Source: Parazoarcus communis SWub3 = DSM 12120 (GTDB lineage Bacteria; Pseudomonadota; Gammaproteobacteria; Burkholderiales; Rhodocyclaceae). From it: DNA of 64,000 bases. Under the pieces are notes generated by a model that did not search any database, was not told where the DNA came from, and saw only the letters and a program-made list of their open reading frames with translations. The DNA lies in NCBI RefSeq assembly GCF_003226565.1, contig NZ_QKOE01000002.1:248001-312000 (forward strand). The letters run 5' to 3'. Below are positions 1-64,000 of this stretch, piece after piece. A program made the translations under genes and the position numbers. The number at the start of each line of letters is the position of its first letter. Within the stretch, counting starts at the first letter, position 1.

Positions 1-909
1 TGCCGCCAGGACCAGCACGATGATGCAGCTTGTCAGCACGACGGTGTGAACCAGGGTTTGCTGGTTGATCACGAACAGCAGGTAAGCCATGACGCTCGCC
101 GCCAGGGTCATGGCCAGCAGCGGCAGCAGCAGCATGACGCGGTCGCAGCGGTGATGGTAGCTGCCGGCAGGGTGTACCTGCACACGCCAGAAGCGCAGCG
201 CCAGCCCCACCATCAGGGCATTCAGGCTGAACAGCGCATTGAGCAGCGTTCCGGCCGTCTGGACCTCGCCCAGTGCGAGGCGGTTCCATTCCATCCAGCA
301 CAGGCCGTAGCCGAGGATGCCCGCCGTCAGAAAGCCATGTGTCGGAGTCAGTCGCAGGCGCAATGCGGGCACCAGTAGTGCGGCCATCACCGCCGTGCTC
401 ATCAGCGTCACCGGATACAGTACCAGCACGGCCAGTGCCACTGGGGCGGTGCCGTTGGCGCCTGGCAGGTAAAGCGCCAGGGTGATGGTCAGTACGGCAA
501 TTGCGCCCCCGGCGATGTCGAGCAGCGCTGGGTATCGCGCCTCGGGTGGGGCCAGTGCGCGCAGCAGGCGGGTCAGGGCAAACGTCCAGGCGGGACCTGC
601 GCACAGGAAGAGCGCATCGGCCGGACCGGGAAACGGATGCCAGCCCGCTGCAATCTGCGCGGCATAGACCAGCTGGCCGGCGGCAATGAAGGCGGCACCC
701 GCAACGAGGCCAAGGCGCACATCACGGTGATCGTCGTGATGTCGCCAGCCTTGCCATGCCAGCAGCGCGGACAAGCCGAACGCGACCGTCCAGTGGATGT
801 TGTCGAGTACGCTTGCCCAGTCTTGGAGTGCAGGGTGAGCACCGGCCATCATGCTCGTGAGCACGATGACGATGCCTGCCAGAAACACAGCCTTCTCCGT
901 GCCTCTCAT
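1..909 (-). CDS. Multi-pass membrane protein, N-terminal part (C-terminus beyond window)
   Basis: The minus-strand reading frame is open from an ATG at 909 through base 1, so at least 303 residues are present and the C-terminus is missing. An AAGGG ribosome site lies 9 bases before the ATG. The protein is almost entirely hydrophobic, with about eight or nine predicted membrane spans. It starts MRGTEKAVFLAGIVIV and has a His/Asp-rich loop (RHHDDHRD) near residue 60. I recognise no catalytic motif. Such N-terminal membrane modules often precede PAS, GGDEF/EAL or histidine-kinase domains in betaproteobacteria, so a sensor is plausible, but the part that would show it is outside the window. Two palindromes and a MITE-like element lie directly upstream. 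Confidence 0.7.
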   Translation of the reverse strand, partial: MRGTEKAVFLAGIVIVLTSMMAGAHPALQDWASVLDNIHWTVAFGLSALLAWQGWRHHDDHRDVRLGLVAGAAFIAAGQLVYAAQIAAGWHPFPGPADALFLCAGPAWTFALTRLLRALAPPEARYPALLDIAGGAIAVLTITLALYLPGANGTAPVALAVLVLYPVTLMSTAVMAALLVPALRLRLTPTHGFLTAGILGYGLCWMEWNRLALGEVQTAGTLLNALFSLNALMVGLALRFWRVQVHPAGSYHHRCDRVMLLLPLLAMTLAASVMAYLLFVINQQTLVHTVVLTSCIIVLVLAA

Positions 910-940
910 CCGGCGTTTCCCTTGAATGTCAGGGCGACCG

Positions 941-955
941 GGCAGTATTACTGCC
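941..955. promoter_or_regulatory. Perfect inverted repeat upstream of the left-end membrane gene
   Basis: GGCAGTA-T-TACTGCC is a perfect 7+7 palindrome centred about 39 bases before the start codon at 909. A second palindrome, CGCACA-G-TGTGCG, lies at 971-983. Either could be an operator. No regulator was identified. Confidence 0.35.
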
Positions 956-987
956 GATATACGGGCGCGGCGCACAGTGTGCGACTC

Positions 988-1156
988 CTAGGAGGCTGTC
1001 GGGCTTGAGGCCGATCTGCTGTGCCAGTGGGAGAAACGGTCCATATCCGCCCGTTTTTTCGTTGCATGGAATGACTATGCGCCTCAAAAACGGCCGAATC
1101 TGTCCTCGTTTTCCCCCTCGGCTCGCTACGATCGCTCAAGTCCGACTGCCTCCTAG
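988..1156. mobile_element. MITE-like element, copy 1 (169 bp)
   Basis: This 169-bp element is bounded by CTAG on both sides and has imperfect terminal inverted repeats of about 22 bp: GAGGCTGTCGGGCTTGAG at the left, and its complement with two mismatches at the right. A second copy of identical length lies at 52241-52409 and differs at only three positions that I can see. It encodes no transposase. The CTAG at each end may be a 4-bp target duplication, as seen with IS5-group elements, though it could be part of the repeat. It sits between nasA and the upstream region of the left-end membrane gene. Confidence 0.75.
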
Positions 1157-1164
1157 GCGGCCTG

Positions 1165-1189
1165 CTGCGGGCTGTCTCCTGGCCCGCAG
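1165..1189 (-). terminator. Hairpin downstream of nasA
   Basis: CTGCGGGC and GCCCGCAG form a perfect 8-bp stem with a 9-base loop, about 90 bases beyond the nasA stop on its transcript. There is no T-run, so an intrinsic terminator is only a possibility. The rest of 910-1275 holds the MITE and two palindromes, and no gene. Confidence 0.35.
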
Positions 1190-1275
1190 GGCTTTGGCTC
1201 CGGTCGGATCCACGACTAATTTAACTGCTCGTGCGGGCCTTGTGTAGGGGGCGCGATCGCGGTGTGTGAAGTTGG

Positions 1276-4041
1276 CTACAGGCTCATGGCTTCAACTGGG
1301 GTGTGGCTGCCGAGCCGACGGAGTTCGGGCATGCAGGAACCGCAGCCGGTGCCGCAGCCTGTGCGTTGCTGCAGATCGGTCAGGGATTCGCCCGCCGCGA
1401 ATGCCTTACGAATCGTCGTTTCGCTGACGTTGTAGCAGTTGCAGACCACCTTGGTCGCTGCGCTCAGGCCCGCAGGGGCGTGATTCAGCGGGGCAAACAG
1501 GAAGCGGCGCAGCGGGGTGATGTCGGTACCGGACTCCGCCAGGGCTTGCAGCCAGTTTGCCGCGCGCGCTTCGCCGCACAGGCGCACGGCGGTGAGTTGC
1601 CCGTTCTCGATCCGGGCGCGCTTGGAGACCTGGTGACGCGCGTCATCGTAGGACAACAGGTGTTCGTCGTCCTGTCCCAGATCCAGCATGGCGTCGATGT
1701 CGGCCAACAGCGCCGGGTCGGGCGCGTTCAGGCGGGCCCGCAGCACCACCACGGTCTGATCGCGCCCGGCCAGGGTCAGCGATGCCGCGTCAAGACGACG
1801 CAGCAGGGGGCGCAAGGCCTGCAGCAAGGCCTGGCCACCGCCGTCCTCGGCACGGCGCAGGCAGAACAGTTCGGTTGAGCCGGCGAGGGCTTCGACCTGC
1901 ACCGCGGCATGTTTGAGTTCAGGCTGCTTCGACAGCGGGTCGAAGGCCGCGGTGGTGAGCGCGTTGATGCCCAGCCCGGCCATGGCATTGGCGCCCCAGT
2001 GCATGGGCAGGAACACCTGTCCGGGTGGCACGGTGGTGGAGGCGCGGGCACGCACCACTACCTTGCCGCGGGGGTTGTGGACCTGCAGCCAGTCACCGTC
2101 GTGCAGCTGGCGGCTGGCGAGGTCCTGCGGATGGATGTGCAGCAAGGGCTCGGACTCGTGGCTGTACAGCCGGGCGACCGTGCCGGTGCGGCTCATGCCG
2201 TGCCACTGGTCGCGCAGGCGACCGGTGTTCAGTTGTAGTGGATAGCGTGCGTTGGTCTGTTCAGCGGTGTTCTGCCAGGTGGTGGCGACGAAGCGCGCCC
2301 GCCCGCTGGGGGTCGGGAAACGACCGTCGGAATAGAGTCGGGGCAGGCCCTCGCTGTACCCCTCCGGGCAGGGCCATTGACGGGGCGCTGCCTCGAGCAG
2401 TGGGTAGCTCAGGCCAGTGATGTCGAGATCGCGACCGCGGGTGGTTTCGCGGTGCTCGTTCCAGATGGTCTCCGGCCGATCATAAGCGAACAGTGCGTCG
2501 ACATCCTCGCGCCCCAGACGGTGACCGAGGCGGTGGGCGAAGGCAACGCCGATTGCCCAGTCGTGACGGGCCTCGCCCGGCGGTGGCACGGCGGTGCGTA
2601 CGCGGCTGATGCGGCGTTCGGAGTTGGTGACGGTACCGTCCTTCTCGCCCCAGGTCGTGGCTGGCAGGATCAGGTCGGCATAGGCGGCGGTTTCGGTGTG
2701 GCGATAGGCATCCTGCAGCACGACGAACTCCGCCCGTTTCAAGGCGGCGTCGATCAGGCCGAGGTCGGGCATTGACTGTGCCGGGTTGGTGCAGCCGATC
2801 CAGACCGCCTTGACGGACCCGTCGGCCAGGGCCTGGAACAGCTCGACGGCCGACTTGCCGGGGGTGGCAGGCAGCGAGGGCACGCCCCACAAGCGGGCAA
2901 CTTCGGCGCGGTGTTCAGGGTTGGCAACCTCGCGGTGGCCGGGCAGCAGGTTGGACAGACCACCGACCTCGCGCCCGCCCATGGCGTTGGGCTGGCCGGT
3001 CAGCGACAGCGGGCCGGCGCCCGGGCGGCCGAGCTGGGCGGTGGCCAGATGCAGGTTGATCAGGGCAGCGTTCTTATGGGCGCCCTGGGTCGATTGGTTC
3101 AACCCCTGGCAATACATCGACAGGGTGGCGGGCGAGGTGGCAAACCATTCGGCCGCCTGCTCCAGATCCTGCTCGCGAATGCCGCAGCGTTCGGCCACGT
3201 GTGCGGGTGGATAGTCGCGCACGATCTCGCGCATCGCATCGAAGCCTTCGGTATGCGCCGCGATGTAGTCCTCGCGCACCCAGCCCTTTTTCAGTGCCAG
3301 GTGCAGCATGCCGTTATACAGGGCGACATCGGTGCCGGGCAGGATGGCCAGGTGCAGGTCGGCCAGTTCGCTGGTGTCGGTGCGGCGCGGGTCGACGACG
3401 ATGATCTTCTGCCCCGGGCGGCGTTCGCGTGCGGCTTCGACGCGACGGAACAGGATGGGGTGGGCGAAGGCCGGGTTTGCGCCGGTGATGAACAGGCAGT
3501 CGGCGTGGTCGATGTCTTCGTAGTTGCAGGGTACCGAATCCATGCCGAAGCTGAGCTTGTAGCCCACCACGGCCGACGACATGCACAGGCGTGAGTTGGT
3601 GTCGAAGTTGTTGGTGCCGATCAGGCCCTTGGCCAGCTTGTTGAAGACGTAGTAGTCCTCGGTCAGCAATTGGCCGGCAAAGTAGAAGGCGACAGCGTCG
3701 GGGCCGTGACGGCTGATGATGTCGGCAAAGCGTGCGGCGGCGGTGTCCAGCGCCACATCCCAGCTGACGCGCTGTGGCGCCGCGTCACGCGTCGGGCGCA
3801 GTGCCGGATACTGGGCACGGGCACTGAGCAGCGCGGGGTCGGCGGTGTGGTGCAGCGTGGTGCCCTTGATGCACAACTTGCCGAAGTTGGCCGGGTGTTC
3901 GGGGTCGCCACGGACGCCGGTAATGTGTTTGCCGTCGTGTTCGATCAGTACGCCGCAGCCGACGCCGCAATAGGGACAGGTCGAGCGTGTGGTCTGTGCG
4001 GAGGACAACTGGGTGCTGCGGAGCAGGGGCGATTCAGCCAT
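1276..4041 (-). CDS. nasA: Assimilatory nitrate reductase, large (catalytic) subunit
   Basis: This cytoplasmic molybdopterin enzyme reduces nitrate to nitrite for nitrogen assimilation. The 921-residue product has an N-terminal [4Fe-4S] motif CPYCGVGCGV (Cys22, Cys25, Cys29), the long bis-MGD oxidoreductase fold with a C-terminal MopB dinucleotide-binding region (around LNTGRLRDQWHGMSRTG), and a C-terminal BFD-like [2Fe-2S] domain (CNCYNVSE then CGTGCGSC). This is the usual NasA layout. The ATG at 4041 is chosen because the longer open frame (to 4176) starts inside the predicted sigma-54 promoter, and its extra residues look unrelated to the family. A GGGA sequence precedes the chosen ATG. 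The gene diverges from narK. No nirBD genes lie nearby, so nitrite reductase must be encoded elsewhere. Confidence 0.93.
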   Translation of the reverse strand: MAESPLLRSTQLSSAQTTRSTCPYCGVGCGVLIEHDGKHITGVRGDPEHPANFGKLCIKGTTLHHTADPALLSARAQYPALRPTRDAAPQRVSWDVALDTAAARFADIISRHGPDAVAFYFAGQLLTEDYYVFNKLAKGLIGTNNFDTNSRLCMSSAVVGYKLSFGMDSVPCNYEDIDHADCLFITGANPAFAHPILFRRVEAARERRPGQKIIVVDPRRTDTSELADLHLAILPGTDVALYNGMLHLALKKGWVREDYIAAHTEGFDAMREIVRDYPPAHVAERCGIREQDLEQAAEWFATSPATLSMYCQGLNQSTQGAHKNAALINLHLATAQLGRPGAGPLSLTGQPNAMGGREVGGLSNLLPGHREVANPEHRAEVARLWGVPSLPATPGKSAVELFQALADGSVKAVWIGCTNPAQSMPDLGLIDAALKRAEFVVLQDAYRHTETAAYADLILPATTWGEKDGTVTNSERRISRVRTAVPPPGEARHDWAIGVAFAHRLGHRLGREDVDALFAYDRPETIWNEHRETTRGRDLDITGLSYPLLEAAPRQWPCPEGYSEGLPRLYSDGRFPTPSGRARFVATTWQNTAEQTNARYPLQLNTGRLRDQWHGMSRTGTVARLYSHESEPLLHIHPQDLASRQLHDGDWLQVHNPRGKVVVRARASTTVPPGQVFLPMHWGANAMAGLGINALTTAAFDPLSKQPELKHAAVQVEALAGSTELFCLRRAEDGGGQALLQALRPLLRRLDAASLTLAGRDQTVVVLRARLNAPDPALLADIDAMLDLGQDDEHLLSYDDARHQVSKRARIENGQLTAVRLCGEARAANWLQALAESGTDITPLRRFLFAPLNHAPAGLSAATKVVCNCYNVSETTIRKAFAAGESLTDLQQRTGCGTGCGSCMPELRRLGSHTPVEAMSL

Positions 4042-4057
4042 GTCGAGATTCCCGTGG

Positions 4058-4084
4058 GCGCGCCCGGGAGACAGGCCGGCGCGC
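4058..4084 (-). promoter_or_regulatory. Stem-loop in the nasA leader
   Basis: A 7-bp GC-only stem (GCGCGCC with GGCGCGC) lies 17-43 bases upstream of the nasA start codon on its transcript. A short GGCC-AACGGC-GGCC hexaloop hairpin occurs further 5' in the same leader. Together they could form an antitermination leader, but the evidence is weaker than on the narK side. Confidence 0.35.
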
Positions 4085-4159
4085 GCAATGCGTTGAACAC
4101 ATTGGCCGCCGTTGGCCGACACGGACACCAGAGGCTGGCGCCGGTCACGCAAGCCACAA

Positions 4160-4175
4160 TGCAAAATGCGGGCCA
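4160..4175 (-). promoter_or_regulatory. Sigma-54 promoter for nasA
   Basis: On the minus strand the sequence is TGGCCCG-CATT-TTGCA, one mismatch from the -24/-12 consensus TGGCACG-N4-TTGCW with correct spacing. Transcription would start near 4149, giving a leader of about 108 bases. The match supports nitrogen control through RpoN. Confidence 0.75.
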
Positions 4176-4237
4176 TGACGGATGGACCGCCTTGACCACG
4201 TCAACGCGTGCGTTTCGAGGAAGAACGGCTGCTGCGA

Positions 4238-4256
4238 TGCACCATCTTATGGCGCA
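4238..4256. promoter_or_regulatory. Palindrome resembling an NtrC half-site pair
   Basis: TGCACCAT-CTT-ATGGCGCA is a near-perfect inverted repeat built from NtrC-type half-sites. The half-sites are two bases further apart than the standard site. It lies beside the better site at 4269, between the two sigma-54 promoters. Confidence 0.4.
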
Positions 4257-4268
4257 AGCGCCCCGTCA

Positions 4269-4285
4269 TGCACCAGTTTGGCGCG
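4269..4285. promoter_or_regulatory. NtrC-type activator site
   Basis: TGCACCAGTTTGGCGCG fits the NtrC consensus TGCAC-Y-N5-GGTGCA, with the correct 17-base length and two mismatches. It lies 65 bases upstream of the narK -24 element and about 95 bases upstream of the nasA -24 element, typical enhancer distances for both. Confidence 0.6.
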
Positions 4286-4348
4286 GTCTCCGTCGTGCGG
4301 TTTGCACGCAAGCCTTGATCCTGCAGGCGCGGCACGCGGTGCAGTTCG

Positions 4349-4364
4349 TGGCACGTTACCTGCT
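4349..4364 (+). promoter_or_regulatory. Sigma-54 promoter for narK
   Basis: TGGCACG-TTAC-CTGCT matches the -24/-12 consensus except for one base in the -12 element, with correct GG-to-GC spacing. Transcription would start near 4375, leaving a 168-base leader before the narK ATG. Confidence 0.75.
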
Positions 4365-4382
4365 TGAAAGCGGAATCGCGTC

Positions 4383-4523
4383 GGGTCAACGAAGACCCAC
4401 AAACCTGGTGCCCGCCCTGGGCCTATCGCGTCGAGGCAATGCTGCCCGGCGCCAGATCAAAGAAGATCCTGCCAGCGACGCTTCCACGGTTGGTATTGCC
4501 ACGCCCTCTCGCGCTCAGAGGGC
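4383..4523 (+). promoter_or_regulatory. narK leader: two hexaloop hairpins and a terminator-like stem (ANTAR-type antitermination candidate)
   Basis: Just after the predicted start, GGGTC-AACGAA-GACCC (4383-4398) forms a 5-bp stem with a six-base loop. A second hairpin, GATC-AAAGAA-GATC (4455-4468), has outer pairing CAG/CTG around a bulge. Both loops have A at position 1 and G at position 4, the signature bound by ANTAR-domain antiterminators such as NasR and NasT. A perfect 7-bp stem, GCCCTCT with AGAGGGC (4503-4523), follows by ATTTGAT and could act as the terminator. This fits nitrate-responsive antitermination. No ANTAR gene is in the window. Confidence 0.55.
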
Positions 4524-4542
4524 ATTTGATCTGGGACTCTCG

Positions 4543-5757
4543 ATGGACAGGAAATCCTTTCTGCAGGTTGGCCATACGCCGACGCTGCTTGCTGCATTCC
4601 TCTATTTCGACCTTGCCTTCATGGTCTGGGTCATGCTCGGCCCGCTGGGCGTTCAGATTGCCGCCGACCTGGGGCTGACGCACGCGCAGAAAGGCATGAT
4701 GGTGGCAACCCCGGTGCTGGCCGGCGCGCTGCTGCGCTTCGTCATGGGCTTGATGGTTGACCACCTCAAGCCCAAGCTCACCGGCGCGATCGGCCAGGTC
4801 ATCGTCATCGCCGCGCTGGCGGTGGCGTGGAAGTTCGGCATCCATTCCTACGAACAGACCTTGATCCTGGGGCTGTTCCTGGGGGTGGCAGGTGCGTCGT
4901 TTGCGGTGGCCTTGCCGCTGGCCTCGCGCTGGTATCCGCCGGAGCACCAGGGTACCGCGCTCGGCATTGCCGGGGCGGGCAACTCTGGCACCGCGCTGGC
5001 GGCCCTGTTCGGCCCGGGTCTGGCGGCGGCCTTTGGTTGGGGCAATGTGTTCGGACTGGCGCTGATTCCGCTGAGCATCGTCTTTGTCGCCTACCTGGTG
5101 ATGGCCAAGGATGCGCCCGAATGCCCACCACCCAAGCGCATGTCGGAATACCTGGCGGTACTCAAGGACAAGGACGCCTGGTGGTTCATGTTCTTCTACA
5201 GCGTCACTTTTGGCGGCTTCGTTGGCCTGGCGTCGTCGCTGACCATCTACTTCAACACCCAGTACGGCCTCAACGCCCAGACTGCAGGCTACTTTACCGC
5301 TGCCTGCGTGTTTGCCGGCAGCCTGGTGCGGCCGATTGGCGGCAATCTGGCTGACCGCATTGGCGGGATCAAATCCTTGTCGGTGGTGTATGTGGCAGCG
5401 GCCCTGGCGCTGGCGGTGGTCTCCATCGGCTTGCCCACGGCCTGGCTGGCGCTGACCGTGTTCGTGTGTGCAATGCTGGCGCTGGGCATGGGCAATGGCG
5501 CGGTGTTTCAGCTGGTGCCGCAGCGTTTCCGCAAGGAAATCGGGGTGATGACCGGGCTGGTGGGCATGGCCGGCGGGGTCGGTGGTTTCTACCTGGCCTC
5601 CAGTCTGGGTTACTCCAAGCAGGCCACTGGCTCGTATATGACGGGTTTCCTGATTTTTGCCGTGCTGGCGATTGCTGCACTGGCCGGGCTGACCATGGTG
5701 AAGCGGCGCTGGCGCACAACCTGGGGTGCGCCGCACCTGACTTCGGCGCGGATCTGA
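4543..5757 (+). CDS. narK: MFS nitrate/nitrite transporter
   Basis: This 404-residue inner-membrane transporter moves nitrate into the cell (and/or nitrite out). It has about twelve hydrophobic segments and both nitrate signatures of the NarK/NasA family: AGAGNSGTALAALFGP near residue 145 and GMAGGVGGFYLASSLG near residue 345. The MFS loop motif after TM2 is recognisable (GLMVDHLKPK). The ATG at 4543 is chosen because MDRKSFLQVGH begins the family homology and lies after the regulated leader; the much longer open frame upstream is antisense to nasA. It pairs with nasA as a divergent nitrate-assimilation unit. Confidence 0.9.
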   Translation: MDRKSFLQVGHTPTLLAAFLYFDLAFMVWVMLGPLGVQIAADLGLTHAQKGMMVATPVLAGALLRFVMGLMVDHLKPKLTGAIGQVIVIAALAVAWKFGIHSYEQTLILGLFLGVAGASFAVALPLASRWYPPEHQGTALGIAGAGNSGTALAALFGPGLAAAFGWGNVFGLALIPLSIVFVAYLVMAKDAPECPPPKRMSEYLAVLKDKDAWWFMFFYSVTFGGFVGLASSLTIYFNTQYGLNAQTAGYFTAACVFAGSLVRPIGGNLADRIGGIKSLSVVYVAAALALAVVSIGLPTAWLALTVFVCAMLALGMGNGAVFQLVPQRFRKEIGVMTGLVGMAGGVGGFYLASSLGYSKQATGSYMTGFLIFAVLAIAALAGLTMVKRRWRTTWGAPHLTSARI

Positions 5758-5878
5758 GGTTCTGTTGAGGGCGTCCGCAGGCCGCTTCCGGCTGCGGGCG
5801 CGGGGGGTGGTGCCGGCGTAGCGCATGCGCTGGCGCCACCGTGCCACACTGCAGGTTCACCGTGTTTCCCGAGTCGGC

Positions 5879-7561
5879 ATGAAACAGCTTGAAGTCAGTA
5901 TTGGTCAGGCCTCGCTCACCGGCCCGCGCCCGCGTAACGAGGACTTCGCCGGGTACGTGACGCCGTCCGCGGCCGAGCGTCAGGACAAAGGCATCCTGGT
6001 GGCGGTGGCCGACGGGCTGGGCGGCCACGAGAATGGGCGTGAGGCCGCCGAGGGCACGGTGCGTGGCCTGCTGGCCGACTACTACGCCACACCCGACACC
6101 TGGGCGGTCAACACCCGGCTGGAGCGCGTCATCCAGTCGCTGAACCGCTGGGTGCAGGGCCAGGCGGCGCGCCATCGCCACGCCGTGGGCATGGCCACCA
6201 CGCTGTCCGCACTGGTACTGCGCGGAACCCGCTATTACCTGGCCCATGTCGGCGACACCCGCATCTATCGCCTGCGCGATGGCGAGCTGGATGTGCTGAC
6301 CACCGACCATGTCTGGGCCCATCCGGAACTCGACAATGTGCTGTCGCGGGCGATCGGGCTCGACGCCCGGCTCAGTATTGATCTGGCTGACGGTAATCTG
6401 GCGGCAGGCGACCGCTTTGCGCTGATGAGCGACGGCGTATGGGCGACGCTGGGGGACGAGCGCATTCGTCGCATTCTGGCCCAGACGGCCAGTTCACAGG
6501 ACGCTGCCAGCGAACTGGCGACCTCCGCGGTCGGTGCAGGTTCGCCGGACAACTGCACCGTGCTGGTTGTGCAGGTCGAGCAGATTCCGCCTTCGCGCCT
6601 GCCGGAGTTGTTCGAAGCAGTCGCCAGCCAGCCGTTGCCGCCGGCGCTCGGGCCGGGCGATCGGGTGGACGATCTGGTGGTGGAGGCGGTGCTGCATGAT
6701 TCGCTGCTGACCCGGCTCTACCGGGTGCGTACGCCACAGGGCCGTCAGGCGGTGCTCAAGACCCTGCGCCCCGGGGCGGGCGATGCTGAAAACTGCCAGG
6801 CCCTGGTGTATGAGGAGTGGATCGCTCGGCGGGTCGTGGACAGCCGTTTTCCCGCCGTCATCGACTGGCCGGCACGGCGTCATCTGTACTATCTGATGAG
6901 CTGGCATGAGGGCAGCAGTCTGAAGGCCAGGCTGGCGGGCGGGCACCGTTTTGCGGTGGCCGAGGTGGTGGAGCTGGGCTGCGAGATCCTGCGCGGAGTG
7001 GCCGCGCTGCATCGGCTGGCCATCGTCCATCGTGACATCAAGCCTGACAACCTGCATGTCGATACACTGGGCCGCCTGCGCATCCTCGACCTTGGCGTGT
7101 CGGCATCGGACGGTCAGGATTTTGCCGAGATCAACAATCCCGGCACGCCAAGCTATATGGCGCCGGACCTGCATGCCGGCGAGCGCGCGAGCGAATCCAC
7201 CGATCTGTACGCGCTGGGTGTGACCCTGTACGAGTTGCTGACCCGGCATTACCCCTATGGCGAGATCGAGCCATTCCAGAAGCCGCGTTTCGGCGAGCCC
7301 GTACCCCCAACCCGTTACCGGCCGGATATTCCCGCCTGGCTGGAGGCGGTACTGCTGAAAGCGGTGGCGGTGGATGCAGGCGAGCGCTTCGAGACCGCTG
7401 AAGAATTCCTGCTGGCACTGGAGCTGGGCGCCCATCGTCCCCTGCGCATGCCGCGCAAACGCCCGTTGCTGCGCCGCGACCCGGCGCTGGCGCTGAAGCT
7501 GCTGGCGGTCGGGTCGCTGGTGCTCAACGCGCTGTTGCTGCTGCTGTTGTTCGCACGTTGA
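5879..7561 (+). CDS. Bifunctional PP2C phosphatase / Ser-Thr protein kinase, membrane-anchored
   Basis: The 560-residue protein joins two opposing activities. Residues 1-235 are a PP2C phosphatase with metal-binding motifs RPRNEDF and VADGLGGHENG. Residues 265-520 are a eukaryotic-type kinase with HRDIKPDN (catalytic Asp386) and DLG in place of DFG. The glycine-rich loop is degenerate. A C-terminal hydrophobic segment (LLAVGSLVLNALLLLLLF) anchors it, with both domains cytoplasmic. Related fusions are found in nitrate-assimilation clusters of pseudomonads beside the nitrate transporter and nirBD, so it probably modulates nitrogen assimilation; its substrate is unknown. It starts 121 bases after narK and may be cotranscribed. 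It converges on the dioxygenase gene. Confidence 0.88.
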   Translation: MKQLEVSIGQASLTGPRPRNEDFAGYVTPSAAERQDKGILVAVADGLGGHENGREAAEGTVRGLLADYYATPDTWAVNTRLERVIQSLNRWVQGQAARHRHAVGMATTLSALVLRGTRYYLAHVGDTRIYRLRDGELDVLTTDHVWAHPELDNVLSRAIGLDARLSIDLADGNLAAGDRFALMSDGVWATLGDERIRRILAQTASSQDAASELATSAVGAGSPDNCTVLVVQVEQIPPSRLPELFEAVASQPLPPALGPGDRVDDLVVEAVLHDSLLTRLYRVRTPQGRQAVLKTLRPGAGDAENCQALVYEEWIARRVVDSRFPAVIDWPARRHLYYLMSWHEGSSLKARLAGGHRFAVAEVVELGCEILRGVAALHRLAIVHRDIKPDNLHVDTLGRLRILDLGVSASDGQDFAEINNPGTPSYMAPDLHAGERASESTDLYALGVTLYELLTRHYPYGEIEPFQKPRFGEPVPPTRYRPDIPAWLEAVLLKAVAVDAGERFETAEEFLLALELGAHRPLRMPRKRPLLRRDPALALKLLAVGSLVLNALLLLLLFAR

Positions 7562-7576
7562 GCACGTCGGGGCGGA

Positions 7577-8575
7577 TCAGTACTTGGCGAAGTTTGCCGC
7601 GATACGCTGCTGCAGATAGTCGCCTGCGGAGATGGGCGGGTACTTGGCCGCGGGGCCCTGGATCACCGCATTGCGGTTGGCCTGGCAGAAGAAGGCGATG
7701 CTGTAGCGTGCGCCCTGGTACTCGTGCGGCAGCGGGTTGCGCACGCGGTGGAAGTTGGATGGCAGCTGGTCATCGCTCCAGCGCATCAGCATGTCACCGA
7801 TATTGCAGGTGATGACCTCGCTCGATGGTTCGACACTGGTCCAGGCCTGGCCTTCGACCTCCTTGCCCGGGCACACCTGCAGGCCGCCCTGGCCATCGCG
7901 CTGGAACAGCAGGGTCAGGCAATCGAAGTCGGTGTGTGCGCCGGCGCGCCACAGTTCAAGTTTGTCCTTGAATTCGGGCGGAATGGCGTAGTAGTGCAGC
8001 AGGCGCAGTGTGCTCTGGTAGTCGTCGGCTGCCGGGTCGTGGGCGTGGGTGAAAAAATCGCGCTCGAAGCCCAGCTTGTCGGCAAAGCAGGACAGCACCC
8101 GCATGCCCAGTGCCCAGCATTGGTGTTCGAAATCCAGCATCGCGGCACGGAAACCCGGCAGCTCGTCTTCGCTTGGCCACAACCCGTCCATGCGCGGCAG
8201 GGTGATCTGATAGGACTCTTTCTGGTCTGGCGTGCCGGTGGAGGGGCGGACCTGTGCCAGGCTCTCCCAACCGGCGTTGCTGCCCTTTTTCAGTGGATAC
8301 TGTGCCTTGACTGAGGCTGGCAGCGCGAAGAAGCGTTCGGCGTCGGCAAAGGCGCGCCTGACCCGTGCAAGGTCGATGCCGTGGTGCTCGAGCTGGAAAA
8401 AGCCGACGTCCACCGAGGCGCGCCACAATTGTTCCGCGATTTGGGCGCGGCGATGTTCGAAGTCGCTGAGGTCGATGCGGCGGACCTCGCGGTTGGTGGC
8501 CTCGGTGCCGATCGCGCCCATGCGCGATTCCAGCTTCAGTTCGTCAAGGGTGTAAGCGGGGCTGTGCTCATTCAT
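7577..8575 (-). CDS. 2-oxoglutarate/Fe(II) dioxygenase, isopenicillin-N-synthase-like (copy A)
   Basis: The 332-residue soluble enzyme has the double-stranded beta-helix 2OG oxygenase signature: His214-x-Asp216 in HTDFDCLTLLF, a distal His in NFHRV, and the 2OG-binding Arg-x-Ser in ARYSIAFF. The N-terminal DIOX_N part (VDVGFFQLEHHGID) marks the IPNS-like group, which includes thymine 7-hydroxylase. ATG 8575 follows AGGAGC at good spacing; an in-frame upstream ATG at 8653 lies in the leader. The gene is divergent from the binding protein/deaminase pair, has its own sigma-54-like promoter, and carries the same leader RNA. A role in oxidising a nucleobase or side chain is inferred from context only. 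Confidence 0.85.
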   Translation of the reverse strand: MNEHSPAYTLDELKLESRMGAIGTEATNREVRRIDLSDFEHRRAQIAEQLWRASVDVGFFQLEHHGIDLARVRRAFADAERFFALPASVKAQYPLKKGSNAGWESLAQVRPSTGTPDQKESYQITLPRMDGLWPSEDELPGFRAAMLDFEHQCWALGMRVLSCFADKLGFERDFFTHAHDPAADDYQSTLRLLHYYAIPPEFKDKLELWRAGAHTDFDCLTLLFQRDGQGGLQVCPGKEVEGQAWTSVEPSSEVITCNIGDMLMRWSDDQLPSNFHRVRNPLPHEYQGARYSIAFFCQANRNAVIQGPAAKYPPISAGDYLQQRIAANFAKY

Positions 8576-8715
8576 GTCGTGCTCCTGTGGCCTGCCAGGC
8601 CGTATGGGGATGGATGCACGAGCGCCCCTGCATGAAGTAGGGCCGGTCGGCATCGCATCGCCTCTTGAAGAAAATCCGGTCGCGCAGGCAGGGAGGCCCC
8701 GCTACGCACCGGCTC

Positions 8716-8779
8716 CAAGAGCAATTTCCGACCGGCTGGCACCTGAATCGGCGCAGCGGGTGAACGCTTCTACTCTTGC
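8716..8779 (-). ncRNA. Structured leader RNA, copy 1 (candidate NMT1-motif/xanthine riboswitch)
   Basis: On the minus strand the transcript would begin GCAAGAGTAGAAGCGTTCA and, 31 bases later, read GGAAATTGCTCTTG. The 5' CAAGAG can pair with the 3' CTCTTG to close the element. The same two blocks recur, 23 bases apart, in the opposing leader at 9043-9098. Two conserved internal-loop blocks around a variable helix are typical of riboswitches. From memory, and from the gene context (NMT1-type transporter protein, deaminase, molybdenum hydroxylase), I favour the NMT1/xanthine class; I could not run a covariance search. Confidence 0.55.
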
Positions 8780-8788
8780 GATGCATCA

Positions 8789-8804
8789 AGCAGTTTCCGT
8801 TCCA
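8789..8804 (-). promoter_or_regulatory. Sigma-54-like promoter for dioxygenase A
   Basis: The minus strand reads TGGAACG-GAAA-CTGCT, two mismatches from TGGCACG-N4-TTGCW with correct spacing. The -12 GC lies exactly 11 bases before the conserved leader block, the same geometry as in the opposing promoter at 9018. Confidence 0.6.
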
Positions 8805-8967
8805 AGGTGTGTCGTGATGGGATTTCCCGTCAATTCAGGCGATTCAACCCGGGTGGTGGCAGGGAGATGCACCAAGGCAGGTTCCGGATGACGTCTGTTG
8901 CACCAGATCAAGGCGTGCCCTGGCGCGGATGTGCCGGCTGCTCCGGGGTGGGGAAAGGTGGCGCGAT

Positions 8968-9002
8968 CCCCGTGATGCCGCGGCTTGCACGGCATCACGG
9001 GG
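8968..9002. promoter_or_regulatory. 13-bp perfect inverted repeat between the divergent promoters
   Basis: CCCCGTGATGCCG (8968-8980) and CGGCATCACGGGG (8990-9002) are exact complements around a 9-base spacer, 16 bases upstream of the rightward -24 element. It could bind the enhancer-binding activator of the paired sigma-54 promoters, or be an unrelated palindromic repeat. The rest of 8805-9017 contains two TGCACCA half-sites (about 8873 and 8900) and no gene. Confidence 0.5.
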
Positions 9003-9017
9003 CGGACGTACCGGACT

Positions 9018-9033
9018 TGGCACACATGCTGCT
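9018..9033 (+). promoter_or_regulatory. Sigma-54-like promoter for the binding protein/deaminase pair
   Basis: TGGCACA-CATG-CTGCT matches the -24/-12 consensus except for two bases and has correct spacing. Transcription would start near 9043, at the first base of the conserved leader RNA. Confidence 0.65.
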
Positions 9034-9042
9034 ATGGGAGGG

Positions 9043-9098
9043 GCAAGAGTAGAAGCGTTCAGCGTGCCGCCACCCCGGCCGCCCGGAAATTGCTCTTG
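9043..9098 (+). ncRNA. Structured leader RNA, copy 2 (candidate NMT1-motif/xanthine riboswitch)
   Basis: The element begins GCAAGAGTAGAAGCGTTCA and ends GGAAATTGCTCTTG, with CAAGAG/CTCTTG closing pairing. It starts at the predicted +1 and ends 60 bases before the ATG of an NMT1-family binding protein. The blocks are identical to those in the opposing leader (8716-8779), but the sequence between them differs in length and bases, which suggests RNA structure and not a simple operator. A short TGCCG-CGTCA-CGGCA hairpin follows and could belong to the expression platform. Confidence 0.6.
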
Positions 9099-9157
9099 TA
9101 GCCCGGATGCCGCGTCACGGCAGCCGGATTCACAAGTCCATGACTGGAGCGTCCGCC

Positions 9158-10192
9158 ATGAATCGCCGCCATTTTCTCGCCACCCTTCCTGCCTTTGCCA
9201 CCCTCGCCAGCCTGCCCGGCGTGGCGCGTGCCCAGCACGCTGCCGGGCTGACGCCCTTGCGTTTCTCGCTGGATTTCCGCGTCACCAGCCAGACCTCGCC
9301 GTTCTTTCTGGCGCAGAGCAAGGCCTATTACCGTGACGAGGGGCTGGATGTGACCATCGATGTCGGGGCTGGCTCGGTGGCTTCGATCACCCGGATCGCC
9401 ACCGGCGCCTATGATCTGGCGTTGGGCGATCTGTCGGCACTGATCGAGTTTCAGGCCCAGAATCCTGACAGCAACTCGGTGAAGGCGGTTTATCAGTATT
9501 ACAACCGTGCCCCCTTTGCCATCATTGGCCGCAAGGACCGCGGCATCACCAACGACTTTGCCAGCCTGGCCGGCAAGAAGGTGGCCGCTGCCGCGGTCGA
9601 GTCCACCCGCCGCATGTGGCCGATGCTTGCGCGTCACCTGAATCTCGACGTCAAGCTGTTCGAGTGGGTGACCACCGACTTTGCCGTGCGCGACAACGTG
9701 CTGCTGCGTGGCGATGTCGATGCCGCGACCTACTTCCACGATTCCGCGGCGTCGCTGTTTGCACGCATGCCGGAAAAGGAATTCTCGGTGCTCAAGTATG
9801 CCGATACCGGGCTCGATCTCTACGGCAACGCCATTCTGGCCAGCCAGAAGCTGATCGCCGAGCGCCCCCAGGTGGTGGCCGCCTTCCTGCGCGCCACCAA
9901 CCGCGCCTTGCGCGAAACGGTCAGTGATGCTGCGCCTGCACTGGCTGCGATCAAGGCGCGCGAGCCCATCCTCAACATGGAGATGGAAACCGTGCGCTGG
10001 CAGATCACCCGTGACTATGTCGCCGCTGCCGATGCGCGTACCGATGGACTGGGTGCGGTGCGCATGGACCTGGTCGAGCGCCAGATTGCTGCCGTGGCCG
10101 CCACCTTCGATCTCGCCCGTCCGCCGCGTGCCGAGGCGCTGTACGATTTGTCGCTGTTGCCGGCAGCGGCCGAACGCAAGGTGCTGGCATGA
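9158..10192 (+). CDS. ABC transporter substrate-binding protein, NMT1/THI5 family (copy A)
   Basis: The 344-residue periplasmic protein starts MNRRHFLATLPAFATLASL, a Tat-type signal (RRHFL) ending near GVARA. The mature part has the NMT1/THI5-like fold typical of binding proteins for pyrimidine-, purine- or sulfonate-like ligands (FFLAQSKAYYRDEGLDVTIDVGAGS). ATG 9158 follows GGAG at 9 bases; an upstream ATG at 9140 is less likely. Its stop overlaps the deaminase start by four bases (ATGA). No ATPase or permease is adjacent, so it may use the ABC components encoded at 19430-20983. Sigma-54 promoter and leader RNA suggest control by nitrogen status and by a purine-like ligand. Confidence 0.85.
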   Translation: MNRRHFLATLPAFATLASLPGVARAQHAAGLTPLRFSLDFRVTSQTSPFFLAQSKAYYRDEGLDVTIDVGAGSVASITRIATGAYDLALGDLSALIEFQAQNPDSNSVKAVYQYYNRAPFAIIGRKDRGITNDFASLAGKKVAAAAVESTRRMWPMLARHLNLDVKLFEWVTTDFAVRDNVLLRGDVDAATYFHDSAASLFARMPEKEFSVLKYADTGLDLYGNAILASQKLIAERPQVVAAFLRATNRALRETVSDAAPALAAIKAREPILNMEMETVRWQITRDYVAAADARTDGLGAVRMDLVERQIAAVAATFDLARPPRAEALYDLSLLPAAAERKVLA

Positions 10193-10704
10193 GCGGCGCG
10201 GCGCCTGCAGGGCTCCCATCGGAGGCTGCACTGGAAGCGGGCGATGCTCGTTACCTGCGTCGTGCGATTGCGCTTGCCGACGAGGGGCGGACACGTGGCA
10301 ACCGGCCTTTTGGTGCGGTGGTGGTGGGGGCCGATGGCGAGGTACTGGCCGAAGCCTTCTGCAACACCACCGAGACCGGCGACTGTACCTGCCACGCCGA
10401 GACCAATGCGGTGCGCAAGGTCTCACCCCGGTACAGCCGCGAGGTGCTGGCTGGTGCGACCCTGTACTCCTCCGCCGAGCCCTGCGTGATGTGTGCCGGC
10501 GCGATCTTCTGGTCCAACATCGGCCGTGTGGTCTATGGCATCGACGCGGTCCGACTGCGCGTGTTCCGCGGCGAACGCCTGGATCAACGCGATGCCGAGT
10601 TGTCCTGCCGCGACGTGTTCGAGGCGGCACCCAATGGCATCGCCTGCATCGGCCCGGCGCTGATCGACGAGGCCAGTCGTTCCCACCAGGGGGCCTGGAA
10701 GTAG
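10189..10704 (+). CDS. CDA-fold nucleoside/nucleobase deaminase (guanine deaminase-like, copy A)
   Basis: The 171-residue enzyme belongs to the zinc-dependent cytidine-deaminase fold. The catalytic motif CHAETNA supplies the zinc His and catalytic Glu, and PCVMCAGAIFW supplies the two zinc cysteines. The combination of HAETNA with PCxMCxGAIxW resembles Bacillus GuaD-type guanine deaminases and tRNA/nucleobase deaminases. It is translationally coupled to the binding protein. Conversion of guanine to xanthine is the leading guess and would feed a molybdenum hydroxylase, but the substrate is not shown by sequence alone. Confidence 0.85.
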   Translation: MSGAAPAGLPSEAALEAGDARYLRRAIALADEGRTRGNRPFGAVVVGADGEVLAEAFCNTTETGDCTCHAETNAVRKVSPRYSREVLAGATLYSSAEPCVMCAGAIFWSNIGRVVYGIDAVRLRVFRGERLDQRDAELSCRDVFEAAPNGIACIGPALIDEASRSHQGAWK

Positions 10705-10711
10705 GTGAAGG

Positions 10712-10770
10712 GCGGGGGACGAGGCATTCATTGGTACGAATACTGCTAATGAATCGCTGCCCGCCCCCGC
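10712..10770 (+). terminator. Large imperfect stem after the deaminase gene
   Basis: GCGGGGG (10712-10718) can pair with CCCCCGC (10764-10770), and inside it ATTCATT pairs with AATGAAT. It lies within 70 bases of the deaminase stop. There is no T-run, so it may protect or terminate the transcript. Confidence 0.35.
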
Positions 10771-10881
10771 TAGCCGGCCACCAGCCTGCATTCGCACAAG
10801 CTTGATGCACCGGCCTGGGGTGGATCGGTGTGCAGTCGGCAAAGGCTGCGCGATCGTGGTGCCGCAGGCCGGAGGTGTGTG

Positions 10882-11052
10882 ATGCGTTTCGAACTTTTCG
10901 AGCAGGTGCAGCGCTGGAAGCAATCGCTGTTTCCCATCATGGAACCTGACCATGTGGGCGATGAGGCGCAACCGGGTGATGCCAATCCGGCGACCGAGTC
11001 CACCCGGGACGAGGATCTTGCCTACTGGATGCCGTTGTTCCCGCCGTGTTGA
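10882..11052 (+). CDS. Small hypothetical protein (56 aa)
   Basis: The reading frame starts MRFELFEQVQRWKQSLFPIM and has a strong GGAGG ribosome site 7 bases upstream, which supports translation. The product is acidic, with no membrane segment or signal and two C-terminal aromatic/Pro patches (YWMPLFPP). I do not recognise a family. It lies alone between the deaminase and putA on the same strand. Confidence 0.5.
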   Translation: MRFELFEQVQRWKQSLFPIMEPDHVGDEAQPGDANPATESTRDEDLAYWMPLFPPC

Positions 11053-11230
11053 CGGTTCAGGGTCCAGGCTTCGACTTGGGACCAGGCTCGCTGTACGTTG
11101 TCTGCTGGCATGGCATGCCGGCGAATGGTGAGGCGGCCTGGGCTGAGTCCTGAACGAGCGCCGTTCACCCTATCGCAGGATCTGCGACCCTTTTTGGATG
11201 TCCTGTCTGTGGGCATCGTGACCGCACATT

Positions 11231-11274
11231 GTTGCGGATCAAGCTGGTGCTGGTTTGGGTTGTACCTGGTTGCA
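11231..11274 (+). promoter_or_regulatory. GTTGCA-type PutA operator cluster
   Basis: GTTGCG (11231), GTTGTA (11259) and GTTGCA (11269) occur within 44 bases, 65 bases before putA. GTTGCA is the published recognition motif of the E. coli PutA ribbon-helix-helix domain, and this PutA carries that domain, so autoregulation is plausible. The rest of 11053-11338 shows nothing else I can name. Confidence 0.45.
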
Positions 11275-11338
11275 CCTTGGTGGTCGGATCACTACACTCC
11301 GCTGCTTGCCGGTTCCGGTTTGCTTGATGGGGAAGGTA

Positions 11339-14300
11339 ATGAGCACGACAACACTTGGGGTGAAACTGGACGACGCGAGCCGCGAGCGTCTGAAGGCCGC
11401 AGCGCGGCGGATCGACCGCACGCCGCACTGGGTGATCAAGCAGGCCATCTTCAATTACCTGGAGCAACTGGAGCGCGGCGAGGGGCCGGTGTCGTCGGTG
11501 GTGTCCGAGGGCGCTGAGGGCGAGGGGGGTGCAACCGATGTGCCGCATCAGGTCTTCCTCGACTTTGCCGAGCGGGTGCAACCTCAGTCGGTGCTGCGTG
11601 CGGCGATTACCGCAGCCTGGCGCCGTCCGGAGCCCGAGATGGTGCCGATGTTGCTTGATCAGGCGCGCCTGCCCGCCACGATGGCGGCTGCCGCGCATGA
11701 GCTGGCGCGGCGTCTGGCGACCGGCTTGCGGACGCAGAAGCACGCCGGCGGGCGTAGCGGTATGGTGCAGAGCTTGTTGCAGGAGTTCTCGCTGTCTTCC
11801 CAGGAAGGCGTTGCGCTGATGTGTCTGGCAGAGGCCTTGCTGCGCATTCCCGACAAGCCCACCCGGGATGCGCTGATCCGCGACAAGATCGCCAAAGGCA
11901 AATGGCAGACGCACCTTGGTCACAGTCCGTCGATGTTCGTCAATGCGGCCACCTGGGGCTTGCTGCTGACCGGCAAGCTGGTTGCGACCCACAACGAGAC
12001 GGGCCTGTCGTCGGCGCTCAACCGCATGATCGGCAAGAGCGGCGAGCCGCTGATCCGCAAGGGCGTGGACATGGCGATGCGCTTGATGGGCGAGCAGTTC
12101 GTCACCGGAGAGACGATTGCCGCCGCGCTTGCCAATGCTGCTGCCCGTGAGGCCCGCGGCTTCCGCTACTCCTATGACATGCTGGGCGAGGCGGCGCTGA
12201 CCGCGGCCGATGCGCAGCGCTACCTGGCGGCCTACGAGCAGGCCATCCACGCCATCGGCAAGGCCTCGCATGGCCGCGGCATCTACGAGGGGCCGGGGAT
12301 TTCGGTCAAGCTGTCTGCGCTGCATCCGCGCTACAGCCGGGCGCAATATGAGCGTGTGATGGACGAGTTGTACCCGCGTCTGCTCGGGTTGATGGTGCTT
12401 GCCCGTCAGTACGATATCGGCATCAACATCGATGCGGAGGAGGCCGATCGCCTCGAGCTCTCGCTCGATCTGCTCGAGCGTCTGTGTTTCGAGCCCGCGC
12501 TGGCGGGGTGGAATGGCATCGGTTTCGTCATCCAGGCTTATCAGAAGCGTTGTCCCTTCGTCATCGACCATGTCGTCGATCTGGCCCGTCGCAGCCGTCA
12601 CCGGCTGATGATCCGCCTGGTCAAGGGCGCCTATTGGGACAGCGAAATCAAGCTGGCACAGGTACAGGGTCTGGAGGGCTACCCGGTCTACACGCGCAAG
12701 GCCTATACCGATCTCTCCTATCTGGCCTGCGCCCGCCGTTTGCTGGCCGTGCCGGAGGTGATCTATCCGCAGTTCGCCACCCACAACGCGCATACGCTGG
12801 CGGCCATCCACCAACTGGCCGGGCAGAACTACTATCCGGGCCAGTACGAGTTCCAGTGCCTGCACGGCATGGGGGAGCCCTTGTATGAACAGGTCGTCGG
12901 GCCGCTGGCCGAGGGCAAGCTCGCACGACCGTGCCGCATCTATGCGCCGGTCGGCAGCCACGAAACCTTGCTGGCCTATCTGGTCCGCCGCCTGCTGGAG
13001 AACGGCGCCAACACCTCCTTCGTCAATCGGATTGCCGATCCGGCAGTGCCCATCGACGAACTGGTGGCCGATCCGGTCGAGGTGGTCGAGCATCTTGCCC
13101 GTACCGAGGGTGGCCTGGGTTTGCCGCATCCTCGCATCCCTTTGCCGCGTGCCTTGTATGGGGCTGTCCGGGTCAATTCGGCAGGTCTGGATCTGGTCAA
13201 TGAGCATCGTCTGGCTTCGCTGTCGGCGGCCTTGCTCAATAGTGCGGAGAACACCTGGGAGGCCGTCCCCCTGCTTGGCGCAGCACTGGATGCCGGCGGC
13301 GACTGGCGTGCTGTGGTGAATCCGGCGGATGCGCGTGATGAGGTGGGCAAGGTACGCGAGGCGACGACGGCCGAGGTCGACCGGGCCGTGCAGTGTGCGG
13401 TGGAGGCTGGACCGATGTGGCAGTCGACACCCCCCGCGGGACGGGCCGCGATTCTCGAGGCCGCCGCCGACTGCATGGAGGGCGGAATGCAGCCCTTGAT
13501 GGGCCTGCTGGTGCGTGAAGCCGGCAAGACCTTTGCCAACGCGGCGGCCGAGGTGCGCGAGGCGGTGGACTTCCTGCGCTACTACGCGGCGCAGGTGCGC
13601 CAGCATTTTGCCAACGACAGTCACCGTCCGCTGGGGCCGGTGGTCTGCATCAGCCCGTGGAATTTCCCGCTGGCGATCTTTACCGGGCAGATTGCGGCGG
13701 CGCTGGCGGCGGGCAATACCGTGCTGGCCAAGCCCGCCGAGCAGACGCCCCTGATCGCGGCGCAGGCAGTACGCATCCTGCTGCAGGCCGGGGTGCCGGA
13801 AGGCGTGGTGCAACTGCTGCCTGGCCAGGGTGAAACCGTGGGTGCGCAGCTGACTGTCGATGCCCGCGTACGTGGCGTCATGTTCACCGGTTCGACCGCG
13901 GTGGCCCGTATCCTGCAGCGCACGCTTGCCGGGCGTCTGGATGGACAGGGGCGCCCCCTGCCACTGATTGCCGAGACCGGCGGGCTGAACGCGATGATCG
14001 TCGATTCATCGGCCTTGGCCGAGCAGGTTGTCGGTGACGTGATCGTGTCCGCCTTCGACAGCGCCGGCCAGCGTTGTTCGGCGTTACGAGTGTTATGCGT
14101 ACAGGAAGACATCGCCGACCGGGTGATCGAGATGCTCAAGGGGGCCATGGCGGAATATCGCATCGGCAACCCCGAACGTCTTGCGGTGGATGTCGGCCCG
14201 GTCATCGATGCCGAGGCGCGCGACGCGATTGAAGGCCATATCCGGGACATGCGCGATGCCGGCCTGCGCATATTCCAGTGTGCCCGGATCGAGGATCAGG

Positions 14301-15286
14301 ACATCGAACGTGGCACTTACGTGCTGCCGACCTTGATCGAGCTCGACAGTCTCGATCAACTGACGCGCGAGGTCTTCGGGCCGGTGCTGCACGTGTTGCG
14401 GTATCCGCGTCAGTCACTGGATGCCGTTGTCGACCAGATCAACGCGGCGGGCTATGGGCTGACGCTGGGCGTGCATACCCGTATCGACGAAACCATTGCC
14501 CGTGTGGTGGATCGGGCCCATGTCGGCAATATTTATGTCAATCGCAATATGGTGGGGGCGGTGGTCGGGGTACAGCCTTTCGGTGGTGAAGGCTTGTCGG
14601 GAACCGGGCCGAAGGCGGGCGGGCCGCTCTATCTCTACCGCCTGCTGGCAACACGTCCGGCCGCCTCGGTGATGGCGGCGCTTGCCGTCGATACCGTGGA
14701 GGACGCGCAAGCATCCTCACGCCGGGAGGCGCTGATGGCACCGCTCGCGGCCTTGTGCGCCTGGGCCGGCGCTGGGCAGCGTTCCCATCTTGCTGCGGTG
14801 TGCGAACGCTTTGCTGCAGCGTCGCCGTCCGGACAGGTCCGCACCCTGACCGGGCCGACCGGCGAGCGCAACACCTACATGCTGCTGCCGCGTGAGCGGG
14901 TGCTGTGTCTGGCAAGCGACGAAGGCGACCGGCTGGTGCAGTTGGCGGCTGTACTGGCGACGGGCGCTTGCGCGGTGTGGCCGGCCGATGGTGCCGCGCG
15001 GGCGCTGCATGCCACGCTGCCGGAGTCGGTGAGGGCACGTGTTGCCCTTGTGGCCGACTGGCTTGAGGAGGGCCTTGCCTTCGATGTGGTGCTGCACCAC
15101 GGCGATGCTGACCAACTGCATGCGCTCTCGCTGCAGCTCGCCGACCGTCCCGGCGCCATCGTGTCCTTGCACGGGCATGGCCGGGGCGAGGACGCGATGG
15201 CGCTCGAGCGCCTGCTGATCGAGCGTGCCGTGAGCCTCAACACCGCGGCGGCGGGCGGCAACGCCAGTCTGATGACGATCGGTTGA
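11339..15286 (+). CDS. putA: Trifunctional proline dehydrogenase / P5C dehydrogenase / repressor
   Basis: PutA oxidises proline to glutamate in two steps and, in trifunctional forms, represses its own operon. The 1315-residue product has an N-terminal ribbon-helix-helix DNA-binding domain (residues 3-48, TTLGVKLDDASRERLKAA), an FAD-dependent proline dehydrogenase barrel (about 190-480), and an aldehyde dehydrogenase domain (about 560-1020) with the ETGG glutamate and catalytic Cys913 in GQRCSA. A C-terminal ALDH-like tail follows, as in long PutA proteins. ATG 11339 follows GGGGAAGG. No putP transporter is adjacent. The gene converges on the deaminase at 15315, separating the two halves of the nucleobase region. 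Confidence 0.96.
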   Translation: MSTTTLGVKLDDASRERLKAAARRIDRTPHWVIKQAIFNYLEQLERGEGPVSSVVSEGAEGEGGATDVPHQVFLDFAERVQPQSVLRAAITAAWRRPEPEMVPMLLDQARLPATMAAAAHELARRLATGLRTQKHAGGRSGMVQSLLQEFSLSSQEGVALMCLAEALLRIPDKPTRDALIRDKIAKGKWQTHLGHSPSMFVNAATWGLLLTGKLVATHNETGLSSALNRMIGKSGEPLIRKGVDMAMRLMGEQFVTGETIAAALANAAAREARGFRYSYDMLGEAALTAADAQRYLAAYEQAIHAIGKASHGRGIYEGPGISVKLSALHPRYSRAQYERVMDELYPRLLGLMVLARQYDIGINIDAEEADRLELSLDLLERLCFEPALAGWNGIGFVIQAYQKRCPFVIDHVVDLARRSRHRLMIRLVKGAYWDSEIKLAQVQGLEGYPVYTRKAYTDLSYLACARRLLAVPEVIYPQFATHNAHTLAAIHQLAGQNYYPGQYEFQCLHGMGEPLYEQVVGPLAEGKLARPCRIYAPVGSHETLLAYLVRRLLENGANTSFVNRIADPAVPIDELVADPVEVVEHLARTEGGLGLPHPRIPLPRALYGAVRVNSAGLDLVNEHRLASLSAALLNSAENTWEAVPLLGAALDAGGDWRAVVNPADARDEVGKVREATTAEVDRAVQCAVEAGPMWQSTPPAGRAAILEAAADCMEGGMQPLMGLLVREAGKTFANAAAEVREAVDFLRYYAAQVRQHFANDSHRPLGPVVCISPWNFPLAIFTGQIAAALAAGNTVLAKPAEQTPLIAAQAVRILLQAGVPEGVVQLLPGQGETVGAQLTVDARVRGVMFTGSTAVARILQRTLAGRLDGQGRPLPLIAETGGLNAMIVDSSALAEQVVGDVIVSAFDSAGQRCSALRVLCVQEDIADRVIEMLKGAMAEYRIGNPERLAVDVGPVIDAEARDAIEGHIRDMRDAGLRIFQCARIEDQDIERGTYVLPTLIELDSLDQLTREVFGPVLHVLRYPRQSLDAVVDQINAAGYGLTLGVHTRIDETIARVVDRAHVGNIYVNRNMVGAVVGVQPFGGEGLSGTGPKAGGPLYLYRLLATRPAASVMAALAVDTVEDAQASSRREALMAPLAALCAWAGAGQRSHLAAVCERFAAASPSGQVRTLTGPTGERNTYMLLPRERVLCLASDEGDRLVQLAAVLATGACAVWPADGAARALHATLPESVRARVALVADWLEEGLAFDVVLHHGDADQLHALSLQLADRPGAIVSLHGHGRGEDAMALERLLIERAVSLNTAAAGGNASLMTIG

Positions 15287-15314
15287 GCGCCTGCCGTGTT
15301 GATGGCGGGGCGGT

Positions 15315-15833
15315 TCAGCCGCCTCGCGTCGCCCAGAAGCCGCGCTGCATCGCGACGGTTTCGGCAATGATCTCCTCGACCGGTCCGATCAGCTCGACCG
15401 GCTTCTGGCAGTGGTCGAACACATAGCGTGAGGGCACGCTCATGGTCGGATTCTCGGCATGGTTGCCGGTCTCCTGCAGCAGCTGATGCTCGCTCATGCC
15501 ATACACCACGCGGCCGATATTGGCCCAGTAGGCGGTGCCGGCACACATGCAGCAGGGTTCGACCGCGGTGTACAAGGTGCAGCCCCACAGGAATTCAGCG
15601 CTGAAGTTGCTGGCGGCCACCCGGGCCAGCGTGGCTTCGGCATGGTTGACGGTGTCGATATTGCATTGTTCGAGCAGCACCGTCTCCTGGTCCGGGCCGA
15701 CCAGCACCGCACCGAAAGGATGATGACCCAGGGTGATCGCGCGCCGGGCGACGTCGTTGGAGCGGCGCAGGTGGCGAATCATCTGTTCGCGGGTGGGGGT
15801 GAGACCTTGCGGCGGAAGGGCGATTGCGCTCAT
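15315..15833 (-). CDS. CDA-fold deaminase (copy B), last gene of the hydroxylase operon
   Basis: The 172-residue zinc enzyme has the catalytic HAEATLA motif and zinc ligands in PCCMCAGTAYW. It is a divergent relative of the deaminase at 10189; both share the GxxxFWAN/SNIGRVVYG-type stretch after the zinc cysteines. Its start overlaps the stop of the [2Fe-2S] subunit gene (ATGA), so it is co-translated with the hydroxylase subunits and probably acts on the same substrate series. The substrate is unknown; an aminopurine or aminopyrimidine is likely. Confidence 0.83.
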   Translation of the reverse strand: MSAIALPPQGLTPTREQMIRHLRRSNDVARRAITLGHHPFGAVLVGPDQETVLLEQCNIDTVNHAEATLARVAASNFSAEFLWGCTLYTAVEPCCMCAGTAYWANIGRVVYGMSEHQLLQETGNHAENPTMSVPSRYVFDHCQKPVELIGPVEEIIAETVAMQRGFWATRGG

Positions 15834-16324
15834 GTGGGTGTGGACTCGTCGAGGGGGGCCTGGATGGCGGGGTCAAACAGCTGCGCCAGCGTGCGGCGGA
15901 TGCCGCCATAGCCGGTGCAGCGGCACAGGTTGCCGGCCAGCAGCAGGGCGGCCTCATCGCGCTTGGGACGTGGCTCGAGCCGGTGCAGATGGGTCAGCGT
16001 CATGGCCAGGCCGGGGGTGCAATAGCCGCACTGCAAGCCGCCACAGCGGGCAAGTGCGTCACGCACCGGGGCACTTTCGGTGCTGGTGGCCAGGTTCTCA
16101 TAGCTGCGTACCCGGCGGCCTTCGAGTTGCCAGGCCATCACCAGGCAGGCGTTGACCGGTTGCTCATCGATCCACACCATGCAGGCGCCGCAGCGGCCGA
16201 TACCACAGCCCGGTTTGGCCGCGGTCAGGTGGAAGGTTTCACGCAGCAGTTCGAGCAGGCGGCGTTCGGGTGGGCAGTCGACGCTGACGGCTTTGCCATT
16301 GAGTTCGAATTGGACGGTGATCAT
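15830..16324 (-). CDS. Molybdenum hydroxylase, [2Fe-2S] small subunit
   Basis: The 164-residue protein carries two [2Fe-2S] clusters that pass electrons from the molybdenum centre to FAD. The plant-ferredoxin motif is CGIGRCGACMV (N-terminal half); the second cluster is bound by CGYCTPG and CRCTGYGG. This is the XdhC/CoxS/NdhS-type small subunit. It overlaps the large-subunit stop and the deaminase start by four bases each, showing tight translational coupling. Confidence 0.92.
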   Translation of the reverse strand: MITVQFELNGKAVSVDCPPERRLLELLRETFHLTAAKPGCGIGRCGACMVWIDEQPVNACLVMAWQLEGRRVRSYENLATSTESAPVRDALARCGGLQCGYCTPGLAMTLTHLHRLEPRPKRDEAALLLAGNLCRCTGYGGIRRTLAQLFDPAIQAPLDESTPT

Positions 16325-18600
16325 GCCTGCCGCTCCAGATGGTCGAGCACGGTGTCGGGTGTCACCGGCAGCCGGGTGACGGTCAGGCCGGTGGCGTGGG
16401 CGATGGCGTTGGCCACCGCGGGTACGGCCACGTTGACGCTGATCTCGCCAGCACCGCGGGGTCCGGCGGGATCGTCCGCCATCAGGTTCTCGATGGCGAG
16501 CACCTCGATCTCGGGGGCATCGGCCAGTGTGGGGATGAAGTAGCCGTCCAGGTTGCGCGCGGCGTAGCGGCCGCCAGGGCTGGGCAGGTCTTCGATCGTC
16601 GCCATGCCCTGGCCCATGACTGCACCACCTTCCATCTGGCCGAGCAGACCCTCGGCGCTGATGACGGGGCCGAGGGCGTTGGCCAGCACCAGCCGCTCAA
16701 CCTTCACCTGGCCGCTCCAGCTGTCCACCCGTACCTGGGCGAGTGCCGCGCTGGCGCCGAAGACGAGGTGTGCCGCGGGGATGTCGCTGGGGGTTTCTTC
16801 GGCGGGCAGGTCGATGACCAGGGTGGGTCGCGTGGTGGCGCACTGTCGGGCGAGGCTGGGGTAGTCCAGCACCGGATGGCCGGCCTCACTGACCAGACCG
16901 CCTGCCGCAGTGCGGGCTGCAGACGGAAGTTCGACATCGACGCGCGCCGCATCCACCAAGGCGGCGCGCCAGCGGGGGCCATGGTCGCGCAGGGCGCGAT
17001 GGATGATCGAGGTCGTGCGCGAGGCTGCGGTCGGACCGCTGTCCGGGGTGAGCGCAGAGTCGCCGAGCACGATGCGCACATCGTCTTCGGCGCAATGCAG
17101 ATGATCGGCCATCATCCGGGTGGCGGCGCCGATCAGGTTCTGCCCCATTTCGGTAAAGCCCGCGCGCAGTTCCAGCTTGCCATCGGCGGCCAGCGCCAGG
17201 ACCAGCCGCGCGGCGTTGGGCCCGCCCTTGCCGAAGCCGTCGCTGCGATGGACCAGCGCCAGCCCGGTGCCGTACAGATAGCGGCCGTCGGCATGACGAT
17301 GGGGGGCCGTCCATAGCGCATGGGTGCGCAGCACGTCGAGTGCGCGGTGCGGGCCGTCGAAGGGCAGCACATGCTGGCCGAGCGGGCCGGGTGCGTCGGG
17401 TGCGGCCAGGTTGCGCTGGCGAAAACACAAGGGATCGAAGCCGGCGAGTGCGGCCAGGCGATCGATCTGGCGCTCCAGCGCAAACTGGGTCTGTACCGCG
17501 CCAAAACCCCGGAAGGCCCCGGCGATGCCATTGTTGGTGTAGGCCAGGCGGCCGCGCAGGCTGACCGCGTCGTAGGCGTAGGGGCCGACCACGTGCTCGA
17601 TCGCGGCATCGAGCACTTCCGGTCCGTGGGTGGCGTAGGCGCCGGTATCGGCCAGGATGTCGGCCTCGATGAAGCGCAAGCGGCCGTCGGCGTCGCAACC
17701 ACTGCGCAGGCGCATCCGCATTGGGTGGCGTTTGACGCCGAGATCGGTGGATTCGCCGCGATTCAGATGCAGGCGTACCGCACGTCCGGTTTTCAGCGCG
17801 AGCAGCGCGGCCAGCGGCTGGATGGTGAGTTCGTCCTTGCCGCCATACGAGCCGCCCACCGGCGTGCCGATCACCCGCAGGCGGTCTGGCGGCAGATTGA
17901 GGATGCCGGCGATCACCTGACGGTCGCGTTCCGGATTCTGGCAGCCGAAGCGCACCACCAGGCGGCCGTCGTCGTCATGCTCGACGATGCCGCCCTCGGT
18001 TTCGAGGTAGGCATGCATCTGGCGCGGGCTGTGGTATTCGTCCTCCACCACATGCTCACAGGCGGCGACGGCAGCCCCCAGATCGCCGTGGGCATGGTGC
18101 AGGTGGTGCAACAGATTGCCACCGGCATGCACCGTTTCGGCCTGCGCTTCGAGCGCATGCAAGGGGTCGTCAACCACCGCCAGCAAGGCGTAGTCGACCC
18201 GGATGGCGGCCACTGCCGCGTGCGCCTGTTCGGCCGTGTCGGCCGCGACCACTGCGACCGGATCGCCGATGCAGCGCACCTTGTCGGCGCAGAGCACCGG
18301 TCGATCCACATGGCGCAAGCCATAGCAGGGGGTGCCGGGGATGTCGGCGGCTGTGAGGACTGCGTGTACCCCGGGCAGCGCACGAGCTGCGCGGGTGTCG
18401 ATGGCGAGGATGCGCGCATGGGGATGCGGGCTGCCGAGAATGGCACCATGCAGGGCCTGGTCACCGAGGTGGTCGCTGGGAAAAGGCGTGGCTGCGAGCT
18501 TGGCTGCGGCGTCCGGCCGTGGCCGGGCCAGGGCGAGCAGCCCGGCATGGTCGATCAGTCGGTGAGGGGTGAGATCGGGGGTGTGGTCAGGGGTGTTCAC
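16321..18600 (-). CDS. Xanthine dehydrogenase-type molybdenum hydroxylase, large subunit
   Basis: The 759-residue catalytic subunit hydroxylates a carbon next to nitrogen in heterocycles (purines, pyrimidines, nicotinate). Family motifs are visible: GGSYGGKDE, GAFRGFGAVQ, and the C-terminal AGE with catalytic base Glu719. It lacks the CO-dehydrogenase AYRCSFR loop. The GTG start at 18600 overlaps the FAD-subunit stop by four bases; the longer frame upstream is out of family. Substrate cannot be read from sequence. Operon partners (nucleobase-type ABC transporter, deaminase, dioxygenase) point to a purine or pyrimidine. The cofactor is probably MCD, and a mocA-like gene lies at 30095. Confidence 0.9.
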   Translation of the reverse strand: MNTPDHTPDLTPHRLIDHAGLLALARPRPDAAAKLAATPFPSDHLGDQALHGAILGSPHPHARILAIDTRAARALPGVHAVLTAADIPGTPCYGLRHVDRPVLCADKVRCIGDPVAVVAADTAEQAHAAVAAIRVDYALLAVVDDPLHALEAQAETVHAGGNLLHHLHHAHGDLGAAVAACEHVVEDEYHSPRQMHAYLETEGGIVEHDDDGRLVVRFGCQNPERDRQVIAGILNLPPDRLRVIGTPVGGSYGGKDELTIQPLAALLALKTGRAVRLHLNRGESTDLGVKRHPMRMRLRSGCDADGRLRFIEADILADTGAYATHGPEVLDAAIEHVVGPYAYDAVSLRGRLAYTNNGIAGAFRGFGAVQTQFALERQIDRLAALAGFDPLCFRQRNLAAPDAPGPLGQHVLPFDGPHRALDVLRTHALWTAPHRHADGRYLYGTGLALVHRSDGFGKGGPNAARLVLALAADGKLELRAGFTEMGQNLIGAATRMMADHLHCAEDDVRIVLGDSALTPDSGPTAASRTTSIIHRALRDHGPRWRAALVDAARVDVELPSAARTAAGGLVSEAGHPVLDYPSLARQCATTRPTLVIDLPAEETPSDIPAAHLVFGASAALAQVRVDSWSGQVKVERLVLANALGPVISAEGLLGQMEGGAVMGQGMATIEDLPSPGGRYAARNLDGYFIPTLADAPEIEVLAIENLMADDPAGPRGAGEISVNVAVPAVANAIAHATGLTVTRLPVTPDTVLDHLERQA

Positions 18601-19433
18601 GCTGCGCGCTCCGGAAGGGCGTGGGTGGCGGGGCGGCGACCCAGCAGTGCCGCGACATGACCGCCGATCAGGCGCGCAGCCAGGCGCGCGCGTGGCGGAT
18701 CGTCGGGTAGCGCGTTGGCGAGCGTTGCATGCAGGTCGGTGGCGTCGGGGCCGCAATCGGTGGCGCAATGGCCGCGCAGCCAGGTTTCGGCCGCCGGCAG
18801 ACGACGTCCGTGCAGGCCGGCTCCGCTGAGGCCGATGCGGCAGTCCGCGACCCGGCCGGCGGCATCGGCCTCCAGCGCGATGGCCAGTGCGATCCGCGCC
18901 GGACTGAATGCTTCGCGATGGCCGATCTTCTCGTAACGCAGCAGCAGCGGGCGGGTGATGGGTGGCACATGCAGTGCAAGAATCAACGGCAGCCGTGGCT
19001 GCCTCAACAGCTCGGCCAGCGCGACCTGCTCACCGCTGGCGAGTTCGGCCAGCGCGTCGTGGGCGATCAGGGCGGCGGTGCAGTCGCCGATGCGCCAACC
19101 CACGTTGCCGCCGAGCGTGGCGAGATTGCGTACCGCCAGCGCGCCCAGCTGGGTACATGCCGCCGCCAGCAGGGGCGCGTACCGGCCGACTTCGGGGTGG
19201 GTACGCAGGGCTTCGAGCAGGGTCGCGGCGCCAAGCCGCAGCCAGCCGTTGCGACCGGGCCCGATGCCGTGCGCGCCTGGCAGACGGTCGAGTGCGACCA
19301 GTGTCTGATTGGGCGCACGCACGCCCAAGCCCAGTTGCAGCACGGTGCCGCCACCAACGATGCTGGCCGATGGCTCGAGCAGGAGGGCTTCGGCTTCTGC
19401 CGCCGTCGCCGGGTGGCGTATCTGTAGCGTCAC
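18597..19433 (-). CDS. Molybdenum hydroxylase, FAD-binding medium subunit
   Basis: The 278-residue subunit has the PCMH-type FAD fold with the pyrophosphate-binding motif SIVGGGTVLQLG near the N-terminus and the second motif TLGGNVGWR, followed by a CODH-FAD C-terminal region. It accepts electrons from the iron-sulfur subunit. The GTG start at 19433 overlaps the permease stop by four bases, and its stop overlaps the large-subunit GTG, so transporter and enzyme are produced from one message. Confidence 0.9.
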   Translation of the reverse strand: MTLQIRHPATAAEAEALLLEPSASIVGGGTVLQLGLGVRAPNQTLVALDRLPGAHGIGPGRNGWLRLGAATLLEALRTHPEVGRYAPLLAAACTQLGALAVRNLATLGGNVGWRIGDCTAALIAHDALAELASGEQVALAELLRQPRLPLILALHVPPITRPLLLRYEKIGHREAFSPARIALAIALEADAAGRVADCRIGLSGAGLHGRRLPAAETWLRGHCATDCGPDATDLHATLANALPDDPPRARLAARLIGGHVAALLGRRPATHALPERAA

Positions 19434-20206
19434 TGGCCGGCCTCCTTGCCCAGACTCCAGGGGCAGAGCAGACGCTGAGCGAGCACGATGACGCCATACA
19501 GCAGCAGACTGCACGCCACCAGCAGGGTCAGCGCAGCGAACGCCATCGGCACCTTGAAGGTCGAGGTCGCGAACAGGATCAGATAGCCCAGCCCGACCTC
19601 GGCGGCGACGAATTCCGCTACCACCGCGCCGATCACCGCCAGCGTGATCGCGACCTTGAGTGCGCTGAAAATGTGCGGCACGGCGTAGGGCATGCGGATC
19701 TGCCAGTATTCGCGTGAGCGGCTGGCGCGTAGCGAACGCGACAGCTCGAGCAGTTCGTCCGGTACCGAGGCCAGCCCGGTGGCGGTGGCGATGACCAGTG
19801 GAAAGAAGGCGATCAGCGTGGTGATCACCACCCGTGGCAGCATGCCTGCGCCCAGGGTGACGACGATGATCGGGGCAATCGCGACGATGGGGGTGGACTG
19901 GATGATGATCAGCCACGGCAGCAGCGTGCGTGACAGCAGGCGTGAATGGGTGATCATGACGGCCAGTGGCAGGGCCAGCAGGATGGCGACCAGATAGCCG
20001 ATGAGCGCAATCTGGACGGTCGCCAGCAGATGCTGGACCCAGCGCCCGGCGCCGATTTCGGTGGTGGATGCGATGACTGCACTCGGCGCCGGCAGCACGA
20101 AGGCGGGAATGGCGAACAGCCGGCAGGCCGCCTCCCAGGCGAGCAGCACACCGACGAAGGCCAGCAGCGGAGCAAAGCGGTCGGCGTAGTGTTTGAGCGT
20201 GCCCAT
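19430..20206 (-). CDS. ABC transporter permease, SsuC/TauC/ThiX type
   Basis: The 258-residue inner-membrane protein has about six hydrophobic segments and the BPD_transp_1 EAA loop (ELSRSLRASRSREYWQIRMP). It belongs to the group that partners NMT1/SsuA/ThiY-type binding proteins. It lies 3 bases after the ATPase gene and overlaps the hydroxylase FAD subunit, in line with import of the hydroxylase substrate. Confidence 0.9.
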   Translation of the reverse strand: MGTLKHYADRFAPLLAFVGVLLAWEAACRLFAIPAFVLPAPSAVIASTTEIGAGRWVQHLLATVQIALIGYLVAILLALPLAVMITHSRLLSRTLLPWLIIIQSTPIVAIAPIIVVTLGAGMLPRVVITTLIAFFPLVIATATGLASVPDELLELSRSLRASRSREYWQIRMPYAVPHIFSALKVAITLAVIGAVVAEFVAAEVGLGYLILFATSTFKVPMAFAALTLLVACSLLLYGVIVLAQRLLCPWSLGKEAGQ

Positions 20207-20209
20207 GAT

Positions 20210-20983
20210 TTACTCCGGCTTGCGGGTGAAGACCTTCACCCGGATATCGTTGGCCAGTGCGGTAAACACCGGGTCTGACAGCGTGGCCAGGCTGCGCGGC
20301 CGCGGCAGCGGCACGTCGATGATCTCGGCGACCCGGCCGGGGCGGGCACTCATCACCACGATCCGGTCCGACAACAGGATGGCTTCCTGGATCGAGTGGG
20401 TCACGAACACCACGGTCTTCGGGCGCTCGCTCCAGATCCGCAGCAACTCGAAGCTCATCTCGTCGCGGGTCAGCGCATCGAGGGCGGAAAAGGGTTCGTC
20501 CATCAGCAGGATGTCGGGATCGTGCAGCAGCGACCGTGCAATCGCCACCCGTTGCTGCATGCCGCCGGACAATTCGCCTGGACGCTTGCGGCCGAAGTCG
20601 GCAAGGCCGATCGTAGAGAGCAGGGCCTGGGCACGCTCGGTGTCCTTTGCGTCGACGTGGCCGTACTTGTGCCGCATCGGAAAGGTGATGTTGTCGAGCA
20701 CGTTCAGCCAGGGCAGCAAGGTTGGCTTCTGAAACACCACGCCGATCTCGTCGCGTGGTTCGGTCACTGGACGGTCGAAGATCGATACCGTACCAGCGGT
20801 CGGTTTCAGCAGGCCGGCGATCAGTCGCAGGACGGTGGATTTGCCGCAACCGGACGGGCCGATCAGCGATACGAACTCATGCTTGCGCAGGCCGAGATCG
20901 ACATCCTGCAGTGCGGTCACCGGACTGCCGTCGCTCGACACGAAGGTCTGACACACCCGGGTCAGATCGATCACATTGCCCAT
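20210..20983 (-). CDS. ABC transporter ATP-binding protein, SsuB/TauB/ThiZ type
   Basis: The 257-residue ATPase has Walker A GPSGCGKST, the signature LSGGMQQRV, Walker B ILLMDEP and the H-loop VTHS. It powers import through the adjacent permease. It is separated from the binding-protein gene by a gap of 78 bases that contains a strong stem-loop, which could give the binding protein higher expression than the membrane components. Confidence 0.93.
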   Translation of the reverse strand: MGNVIDLTRVCQTFVSSDGSPVTALQDVDLGLRKHEFVSLIGPSGCGKSTVLRLIAGLLKPTAGTVSIFDRPVTEPRDEIGVVFQKPTLLPWLNVLDNITFPMRHKYGHVDAKDTERAQALLSTIGLADFGRKRPGELSGGMQQRVAIARSLLHDPDILLMDEPFSALDALTRDEMSFELLRIWSERPKTVVFVTHSIQEAILLSDRIVVMSARPGRVAEIIDVPLPRPRSLATLSDPVFTALANDIRVKVFTRKPE

Positions 20984-21012
20984 GGCGGGATTTCCTGTCG
21001 GTGGGGTGGCAG

Positions 21013-21047
21013 GTGCTGCGCGGCCGCCGGGAGGCCGCGCAGCACCC
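21013..21047 (-). other. Perfect 14-bp intra-operon stem-loop
   Basis: GGTGCTGCGCGGCC (21013-21026) and GGCCGCGCAGCACC (21034-21047) pair perfectly around a 7-base loop. The structure sits between the binding-protein stop and the ATPase start. There is no T-run. It probably stabilises the upstream message, as in other periplasmic-binding-protein operons. Confidence 0.7.
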
Positions 21048-21061
21048 CGGATGAAGGCGGT

Positions 21062-22054
21062 TCAGGGCAGGAAACGACGGTCGACCAGGGTTTCCGGATC
21101 GAGCTTGTCCACCGGGTAGTTCATCGACTGTGCCACCCATTCCCAGGTGGTCTTCAGCAACACCGGTTCGAACACGCCGATGCCGTCCTTGGCCGAAACC
21201 TCGTTCTGGATCAGTGGGATGGAGGAGCGGAATTCGGCTGCAGCCTTCTTGGCGTCAATCTCCGGCACCATGGCCTTCAGGTCGGCGGCGGCGGCGTCGG
21301 GGTTGGCGATGGCGTAGTCGAAAGCCTTGCGCATGGCCTTCACCACGCGCTTGAGCACCTCGGGGCGCTCCTGGATCATCTTGTCGGAGGCCATCATGCT
21401 CCAGCCGTAGCCATCCAGTCCGTAGTTCGACCACGGCAGGATCTCGAGCGTCTTGCCCGCCTGGGCCAGCACGGCTTCGTAGCCTGGCCCGACGGTGATC
21501 CAGTTGATGGTGGCGTCGACCTTGCCCTGCGCCAGCATCGGTGCCAGCGTGGTGGGGTCGACCTTGAGCAGCTTGACCGAATCCGGGTCGATGCCCTGGC
21601 GCTTGAGCATGACCGGCCACAGGGCATTGGACGACGAGAAGGTGGCAGTGGCGACGGTCTTGCCTACCACGTCCTTGATGCCCTTGATGCTGCTGCCCTT
21701 CACGGTGAACAGCGCGTCCGGTTCCTTGGCGTAGATCGACATGATCGCCTTGACCGGTGCCTTGTTCTCGGCCACGGCGGTCATCAGTGCGGCAATGCCG
21801 CCAACGCCCACATCGGCCGAGCCGGAGGCGAGCTTGGTGATCGCATCCGACGAACCGCGGCCGGACTGCAGCGTCACCTCCAGACCTTCAGCCTTGAAGA
21901 AGCCCTGGTTGATCGCGGCATAGATGGCCGACTTGTCACCACCGGGTACCCAGTCGAGCTGGAATACCACCTTGTCGGCGGCGTGGACGGACATTGCACC
22001 GCAGGCGAGCAGGGCCGCAAGCGTATGCGCAAGGGTTTTCGACATCTTCTTCAT
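21062..22054 (-). CDS. ABC transporter substrate-binding protein, NMT1/THI5 family (copy B)
   Basis: The 330-residue protein has a Sec signal peptide (MKKMSKTLAHTLAALLACG, cleavage near VHAAD) and the NMT1-family mature fold (VFQLDWVPGGDKSAIYAAIN). It should deliver ligand to the ATPase/permease encoded next. Its ATG overlaps the upstream hydrolase stop (ATGA). It differs clearly from the Tat-type copy at 9158, so the two may bind different members of one compound family. Confidence 0.88.
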   Translation of the reverse strand: MKKMSKTLAHTLAALLACGAMSVHAADKVVFQLDWVPGGDKSAIYAAINQGFFKAEGLEVTLQSGRGSSDAITKLASGSADVGVGGIAALMTAVAENKAPVKAIMSIYAKEPDALFTVKGSSIKGIKDVVGKTVATATFSSSNALWPVMLKRQGIDPDSVKLLKVDPTTLAPMLAQGKVDATINWITVGPGYEAVLAQAGKTLEILPWSNYGLDGYGWSMMASDKMIQERPEVLKRVVKAMRKAFDYAIANPDAAAADLKAMVPEIDAKKAAAEFRSSIPLIQNEVSAKDGIGVFEPVLLKTTWEWVAQSMNYPVDKLDPETLVDRRFLP

Positions 22055-22851
22055 TGGCAGGCCTCTTGGTTGGGGGTGATGCGGGGAATCGGTCCGGCGG
22101 CCAACTGGTGCTCGAGTGCGGAGCACAGCAGCTCGGTCAGTCTTTCCGGTTGGGCCAGTTGCGGCACATGACCGCAGTCCAGGGTGATGCGGGTGGCGCC
22201 GGGGCACAGGGCCTGCATGCGGCGCTGGCACAGGTGGGCGACCGAGCGGTCCTGCAGGGCCTCGACGTAGATGCGCGGCACCCGGCCGTAGCGTTCGGGC
22301 GACAGGCTGGGCGTCATCGCGCGGCCGCGTTCGGCCTGCGGGCGGAACAGGCCGACCGCGAAATCGGCGTCGCGGTCCGGGCAGTCGTGCAGGAAGATGC
22401 GGCGTGCGGCTTCCGGCGGTACGCTGCTGAAGCGTTGTTCGTCGTCGTACTTCAGGTAGGCGCCGATGCCGCGCAGATCCGCCTCGGGATGCGCTTCGCG
22501 ACACTGCGAGACGAGCTGGGCAAAGGACAGGCCGGAAGGCAGCATCATGCCGGCGAGATAGACCAGGCAGGCCACCCGTGCCGGACGGGTTTCGGCCACC
22601 TGCGAGGCGACAATGCCGCCGCCGCTGTGGCCCAGTACCACCGCCGGACCGTCGAGGGTGTCGATCAGCGCACACACGTGGTCCACATAGGTCTCCAGTG
22701 AGGCTGATTCGGGCGGACAGTCATTCCAGCCGTTACCGGGGAGATCCACCGCATGGGTGTGCCAGCCCTGCCGGGCCAGCAGCGGGCGCCATGCGGCGAA
22801 GGACCAGCTGCCTTGCCAGGCACCGTGGATCAGGATCAGATGGCGGTTCAT
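22051..22851 (-). CDS. Alpha/beta-hydrolase
   Basis: The 266-residue enzyme begins MNRHLILIHGAWQGSWSFAAW, which holds the oxyanion-hole HG motif. The nucleophile elbow is GHSGGG, and GHVPQ near the C-terminus provides the catalytic His. It resembles the short esterase/salicylate-esterase-like and C-N or C-C hydrolases. An alternative ATG at 22866 would overlap the dioxygenase stop by 8 bases. Its place between dioxygenase and transporter genes suggests it cleaves a ring-opened or ester-type intermediate; the substrate is unknown. Confidence 0.82.
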   Translation of the reverse strand: MNRHLILIHGAWQGSWSFAAWRPLLARQGWHTHAVDLPGNGWNDCPPESASLETYVDHVCALIDTLDGPAVVLGHSGGGIVASQVAETRPARVACLVYLAGMMLPSGLSFAQLVSQCREAHPEADLRGIGAYLKYDDEQRFSSVPPEAARRIFLHDCPDRDADFAVGLFRPQAERGRAMTPSLSPERYGRVPRIYVEALQDRSVAHLCQRRMQALCPGATRITLDCGHVPQLAQPERLTELLCSALEHQLAAGPIPRITPNQEACQ

Positions 22852-22858
22852 CGACGGT

Positions 22859-23821
22859 TCAGCCATAGGTGCGGCGGTAGCATTCGGCCAGGTGCTGTTC
22901 CACCGTGACGGGGGGGTATTGCGGCGACTCGCCGGGGCCCAGGCAGTTGGGCAGGCACTCCACCACCACATCGGGATTGCCGGTGAAGAAGAACGGCACC
23001 GAGTAGCGTTCCCGCCCCGACAGATTGATGACCCGGTGCAGGTTGGAGTGGTAACGGCCATTGGTCCAGCGTGCGATCAGGTCGCCGATGTTGACCACGA
23101 AAGTGCCGGGAATCGGCGGTGCGTCGATCCATTCACCGCTGTCGGCATCGAGCACCTGCAGTCCGCCTGACTGGTCCTGCAGCAGCAGGGTGATGGCGCC
23201 GAAATCGGTGTGCGCCCCGCAACCCTTCTCGCCCGGACTGGGATTGGGGGGCTGCGGTGGATAGTGCAGCAGGCGCAAGGTGGCGGAGGCGTCGTCGACG
23301 AAGGGGGCGAAGTGGTCCTCCGGCAGTTCCAGTGACAGCGCCAGCCCTCGCATCACCCGGCCGGCCAGGGCATAGGCGGCCGCGAAGTAGGCGTCCATGG
23401 TGTCGCGAAAGCCGGGCAGGCTGGTGGGCCACTGGTTGGGACCGTGATTGAATTTGCCGGCAACCACACGGGGGTCATCTGCGGGCAAGTCCACGCCAAT
23501 GTAGAAACCCTCCTTCAGGTCAGGTGGTGCGCCGGCCTCCAGGGTTTGCGCACGCAGGGGTTCATAGCCGCGGTTGCAGCCGGACAGGGCCTTGTCCAGC
23601 GCCATGCGTTCGCCTTCCGGCAGTGCGAACAGCCGCTCGCTGTCGGCAAACACGCGTTCGATCAGTGTCGTGGGGATGTCGTGATTGCACAGGTAGAAGA
23701 AGCCGTGGCGCTCGCCAGCCGCACGCAACTGGTGGCCCACGGCGGTACGCACCAGCGGATCGGGTGAGGACAGGCCGGAGATATCGACCAGCGGGAGGAC
23801 GGCTTGCAGGCTTGCAGACAT
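22859..23821 (-). CDS. 2-oxoglutarate/Fe(II) dioxygenase, isopenicillin-N-synthase-like (copy B)
   Basis: The 320-residue enzyme has iron ligands His204-x-Asp206 in HTDFGAITLLLQ, a distal His in NLHRV, and Arg-x-Ser in ERYSVPFF for 2OG binding. The N-terminal DIOX_N half includes GFFYLCNHDIP. It is the first gene of a nine-gene minus-strand operon leading to the transporter, hydroxylase and deaminase. It is related to, but not closely identical with, the dioxygenase at 7577. In this context it may hydroxylate a nucleobase or remove an N- or C-alkyl group; this is inference. Confidence 0.85.
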   Translation of the reverse strand: MSASLQAVLPLVDISGLSSPDPLVRTAVGHQLRAAGERHGFFYLCNHDIPTTLIERVFADSERLFALPEGERMALDKALSGCNRGYEPLRAQTLEAGAPPDLKEGFYIGVDLPADDPRVVAGKFNHGPNQWPTSLPGFRDTMDAYFAAAYALAGRVMRGLALSLELPEDHFAPFVDDASATLRLLHYPPQPPNPSPGEKGCGAHTDFGAITLLLQDQSGGLQVLDADSGEWIDAPPIPGTFVVNIGDLIARWTNGRYHSNLHRVINLSGRERYSVPFFFTGNPDVVVECLPNCLGPGESPQYPPVTVEQHLAECYRRTYG

Positions 23822-23905
23822 GGAGGTTGCCGTGTCGTGATGAACTCGGAACCCATGCTAAGGGTGAGCGGGCTGCTGCCGATAGCGTCAAATTTGTTCA
23901 GGGGT

Positions 23906-23922
23906 GATGCCGAAAAGGCATC
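23906..23922 (-). terminator. Short stem-loop between the LysR gene and the dioxygenase operon
   Basis: GATGCC-GAAAA-GGCATC forms a 6-bp stem in the 161-base gap downstream of the LysR stop. It could end the lysR transcript or act as a leader element for the operon. No T-run follows on the minus strand. Confidence 0.3.
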
Positions 23923-23982
23923 GGTGCCGCAATTCAAGCGTGCGGTGTGAAGGCTGGAGACGTGGGAGGGCCTCCGCGACGC

Positions 23983-24924
23983 TCAGTGCTTTGGGAGGAG
24001 GTCGGGTAAGGTGGGTTCTTCCGCCTCGCGACGGGCGATCTCCTCGGCCAGGATGCGGATGAAGGCGTCCAGCGCGGGGGGCAGGGTACGGCCGCTGCGG
24101 ACATAGACGCCAAGCTCCGAGATCACCGGGCCGGCGCCGATCAGGGGGACGTGGGCAAGGCGGCCGTCGGCCAGTTCGTCCTCGATGCCGATGCGGGTCT
24201 GGAAGGCCAGGCCGAGGCCGCGCAGGCACAGCTTCTTGGCCAGTTCGACCGAGGCGCTTTCCATCAGCACCGTCATGGGCTTGCGGTGATGCGCAATCAA
24301 CGGACGCAACTGGGCGTGGATGGACAGCGGCTCGCGGGCGAGGATCAGCGGGTAGCGTGCGCAGTCGGCAAAGCGCACGGTTGCCTGGCCGGCCAGCGGA
24401 TGATGCGCGGGCATGATTGCGCCAAGACGGAAGCGACCGACGGCATACTGGCGCAGAGCTTCCTGGCGTTCCACCGAGTATCCGATCGCCAGGTCGGCGT
24501 CGCCCGCAACCACTGCGGCGGCGGCCACGGCCGAGCCGGCGGGCTGGATCGAGATGCGCAGCATCGGGTAGCGCGTCATCATGGTTTCCAGCACCGAGGG
24601 CAACAGGTCGGCATTCAGACCCTCGACGGCGGCAATGGTCAGTTCGCCGCGGCGGATCCCCTTCAGTGCGTCGAGTTCGCTGACCATGCGGTGCTCGTCC
24701 TGCAACACAGTGATCACATGGCGCGAGAAGATCTCGCCGGCGGCGGTCAGGCGCAGGCCGCCGGGCATGCGGTCGAACAGTGGCGAGCCGATGCTTTCCT
24801 CCAGCTGCAGCAGCTGGCGATTGACCGCGGATGAGGCCACGTGCAGGCGCCGTGCGGCTTCGCGGATCGAGCCGCTGCGGCGGATCATGTCGAAGTATTT
24901 GAGTGCGCGGGCGTGAATGTGCAT
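23983..24924 (-). CDS. LysR-family transcriptional regulator
   Basis: The 313-residue regulator has an N-terminal winged helix-turn-helix (ALKYFDMIRRSGSIREAARRLHVASSAVNRQL) and a substrate-binding co-inducer domain. Start ATG 24924 is chosen because the family homology begins within a few residues; in-frame ATGs at 24939 and 24960 are possible, and none has a clear ribosome site. It lies immediately upstream of, and in the same direction as, the dioxygenase-transporter-hydroxylase operon, so it probably controls that operon. The ligand is unknown. Confidence 0.88.
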   Translation of the reverse strand: MHIHARALKYFDMIRRSGSIREAARRLHVASSAVNRQLLQLEESIGSPLFDRMPGGLRLTAAGEIFSRHVITVLQDEHRMVSELDALKGIRRGELTIAAVEGLNADLLPSVLETMMTRYPMLRISIQPAGSAVAAAAVVAGDADLAIGYSVERQEALRQYAVGRFRLGAIMPAHHPLAGQATVRFADCARYPLILAREPLSIHAQLRPLIAHHRKPMTVLMESASVELAKKLCLRGLGLAFQTRIGIEDELADGRLAHVPLIGAGPVISELGVYVRSGRTLPPALDAFIRILAEEIARREAEEPTLPDLLPKH

Positions 24925-25039
24925 GGTGGAGTCTGGCATTGGGGGGCTTGATGGTCCCATCCTAGCGCGCTTTCACGATGACTCAGGAGTCGGTGATAAT
25001 CCGCCTGTTGAAGACTCCTGCGGCGCTGGCCGGAACACT

Positions 25040-25735
25040 GTGGCTGTTCGTATCCTGATCGTCGATGACGAGCCGGCCATCGCCGACATGGTGATGTATG
25101 CCCTAAGTACCGAGGGGTACGCGCCGGAGTGGGTCGGGCTGGCTCGTGATGCGCTCAACCGCCTTGCCGCCGCCGACGGCGCCGAGTTTGCCCTTGTCGT
25201 GCTGGATGTCGGTTTGCCGGATGGCAGTGGATTCGACGTCTGTCGTGAATTACGACGTCATTCTGATGTGCCGGTGATCTTCCTGACTGCACGCGCCGAT
25301 GAGGTGGACCGTATCGTTGGCCTGGAGCTGGGGGCCGATGACTACGTGGCCAAGCCGTTCAGCCCGCGCGAGCTCGCTTCGAGGGTGCGCGCCATCCTGC
25401 GTCGGGCGCGTCCTGCGCCCGCGCCGGCAGGCGTTGTGGCATTGGAGCCGGCGCGCTTCCGGCACGATCCTGACGGCGCCAGAGTCGCCTACCATGGCGT
25501 GTGGCTGAGCCTGACCCGATATGAGTATCGCCTGCTTGCGACCCTGGTCGATCGACCCGGCAGGGTGTTCAGCCGTGCCCAGCTGATGGAACAGGTCTGG
25601 CACGATGCCGAGGAGAGCCTCGAGCGCACCGTCGATGCGCATGTCAAGACCTTGCGCGCCAAGCTGCGCGCGGTGTCGGATTGCGACGATCCGATCGAGA
25701 CCCACCGTGGACTGGGCTACAGCCTGCGGACATGA
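25040..25735 (+). CDS. creB: OmpR-family response regulator CreB
   Basis: The 231-residue regulator has a receiver domain (acidic pair VDDEP, phospho-Asp in LVVLDVGLPDGSG, Lys in AKPFSPRE) and a C-terminal winged helix (TVDAHVKTLRAKL). The start is GTG 25040 (VAVRILIVDDEP); the open frame continues upstream without homology. Its stop overlaps the sensor ATG by four bases. CreB controls creD and other genes through TTCAC direct repeats, and such repeats are present before creD here. Confidence 0.88.
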   Translation: MAVRILIVDDEPAIADMVMYALSTEGYAPEWVGLARDALNRLAAADGAEFALVVLDVGLPDGSGFDVCRELRRHSDVPVIFLTARADEVDRIVGLELGADDYVAKPFSPRELASRVRAILRRARPAPAPAGVVALEPARFRHDPDGARVAYHGVWLSLTRYEYRLLATLVDRPGRVFSRAQLMEQVWHDAEESLERTVDAHVKTLRAKLRAVSDCDDPIETHRGLGYSLRT

Positions 25736-27162
25736 ACATCGCGATCCGTTTCTTCATTGGCTATTTCCTGATCGTCGGTCTTGCTGCCTGGTTCGTGGTC
25801 AACATCTTTGCCCGTGAGGTGGAGCCCGGGGTGCGTCAGGCTACCGAGGACACCCTGGTCGACAGCGCCAACCTGCTGGCCGAGCTGGCGGCCGAGGAGC
25901 TGGCAGCAGGCCGGATCGGGGACGGTCGTTTTGCTGCCGCGGTCGAGGCTGCGCGGGCACGCGTGCCGAAGGCGCGGATCTACGAGGTGGACAAGGCCTC
26001 GGTCGATTTTCGTGTGTATCTGACCGACGCCACTGGCCGGGTGGTGTTCGATTCCGAGGGGCAGGCGGTGGGGGCGGATTACAGCCGCTGGCGCGACGTC
26101 GCGCTGGCCTTGCGAGGCGAATATGGCGCACGCAGCAGTCGCGATGATCCGGACGATCCGAATACCTCGGTGATGTATGTGGCGGCACCCGTGCTCGGCG
26201 AGCAGGGCCTGCTCGGGGTGCTTTCGCTGGCCAAGCCGGCAAGTTCGGTGGATCCTTACGCGGAGCAGGCGCGCGACCGGGTGCGCCGTGCGGGCATGGT
26301 GCTGCTTGGGGTGTCGGCGCTGATTGGTCTGGCCTTCACCTTGTGGCTGACATGGTCGCTGGACCGTTTGCGCAACTACGCCCGTGCGGTGGCCGATGGT
26401 GCCCGAGTGCTTGCGCCAACGGGCGGGGGACGGCAGTTGTCGGAACTGGCCCAAGCCCTGGCCTACATGCGCGAGCGTCTGGATGGCAAGCAGTATGTCG
26501 AGCGTTATGTACAGAGCCTGGCCCATGAGTTGAAGAGCCCCTTGACGGCAGTGAGCGGGGCTGCGGAACTGTTGCGCGAGCATCCGTCTGCGGCTGACCG
26601 GGAGCGCTTCATCGGCCACATCGGTGAGCAGGCCGAACGCATGCAGCGCATCATTGACCGCATGCTGGCGCTCGCCCGCGTCGAGCAACTGCAGGCACCG
26701 GAGGCCGTGGCCTCCATGGGGGCGGCCGAGCTGCTGGGTCTGGTGGTCGAAAGCCGTGCGGCACAGCTTCAGGCACGTGACATCGACATTCACCTCGATG
26801 GCGGGCCGGCGCCCGATGTCCATGGGGATCTGTTCCTGTTGCAGCAGGCCATCGGCAATCTGCTCGACAACGCGATCGACTTCTCGCCGCTAGGCGGGCG
26901 GATCGTACTGGGCGCCATTCACGCGCCAGGCCGCATCCTGCTGACCGTGCGTGACCACGGGCCGGGGGTGCCGGACTATGCGCTGGACCACCTGTTCGAG
27001 CGCTTCTATTCGCTGCCGCGACCCGCCACGGGTCGCAAAAGCTCGGGGCTGGGCCTGGCCTTCGTGCGTGAGGTGGCACGTATCCACGGTGGCGATGCCG
27101 AACTCCTCAATGCCGTCGACGGTGGCGCAGTGGCGCGCATGTGGCTGCCCATACGCAGCTGA
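25732..27162 (+). CDS. creC: Sensor histidine kinase CreC
   Basis: The 476-residue inner-membrane kinase has an N-terminal span (IRFFIGYFLIVGLAAWFVV), a periplasmic CreC-type sensor region to about residue 185, a second span (GMVLLGVSALIGLAFTLWL), a HAMP-like linker, a HisKA domain with the phospho-His in LAHELKSPLTAV, and HATPase motifs NLLDNAIDF, DHGPGVP and GLGLAFV. It phosphorylates CreB; in enteric bacteria and pseudomonads the pair responds to carbon metabolism and cell-wall stress. Confidence 0.9.
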   Translation: MNIAIRFFIGYFLIVGLAAWFVVNIFAREVEPGVRQATEDTLVDSANLLAELAAEELAAGRIGDGRFAAAVEAARARVPKARIYEVDKASVDFRVYLTDATGRVVFDSEGQAVGADYSRWRDVALALRGEYGARSSRDDPDDPNTSVMYVAAPVLGEQGLLGVLSLAKPASSVDPYAEQARDRVRRAGMVLLGVSALIGLAFTLWLTWSLDRLRNYARAVADGARVLAPTGGGRQLSELAQALAYMRERLDGKQYVERYVQSLAHELKSPLTAVSGAAELLREHPSAADRERFIGHIGEQAERMQRIIDRMLALARVEQLQAPEAVASMGAAELLGLVVESRAAQLQARDIDIHLDGGPAPDVHGDLFLLQQAIGNLLDNAIDFSPLGGRIVLGAIHAPGRILLTVRDHGPGVPDYALDHLFERFYSLPRPATGRKSSGLGLAFVREVARIHGGDAELLNAVDGGAVARMWLPIRS

Positions 27163-27191
27163 AGCGGGGGTTCTTTCTCCGGCCTGCGCGC

Positions 27192-27218
27192 TTCACACAC
27201 ACTTCACGGTCGCTTCAC
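27192..27218 (+). promoter_or_regulatory. Triple CreB-binding direct repeat (cre/blr tag)
   Basis: TTCAC occurs at 27192, 27203 and 27214, each separated by exactly six bases, so two overlapping TTCAC-N6-TTCAC tags are present. The known CreB tag is a single pair. It lies 47 bases upstream of creD, indicating CreB control of creD and the GH3 gene. Confidence 0.85.
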
Positions 27219-27264
27219 CGCTCGTCGCCACACTCCCGTCCGTCATCGAGACGAGGAGAACGAG

Positions 27265-28614
27265 ATGCAAAGAAGGCTGTTCCTGAAGGTGGCTGCGATT
27301 GGCCTGTTGTCGATGTTGCTGCTGATCCCGCTGTGGATGATCGAGGCTCAGATTGCCGCGCGGGGTGCGCGCCAGGCCGATGTGGTGCGCGATATTGCCG
27401 AATCGGCTGCGGCCGAACAAACCCTGATCGGACCGGTGCTGGTGGTGCGCTACCGTGAGCGGGTCAAGGTCCGTGACAAGGAGGTTTCTGGACGGGAGGC
27501 AGAGCGCCATGAGGTGCTGACGCGCTCGCTGGTGCTGCCGCCGCAAGTCCTCGGGATCGACGGCGATGCCCGGGTCGAGACCCGCAGCCGAGGTCTATAC
27601 CGGGCCAGCCTGTACCACCTTGCGCTGGATCTGCGTGGGCGGGTCTCGGTGCCGGCGCGGCTGGGCCTTGGCGACGAGCGCGAGATCCTGTCCGCGCAGG
27701 CGATTCTGGTGCTGGGCGTGTCCGATCTGCGTGGCGTGGCCAATGACCCCGAGGTGACGGTCAATGGCCGCAGCCTGCGCTTTACGACGGGTAATGCCGG
27801 TGCATTTGCCGGACCGGGGCTGCAACTGGCCCTTGGAGACATCGATCCGGCGGGGGGCGCAGCGTTCGAGTTCGCCCTGCCGCTAAGCCTGACCGGGTCG
27901 GCGCGTCTGGCGATCGCACCGGTCGGTGAGTCCACCACGGTCGCGTTGCGCTCGGCCTGGCCGCATCCGAGTTTTCAGGGGCGCTTCCTGCCAGTCGAGC
28001 GCAAGGTGGGCGCCGACGGCTTTGAAGCGCGCTGGCAGGTGTCTCACCTGGCGCGTGATTTCGGTCGTGCACTGGCGGCCAGCGATGCGCAGCCGCGGCC
28101 GGAAACCCTGGCGGTGAGTTTCATCGAGCCGGTCAATGTGTATCTGCAGGCAGAGCGTGCAGTGAAGTACGGGGTCTTGTTCGTGGTCCTGACTTTTGCC
28201 GCCTTCTTCATCGTCGAAGTCCTGCGTCGGCGGCCGATACATCCGCTTCAATACCTGCTGGTCGGGCTCGCCCTGGCGGTGTTCTTCCTGTTGCTGGTGG
28301 CCTTGTCGGAGCATCTGTCCTTCGCGCTGGCCTATGCGATTTCGGCAACCGCCTGCGTGTTGCTGATTGGTGGCTATCTTGCTGCGGCGCTGGGAGCCCG
28401 TCGCCACGGGCTGGCATTTGGAGCCGGACTTGCGGTGCTCTACGGTGTGCTCTACGGCGTGCTGTTGTCCGAGGACAATGCGCTTTTGATGGGCAGTTTG
28501 CTGCTGTTTGGCGCCCTGGGCGTCACCATGCTGACGACCCGCCGCATCGATTGGTATCGCCTGGGTGGAACCGGTGGGGAGGATGCGGACGAAGGGTATG
28601 AGGTGATGCGGTGA
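27265..28614 (+). CDS. creD: Inner-membrane protein CreD
   Basis: The 449-residue protein has an N-terminal span (AAIGLLSMLLLIPLWMI), a large periplasmic domain of about 250 residues starting with RDIAESAAAEQTLIGPVL (a CreD hallmark), and five or six C-terminal spans. CreD is the main target of CreBC and is linked to envelope stress and beta-lactam tolerance in several gamma-proteobacteria; its activity is unknown. GAGGAG precedes the ATG. The stop overlaps the GTG start of the GH3 gene. Confidence 0.9.
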   Translation: MQRRLFLKVAAIGLLSMLLLIPLWMIEAQIAARGARQADVVRDIAESAAAEQTLIGPVLVVRYRERVKVRDKEVSGREAERHEVLTRSLVLPPQVLGIDGDARVETRSRGLYRASLYHLALDLRGRVSVPARLGLGDEREILSAQAILVLGVSDLRGVANDPEVTVNGRSLRFTTGNAGAFAGPGLQLALGDIDPAGGAAFEFALPLSLTGSARLAIAPVGESTTVALRSAWPHPSFQGRFLPVERKVGADGFEARWQVSHLARDFGRALAASDAQPRPETLAVSFIEPVNVYLQAERAVKYGVLFVVLTFAAFFIVEVLRRRPIHPLQYLLVGLALAVFFLLLVALSEHLSFALAYAISATACVLLIGGYLAAALGARRHGLAFGAGLAVLYGVLYGVLLSEDNALLMGSLLLFGALGVTMLTTRRIDWYRLGGTGGEDADEGYEVMR

Positions 28615-30041
28615 GGGCCAGGCAAGGCGGGCGTGCCCGGGGCGGGCTGGTGGTGCGCTGGATGCTGGCGCTACTGTTGCTGGCGCTGGCCTATGATCCG
28701 CGCACACCTTATCTGCTGGCGGTACGCGAGGTGCTGACCGCTGGTTTGCTGGTGGCCGCGACGCTGGGGGTGGCCGCGGTGTGCATGGGGTTCGCACGTG
28801 ACCGGCTTGGCCGGTTCGAGGCTGCGGCCCTGGGCACCTGCTGCGCGTTGGCCGGCCTGCTGACCCTGGGCGACATGCTGGTGGCGCGGGCGCAGCGTGA
28901 GGCGGTGCTTGCGCCGGATGTCGAGGCAAGCCGGCTCGGCCATCACTTCATCGTCGGGTATCACGACTTTGACGAAGTGGCCCGCCTGGCCGAGCGCGGC
29001 CTGATCGGTGGCATCTACCTTGCCCGTCGCAATGTGCGCGGTCGCGATCTGGCTACGGTGCGGGCCGAGGTCGACGCACTGCAGGCGCGGCGTGCGGCCG
29101 CCGGCTGGCCGCCACTGCTGGTGCTGGCCGATCAGGAGGGGGGCCGGGTGGCACACATGAGCCCGCCGCTGTCGGCCATGCCCGCGCTGTCGGCGCTGGT
29201 TGCGGCGTCGTCTGGCGATGGGTTCGATACCCTGCTCGAAAGGGCGCGTGCCTATGGCGCCCGGCAGGGCCGGGAGTTGGCGTCGCTGGGGGTCAATCTG
29301 AACCTGGGCCCCGTGGTGGACCTCCGTCCCGAGCGGCAGACCACGATGCTCGATACCCATACCCTGATCGGACAGCGCGCCATCGCGGCCGATCCGGTGG
29401 TCGTCGCACGGGTGGCTGCGGCCTATGCCGAAGGCCTGGCGGAGCGGGGCGTGGGGGCGACCCTCAAGCATTTTCCGGGGCTGGGGGGCGTCCACACGGA
29501 TACCCATCATTTCAGCGCACGGCTGGAGACGCCTCCCACGCATCTGGAAACGCACGACTGGCTACCTTTCAGGCTCGCTGCGCGCAGCGATGGTGCCATC
29601 ATGCTGGGTCATGTGGTCGTGCCGGGGATCGATCCGCAGCGTCCGGCCTCCCTGTCGAAAGCGGTCGTGGAAATGTTGCGGCAGACCTGGGGGTTCGATG
29701 GCCTGTTGCTTACCGATGATCTCAACATGGGGGCGGTGTATCGCCGCGGTCTGTGTCGTGCAGCGGTGGATGCGCTGAGGGCCGGGGTCGATCTGCTGCT
29801 GATTTCCTATGATCCGCAGCAGTATTACCGCGCGATGCACTGCGCCGTCGCGGCCGAACGTGCCGGTTTGCTGGACGATGCGTGGCGGGCGAGCAGCCGG
29901 CGGCGGATCGGGATCGCCGCGGCGCGCGCGCCGGTGGTCCAGCCCTTGCCCGAGACTGCCCGACTGGACGATACGCTTGCCCTGCGGGCTGGCGTGAGGC
30001 CTGCTGCGGCAGCCGAGGTGGCGCTTCGGGCGACACGGTGA
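28611..30041 (+). CDS. Membrane-anchored glycoside hydrolase family 3 (NagZ-like) protein
   Basis: The 476-residue protein has two or three N-terminal hydrophobic spans (to about residue 100), then a single GH3 barrel like beta-N-acetylhexosaminidase NagZ: LADQEGGRV, KHFPG, and LLTDDLNMGAV with the likely nucleophile Asp369. In NagZ the loop reads KHFPGHG with a nearby D-x-H; here it is KHFPGLG followed by DTHH, so the loop differs. NagZ is normally a soluble cytoplasmic muropeptide-recycling enzyme, so the membrane anchor is unusual. The GTG start overlaps the creD stop, tying a muropeptide-type hydrolase to the CreBCD stress system. Confidence 0.83.
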   Translation: MRARQGGRARGGLVVRWMLALLLLALAYDPRTPYLLAVREVLTAGLLVAATLGVAAVCMGFARDRLGRFEAAALGTCCALAGLLTLGDMLVARAQREAVLAPDVEASRLGHHFIVGYHDFDEVARLAERGLIGGIYLARRNVRGRDLATVRAEVDALQARRAAAGWPPLLVLADQEGGRVAHMSPPLSAMPALSALVAASSGDGFDTLLERARAYGARQGRELASLGVNLNLGPVVDLRPERQTTMLDTHTLIGQRAIAADPVVVARVAAAYAEGLAERGVGATLKHFPGLGGVHTDTHHFSARLETPPTHLETHDWLPFRLAARSDGAIMLGHVVVPGIDPQRPASLSKAVVEMLRQTWGFDGLLLTDDLNMGAVYRRGLCRAAVDALRAGVDLLLISYDPQQYYRAMHCAVAAERAGLLDDAWRASSRRRIGIAAARAPVVQPLPETARLDDTLALRAGVRPAAAAEVALRATR

Positions 30042-30094
30042 TGGAGGGCTTGACTCTGGGCTACTGCGCCCTGTTGCCCGATACCGGCTGTCTG

Positions 30095-30724
30095 CTACGT
30101 GGGCGCGGCGAGGTCGTCTGGCAGATCGACATCGCGCAGGATCGAAGGCGAGGTGCAGTCAATGCGGATGAGTGTGCGCCTGCGGAGCAGGTCGCGCGCG
30201 CCGCTGTCACCCTGCAGTCCGCAAAGCGTCTGCAGCCAGGCGGGACCGAAGGCGACCGGGTGGCCGCGCTGCGCTGCGTGGAAGGGGGCCGCGATGGCGT
30301 CCGGTGCGTCGATTGCGGCGGCGATGCGCCGGATCAGGTCGGGCGGGATCCAGGGCATGTCGCCAAGTGCCACGACCCAGCCGCTGGCCTCCGTGCTGGC
30401 CTGTACCGCGGCGGCAAGCGCGGCGCCCATGCCGGCACAGGCAGATGCGGCTTCCAGCACCCGGCATCCGGCTGCTTCCAGCACCCGGCGGCGCACGTCC
30501 TGACCGGGCCGGATGACGGCCAGGGGCGCGGGTAGTGCGCTGGCCAGGTGGTGGGCGCTGTGCCATAACAGCGGACGGCCATCGGCGAGGGTTTGCAGCA
30601 GCTTGTCCTGGCGCCCGCTTGGGTCGAAACGGCTGCCCAGGCCTGCGGCGAGCAGGATGCCCTGTGGAACAGGACGGGCGGAGGGGAAGGCGGCGGTGTC
30701 GTCCATGGCCTGGGCGGGGTGCAA
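30095..30724 (-). CDS. MocA-like molybdenum cofactor nucleotidyltransferase
   Basis: The 209-residue protein has the NTP_transf_3 fold: nucleotide-binding LLAAGLGSRF, and acidic metal site GDMPW. It resembles MocA, which adds CMP to molybdopterin to give the MCD cofactor of xanthine-dehydrogenase-type enzymes. An alternative ATG at 30706 is possible. It converges on the GH3 gene. A hydroxylase operon that would need MCD lies 6 kb away, so a functional link is reasonable but not proved. Confidence 0.75.
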   Translation of the reverse strand: MHPAQAMDDTAAFPSARPVPQGILLAAGLGSRFDPSGRQDKLLQTLADGRPLLWHSAHHLASALPAPLAVIRPGQDVRRRVLEAAGCRVLEAASACAGMGAALAAAVQASTEASGWVVALGDMPWIPPDLIRRIAAAIDAPDAIAAPFHAAQRGHPVAFGPAWLQTLCGLQGDSGARDLLRRRTLIRIDCTSPSILRDVDLPDDLAAPT

Positions 30725-30829
30725 AGGCTCGAGTGTACACGGCGTGCGGGCCCATCGACCGGGTGGCGATGAGCCCGCACGCGTGGGCGGGCGGGTTCCG
30801 GACGGATGCCTGACCGTGCCCTTATGCGA

Positions 30830-30843
30830 CCGGCCTGAGCCGG
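30830..30843 (-). terminator. Hairpin after leuA
   Basis: CCGGC-CTGA-GCCGG forms a 5-bp GC stem 7-20 bases beyond the leuA stop on its transcript. No T-run follows, so termination is only suggested. Confidence 0.35.
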
Positions 30844-30849
30844 CTGTGT

Positions 30850-32547
30850 TCAGGCGGCGCGCGCAGCCGGCTCGGCCACTGCTGACACCAGGCGGTTGAC
30901 CGCGCTGACAATGGCACGGATCGACGCGGTGACGATGTTGCCGTCGATGCCGACACCGTAGCCGTCGTTACCGCCGTCGGCCGGAATCAGTTCGAGGAAG
31001 GCGCAGGCACGGGCGTTGCCACCGTCCTCACTGGGCGTGATCGAGCGTTCTTCAAAGCTGCGGACCTGCATGTCGATACCGACCGTGCGCAGGGCATGGA
31101 TGGCGGCGTCGATCGGGCCATTCCCTTCGCCGACGAGCAGATGGCGGGTGCCGCCGATCTCGACTACCAGGCGGATGCCCTGTGCCGAGCCGTGTTCGAA
31201 GAGATGGTGTTCCACATAACGTACCGGCGCCACGGTATCGAGGTAGGTCTGGTTGAACAAGCCCCAGATGGCGGCTGCGCTCATCTCGCCACCGGTGGCG
31301 TCGGTGACTTTCTGGACCTCGCGCGAGAACTCCACCTGAAGGCGGCGCGGCATCACCACGCCGTACTCGGTCTCGAGCAGGTAGGCGATACCCCCCTTGC
31401 CGGACTGGCTGTTGACCCGGATCACCGAATCGTAGCTGCGGCCGACGTCGGCCGGGTCGATCGGGAGATAGGGTACGCTCCACGGGGCGCCAGCCTCTTG
31501 AGCGGCGAAACCCTTCTTGATGGCATCCTGGTGGGAGCCGGAGAAGGCCGTGAACACGAGATCCCCCACATAGGGGTGGCGTGGGTGGATGGGCAACTGG
31601 TTGCAGTACTCGACGGTGCGGGCGACGGCGTTGATGTCCGAGAAGTCCAGACCCGGGGCGACGCCCTGGGTGTAGAGGTTGAGCGCGAGGGTGACGATGT
31701 CCACATTGCCGGTACGCTCGCCATTGCCGAACAGGCAGCCCTCGACGCGATCGGCACCGGCCATGATGCCAAGCTCGGCCGCTGCGACCCCCGTGCCGCG
31801 GTCGTTATGCGGATGGAGCGAGAGGATGACGCTGTCGCGGCGGGCAAGATTGCGGTGCATCCACTCGATCTGGTCGGCATAGACGTTGGGGGTGGCCACC
31901 TCGACCGTGGCGGGGAGGTTGAGGATGACCTTGTTGTCCGGCGTGGCGCCCCATTCGGCGGTGACCGCGTCGCACACTTCCCGGGCGAATTCGAGTTCGG
32001 TGGCGGAGAAAGTCTCCGGGCTGTACTGCAGGCGGATTTCGGTTTCCGGCTGGGTGGCGGCGATCTCCTTGATCAGGCGCACGGCCGAGACCGCGAGCGC
32101 CTTCACTTCAGGCTGGCTCATGCCGAACACCACGTCGCGGAAGGTTGGCGAGGTGGCGTTATAGACGTGCACGATGGCGCGCCGGGCGCCGCGTACCGAG
32201 TCCATGGTGCGGCGGATGAGATCTTCGCGCGCCTGGGTGAGCACCTCGATGGTGACGTCGTCCGGAATGTGCCCGCCGTCGATGAGATGACGCACGAAGT
32301 CGAAGTCGGTCTGCGAGGCGGACGGGAAGCCCACTTCGATCTCCTTGAAGCCGATGTCGCAGACGGTGCGGAACATGCGCATCTTGCGCTCGACGTTCAT
32401 GGGCTCGAACAGCGCCTGGTTGCCGTCGCGCAGGTCGGTACTCATCCAGATCGGTGCTTTCTCGATGACCTTGCCGGGCCACTGGCGGTCGGCGAGCGCG
32501 ATCGGCGCGAAGGGACGGTACTTGGTGGCGGGGTTCGACAACATCAT
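30850..32547 (-). CDS. leuA: 2-isopropylmalate synthase
   Basis: This cytoplasmic enzyme condenses acetyl-CoA with 2-oxoisovalerate, the first committed step of leucine synthesis. The 565-residue product is the LeuA type 2 form: the N-terminal HMGL-like barrel begins near [11 protein letters not shown] (metal/catalytic residues), and HPHNDRGTG supplies the His pair. The C-terminal LeuA dimer regulatory domain covers about residues 430-550. ATG 32547 is 9 bases after GAGG; ATG 32544 is also possible. It diverges from an Lrp/AsnC gene. Confidence 0.95.
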
Positions 32548-32715
32548 GGCGTGATCCTCGGGTCAGTGCAGCGTTTCAATGGACGAAATCTTACGGCACT
32601 GATGCTGGCAGATGATTGCAAATCGATGGTCTGTTTGATGTTTATTGAACGAAAATTGCATGAATGACGGGCAGTGTGCAATAGTTGCTCAAATCAGTCT
32701 TTCCGGGAGCAGATC

Positions 32716-33195
32716 ATGCAACTCGACCGCTACGACCGCCAGATTCTCGAACTGCTGCAGCAGGACGGACGCATCAGCAATCAGGATCTGGCCGATCGGG
32801 TCAGTCTGTCGCCATCGTCCTGCCTGCGCCGGGTGCGCGCACTGGAAGAGTCCGGGCTGATTACCGGTTATCGCGCCGTGCTGGATGCGCGCAAGCTGGG
32901 TCTGTCACTGATGGCGCTGATCCACATTTCGATGGATCGGCACACGCCAGAGCGTTTTGCGCACTTCGAGGCCGAGGTCGCGGCCATTCCGCAGGTGCTC
33001 GAATGTCTGCTGATCACTGGCCAGGATGCCGACTATCAGTTGAAAGTGGTGGTGGCCGACATGGATGGCTACCAGGAGTTGCTGTTGCACCGGATCACGC
33101 GCATTCCGGGGGTGACCGGGGTGCACTCCAGCTTTGTGCTGCGGCGTGTGATCGAGGCCACGGGTTTGCCCGTCAATCACGTTTCCAGGCCGTGA
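32716..33195 (+). CDS. Lrp/AsnC-family transcriptional regulator
   Basis: The 159-residue protein has an N-terminal AsnC helix-turn-helix (LDRYDRQILELLQQDGRISN) and a C-terminal RAM ligand-binding domain (LECLLITGQDADYQLKVVV). ATG 32716 follows GGGAG. It diverges from leuA across a 168-base AT-rich gap, so it may regulate leuA and itself in response to an amino acid. The gap contains A/T tracts but no site I can assign with confidence. Confidence 0.9.
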   Translation: MQLDRYDRQILELLQQDGRISNQDLADRVSLSPSSCLRRVRALEESGLITGYRAVLDARKLGLSLMALIHISMDRHTPERFAHFEAEVAAIPQVLECLLITGQDADYQLKVVVADMDGYQELLLHRITRIPGVTGVHSSFVLRRVIEATGLPVNHVSRP

Positions 33196-33293
33196 GCGGC
33201 GGGGGTAGAATGCTGACAAAAACACGCCGTCATCGATGCCGCCCGGCGTCGCAACGGATCCCCGCAGCAGTCTGATCGGCATTGAGGGTGATC

Positions 33294-35449
33294 ATGCTCA
33301 GGAATCCTGTTGTTGTCGTTATCGGCCTGATGTTGCTTGCCGCACTGGCGCTGGTCGGCTCCATGGGGTATCGAGCCGGTCCTGCCGCCGATGCGCCGGC
33401 GCCGACAGTCGAACCCGGTGCGCGCATCCTGCGCTTTGGCTACAACATCCCGGAAGACAGCGCGCTGCACCTGGCGTCGGTACGCTTTGCCGAAGAGGTT
33501 GCCACGCGCAGCAAGGGGCGGGTTCAGGTTCAGGTCTTTCCCGCCCAGCAACTGGGTACCGACGACCAGATGCTGGAGATGGCGCGGCGTGGCGAACTCG
33601 ACATCGTGCTGATCCCCACCGCCAAGGTCAGTGTGGCCGAGCCGGCAATGCAGTATGCCGACCTGCCGTTCTACTTTCCGACCCGTGAAGCGCTTTACTG
33701 GATGCTGGACGGTGAGCCCGGTCAGATGCTGCTCGACAAGCTGCGTGCAATCGATCTGGTTGGGGTCACGTTCTGGGAAAACGGTTTCAAGCACTTCACC
33801 GGCAATCGTCCTCTGCGCAGCCCGGAAGACTTTGCCGGCCTGGATGTTCGCATCATGAAAAGCCGCATGCTGATGGAACAGTTCCAGGCCTTCGGTGCAC
33901 ATGCGATCCCGATCGATTTTCATGCGACCCGGCAGGCACTTCTCGACGGTGCGGTCGATGCGCAGGAAAACCCGCTGGTGGCGATTGTCAGCATGGGCTT
34001 GCACGAGGTGCAGACCCATTTGACCCTGAGCAGTCACGGTTACCTGGGGTATGTGTTCATGATCAGCAGCAAGGTGTTCGACGGTCTGCCCGCCGACGTT
34101 CAGGACCTGCTGCTCAATACCGCACGCGAACTGACCCCCTGGGAGCGGGATGAGACGCACCGCCGCGAACAGACCTTGCTCGACACCATACGCCGTGCCG
34201 GCGTCACCGTGGATGAGTTGAACGCAGACGAACGTGCGCGTTTTGCCACCGCGACGGCCCATATTCCTGAACGTTTCGAGGACGTCATTGGGGCCGATAT
34301 CCTGGCGCGAACCGAAGAACTGCTCGATGCCGCCAAGACCGGGGGGGAGCGCATCGTGATCGGACTTGATGCAGACCTGTCGCGGGAGTGCGTCGCTGCC
34401 GGGCTAGGCTTCCGGCGTGGGGCCCGACTGGCAATCGACGAGATCAATGCGGCTGGCGGCGTGCTGGGCAAGCCCTTGAAACTGATCACGCGCAATCACC
34501 ATGCGCAGCCTACCGCGGGGGCTGCAAACTTTGATCACTTTGCTTCACGACCGGATGTGGCTGCGGTGATCACCGGTGTGCAGTCGGGTGTCGTCATGGC
34601 CCAGGCTGAAGTCGCCCGCCGTACCGGTTTGCCCTTGCTGGCGGCCTGGTCGGCAGAGGCCCTGCTGATGGCCGAGGCGCCAGCAGGGGATCCGGTGTTC
34701 CGGGTTTCGGCCAATGACACGCTGGTTGCGCCCTATCTGGCCGATCATCTGCTGAGCAAGGGACCACGACCGGCCATCGTGTTCGAGAACTCGGTCTGGG
34801 GGCGCGGCAATCTCGATGCGATGCGCGGTTTGCTGCGCGCGCGCGGGCTGGACTTTCAGCTTGCACTGGCGATCAATCGCGGCGACGAGAACTTTACCGC
34901 GATCGTCCAGCAGCTTGCTGCGACTGGCGTGGATAGCGTGCTGTTTGTGGCCACGCCGCATGCGGGCGGTCATTTCGTGCGGGCACTGGCTGCCCAGGGG
35001 CTGGCCTTGCCCGTGGTGTCGCACTGGGGCATCAGCTGCGATGATTTCTGGAAGCAGCATCGTGAGGCGCTGGCCAAGGTCGATCTGAGTTTCTTCCAGA
35101 CCTTCTCCTTCATCGATAACCCGCGTCTGCCTGCCCGTCGCCTGGCGGGCGCCTATATGGCGCGTTACGGGGTTGACAACGTGCGTGCCATCCCGGTGCC
35201 GCAGGCCGTGGCACACGCTTACGACTTGGTGCATCTGCTGGCCTTGGCGATCGAGCGGGCAGGCAGCACCGAGCGTGTCGCGCTGCGTCAGGCGCTCGAA
35301 CAACTGCCGCCCCATGAGGGGGCGGTGCGTCACTATGCGCCCGCTTTCAGCCCCGAGCGGCATGACGCGCTCGATACCCGTGATTTTCGCATTGCCCAAT
35401 TTGCCGACGATGGTGCGATCGTCGAGTTGCCACGTCCAAAGGCTGCGCC

Positions 35450-35453
<4 letters not shown>
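33294..35453 (+). CDS. Fused double binding protein: TRAP DctP domain + LivK/peripla_BP_6 domain
   Basis: The 719-residue protein starts with a hydrophobic signal or anchor ([20 protein letters not shown]). Residues 40-335 form a DctP-type TRAP binding domain with the conserved Arg region [15 protein letters not shown] and GAVDAQENP. Residues 345-715 form a second, unrelated ABC binding domain of the LivK type ([18 protein letters not shown]). No transporter subunits are present. Its stop overlaps the GTG of a hybrid kinase, so it probably presents ligand to that kinase and not to a transporter. ATG 33294 has a good GAGG site. The fusion is in one uninterrupted frame. Confidence 0.9.
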
Positions 35454-38798
<3,345 letters not shown>

Positions 38799-38806
<8 letters not shown>

Positions 38807-39881
38807 CGAAGACAGGCAGCGGGTGCTGGTGATCGACGATACGGCGCCGAACATCGAGGTGCTGAGGCAGTTGCTGCGTGCCGATTACATCGTGCAGGCG
38901 GCGATCTGTGGCGAGAAGGGGCTGGATATTGCGCGTGCCGAGCCGCAGCCGGACATCATCCTGCTCGACATCATGATGCCGGGCATGGACGGCTACGAGG
39001 TCTGCCGCCAGCTCAAGGCCGACGCCGTGACCGCGCATATCCCGGTGGTGTTCATCAGTGCCCTGGATCAGTCCGGTGACGAAACCCGCGGGCTGGAGCT
39101 GGGTGCGGTGGATTACATCCGCAAGCCTTTCGAGCCACTGGTGGTCAAGGCGCGGGTGCGCAATCATCTGGCGCTGAAACGCTACGAGCAGCAGCTGGAA
39201 GGACTGGTCGCGGCGCGGACGGCCGAACTTGCGCTGACCCAGCAGGTTACCATCGAGGCGCTGGCCAATCTGGCGGAGTACCGTGATACGGAGACCGGTG
39301 GCCATATCAAGCGTACCCAGCGCTATGTGCATGTGCTGGCGCAGTATCTGGCTGCGGGTGGCCCGTACGCAGATCAACTCGATGCCGAGACCATCGATCT
39401 GCTTTACCGTTGCGCGCCGTTGCACGACATCGGCAAGGTGGCGGTACGCGACGTGATCCTGCTCAAGCCGGGCAAGCTGACCACGGAAGAGTTCGAGGAG
39501 ATGAAGCAGCATGTCATCTACGGGGCGAAGGCGCTGGAGGGCGCCGAGTCCGGGGTGGGCGACAGTGATTTCCTCGGCCTGGCGCGGGAGCTGATCCTGG
39601 GCCACCACGAACGCTGGAACGGTAGCGGCTACCCCTACGGGCTCAAGGGTGAGCAGATTCCGCTGGCGGGCCGCCTGATGGCGGTGGCCGATGTCTATGA
39701 TGCGCTGATCAGCAAGCGCGTGTACAAACCGGCCTTTCCGCACAGCCAGGCCATCAACATGATGCTGGAAGGGCGTGGCGAGCATTTCGACCCCGTCATC
39801 ATCGATGCACTGATTGCGGTGGAGGACGCCTTCCTGCAGATCGCATGCGCCTATGCGGACGAGGCGCTAGCGCAGGATTGA
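38799..39881 (+). CDS. Response regulator with HD-GYP c-di-GMP phosphodiesterase domain
   Basis: The 360-residue protein has an N-terminal receiver (VIDDTAP, phospho-Asp in [13 protein letters not shown]) and a C-terminal HD-GYP domain with [10 protein letters not shown] and [11 protein letters not shown]. Such enzymes degrade cyclic di-GMP. ATG 38799 overlaps the end of the kinase gene. The three-gene module would couple an external ligand to c-di-GMP level. No GGDEF gene is adjacent. Confidence 0.92.
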
Positions 39882-40091
39882 AGCGCCCGCGGTCTGCGCC
39901 GTGTCGGACGTGTGGCGGCTGCACGGGAGATGTCGGTTTTCCTCCCCTGGGTGATGGCGCTGCCCGTGTCCGCGGACCTTGCGCCCTGGCCTGTTTGCAG
40001 GGCGTTGCGCCGCCGTTGCGTGGGTCTTTCGGTGGGCATGGAGCATGCTTGCCCCGATCTTTTGTCCATTTGCCTGAATCGGAGAAGATCG

Positions 40092-40370
40092 ATGCCAGAA
40101 TCCACCGCCTGCCGCTATTTCAACACTTACAGCGGGGTCAAGTTGCCGTTTCGCCTGACTGGGGAGCTGGGCGAGGACGAGATTCAGAACCGCAACACCT
40201 ATTTTCGCGGGCATTTCAACGCCGCGGGCACGCTGCTGGCCTTCGAGAAGCTGGTCTACGGTGAGGTCGAGGTGGCCCATCGCTACACCTATGACGAGGG
40301 TGGCGCACTGCTCGAAGCCGAGATCACCGATGCGGACGGTGAAGTCACTGTGGTGGCAGGCAAGGCTTGA
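40092..40370 (+). CDS. Small conserved protein (92 aa), DUF6156-like
   Basis: The reading frame begins MPESTACRYFNTYSGVKLPF with GGAGAAG just before the ATG. The product is small, acidic and has no signal or membrane span; the CRYF-TYSGVKLPF and NRNTYFR patterns resemble small proteins annotated DUF6156 in betaproteobacteria, which I recall only tentatively. Function is unknown. The 210-base stretch before it holds no gene that I can support. Confidence 0.65.
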   Translation: MPESTACRYFNTYSGVKLPFRLTGELGEDEIQNRNTYFRGHFNAAGTLLAFEKLVYGEVEVAHRYTYDEGGALLEAEITDADGEVTVVAGKA

Positions 40371-40418
40371 ACGGGGGATGAGTGTCGGGGGGCGCGGGTG
40401 ACGACTGCCGTCCTCAAG

Positions 40419-40450
40419 CACCGCCTTCTGAGCGGGGTCGAAGGGCGGTG
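40419..40450. repeat. REP-like palindrome
   Basis: CACCGCC and GGCGGTG flank TTC...GAA, giving an interrupted stem. The core (CTTCTGAGCGGGGTCGAAGG) resembles the common intergenic REP-like palindromes of proteobacteria. It lies downstream of both convergent genes, the DUF6156-like gene and the protease gene. Confidence 0.4.
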
Positions 40451-40515
40451 GGCTTCGGCAGGCTTGGATCGAATGGGAGCACGATGTTCAGAGCCTGGGT
40501 GAATCGCGTTGCGCT

Positions 40516-42177
40516 TCAGTCTGCCATGGGCGGGGAAAACGCCTGCATGATCGCCGCGCGGATCGAGCCGATGAAGATGCCCTCGTTGGCGCCATAGGTG
40601 CCGGTAGCGCCGTTCAGCCGTTGCATCTGCCCGCTGCCTTTGTGGTGGATGCCGATCAGCCGCCAGCTGGCGTTGAATACCGGACTGCCGGAACTGCCCG
40701 GTTCGGTCGGTGTGCGGTAATGCAATAGCGGCAGCTCGTGATCGAGCAGCAGGCTGTCCTGCAGCGAGAATGCCAGTGATCCGCCAGCCGGGTGGCCGAT
40801 GACGAACACCCGCTGCTTGCCGTCGCGCAGAGGGGGCGAGCTGGCCAGTGGATAGGGTGGTGCATGGGTGACTGGCCGGTTCAGGCGCAAGAGCGTGGCG
40901 TCGAGCGCATCCGGGGGTGATGTCCAGAGTTCTGCCGCGATTTCCCAGTGCTCGTTGGGGTCGTGGGCTTCGAACACCACGATGGCTTCGTCGGCGGGGA
41001 TGGCCGCTGCCGCCCGTGGATCGCTGCTGATCACATGGGCATTGGTCAGCAGCAGCATTTCTTCGCCCAGGGGGGGATACAGGTCGCTGCCGCGGATCAG
41101 GAATCCGGTGCCCTCGCCCCGGACCCGGTCGCGGCCGATGCGGGCAACGCCAAGTGCGCGCAACTGGGCGTTGCGAATCCAGTCCAGGCTCTGGAAGGTG
41201 TCAAAGCCGAGCACCTTTTCCAGACCATGCAAGTTGCGCCCATCTCCCTTCAGGGCCTGATGGCGGGCGGCAATGGCGTGGCGGGTGTCGGCCGCACCCA
41301 CCACCACCTGGCCACCGTCGTCACCAATCAAGGCTGCCTCCAGCAGCGGCAGCAGGTGTGCCCCCGGGGCGTGATCGCGGTCCAGCCGCCAGACCTCGAC
41401 CAGCTGGCGCCGGGTGCTGGCGAGCTCGAACGGGTTGGCGCCGGGGTGGCCCACGTACAGGGTCAGCCATTCGGCGGCCTCCTGGCCGCGGTCGAGGGCG
41501 AGCAGGGCTTCGGCTGCGGTGGCGTAGTCGTAAAGGTTGGCCTCCCGGTAATTGCGTCTTTCCTGAATCGAGGCGAGCAGTGCCTGCGCATAGGCGACGG
41601 CATCGGCACCGGGATGGGGGTGGTCGGGCAGGTCAAGGCCGTCGCGTGCGGCGCGGCACAGCAGGGCCACCGCATTGATGCCGTGCCAGCTGCGACTGCG
41701 GTCTTGCAGGTAGATGCCCTCATACAGCGCGATCGCGCGTGCCAGATCCTGGCGGGTACGTTCCAGCGTCGGGTTGTCGGCATTCACATAGCGTTGCTTG
41801 AAGGCGCGACCGAGCAGACCACAGGCTTCGCCATGTTCGCGATGTCCGGCGGGCAGGATGCTGCGCAGGGATTCCAGCTCGTCGATCGCGGCGCGCAGCT
41901 TGCCTTGCTCGATCAGGGCCTGGGCATACAGGCGGCGGATCTGGGGGGCAGCCTGGCCGCTGTCGATGAAGGCTTCAGCGAGTTCCCGCAGGTCGTTGAA
42001 CCAGCGCCGCGCACGCAGACGCTCCAGTACGGGCCAGGCGAGTTCGAGCGGGCAGCTGTCGTCAGTCTGCCGGATGGCCTCCACCAGCGCGCGTGTCGCG
42101 CTTGCAACCCGGGTTTCGTCCAGGCTGTCGATGGCGGGCGGCAGGGCCTGCAGGCATTGCTCGAGGTGCGCATCCAT
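40516..42177 (-). CDS. TPR-region / trypsin-like serine protease, last gene of the TIR-STAND operon
   Basis: The 553-residue protein has an N-terminal helical TPR-type region (about 1-290, resembling TRAF-binding/DUF4071 repeats) and a C-terminal S1-type protease domain. The catalytic triad is visible: His in LLTNAHVI, Asp in DALDATLLRL and Ser in PGSSGSPVF. There is no signal peptide, so the protease is cytoplasmic. It starts 23 bases after the lipase stop. Cytoplasmic trypsin domains are recurring effectors in STAND and TPR-based conflict systems, which fits the operon. Confidence 0.85.
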   Translation of the reverse strand: MDAHLEQCLQALPPAIDSLDETRVASATRALVEAIRQTDDSCPLELAWPVLERLRARRWFNDLRELAEAFIDSGQAAPQIRRLYAQALIEQGKLRAAIDELESLRSILPAGHREHGEACGLLGRAFKQRYVNADNPTLERTRQDLARAIALYEGIYLQDRSRSWHGINAVALLCRAARDGLDLPDHPHPGADAVAYAQALLASIQERRNYREANLYDYATAAEALLALDRGQEAAEWLTLYVGHPGANPFELASTRRQLVEVWRLDRDHAPGAHLLPLLEAALIGDDGGQVVVGAADTRHAIAARHQALKGDGRNLHGLEKVLGFDTFQSLDWIRNAQLRALGVARIGRDRVRGEGTGFLIRGSDLYPPLGEEMLLLTNAHVISSDPRAAAAIPADEAIVVFEAHDPNEHWEIAAELWTSPPDALDATLLRLNRPVTHAPPYPLASSPPLRDGKQRVFVIGHPAGGSLAFSLQDSLLLDHELPLLHYRTPTEPGSSGSPVFNASWRLIGIHHKGSGQMQRLNGATGTYGANEGIFIGSIRAAIMQAFSPPMAD

Positions 42178-42200
42178 GGCGGGACTCCCGGTTCAGCCAT

Positions 42201-43151
42201 TCATGGCGTCAGCAACTGGGTCAGTGCTGCACGCAGTTGCCGGCCTTGCAGGTATTTGGTGATCGAATGGCGCCAGGCGCCCCAGTTTGCCTCCTGAATG
42301 TCTTCGACCGCTTCCGTACCGTCGCGGCGATAGTCATTGGCAAAGTGGGGGTCGAAGCCGGCAACCGGGTCGAGCCGGTCGAACACATTGACCCAGCGTC
42401 CGCGTACCCGCGGGGTGGGAAAGCCGTCGTTGCGCCGCCATTCCGGCTTCAGCATGTCCTGGATCTCGTCGAGTCCGAGCGGGCTGCCGAGGGTCATCAG
42501 TGCGCTGACTGAGGGACAACTGGCGACCCGTTTCAGGCAGTCGTAGGCGATGACCGTACCCATGCTGTGACTGACGACGACATGTGGCGTGCCGGTCGCG
42601 AGCGTGTTGCCCGCCTCGATCGCGGCGACAAAGCGGGCGCGGATCTCGTCCTGAACCCGGAACTGCACGCCCGGGCGCGGGCTGTGCAAGGCATTGAACA
42701 GGTAGTGATGCACGTCGCGCAGCAGCCTTTCCATCATGGGCTTCTTGATCGCCCACGGTAGCGGGATGCGTTCGAGCTCGGCTTCCGGTGTGCCGATGGG
42801 GACCGGATCGACTTCCTCATCCGGTTCGTCGGCACCCAGATGACGGGCAAGCGCATCGATCTGCGCGGCTTCGTCGGGGGGAAGCTCCTCGCGCCAGTCT
42901 TCTGCCTGCTCGGGGGTGATTCCGTCCTGGCGGATGGACTCGAAATCGTCGTCGGCCACACTCTCGTAGCGGCCGTCGTCGATCAGCGGTGCGGCATACA
43001 TGACATCCGCCCAATACACCATCGAGGCGCTGATGCCTTCACTGCCCAGGTCCGGGCCATCGTTGCGGGCGAGGGCCTGCAGCCAGATACGCAGCAGGGC
43101 ATCGCAGTCGGGCTTGTTGGCAATGCCGTGGATGAAGGTGATGTGGGCCAT
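42201..43151 (-). CDS. Alpha/beta-hydrolase (lipase/esterase-like)
   Basis: The 316-residue protein begins MAHITFIHGIANKP (oxyanion-hole HG) and has the nucleophile elbow SHSMGT, a lipase-like GxSxG variant, with a possible Asp in FDRLDPVAGFDPHF. There is no signal peptide. ATG 43151 follows GGGAG. It lies 58 bases after the STAND gene and 23 before the protease gene. A phospholipase or esterase effector is plausible for a defence system; the substrate is unknown. Confidence 0.82.
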   Translation of the reverse strand: MAHITFIHGIANKPDCDALLRIWLQALARNDGPDLGSEGISASMVYWADVMYAAPLIDDGRYESVADDDFESIRQDGITPEQAEDWREELPPDEAAQIDALARHLGADEPDEEVDPVPIGTPEAELERIPLPWAIKKPMMERLLRDVHHYLFNALHSPRPGVQFRVQDEIRARFVAAIEAGNTLATGTPHVVVSHSMGTVIAYDCLKRVASCPSVSALMTLGSPLGLDEIQDMLKPEWRRNDGFPTPRVRGRWVNVFDRLDPVAGFDPHFANDYRRDGTEAVEDIQEANWGAWRHSITKYLQGRQLRAALTQLLTP

Positions 43152-43209
43152 GCTGGAGGTCTCCCTGTCGGCTGTCTGTACGGTGTGGGTGGAGCGGGAT
43201 GCAAGGGTG

Positions 43210-45402
43210 TCATGGGATTCGCAACTGGATGGGGCCGGCTGGAAACCACAGCTCCAGATGGCCGTCACGGGTGGCGGTCTTGCCGTAGCGGTTGCTCAGG
43301 TCGCGCAGCTCGACCTGGGGTGAGGCAAGCTGGCGGTTGATCTCGGCCAGCACGACAGGTGCCAGACGTTCGCACTCCGGCGGCGAGAAGCAGCGCAACT
43401 GGGCTTGCGAAGGAAACTCCTTGACCAGCTCAATACCTGGCACCACCAGCGTGCGCTCGCCGATCCGGAGTTGCTCCAGCATCCGTTCCAGCGCGCGTGC
43501 GTTTGTGCGTTGCCCTTCCTCGGCAATGTGTACGTAAAGCCGGGGGGCGAGGCTGCTGCTGGCGATGGGCGCTGGTGTGGCAGCGGGTTGCTGCAGCTTG
43601 TTCTGCGCGGTGGTGATCTGTGCCGTCCAGCCACGGGTGTCAACCGTGCTGCCGGTCTGATGCACGACTGCCGCCTTGGCTTCTTCCAGCGCATTCAGGG
43701 TGGCCGCCAGTTCTGCGCCCAGGGATTCGTTTCGGGTACGCAGGCTGGTGATCAGGTTCTCGAGTTCGATGTTGCGACTGCGGGTGGCGTCTACGCTGGC
43801 GTGCTGGATACGACTTTCCTGTATTTCACTGAATGCGTACAGCAGCGCAGTGATCAGGGCAACCACCAACATGCCGGTGATGGTCAGCGCCCGGCGCATC
43901 AGGCCGGCCCTGGCGCTGCGGCGCAGGGCTTCGGCTTCGTTTGCCCTGGCCTGATCACGGGCGTGGATGCTGGCAGCAATCAGGGCCTGCACGCGGTCCC
44001 AGCCACCGCCATAGCGTTCGGCCCAGGCCGGATTACGTCGCTTGAGCCAGCGTTCACGTTCGTCGGTGGTGGCCGGCGCAAGCACATTGTCGGGGTTGCG
44101 TTCGAAGCTGTCGGCCTGCACCAGCAGCGCCCGCCAGACCAGGCTGTTGCGAAACTCGCGGATCAGCCAGCCGTCACGTGGGTCTGCCAGTGCCTGCCAG
44201 CATCTCAGCAGGGCCTCATGGCCGACGTCCACTGCGGCACCGTCAGATAGTGCGTGCTCGCCATGGGGGCCGAGAAAGGACACGCCGTCGGCACGAAAGG
44301 CATCGATCGCCTTGCGCATCCTGTCGACGCTCGTGCCGCTCATCAGGGCAAGTTGGTCCAGGCGCTGACGGCGGCGGATGGCGTGCCCTTCGGCATTGAT
44401 CTCGGACAATGCGCGAAACAGGTCCTCGACCAGGCGTGGAGGCGTGCCGGCAACGGCCTGCACCTGTGCCATGACCTCATCGGCGTGGGCTGACAGCAGG
44501 CCGGCCAGCCCGCCGGCCGCCGGAAAGTCCGTGACGCCCAGGCGCCAGCGACCCGCTGGATCGCGCTCGGTGCGCTGGTAGAGCCGCATCAGACCGTGCT
44601 GGATCAGCGGTAACTGGTCCTGGCTGCCGCCGACGTCGGCAATCATGCGTTCGGCCAGCTCGCGACTGACGGTGCCATCGTAGAGCAGCGCTGGCTCGCA
44701 AATGGCGCGGATCATGTCTTCGTGTTCGATCCTTGGCAGCAGGTACTGCACCGCATTGACCATCTCGGCAAAGCCTTCGAATCGTGCGCAGGCGCCGAGG
44801 TATTCGGAACGCATCGTCATGGCCAGGTGCAGCCCAGGGATGGGCTGCTCGTGCAGCCCGATCAGTACGCGGGTCAGCAGGATGGCCTCTTCGGGGCCCT
44901 GGCTGCGTGCATGCTCGAAGAGCTCCTCGAACTGGTCGATCAGCAGGCAGCATGGGGCGTTGTCAGTCCCGGCGAACCGCGGGCGGAGCGCGTCGGCCGC
45001 ATGGATGCCGGCGTTGAGCGCCCGCCGCCAGGCGAGCACGCAGCCATCGTCATCCGCCTCTCCGGTCAGATCGGCAAAGGCCTTTGCTAGGTTCCAGAGC
45101 GGCGTGGTGCCGGGCAGGGCGGCTGCCGTGCGCCAGCGCTGACCTGGGGCGCCTTGTGTCAGCCGGGCGAACACGCCGGCGCGCAGCAGCGAGCTTTTGC
45201 CACAGCCCGAGTCGCCGTGCACGAACAACATGCGGTGCCGGATCAGACGTGCAAGCACCTCATCGGTCATGCGTTCGCGGCCGAAGAACACCGGCCACTC
45301 GCTGGCGGCGAAAGGGCGCAGCCCGGGGTAGGGGCGTGGCGGCAGGATGCAGCCCGGACTGTCGGCGTCCGTATCGGCGGCCAGGTCGGCAGTGGCGATC
45401 AT
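43210..45402 (-). CDS. STAND-type P-loop NTPase (nSTAND1), membrane-anchored
   Basis: The 730-residue protein has the nSTAND1 lead-in PYPGLRPFAASEWPVFFGRE, Walker A GDSGCGKSS (residues 63-71) and Walker B LLIDQFEELFE, then helical regions, one span near 520 (ITGMLVVALITALLYAF), a coiled coil, and a C-terminal alpha/beta domain (about 630-730). STAND NTPases act as ligand-triggered oligomerising switches. The ATG overlaps the TIR gene stop by four bases. The C-terminal domain would be on the far side of the membrane from the NTPase, an unusual layout, and could be the sensor. Confidence 0.87.
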   Translation of the reverse strand: MIATADLAADTDADSPGCILPPRPYPGLRPFAASEWPVFFGRERMTDEVLARLIRHRMLFVHGDSGCGKSSLLRAGVFARLTQGAPGQRWRTAAALPGTTPLWNLAKAFADLTGEADDDGCVLAWRRALNAGIHAADALRPRFAGTDNAPCCLLIDQFEELFEHARSQGPEEAILLTRVLIGLHEQPIPGLHLAMTMRSEYLGACARFEGFAEMVNAVQYLLPRIEHEDMIRAICEPALLYDGTVSRELAERMIADVGGSQDQLPLIQHGLMRLYQRTERDPAGRWRLGVTDFPAAGGLAGLLSAHADEVMAQVQAVAGTPPRLVEDLFRALSEINAEGHAIRRRQRLDQLALMSGTSVDRMRKAIDAFRADGVSFLGPHGEHALSDGAAVDVGHEALLRCWQALADPRDGWLIREFRNSLVWRALLVQADSFERNPDNVLAPATTDERERWLKRRNPAWAERYGGGWDRVQALIAASIHARDQARANEAEALRRSARAGLMRRALTITGMLVVALITALLYAFSEIQESRIQHASVDATRSRNIELENLITSLRTRNESLGAELAATLNALEEAKAAVVHQTGSTVDTRGWTAQITTAQNKLQQPAATPAPIASSSLAPRLYVHIAEEGQRTNARALERMLEQLRIGERTLVVPGIELVKEFPSQAQLRCFSPPECERLAPVVLAEINRQLASPQVELRDLSNRYGKTATRDGHLELWFPAGPIQLRIP

Positions 45403-46496
45403 GGCGCCTGCACCGCGGCAGTGCCCTTGTCGGTCAGCCATTGATGGACGCGCGGAAGCCAGGGTTCAGTGGTGCCGTCCAGCCAGTCTGCCTGCAGATT
45501 GCGAGCAGCCCGTTTGCGAATCTCGGTGGCCACGGGCGGGCCGACGGTATCGAGCACGCCGCAGGGTAACAGGCGGTGGCTGCGTGCCCGTGCGGACTGG
45601 CGGTTGTGGCGTCCGACCTCCATCAGGTCCAGGTCCAGCGCGCGGCCGTCGGCGGTGCCGAGCAGCAGCAGGGCGTCGCAGTTGCCCAGGGTGTCGACAC
45701 GTTGTTCGTTGAGCTTGAGGCGGGCTTCCGGTTCGCTCACCGGGGGGTCGGGTTCGCCAGGGAACACCGCAAAGCCCTCGTCGCTCAGCGCAAGCGCGGT
45801 GCGCTCCCAGGTGGTTCGGTTGTCGTCGCGCCCATGCAGGTAAATTGCCTGGCCACCATGTGCCTGAAGGCGCCTGGCTTCATCCTGGATGCGCTGCAAG
45901 GCCGAGGTGCGGACCTTGAGCGCATCGAGCTTGAGGGCCAGGTGGCCGGCAAGCTCGACCAGGGCCGCGCGGAAGTCCTTGCCGAAGGCGTCGGGCAGTT
46001 CGGTCCAGCCCAGCGGCCGGCAGGTGCCGACGCGTTCATGAAACTGGAAACCGACCAGCGGCTCTCCCTGTGCATCGCAGAACTCGGCAGGCCAGGGGGG
46101 CTCGGTCGGCGCCATGCGAACGATGGCAATCCGCTCCTGGGTTGGCAGACCGAGCGCATGCTGTCCGTCAAGCCACCAACTGCGTTCGCGTTCGCACCAG
46201 CGCGAAGCCAGATAGTGCGGTGACATCAGCACCACCAGCAGTCCCGAGCTGCCGGCATGGGCCTGGAGTTGCGGGTGCAGCCCGTCCATCGGGTCGATGC
46301 CCTCGCCCGGACGCTCGCCTGCGTCGAAGAAGACGTTCAGCGAACGGGTCAGGCGGAAGTCGAAGCGCAACTCGTTTTCGAGTTCGCGGGCAAAGGCTTG
46401 CGACCAGGGGCGGAGAATACCCCGACCCTTGCCATCATCGCCGTGGCTGTAGCTGATGAACAGGTCGTGTTCGAACGGACTGCCGACGTAGGCCAT
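45399..46496 (-). CDS. TIR-domain protein
   Basis: The 365-residue protein starts with a TIR domain (HDLFISYSHGDD, residues 10-21; SRWCERE with candidate catalytic Glu102) that may cleave NAD or signal by oligomerising. A second alpha/beta region (about 215-330, AIYLHGRDDNRTTWE... CDALLLLGTADG) looks like another Rossmann-type or degenerate TIR-like domain. ATG 46496 follows GGGAG. It is the first gene of the four-gene operon and is translationally coupled to the STAND NTPase, so the two probably act as effector and switch. Confidence 0.87.
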   Translation of the reverse strand: MAYVGSPFEHDLFISYSHGDDGKGRGILRPWSQAFARELENELRFDFRLTRSLNVFFDAGERPGEGIDPMDGLHPQLQAHAGSSGLLVVLMSPHYLASRWCERERSWWLDGQHALGLPTQERIAIVRMAPTEPPWPAEFCDAQGEPLVGFQFHERVGTCRPLGWTELPDAFGKDFRAALVELAGHLALKLDALKVRTSALQRIQDEARRLQAHGGQAIYLHGRDDNRTTWERTALALSDEGFAVFPGEPDPPVSEPEARLKLNEQRVDTLGNCDALLLLGTADGRALDLDLMEVGRHNRQSARARSHRLLPCGVLDTVGPPVATEIRKRAARNLQADWLDGTTEPWLPRVHQWLTDKGTAAVQAP

Positions 46497-46663
46497 GCCG
46501 ACTCCCTGCCAACTTGACGCCTTGTCCTGAAAGCATAGGACAAGTGGGAGGCAATGAAAGGAGAAGATGCAGGGTCACGATGCCGGGTGTCAGAAGCCTG
46601 CTGCTTCCGGGTCGAACAGGGGCTGGATGTTGCCGATCACGCCGGAATGGCGCGTAGGTCGGG

Positions 46664-46692
46664 CCGTGTCGCATGTCTGACAAGCGACACGG
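46664..46692 (-). terminator. 9-bp stem-loop between the Nif11-like gene and the TIR operon
   Basis: CCGTGTCGC and GCGACACGG pair perfectly around an 11-base loop, 15-44 bases past the Nif11-like stop. It could terminate that gene and insulate the TIR operon. The remaining 46497-46663 has no gene I can support. Confidence 0.5.
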
Positions 46693-46707
46693 TAAACATG
46701 GCGTGGC

Positions 46708-46926
46708 TCAGGCCCTGAGCAAGGCCTTGACCAGACGCTCGGACAGCTGTTCTTCGGTGAACTGTGCTTCATTGGGCGGATAGAGCTCGTCTTCGATGAA
46801 GTTGAAGCCGCTATCTTTCGCGAGTGTCAGCATCTCGCGAACCTTCTGACAGCTCTTGAGTTTTTCGCCGAGTTCGGCGTCAGTGCGTGCCTTATCCGAG
46901 AAGGCCTTGATTTCCTTGATTGCCAT
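46708..46926 (-). CDS. Nif11-like small protein
   Basis: The 72-residue protein (MAIKEIKAFSDKARTDAELG) matches the Nif11/nitrogen-fixation-derived leader pattern: K-AF--K---D-EL---L---, then an A--SGF-F--DEL stretch. Nif11 proteins are either precursor leaders for modified peptides or small stand-alone proteins in diazotrophs. No Gly-Gly cleavage site, core peptide or modification enzyme is visible, so a stand-alone role is likelier. The 46927-47252 gap upstream is AT-rich near 47120-47170 and must hold the promoters for this gene and mnmG. Confidence 0.55.
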   Translation of the reverse strand: MAIKEIKAFSDKARTDAELGEKLKSCQKVREMLTLAKDSGFNFIEDELYPPNEAQFTEEQLSERLVKALLRA

Positions 46927-47252
46927 GGTCCGACTTTGCTTCCTGACTGTGGTTGAAGGAGTGAAACGCGCCGACGGCCCTGGCCTCCGCCAAGGGCGGG
47001 TGCATGGCTTGTTGTCGGCACCCGTACGGAACTGCAATAAGTGTTCCAGTGTTGTTTTCGGTGTGGGTGTCACGCTCATGCCTTACTGCGGGCTTGGGGG
47101 CGGGGCTTCTGGGCCTGGCTTCAAAACGAAGTTTAACCATATGTTTAAAAATGAGTATTTCGTGAAACAAGCATGTGTTGTGCTAGGCATCCAGGCGTTG
47201 TCGGCGTAGAATCCTGCCCCTTCCTTCCCGGCTTCACTGCGCGGAGCGCGCC

Positions 47253-49163
47253 ATGCTTTATCCCTCCCGTTTCGATGTCATCGTGGTTGGTGGCGGTCAT
47301 GCCGGCACCGAGGCGGCGCTTGCCGCTGCACGCATGGGCTGTCGTACCTTGCTGCTCAGCCACAACATCGAGACCTTGGGGCAGATGAGCTGCAACCCGT
47401 CGATCGGTGGCATCGGCAAGGGCCACCTGGTCAAGGAGGTCGATGCGCTGGGCGGGGCGATGGCTGCGGCCACCGATGAGGGCGGGATCCAGTTCCGCAT
47501 CCTCAATGCGTCCAAGGGCCCCGCGGTGCGCGCCACCCGCGCCCAGGCCGATCGCGTGCTGTACAAGGCGGCGATCCGCAAGCGCCTGGAGAACCAGCCC
47601 AATCTGTGGCTGTTCCAGCAGGCGGTGGATGATCTGACGGTGGTTGGCGACCGGGTGACTGGCGTGGTCACGCAGATCGGCCTGCGCTTCGAGGCGCCGG
47701 CGGTGGTGCTGACCGCCGGCACCTTTCTCAATGGTCTGATCCATGTCGGCATGCAGCACTATTCCGCGGGTCGTGCGGGTGACCCACCGGCGATTTCGCT
47801 GGGTCAGCGGCTGAAGGAGCTGCAGTTGCCGCAGGGCCGTCTGAAAACCGGTACCCCGCCACGGCTGGATGCGCGCACCATCGACTTTTCGGTGATGACG
47901 GTGCAGCCGGGCGATGACCCGGTGCCGGTATTCAGCTTCCTTGGTTCGGCCAGCCAGCATCCGGCGCAGCTGCCGTGCTGGATGACCAGCACCAATACCC
48001 GTACCCATGATGTGATCCGGGCCAACCTCGACCGCTCGCCGATGTACTCCGGCGTCATCGAGGGCATCGGGCCGCGTTACTGTCCGTCCATCGAGGACAA
48101 GATCCACCGCTTCGCCGACAAGGATAGCCACAACATCTTCCTCGAGCCGGAAGGCTTGACGACGCACGAGATCTACCCGAACGGAATCTCCACCTCGTTG
48201 CCTTTCGACGTGCAGCTCGAGATCGTGCGCTCGATCCGTGGTCTGGAGCACGCCCATATCCTGCGCCCGGGCTACGCGATCGAATACGACTATTTCGATC
48301 CGCGCAACCTCAAGAGTTCGCTCGAGACGAAATCGATCGGCGGCCTGTTCTTTGCCGGCCAGATCAACGGAACCACCGGCTACGAGGAGGCCGCTGCCCA
48401 GGGCCTGCTCGCCGGGGCCAACGCGGCGCTGCAGGTGCAGGGGCGCGAACCCTGGTGCCCGCGTCGCGACGAGGCCTACCTGGGGGTGCTGGTGGACGAC
48501 CTGATCACCCGTGGAGTGTCCGAGCCGTACCGCATGTTTACCTCGCGCGCCGAATACCGGCTGCAGTTGCGCGAGGACAATGCCGACCTGCGCCTGACCG
48601 AAAAGGGGCGCGAGCTGGGCTTGGTGGACGATGCGCGCTGGGCGGCCTTCTGCGCCAAGCGTGAGGCCATCGAACGTGGCAGCACGCAGTTGAAAGCCGC
48701 GTGGGCGCGACCGGATGCGATTCCTGTGGACGATCAACTGCGCGTGCTGGGCAAGCCGCTGGAGCGCGAGCAGCGCTACTTCGAGCTGCTGCGCCGGCCG
48801 GAGACCAGTTACGCCTCGTTGATGAGTCTGCCCGGCGCGCCGGAAGCGGGTGAGACCGACCCACAGGTGATCGAGCAGATCGAGATCGCGGCCAAGTACC
48901 AGGGCTACATCGACCGTCAGCTGGACGAGGTCGCACGCCAGTTGCAGGCCGAATCGACGGCGCTGCCCGAAGGTCTGGACTACGCCGAGGTGCGTGGGCT
49001 GTCCAAGGAAGTGCAGCAGAAGCTCAATCAGCACAAGCCGCAGACCATCGGCCAGGCCGGGCGCATCCAGGGGGTAACGCCGGCGGCTATATCCCTGTTG
49101 CTGGTCTGGCTCAAGCGTCGCGACCTGGCAGCGCGTGCAGGCACGGAGCAACGTCGCGCATGA
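47253..49163 (+). CDS. mnmG: tRNA uridine 5-carboxymethylaminomethyl modification enzyme MnmG
   Basis: The 636-residue FAD enzyme forms, with MnmE, the cmnm5U modification at the tRNA wobble position. The FAD-binding motif [12 protein letters not shown] is at the N-terminus; GIA hallmarks [13 protein letters not shown] and [13 protein letters not shown] are present, and the C-terminal GIDA-associated helical domain follows. Length is standard. It is the first gene of the mnmG-rsmG-parA-parB block and overlaps rsmG by four bases. A weak -10 (TAGAAT, 47207) lies 41 bases upstream. Confidence 0.97.
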
Positions 49164-49819
49164 ATGGACCCCTTGCCCCCTACGCCGGCCGCTTGGCCGA
49201 TGGTATCGCTGCGCTGGGTCTCACGCTGCCGCAAGCGATTGTCGACAAGCTGCTCGCCTATGGCGAACTGCTGCTGAAGTGGAACCGCGTATATAACCTG
49301 ACCGCGATCCGTAACCCGCAGGAGGTGGTCACGCACCACCTGCTCGATTCGCTGGCGGTGCTGCCCCTTGTCGGCAATCTGCGGACCCTGGCGGATATCG
49401 GTTCGGGCGGCGGCTTGCCCGGCATTCCGTTGTCCATCGTGCGGGACGGCCTGGTGGTCAACTCGGTGGAGACGGTCAACAAGAAGGCAACCTTCCAGCA
49501 GCAGGCCAAGATCGAGCTGCAGCTGGGTCACTTCACCGTCATCAACAAGCGTGTCGAGCAGGTGCAGCCAGACAGCCTGTCTGGTGGCGCGGCAGAGGGC
49601 GTGATTTCGCGTGCCTTCTCCAGTCTGGCGGACTTTGCCCGCTTGTCTGGCCATCTGGTCGCGGAAGGTGGGGCCTTGTATGCGATGAAAGGGGTGCATC
49701 CGGCCGATGAGCTGGCAGCGCTGCCGGCAGGCTGGATCGTGGCGGAGGTGCATCCGCTGACGGTGCCGGGCCTGGATGCCGAGCGCCACCTGCTGGTGTT
49801 GCGGCGTCAGCCGGGCTGA
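49160..49819 (+). CDS. rsmG: 16S rRNA (guanine527-N7)-methyltransferase RsmG
   Basis: The 219-residue SAM-dependent enzyme methylates G527 of 16S rRNA. The SAM motif [13 protein letters not shown] and the GidB hallmarks [11 protein letters not shown] and [10 protein letters not shown] are visible. The ATG overlaps the mnmG stop (ATGA), the usual arrangement. Confidence 0.96.
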
Positions 49820-49866
49820 ATTTTTCCGGTAGCGCATGTTGCGTTGCCGCATTGAACTACACTTGC

Positions 49867-49891
49867 GGATGCACGCAGATGACGTGCATCC
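49867..49891 (+). promoter_or_regulatory. 9-bp inverted repeat before parA
   Basis: GGATGCACG and CGTGCATCC are perfect complements around 7 bases, 28-52 bases upstream of the parA ATG and 48 after the rsmG stop. It may be an operator or an RNA hairpin. Confidence 0.45.
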
Positions 49892-49918
49892 CCTGAATGG
49901 AATCGTCCGACCAAGACC

Positions 49919-50689
49919 ATGGCGCGTATCTTCTGTGTAGCCAACCAGAAAGGCGGGGTGGGCAAGACCACCACCTGCGTCAATCTCGCCGCCGCCCTGC
50001 ATCAGGCCGGGCAGCGCACCCTGCTGGTCGACCTCGATCCGCAGGGCAACGCCACCATGGGCAGCGGGGTGGACAAGCGCGCGCTTCAGCAGTCGGTGTA
50101 TCACCTGCTGGTCGGCCTTGCCGGGCTGGAGCAGGTAAGAGTCAATTCGCCGACGGGCGGCTATGACATCCTGCCGGCCAATCGCGATCTGGCCGGTGCC
50201 GAGATCGAACTGGTCAGCCTGGACAAGCGCGAGAAGCGCTTGCGCGAGGCCCTGCATGCCTTCGATGCCGATTACGATTTCGTGCTCGTCGATTGCCCGC
50301 CATCGTTGTCGCTGCTGACCCTGAACGGCCTGTGTGCCGCGCATGGCGTGATCATCCCGATGCAGTGTGAATACTATGCGCTCGAGGGCCTGTCCGATCT
50401 GGTCAATTCGATCAAGAAGGTGCATGCCAACCTCAATCGCGATCTCAAGATCATCGGCCTGCTGCGGGTGATGTTCGACCCGCGGGTGACGCTGCAGCAG
50501 CAGGTGTCGGCCCAGCTCGAGAGCCACTTCGGCGACAAGGTGTTCCGCGCGGTGGTGCCGCGCAATGTGCGTCTGGCCGAGGCGCCCAGCCATGGCATGC
50601 CGGGTGTGGTGTTCGACAAGGCGGCCAAGGGCGCGCAGGCGTACACGGCCTTCGCCGAAGAGATGATCGAACGCATCAAGACGCTGTGA
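49919..50689 (+). CDS. parA: Chromosome-partitioning ATPase ParA (Soj)
   Basis: The 256-residue ATPase has the deviant Walker A KGGVGKTTT, switch I DLDPQGNATMG and Walker B LVDCPPSLSLL. It works with ParB to segregate replication origins. It is chromosomal-type in length and context. Normally parB follows directly; here two toxin-antitoxin genes lie between them. Confidence 0.96.
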   Translation: MARIFCVANQKGGVGKTTTCVNLAAALHQAGQRTLLVDLDPQGNATMGSGVDKRALQQSVYHLLVGLAGLEQVRVNSPTGGYDILPANRDLAGAEIELVSLDKREKRLREALHAFDADYDFVLVDCPPSLSLLTLNGLCAAHGVIIPMQCEYYALEGLSDLVNSIKKVHANLNRDLKIIGLLRVMFDPRVTLQQQVSAQLESHFGDKVFRAVVPRNVRLAEAPSHGMPGVVFDKAAKGAQAYTAFAEEMIERIKTL

Positions 50690-50699
50690 GACATTGACC

Positions 50700-50993
50700 A
50701 TGGGCCGTCTGCTCGACCACCTGATCGCCAACCGCGAGCGTGTGCTTGATTGTCTGGCCCGGCATCGCGCGCGTAACCCACGTGTATTCGGTTCGGTGGC
50801 GCGAGGCGAAGAGGTGGCCTCCAGTGATGTGGATTTACTGGTCGAGTTTGATGAAGAGGCGAGCCTGTTCGACTTGTTCGAGCTGCAGGATGAGCTGGCA
50901 CAATTGCTGACCCGGCCGGTGGAGGTCGCGACGGTCGGGGGGCTGCATCCCATGATCCGCGAGGCAGTGATTCGCGAAGCGCGGGCGTTGTGA
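50700..50993 (+). CDS. mntA: MNT-type nucleotidyltransferase antitoxin (MntA)
   Basis: The 97-residue protein has the minimal nucleotidyltransferase motif GSVARG (31-36) followed by SDVDLLVEF with catalytic Asp43 and Asp45. MntA antitoxins AMPylate a tyrosine of the partner HEPN toxin. ATG 50700 is preferred to an upstream TTG at 50694. The stop overlaps the HEPN ATG as TGATG. It lies 10 bases after parA. Confidence 0.88.
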   Translation: MGRLLDHLIANRERVLDCLARHRARNPRVFGSVARGEEVASSDVDLLVEFDEEASLFDLFELQDELAQLLTRPVEVATVGGLHPMIREAVIREARAL

Positions 50994-51355
50994 TGGACAA
51001 GCGCCAGCGGGCACTGCCTCTGTTGTTGGCGGATATCACCGGTGCTGCCCGTGAGATCGCGGATTACGTATCGGTTGGGAGAGAGGCTTTTCTTGCTGAC
51101 AGAATGCGTCAGCGGGCGGTCATTCAGTGCTTTGAAGTGATCGGTGAGGCGACCAAGAAGCTGCCAGATGATTTTCGTTCCGCTCATCGTCAATTACCGT
51201 GGCGAGCGATGGCGGCATTCCGAGACAAATTGATTCACGACTATTTCGAGGTGGATCTCGCGCTGGTGTGGACCACTGCCAGTCGCGAGATTGCTGCAAT
51301 GTTGCCCGAGCTGGAGCGACTTTCCAGTATCCCGGATTTGAAGAAAGACGCATGA
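50993..51355 (+). CDS. hepT: HEPN ribonuclease toxin (HepT)
   Basis: The 120-residue helical protein carries the HEPN motif R-x4-H-x-Y (Arg77, His82, Tyr84), the RNase active site and the tyrosine modified by MntA. Base and codon use is more AT-rich than in the flanking par genes (for example CAATTACCG and GATTTACTG), suggesting acquisition. Its last codons overlap the parB ATG (ATGA), so parB translation appears coupled to the toxin gene. Confidence 0.88.
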   Translation: MDKRQRALPLLLADITGAAREIADYVSVGREAFLADRMRQRAVIQCFEVIGEATKKLPDDFRSAHRQLPWRAMAAFRDKLIHDYFEVDLALVWTTASREIAAMLPELERLSSIPDLKKDA

Positions 51356-52203
51356 CACCACCCAAACTCAAAGGCTTGGGCCGCGGGCTTGATGCCCTGC
51401 TGGCGGCCAATCGCGACGACGACGCCGACAAGGGCGAACTGCAGACCTTGCCAACCACTGCGTTGCAGCCTGGAAAATACCAGCCACGTACCCGCATGGA
51501 TCCCGGCTCTCTGGAAGAGCTGGCGGCCTCGATCAAGGCCCAGGGGGTGATGCAGCCCATCCTGGTGCGGCCGATCGGCGACGAACTCTACGAGATCATT
51601 GCGGGTGAGCGGCGCTGGCGAGCGGCGCAGATCGCCGGACTGGAAGACGTACCCTGCCTCGTGCGCGAGATTCCCGACGATGCCGCATTGGCGATGTCGC
51701 TGATCGAGAATATCCAGCGCGAAGACTTGAATCCGCTGGAAGAAGCGGGTGGCATCCAGCGTCTGATCGATGAATTCGCCATGACGCACCAGCAGGCGGC
51801 CGATGCCGTCGGGCGCTCGCGTCCGGCGGCAAGCAACCTGTTGCGCCTGCTCAACCTGGCCAAACCGGTGCAGGAATTGCTGATGGCGGGCGATATCGAC
51901 ATGGGGCACGCCCGCGCCTTGCTGCCGCTGGATGGGGCCAACCAGATCCAGCTTGCCAATGTGGTTGCGGCCCGCCAGCTGTCGGTACGTGAGACCGAAC
52001 GTCTGGTGCAGCAGGTACTCAACCCCCGCCAGAAAAAGGCCCATGCTGCACCGGATCGCGATCTCGTCCGTCTCGAGGAAGAGATCGCCGATGCGATTGG
52101 CGCCACGGTCAAGATCAAGGCCAACAAGAAGGGCGCGGGCGAGGTGACCATCCGCTTTGGCAGCCTGGACCAGCTGGACGGCCTGCTTGGGCGCCTGCGC
52201 TGA
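51352..52203 (+). CDS. parB: Chromosome-partitioning protein ParB (Spo0J)
   Basis: The 283-residue CTPase-clamp protein binds parS. The N-terminal KGLGRGLDALL, the ParB/Srx GERRWRAAQIAG motif and ENIQREDLNPLEEA are standard, as are the helix-turn-helix (QAADAVGRSRPAASNLLRLL) and C-terminal dimer domain. The protein is full length. The ATG lies inside the end of hepT. I found no good parS site in the window. Confidence 0.95.
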   Translation: MTPPKLKGLGRGLDALLAANRDDDADKGELQTLPTTALQPGKYQPRTRMDPGSLEELAASIKAQGVMQPILVRPIGDELYEIIAGERRWRAAQIAGLEDVPCLVREIPDDAALAMSLIENIQREDLNPLEEAGGIQRLIDEFAMTHQQAADAVGRSRPAASNLLRLLNLAKPVQELLMAGDIDMGHARALLPLDGANQIQLANVVAARQLSVRETERLVQQVLNPRQKKAHAAPDRDLVRLEEEIADAIGATVKIKANKKGAGEVTIRFGSLDQLDGLLGRLR

Positions 52204-52240
52204 CCGCCCGAGGGCAGCATGCCTGCCCGGCGGGCCGTAT

Positions 52241-52409
52241 CTAGGAGGCTGTCGGGCTTGAGGCCGATCTGCTGCGCCAGTGGGAGAAACGGTCCATATC
52301 CGCCCGTTTTTTCGTCGCATGGAATGACTATGCGCCTCAAAAACGGCCGAATCTGTCCTCGTTTTCCCCCTCGGCTCGCTACGATCGCTCAAGTCCGACA
52401 GCCTCCTAG
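52241..52409. mobile_element. MITE-like element, copy 2 (169 bp)
   Basis: This copy has the same length and termini as the one at 988-1156, CTAG at both ends, and three base differences. Its right terminal repeat is a better complement (one mismatch in about 22). It lies 37 bases after the parB stop and 1 base before the stop of the convergent DUF2339 gene, filling the gap between them. Confidence 0.75.
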
Positions 52410-52410
52410 C

Positions 52411-55275
52411 TCAGGCCTCGTCTTCTGTCTGGCTTGCGGGCCCGGTCGTCGCCGGCGCCTGTCTGGGTGGCAGCGGCGAAAAATAGCCGACCAACAGCAG
52501 GACCAGGCCCGCTCCGATGAAGGACACGATGCGCGCAAGAGCACCGCTGGCCGCCATGTCTACGGTAAATAGCTTGATCACCACGGCGGCCATCAGGCCC
52601 GCTCCTGCGAGCCACAGCGGACGGCTGACGCGACGCCCGGCAAACAGCATCATGGCCAGTCCCAAGGCGGCCCAGCTCAGTGACAAGGTGGCCTGGGTGA
52701 GCGGTGCCGACAGCAGCCTGTCCAGCGCCCAGTCGATCCCGCCCAGATGATGGATGGCGCGCAGCAGCAGGCCATTGAACGCGATGAAGGCGGCGGCACC
52801 GAGCATTGCCTGCAGACGGATCACGGTGGTGAAGGTCTGGGCGAGGATATCGGTGCTGGTGCGCAACCAGGTGTGGACAATGGCCAGGGTCGCGATCACC
52901 GCGACATCCAGCGGATTGAGCAGCGGCAGGTAGGACCAGGGCTGGGCGCTGCCGTTACCGGCAAACTGGACCATGATCGCCCAGAGCGTGAGGGCGGCAG
53001 CGAGCGGTGCGGCGCCCCATAGGCGGTAGACGGTATGCCACTGCGCAGACCGTTGCCCCTGCCCCCTGCCGGCCCACAGCAGCGCGGCCAGAAGCAGGCC
53101 GGGCGCAAGGCCGTAGCCCGCGTCGACCCAACCCTGACCAAGTGCGAGATGAGTCAGGCGCAGCCCCGCCTCCTGGGAAAGTGCGAAGGCAAGCACCCAT
53201 ACCCCCGCGGCATGCGCAAGCGTGACCAGGTTGCGCTCGAGTCGGCTGAAAGTCAGGCCGCGCGCGCAGTACAGGTGCGCGGCAATGCCCACGCCCCAGG
53301 CCAGGCCGCCCAGATTTGCCGTAGGGGGTACGGCATAGCCGACGGTCTCGACCAGGGCCAGCAGCATGCCAGCCAGCGGTAGCAGCCCGGCTACCCGCAG
53401 GCTCGGCCACTGCAAGCGCTCGCCCAGTTTGCAGGCGAGGGCTCCGCTCAGTGCGAACAGCAGCAGCGAGGCGGCCGGCTGCAATCCGGTGTTGAGGTGA
53501 GCATCGATCTCGGCCAGGGCGCCGCCCAGCCACCATAGCCAGGCCCAGGCCAGCAGCGCATGGGCGGCGGTTCTGAGCCTTGGGCGGGTACTTTCCAGGC
53601 GGGCAGCAAGGCCCGCGCTGAAGAAGGCCGCCGCGGCGATCAGCACGGTACCGAGCAGGGCACTGTTCAGCACCGGGGGCTGGCGCAGGCCGGGGTGGAA
53701 GGCCAGATCTGCGGCAAACAGCATTGCCGCGCCAAGCTGCAGCAGCAGGCCCGCTGCCGCAGCGAGTCGACGTTGCTGGCGCAGGCCGATCCACCACAGG
53801 CCCGCGCCCTCCAGCGCCCAGGCCGCCGCACTCCAGCGGCCGTCGAAGGCGAGGGGGAGTGCCAGGGTCAGGAAGGTGATGCCGAGTGCGACAAAACTAC
53901 GGGTCAGCAAGGACAGCGCCGGACGCTGCAGGCGATGCAGCGCGGCCGCGAGCGCCAGGTAGAACAGGCCCACCGCGCCAGCGCTCCAGGCCAGCGCGTA
54001 GGGCATCTCATACACCAGCGCGGCCTGCAGCCCGAACCCCACCACCGGTACGCCGAAGGTCAGCGTACCGTCGACCGGATCGCGCAATCGCGGGGCCTGC
54101 CGCCAGGCGTAGGCCACGGTAGCCGCGACGTACATCAGGAAGAACAGGATCAGGAAGGGCTCGGTGGTGGAGAAATGGGTGGGGGCGTAGAACTGAGCGC
54201 CCCAGCTCAAACCGATCGCGAACGTGAACACGAAGCCGGTGAGGTTCAGGCCCCGCCACGCCTTCAGCCAGGCCAGCGCCAGGATGCCGGTATTGAGCAA
54301 GGCGTAGTAGGTGAACAGCTGGACGTGACTGCCTGTTCCGGTCGAGGCCAGTATGGGCGCGGCAAACCCGCCGGCGGTCGCGATCACGGCCAGCGCTGCA
54401 GCGTCCTGGCGCACGGCGAGTATTGCAGCCACCATCACCATGGCGAGCATCAGTGCGAATACGGTGCTGGCGGGCAACAGTGCGTACAGCCGCAATGCCG
54501 CGAAGGCGCTCAGGTAGAGGATGGCAATCGCGCCGCCCTGCAGGCTCAGCGCATAGCTGCGCCGACGCTCGCGCAGGTGCCAGCCGATGGCGCCCAATGC
54601 CAGGCCGAACACGGCGATGCCGCTCAGACGCAGGGCAGGCGACAGGGTCGTGTGCTCGATCGCGTAGCGTGCCAGAAAGGCGAGGCCGAAGAACAGCACC
54701 AGCAGGCCGACCCGCACCAGTGTGTTGCCACCAAACAGCCAGTCGCGGCAGCGGCGGTAGATCGGGTCGAGGTCGAACGAGCGCTCCTCCTCGCCCGACA
54801 CAGGGTGATTGCCGGGGGACTGAGGCGGGGTGGCTAGCCGCTGCCCGGAATCGGGTGAGACGACTTGGGCATCCGCTGCGGTGAAGGCCATCTCGGTGTC
54901 GATTGTTGCGGCAGCGCGTTGGTGTGGTGCCGGCTTGGATGCAGCAGGGATCTGATGCGCTTCATCCAAGGCTGAACTGGCTTCGGGCAAGGGCGGCGCA
55001 GCTGCGGCAATCACTTCGTTTTCAGGCGTTTCGGTGCCGATGTTGGCTGTCTTGCCGACCGGGTGGGCACCGCCTGCAGCATCCAGCTGGCTGCGTAGGG
55101 TGGCGACTTCGTGTTCGAGCTGGCGCAGGCGCGTGTCGTGCTGATCGAGGGTGCGATGGCGGTCCTTGCGCAGGCTGGCAATCATGCCGCCGAGCGCGGC
55201 TCCCGCAACAGCCCCGCCGGCGCCTTCCAACATGCCAAGCAGCGCACCAGCCGCGATCCAGAGCAGTGTGTTCAT
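52411..55275 (-). CDS. DUF2339 polytopic membrane protein
   Basis: The 954-residue protein begins MNTLLWIAAGALLGMLEGA, then has a coiled-coil region (RTLDQHDTRLRQLEHEVATL), a low-complexity linker to about residue 180, and more than twenty hydrophobic spans to the end, the DUF2339 layout. Function is unknown. ATG 55275 is chosen because the upstream extension is not family-like and GAAGGG lies before it. The gene converges on parB. Confidence 0.85.
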   Translation of the reverse strand: MNTLLWIAAGALLGMLEGAGGAVAGAALGGMIASLRKDRHRTLDQHDTRLRQLEHEVATLRSQLDAAGGAHPVGKTANIGTETPENEVIAAAAPPLPEASSALDEAHQIPAASKPAPHQRAAATIDTEMAFTAADAQVVSPDSGQRLATPPQSPGNHPVSGEEERSFDLDPIYRRCRDWLFGGNTLVRVGLLVLFFGLAFLARYAIEHTTLSPALRLSGIAVFGLALGAIGWHLRERRRSYALSLQGGAIAILYLSAFAALRLYALLPASTVFALMLAMVMVAAILAVRQDAAALAVIATAGGFAAPILASTGTGSHVQLFTYYALLNTGILALAWLKAWRGLNLTGFVFTFAIGLSWGAQFYAPTHFSTTEPFLILFFLMYVAATVAYAWRQAPRLRDPVDGTLTFGVPVVGFGLQAALVYEMPYALAWSAGAVGLFYLALAAALHRLQRPALSLLTRSFVALGITFLTLALPLAFDGRWSAAAWALEGAGLWWIGLRQQRRLAAAAGLLLQLGAAMLFAADLAFHPGLRQPPVLNSALLGTVLIAAAAFFSAGLAARLESTRPRLRTAAHALLAWAWLWWLGGALAEIDAHLNTGLQPAASLLLFALSGALACKLGERLQWPSLRVAGLLPLAGMLLALVETVGYAVPPTANLGGLAWGVGIAAHLYCARGLTFSRLERNLVTLAHAAGVWVLAFALSQEAGLRLTHLALGQGWVDAGYGLAPGLLLAALLWAGRGQGQRSAQWHTVYRLWGAAPLAAALTLWAIMVQFAGNGSAQPWSYLPLLNPLDVAVIATLAIVHTWLRTSTDILAQTFTTVIRLQAMLGAAAFIAFNGLLLRAIHHLGGIDWALDRLLSAPLTQATLSLSWAALGLAMMLFAGRRVSRPLWLAGAGLMAAVVIKLFTVDMAASGALARIVSFIGAGLVLLLVGYFSPLPPRQAPATTGPASQTEDEA

Positions 55276-55289
55276 GATCGTCGGGCCCT

Positions 55290-57170
55290 TCAGCGCAATT
55301 CGCCGCGCAGGGCAGCGACGTGGGCTTGCAGCATCTCGGGGGTGGCTTCGGACGTGCCGACCGGACTGCCGACAATCAGCTCGATGCGGTTGAACAGGCC
55401 GCGACGAAGCGGCCGACTCATTGCCGGGCCATCCTTGCGCGAGAAGAAGCTGCCCCACAGGCCGCGCAGCGCCATGGGTACCACCGGTACCGGGCTGCGT
55501 TCGACGATGCGGCGGATGCCGGGACGGAAGGGGTTAAGTTCGCCCGTGTCGGTGATCCGTCCCTCGGGAAAGATGGCCACCAGCTCGCCGGCGGCGAGTG
55601 CGTCGGCCACGGTGTCGAAGGCGCGCTGGGTCAGGGCGGGATCTTCCTTTGCTGGTGCGATGGGGATGGCGCGGCTTTCACGGAACACGAAGGACAACAC
55701 CGGCAGGCGGAAAATGCGATGGTCCATGACGAAGCGCACAGGCCGCCGGCTCGCCGCCATGATCACCAGTGCATCCACGAAGCTGACGTGGTTGCACACC
55801 AGTACTGCAGGACCCTGTTCGGGGATGTGTTCGATACCCTCGGTTCGTAGCCGGTACACCGTATGGACAAGCAGCCAGACGATGAAGCGCAGCAGGAACT
55901 CCGGCACCAGGGTGTAGATGTAAATGGCGACCACGGCGTTGAGCACGGCGGTGACCAGGAAGAGTTGTGGCACGCTGAAGCCGGCGGCAAGCAGCCCCGC
56001 ACCCATCCCTGCCGCAATCACCATGAACAAGGCGTTGAGGATGTTGTTGCCGGCGATGGTGCGCGAGCGGTGGGCAGGCTCGCTGCGGCTCTGGATCAGC
56101 GCGTAAAGCGGTACGATGAAGAATCCGCCGAACACGCCGATGCCCACCAGGTCGATCAGCACCCGCCAGGTGGCCGCCTGCGCCAGCACTTCACCTAGCG
56201 GAAGCGGTGAGGCGAACAGTCCGGGGGCTGGACTGCTCCACCACAGGTCGAGGGCGAACAGTGAAAGACCGATCGAACCAAACGGCACCAGACCGATTTC
56301 GACCCGCCCGGCCGACATGCGCTCGCACAGCAGCGAGCCGACGCCGATGCCGACCGAAAAGACTGCCAACAGCAGGATGACCGCGTGCTCGTTGCCACCG
56401 AGCACATCCTTGGCATAGGCCGGAAACTGCGACAGGAAGACGGCACCATAAAACCAGAACCACGATACCCCGAGGATGGAAAGGAACACCGTGCGGTTGC
56501 CACGGGTGAACTGGAAATTGCGCCAGGTTTCGGTGATCGGGTTCCAGTTGATGCGCAAACCGGGCGAGGCCGCCGGCGCCAGCGGGATGCCGCGGCTGGC
56601 AAGGTAGCCGAGCAGTGCGAGCAGGAGGACGGCCACCGAGACCCAGACGATGCCTTGATCAAAACTGATCAGCACGCCACCGGCCAGGGTGCCGATGAGG
56701 ATGGCCAGAAAGGTACCGGCCTCCACCACCGCATTGCCGCCGATCAGCTCGTCCTCGCGCAGATGCTGGGGCAGGATGGCGTACTTGACCGGGCCGAACA
56801 GCGAAGACTGGCTGCCCATCAGGAACAGGCAGCCCAGCATCAAGGCGAGGGATTCGAGGGCGAAGGCGAAGCCGGCCAGCACCATGATCGCGATCTCGAG
56901 CAGCTTGGTGAAGCGGATCAGCCGGCTCTTTTCAAATTTGTCGGCAATCTGCCCGGCGGTGGCGGAGAACAGGAAGAAGGGAAGGATGAAGATGCCTGCG
57001 CACAGATTGACCAGAATGCCCGGCGACATGGAGGTGTAGCGCGCCGACTGGAAGGTCAGCAACACCACCAGCGCGTTCTTGTAGACGTTGTCGTTGAACG
57101 CACCGAGGAACTGGGTGAGGAAGAAGGGGCGGAAGCGACGCTCTTTGAGCAAGCCGAACTGGTGGCTCAT
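55290..57170 (-). CDS. Lysophospholipid transporter (LplT-like) fused to acyltransferase
   Basis: The 626-residue protein has an MFS half (residues 1-430, FFLTQFLGAFNDNVYKNALV typical of LplT) and a PlsC-type acyltransferase half (430-626) with HX4D in NHVSFVD and FPEGRIT. It should flip lysophospholipid inward and re-acylate it. It starts 127 bases after the Aas-like gene. GGGAG precedes the ATG. Confidence 0.9.
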   Translation of the reverse strand: MSHQFGLLKERRFRPFFLTQFLGAFNDNVYKNALVVLLTFQSARYTSMSPGILVNLCAGIFILPFFLFSATAGQIADKFEKSRLIRFTKLLEIAIMVLAGFAFALESLALMLGCLFLMGSQSSLFGPVKYAILPQHLREDELIGGNAVVEAGTFLAILIGTLAGGVLISFDQGIVWVSVAVLLLALLGYLASRGIPLAPAASPGLRINWNPITETWRNFQFTRGNRTVFLSILGVSWFWFYGAVFLSQFPAYAKDVLGGNEHAVILLLAVFSVGIGVGSLLCERMSAGRVEIGLVPFGSIGLSLFALDLWWSSPAPGLFASPLPLGEVLAQAATWRVLIDLVGIGVFGGFFIVPLYALIQSRSEPAHRSRTIAGNNILNALFMVIAAGMGAGLLAAGFSVPQLFLVTAVLNAVVAIYIYTLVPEFLLRFIVWLLVHTVYRLRTEGIEHIPEQGPAVLVCNHVSFVDALVIMAASRRPVRFVMDHRIFRLPVLSFVFRESRAIPIAPAKEDPALTQRAFDTVADALAAGELVAIFPEGRITDTGELNPFRPGIRRIVERSPVPVVPMALRGLWGSFFSRKDGPAMSRPLRRGLFNRIELIVGSPVGTSEATPEMLQAHVAALRGELR

Positions 57171-57297
57171 GCGGGACTCCCGACGGCGGTGGCGCAGGTC
57201 GCGCCACCTGTCAGCAGCAGATGTCCGGCTACGGGAATGGGCATGGCGGTGGCAGCTCCTTGTCCGGTGGCAGGGTGATCAGGGCAGTCGGCTTGCA

Positions 57298-59442
57298 TTA
57301 TGCCGCCTCGGCCCACTGCTTGAGGCTGACATAATCGATCTTGCCGGTACCCAGCAAAGGCAGGGCATCGACGCTGATGATACGGCGTGGTACCGCGATT
57401 TCCGGCCAGCCACCCGCGCGGGCTGCAGCCTGCAGGCGCTCGCGACCCAGTGCGGTGTCGGTGGTGAACAGCACCAGGCTCTCGCCACGTGCGGAATCGG
57501 CCTGGGTCGAGGCGGCGTGGGCGTGATCCGGTGCGGCTTGCACGGCAAGCTTTTCGACCGACTCGAGTGACACCATTTCGCCGGCGATCTTGGCAAAGCG
57601 CTTGACCCGGCCGACGATGCGGACAAAACCGTCGTCGTCGATCTCGACCACATCGCCGGTCTCGTACCAGTCCGTGCCGGCGGCAGAGCTGGGGGGCTGC
57701 AGTACGCCAGGCTGTTCGGTACGCAGGTAGCCTGACATCAGGTTGGGGCCGCTGACATGAAGGATGCCGCCGCGCTCGATGCCCGGCACCGGCTCCAGGT
57801 GGGCGTGCAGCCCTGGCAACAACTGGCCGACGCTGCCGCTGCGGAAGGCCATCGGGGTATTCACCGCCAGCACCGGTGCGGTTTCGGTTGCACCGTAGCC
57901 TTCGAAGATGCGGATGCCGAACTTTTCGATCCAGGTCTGGCGCACCGGTTCGGCCAGCTTTTCCGCGCCGGCGATGACGTAACGCAGGCGGTGGAAATCA
58001 TAGGGGTGGGCAAACTTCGCGTAGTTGCCGAGAAAGGTGCTGGTGCCAAACAAGACGGTGCAGCCGCGATCGTAGGCCAGCTCGGGAATGACGCGATAAT
58101 GCAGCGGCGAGGGGTAGAGGAAGACATCCGCGCCCGACAGCACCGGCAGCAAGGCCCCCGCGGTCAGGCCAAAGGAATGGAACAGCGGCATGGCGTTGAG
58201 GATCTTGTCCTCGGGAGAGATGTCGACCACTGCGCGGATTTGCGCCACATTGGCGAGTACGGCACGATGCGACAGCACGACGCCCTTGGGTTTGCCTTCT
58301 GATCCCGAGGTGAACAACACCACGGCCGGCGCCTCCGGCGACAGACGCGCCGCCACCTGACGCGGAAAATGCAGGGCCCACAGCATCAGCCAAAGCTTGT
58401 CGCCCAGCGCAATGGTCTCGCGCAGGTCTTCCAGGAACACCAGCCGGACATCCCTCAGCGCGGCCAGCTTGTCGCCCAGTCGTGCCTGATCGACGAAGGC
58501 GCGCGAGGTGATGACGGTGCGGATCGTCGCGGCGGTGCAGGCGGCCTGCAGGCCGTCACTTCCCGCAGTGTAGTTGAGCATCGCCGGCACCCGGCCAAAC
58601 GCGTTCAAGCCAAAGATCAGGCCGAGGGTCGGTGCCAGGTTGGGCAGCAACAGGCCGATGCGCTCTCCGGGTGCGCCAAGTCGGCTGCCAACGCGTCCCA
58701 GCATCAGCGCCATCTTCAGCAGGTCGTTGTAGCGATACTCGATCTGCTTGATATCCTCGACAACGGCGCGCTGACGGCCATGTACGCTGGCCGCGTCCAG
58801 CAGGGCTTCGAACAAGGTCTGTTCGGGACGGGCGGCAAACACCATGTCCTGCATGATGCGCCGCATCGCGTCTCCTGCCTTGCGGCGGCGTTCGCGTGCG
58901 GCGCCGGCGGTCCCGAGTTCAATTCGGCTGGCGGGCTGGATGCTGACCCGGATGGCAGGCAGAAGCTGCCGCGGATGACGCCCCGACAGTCGGGAAAAGT
59001 AGCTGCGGGTCGCACCTTCGAGACTGACCGGCACGATGGTGGCCCCCGTCTTTGCAGCGACGAAGGCAGGGCCGTCGTAGACCTTCATCAGGCTACCCGT
59101 GGTGGTGATGCGACCTTCCGGGAAGATCACGACCGGACGGCCTTCTTCGATCAACCGGATCACCTTCTTCATCGCCATCGGGTTGGTGGGATCGACCGCG
59201 AGGTAATCCACCAACTTGAGCGCGATGCGGAACCACAGGTTGCGGCTGACCCAGGTGTGAACGACGAACACCGGATTCACGGGCAGGAACAAGCCCAGCA
59301 GCAATCCATCCAGAAAGGACTGATGGTTGGCCACGATCAGCAGGCGGGGGCGGGAGAAAACCGTCGTGTCGCCGGTCACCCTGACCCGGAACAGCCACTG
59401 AACACACTTGCGGAGGACCTGCTTGATGATGGCGCGCAACAC
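57298..59442 (-). CDS. Bifunctional acyltransferase / acyl-ACP synthetase (Aas-like)
   Basis: The 714-residue protein has an N-terminal acyltransferase (HX4D in NHQSFLD, FPEGRIT, residues 35-190) and a C-terminal AMP-binding synthetase (TSGSEGKPKGV, YGATETAPV, GRVKRFAKIAGEMVS). It resembles E. coli Aas, which recycles lysophosphatidylethanolamine. The GTG start at 59442 follows GGGAG. Together with the LplT fusion it gives a two-gene lipid-repair operon, but both proteins carry an acyltransferase, so one may be redundant or differ in specificity. Confidence 0.9.
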   Translation of the reverse strand: MLRAIIKQVLRKCVQWLFRVRVTGDTTVFSRPRLLIVANHQSFLDGLLLGLFLPVNPVFVVHTWVSRNLWFRIALKLVDYLAVDPTNPMAMKKVIRLIEEGRPVVIFPEGRITTTGSLMKVYDGPAFVAAKTGATIVPVSLEGATRSYFSRLSGRHPRQLLPAIRVSIQPASRIELGTAGAARERRRKAGDAMRRIMQDMVFAARPEQTLFEALLDAASVHGRQRAVVEDIKQIEYRYNDLLKMALMLGRVGSRLGAPGERIGLLLPNLAPTLGLIFGLNAFGRVPAMLNYTAGSDGLQAACTAATIRTVITSRAFVDQARLGDKLAALRDVRLVFLEDLRETIALGDKLWLMLWALHFPRQVAARLSPEAPAVVLFTSGSEGKPKGVVLSHRAVLANVAQIRAVVDISPEDKILNAMPLFHSFGLTAGALLPVLSGADVFLYPSPLHYRVIPELAYDRGCTVLFGTSTFLGNYAKFAHPYDFHRLRYVIAGAEKLAEPVRQTWIEKFGIRIFEGYGATETAPVLAVNTPMAFRSGSVGQLLPGLHAHLEPVPGIERGGILHVSGPNLMSGYLRTEQPGVLQPPSSAAGTDWYETGDVVEIDDDGFVRIVGRVKRFAKIAGEMVSLESVEKLAVQAAPDHAHAASTQADSARGESLVLFTTDTALGRERLQAAARAGGWPEIAVPRRIISVDALPLLGTGKIDYVSLKQWAEAA

Positions 59443-59534
59443 GATGTCCGACTCCCGTCCGGCATGAAAGTGCGCAGACTATGCCATACGGTATGTCCAT
59501 ATGTCGAGACTTTTCGACGTATTTGTGGAGGTGC

Positions 59535-59846
59535 CTAAAGTTCGTCGTGCAGATAAGTGCGTACGTTGTCGAAGGTCTCGAGCAGGAAAGGCTTGTTGAT
59601 CCAGAAGAACACTTCCTTGCCGATCTTCTCCGAGCCGAGCACGCCGGCCTCTCTCAGAAGCTTGAGGTGATGCGAGACTGCCGGTCGGGACAGTGTCGAT
59701 ACCGCGACGATCTGACTGACATTGAGCCGCTCGCCACGCTCGAAGGTCAGCAGGATACGCTGCCGGTGCTCGTCGCCGAGGGCGGTGAAAACCTTGGACA
59801 TCTGCACCCAGGCGGGCGGGATGGCGCGGGAGTAATGAGGGTTCAT
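59535..59846 (-). CDS. ArsR-family regulator
   Basis: The 103-residue winged-helix protein (MNPHYSRAIPPAWVQMSKVF) has the ArsR recognition helix (SRPAVSHHLKLLREAGVL). It lacks a CxC metal motif in the usual alpha-3 site. ATG 59846 is preferred to 59882. It lies 92 bases upstream of the Aas-like gene on the same strand, across a stretch with inverted repeats (GTCGA...TCGAC near 59495-59511) that could be its operator. It may respond to membrane or lipid stress; the signal is unknown. Confidence 0.82.
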   Translation of the reverse strand: MNPHYSRAIPPAWVQMSKVFTALGDEHRQRILLTFERGERLNVSQIVAVSTLSRPAVSHHLKLLREAGVLGSEKIGKEVFFWINKPFLLETFDNVRTYLHDEL

Positions 59847-59956
59847 GGGCGCATGGTGGTGAGCGGAGCCGGGCCTTGTCAATCGTGCCGGTGTTGCATC
59901 TTATATAGGAGTAATGCCCGGCAGACGTTTTTTGACTGTTGCGGCGCACCCAAGAT

Positions 59957-59985
59957 TTGACATTACTACGGTTAACCCCTAGTAT
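59957..59985 (+). promoter_or_regulatory. Sigma-70 promoter of the atp operon
   Basis: TTGACA at 59957 and TAGTAT at 59980 are separated by exactly 17 bases, 52 bases before atpI. This is the only near-consensus sigma-70 promoter I saw in the window and fits strong constitutive expression. Confidence 0.85.
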
Positions 59986-60036
59986 TGCCGGGATTTTTAG
60001 GCGGTCGCGGATTCGCGGCGCGCTGGTGAGGAACGG

Positions 60037-61226
<1,190 letters not shown>

Positions 61227-61286
61227 GCTGCATCCAAGTTTTTGTAATAGCTGTACCTGTTTTTAGTTTCTCTTATCTTTAACTAA

Positions 61287-61541
<255 letters not shown>

Positions 61542-61582
61542 TCGGTTCGAGTTCCTCTAAACATTACTGAGGGCCAAGAACA

Positions 61583-62056
61583 GTGAATCTGAACGCAACT
61601 CTGATAGCCCAGCTCGTTGTGTTCTTCGTGTTGGCGTGGTTCACGATGAAATTCGTGTGGCCGCCCATCGTGAAGGCACTGGACGAGCGTGCGAAGAAAA
61701 TCGCAGACGGGCTGGCAGCTGCGGACAAGGCCAAGGCCGATCTGGCGCTTGCCGAGAAGAAGGTCGTCGAAGAACTGCGCAAGGCTCGCGAATCCGCGGG
61801 TGACGTGCGTAGCTCTGCTGAAAAGCAGGCGAGCCAACTGATCGACGAGGCCCGTGCCGAAGCTGGCCGCATCATCGCCAAGGCTCGTGAAGCCGCGGAA
61901 GCCGAAGCCGGCGTCGCCGCCCAGCGTGCCAAAGAAGCCCTGCGCGACCAGGTCGCTCATCTGGCTGTTGCCGGTGCAGAAAAAATCCTGCGCCGCGAAA
62001 TCAACACCCAGGTGCATGCCGAGCTGCTTGCCAACCTGAAACAGGAACTGCAATAA
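61583..62056 (+). CDS. atpF: ATP synthase F0 subunit b
   Basis: The 157-residue protein has one N-terminal span ([20 protein letters not shown]) and a long charged coiled coil that forms the peripheral stalk. The start is GTG 61583 after GAGGG. Confidence 0.95.
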
Positions 62057-62059
62057 GTC

Positions 62060-62593
62060 ATGGCCGAGAACGTCACCATCGCGCGTCCCTATGCAGATGC
62101 CGCCTTCGAGCTGGCTCGCGGGGCAGGTGCGCTGGGGCCTTGGTCGGATGCACTGGATCGGCTTGCCGCTGTGGCAGCCGATCCCGACATGCTCGCGTGT
62201 TTCAGCGATCCCAAACTGTCTGCTGACCAGATCAACAAACTGGTTCTGGAAGTGTCGGGTACGTTGAGCGCCGAGCAGCAGAATTTCGTCCGCGTCCTCG
62301 TGGAAAGCGAACGTCTGCAGGTGCTTCCGGAGATCCGTGACCTGTTCGTTGCACTCAAAAACGAACACGAAGGTGTCCTTGAGGCGGAAATCGCCTCTGC
62401 CTTCCCGCTTGACGATGCCACCCTGGCCTCACTCAAAGCCGACCTCGAAGCCCGCTTCAAGTCCAAGCTGGATGTGACCGTCAGTATCGACCCCGAGCTT
62501 ATCGGTGGGGTCCGCATCGCCATCGGCGACGAAGTCATCGACGCCTCGGTCCGCGGCAAGCTCGCGAACATGGCCGCTGCGCTAAAGAACTAG
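62060..62593 (+). CDS. atpH: ATP synthase F1 subunit delta
   Basis: The 177-residue protein ([19 protein letters not shown]) joins stalk and catalytic head; the C-terminal [20 protein letters not shown] is typical. It starts three bases after atpF. Confidence 0.95.
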
Positions 62594-62605
62594 GAGCATA
62601 CATAC

Positions 62606-64000
<1,395 letters not shown>

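Follow-up and report, generated by a model that had tools for sequence, protein, structure and literature searches.

Riboswitches of the xanthine (NMT1) class have published gene partners, namely pcbC, NMT1, and tadA (Yu and Breaker 2020, PMC7373994), and a divergent pair has been reported for Hydrogenophaga intermedia S1 (PMC7373994, Fig. 5 legend). In the same study, a reporter for the class, driven by the E. coli thiC promoter, showed OFF behaviour; where its main text speaks of a "promoter", it means that of the T7 templates or of this thiC reporter. Yu and Breaker found that the switch controls uptake and oxidation genes, with none degrading oxidised purines in their set, and left its purpose open (PMC7373994). 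According to a review, the Klebsiella hpx cluster is activated by NtrC-P (PMC9240774). Here, we describe a divergent pair of these riboswitches in the window, which is the whole 64 kb stretch of DNA that was analysed. Because the class partners and the H. intermedia pair are published, neither the RNA nor the divergent pairing is new. The geometry between promoter and aptamer, which is common to much of the class, is undescribed as far as our literature search reached.

Divergent aptamers and the genes they precede

The first-pass annotation had noticed that two divergent leaders share GCAAGAGTAGAAGCGTTCA and GGAAATTGCTCTTG, had paired CAAGAG with CTCTTG, and had named the RNA as a candidate for the NMT1 motif; each of these claims holds. 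The shared blocks lie at 9043-9098 on the plus strand, around a middle of 23 nt, and at 8716-8779 on the minus strand, around a middle of 31 nt. Searching 4227 Rfam families against the window placed both blocks above the RF03054 gathering score of 36 bits (Table 1), so that the covariance model proposed as a check does match, and these two copies are the only above-cut-off Rfam matches in the 64 kb and the only RF03054 matches in the 5.0 Mb genome. The paired blocks are not a chance occurrence, since their E values hold over the whole 64 kb. The RF03054 alignment covers the entire model in both copies, including the conserved junctions and the P1-P2a-P2b architecture, and marks one non-standard pair in the P2b of each. 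When the aptamers are folded alone, the CAAGAG/CTCTTG pairing closes both (z of -2.42 and -3.71 against dinucleotide shuffles). The two copies belong to the xanthine (NMT1) riboswitches, and by analogy with the class and with relatives both operons probably respond to xanthine or urate.

The genes directly 3' of the aptamers carry domains of the types published for the class, PF03171/PF14226 on the minus strand and PF09084 plus PF00383 on the plus strand. The domain scan of the oxygenase began at codon 2 (PF14226 is DIOX_N), and an NCBIfam search of this protein gave no match; the deaminase matched the NCBIfam TadA model below its cut-off, and its gene overlaps the upstream NMT1-type gene by 4 nt. 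The putative start codon at 9158 was chosen for its SD and the signal-peptide-like N-terminus that follows. Read from its sequence, the locus appears to consist of divergent purine-scavenging operons with one riboswitch per arm.

A second purine-type cluster lies on the minus strand at 15315-23821, together with an ORF at 23983-24960 on the same strand. It encodes a TadA-like deaminase, an NMT1 binding protein, a pcbC-like oxygenase, and a xanthine-dehydrogenase-like small subunit that scores below NCBIfam cut-offs; larger Xdh-like subunits, an ABC permease and ATPase, a hydrolase, and a LysR-type regulator were read from translations alone. RF03054 has no match at this cluster (15315-24960), even at E 1.

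Table 1. Features of the divergent riboswitch locus, in window coordinates.
Feature	Position	Strand	Details
pcbC-like 2OG-Fe(II) oxygenase, 332 aa	7577..8575	-	ATG 8575; PF03171 and PF14226 above cut-off
Predicted leader, 203 nt	8576..8778	-	aptamer, predicted hairpin 8676-8712, then AUUUUCUU (8668-8675)
Xanthine riboswitch aptamer, copy 2	8714..8780	-	RF03054, 50.1 bits, model 1-56 of 56, E 3.7e-8
Sigma-54 -24/-12 element TTGGAACGGAAACTGCT	8789..8805	-	11/13 consensus; GC ends 15 nt before AGTAG
NtrC-like half-site TGCACCAGATCAAGGCG	8899..8915	+	10/14, between the promoters; score common in shuffles
Sigma-54 -24/-12 element TTGGCACACATGCTGCT	9017..9033	+	11/13 consensus; GC ends 15 nt before AGTAG
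Xanthine riboswitch aptamer, copy 1	9042..9100	+	RF03054, 50.9 bits, model 1-56 of 56, E 2.3e-8
Predicted leader, 114 nt	9044..9157	+	aptamer, GC-rich hairpin, then GGAG 8 nt before ATG 9158
NMT1/THI5-like binding protein	9158..10192	+	PF09084, 109.2 bits
TadA-like deaminase, purine deaminase candidate	10189..10704	+	PF00383, 81.6 bits

Promoter spacing across the riboswitch class

Sigma-54 promoters are scored here against the consensus string of the -24/-12 element, with transcription starting about 12 nt after the -12 GC. On both strands, 11 nt separate the end of GG-N10-GC from the C of CAAGAG, just as the first-pass annotation had it (GG at 9019-9020 and GC at 9031-9032 on the plus strand; the minus element reads GGAACGGAAACTGC). 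Its view of these elements as sigma-54-like promoters is strengthened by the recurrence of the geometry in relatives and by the genome, which carries one RpoN gene and one NtrC above the curated cut-off. The predicted +1, at 9044 on the plus strand and 8778 on the minus strand, is in each case the initial C of CAAGAG.

In the window's own order, GG-N10-GC ends 13-18 nt before AGTAGAAGC in 27/27 RF03054 matches above the cut-off, the window's two included; the first own-order set, anchored on above-cut-off RF03054 matches and likewise including the window's two, gave 22/22. Left out of the 27 were six loci below the RF03054 cut-off, four with no element at that place (L004, L005, L018, L020) and two with an 11/13 element that ends 23 nt before AGTAG (L019, L021). 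Matches to RF03054 were found in 5/150 genomes of the own family, two other genomes listed under the same genus have none, and a class-wide draw of 369 genomes gave above-cut-off matches only in the window's own genome and in one other (G107).

For the wider class, the rule was GG-N10-G[C/T] with at least 10 of 13 consensus positions, ending 12-18 nt before AGTAG, and the pattern sample comprised 120 loci (L029-L148) among the matches listed. A strict pattern gave 123 matches, from which 3 with short upstream sequence and 1 duplicate were removed. Among the matches listed, 75/119 of the remaining aptamers have the element (63 GC, 12 GT), against a shuffle mean of 0.27 and maximum of 2; this count is not blind, and neither are the group counts and the broader count that follow, since the score threshold, the offset range, and the GT variant were set after a first scan. 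By group, which we take from record titles, the element is present among the matches listed in 31/33 betas, 22/29 alphas, 12/12 Enterobacterales (all GT), 7/40 other gammas, and 3/5 unassigned loci. In 17 of those 40 other gammas, a GC site lies at a greater distance, up to 120 nt upstream.

With a broader pattern, 149 aptamers were kept after 3 short and 9 duplicate entries were dropped, 11 of them from own-order genomes and the rest from L029-L148. Among the matches listed, the element is present in 102/149, against a shuffle mean of 0.44 and against 0.30 of 149 expected from the real genomic site density, as taken from L029-L148; non-enteric gammas have a promoter at the fixed place in only 7/42 of the matches listed. 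Genomes fetched after the rule was set (L158-L173) gave 5/5 in the own family, which are counted within the 27 of the own order, and 4/11 elsewhere in the phylum, outside that order. Membership of the class was examined with RF03054 in the genomes of 50 of the 120 pattern loci, and 49/50 of these, among the matches listed, scored above the cut-off. One locus labelled as an actinobacterium (L110) has no RF03054 match and was rejected as a false pattern match; it is counted as a miss in both the 119 and the 149. Divergent pairs, found with a fuzzy pattern, occur in 39/109 loci that have a pair or at least 1 kb of 5' flank, among the matches listed, a count that leaves out 11 of the 120 loci.

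Across relatives, the transcript is predicted to have 2 to 7 nt preceding AGTAG. P1 length follows the promoter offset only weakly (rho 0.27, p 0.018, with no correction for relatedness). P1 pairing is complete at +4 to +7, 0.74 at +2, 0.41 at +1, and 0.40 at +3; upstream of the predicted +1 it ranges from 0.25 to 0.53, with the background at 0.41, so that +1 and +3 lie near background. The outer boundary of P1 pairing is consistent with the start-site model, without deciding it.

Several variants of this arrangement were seen. Among the matches listed, 12/12 Enterobacterales loci (e.g., L032, L090, L099, L112) have GG-N10-GT in place of GC, an unusual -12 variant. In seven Pseudomonadaceae loci (L039, L071, L095, L106, L047, L080, L107), four of which are labelled Halopseudomonas, TTGGTCAAAAAATTGCA or TTGGTGAGAAAATTGCA lies 42-86 nt before the aptamer; these elements are possibly sigma-54 promoters with a longer leader. 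In five further loci (L159, L160, L161, L169, L171), AGTAGAAGCA or AGTAGAAGCT replaces AGTAGAAGCG, while the RF03054 cut-off is passed and the promoter spacing kept. Elsewhere in the window, sigma-54-like elements of 11/13 lie at 4348 (plus strand) and 4176 (minus strand) within 4160-4364, a region with an assimilatory-nitrate-reductase-like gene on one side and a NarK-type transporter gene on the other, for both of which the best NCBIfam match is below cut-off. The element at 4176 overlaps the start of the longest reductase ORF.

Proposed control and its alternatives

Computation establishes the identity of the aptamers, the promoter elements with their recurring spacing, and the gene context. 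We consider it likely that two NMT1 riboswitches here serve divergent purine-scavenging arms, that sigma-54-dependent transcription of each arm starts at or near the aptamer, probably with NtrC as activator, and that ligand lowers expression. An enhancer-binding activator, most likely NtrC, would turn on both promoters under nitrogen limitation, and sigma-54 polymerase would start at the first base of the aptamer or within a few nucleotides of it, so that the mRNA's first nucleotides would become part of stem P1. Xanthine or urate would bind the aptamer and stabilise P1 on the nascent 5' end, and the ligand-bound P1 would lower expression of both arms, the oxygenase on one and the binding protein/deaminase operon on the other, presumably through translation. 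The OFF direction is suggested by analogy with one reporter of the class. For the class as a whole, we lean slightly towards a conserved cassette of sigma-54 element and xanthine aptamer, in which the promoter places the RNA 5' end at P1's first residues. The compact gate that results would read nitrogen short AND NOT xanthine high, and would recur from alphaproteobacteria to Enterobacterales, often as divergent pairs. If this holds, moving the start site slightly would tune both P1 and the switch.

A DNA operator bound by a regulator, rather than an RNA switch, would also suit the two inverted copies, whose conserved halves are identical. We find this hardly credible, given that both copies exceed the RF03054 cut-off, that ligand binding and structure of the class are in print (PMC7373994, PMC8266621), and that the middles behave otherwise: 140 distinct middles fold with a mean z of -3.0, and 98/140 retain 4 or more pairs in their terminal stem (3 pairs on this measure for the window's own two), with 109 different end combinations. 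Folding, a kept stem, and varied ends are together expected of an RNA stem under selection. It is also very unlikely that the riboswitches are correctly identified and GG-N10-GC is a coincidence, with the operons transcribed from another upstream promoter. Such a promoter would fit the many non-enteric gamma members without an element at the fixed place, as well as Tardiphaga, where 0/3 have it among the matches listed; the fixed-place count in the broader set, made among the matches listed, is nevertheless far above the roughly 0.3 expected, every above-cut-off match of the own order has the element, and a simple scan of 8500-9250 found no sigma-70-like site. Sigma-54 promoters remain our reading of both arms, and which activator serves them is less firm. 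NtrC-like sites were scored against the NtrC consensus string. The best in the window reach 10/14, which is chance level, and nitrogen control of this locus is therefore drawn from relatives, by analogy with which both operons may be under such control. Among the matches listed, sites of at least 12/14 occur in 18/118 upstream regions, against 0.6 in shuffles, and sites of at least 11/14 in 43/118, against about 4. All 12 of the 12 Enterobacterales regions among the matches listed have NtrC-like palindromes of 11-13 of 14, whose positions agree to within 1 nt in 9 of the 12; these palindromes begin some 100-140 nt ahead of AGTAG. An activator other than NtrC, by which the locus would answer purines or some other signal instead of nitrogen status, would agree with the window's modest sites and with the many further proteins of the genome that match the NtrC model below its cut-off. 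Set against the Enterobacterales palindromes, the class-wide enrichment, and the reviewed activation of the Klebsiella hpx cluster by NtrC-P (PMC9240774), it seems to us rather unlikely.

The expression platform was considered from folding. The free minimum-energy folds of both whole leaders lack P1. When a penalty or a bonus was placed on P1 pairs in whole-leader folding, the unpaired state of the SD went from 0.30 without to 0.74 with P1 favoured in the minus leader, and from 0.19 to 0.25 in the plus leader. Closure of the SD by P1 was seen in neither leader by equilibrium folding, which is weak evidence at 147-240 nt, and the modelled minus leader would speak against an OFF switch at the SD. 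A second CAAGAG in the minus leader (8662-8667) is predicted to be able to pair with the 3' strand of P1. For alternative pairing between the 3' strand of the aptamer and the leader beyond it, the mean z against shuffles is -1.12 for the 47 betas, -1.95 for the 11 enterics, and close to 0 for the 29 alphas and the 39 other gammas; the window's values (-1.08, -0.86) are not significant. That P1 formation opens the minus SD would favour an ON switch, in which ligand frees the ribosome binding site of the minus arm or of both arms. We regard this as unlikely: the sole reporter of the class reported as tested, from a similar divergent locus, was OFF (PMC7373994), equilibrium folds of this length are weak, and the plus SD hardly changes. 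The minus arm could instead be controlled by transcription, with the hairpin at 8676-8712 and AUUUUCUU acting as an intrinsic terminator. The strong hairpin that directly follows the aptamer on its 3' side, and its U-rich tail, would suit this, but the hairpin is predicted both with and without P1, a simple terminator scan called none in the minus leader, and terminators are reported to be almost absent from the class (PMC7373994), which makes a terminator improbable. Lowered expression upon ligand binding remains the direction we prefer for both arms.

Comparison with described systems

The literature searched contained no link between sigma-54 and the xanthine riboswitch class, within the parts of the sources available; the 2017 discovery paper, the Klebsiella hpx paper, or supplements might note such a rule. 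In Klebsiella, purine oxidation genes of the hpx system are under NtrC-type nitrogen control, and the review that describes them names NMT1 riboswitches in the same paragraph; the available part of it states no riboswitch start at a sigma-54 site (PMC9240774). If many switches of the class sit on nitrogen-type promoters, their genes are best read as nitrogen-scavenging, and the riboswitch would be a second control on a nitrogen-gated operon.

The crystallised Ideonella construct (PMC8266621) is identical to the plus copy in GAGUAGAAGCGUUCAGCG and GGCCGCCCGGAAAUUGCUC, both conserved strands, and shares the core GAGUAGAAGCGUUCA and CGGAAAUUGCUC with the minus copy, whose P2 bases beside the core differ. 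Unlike that construct, the window copies have natural P2b stems and loops, and a native promoter is unmentioned in the accessible part of that paper. Measured against the class as published (PMC7373994), both window copies match the full-length model, have the same partners pcbC, NMT1, and tadA, and form a divergent pair; the native sigma-54 promoters and an aptamer placed at +1, both predicted here, are absent from its main text. If it holds, the promoter rule also predicts the native 5' end of the RNA and hence which P1 to synthesise; the published reporter used the E. coli thiC promoter (PMC7373994).
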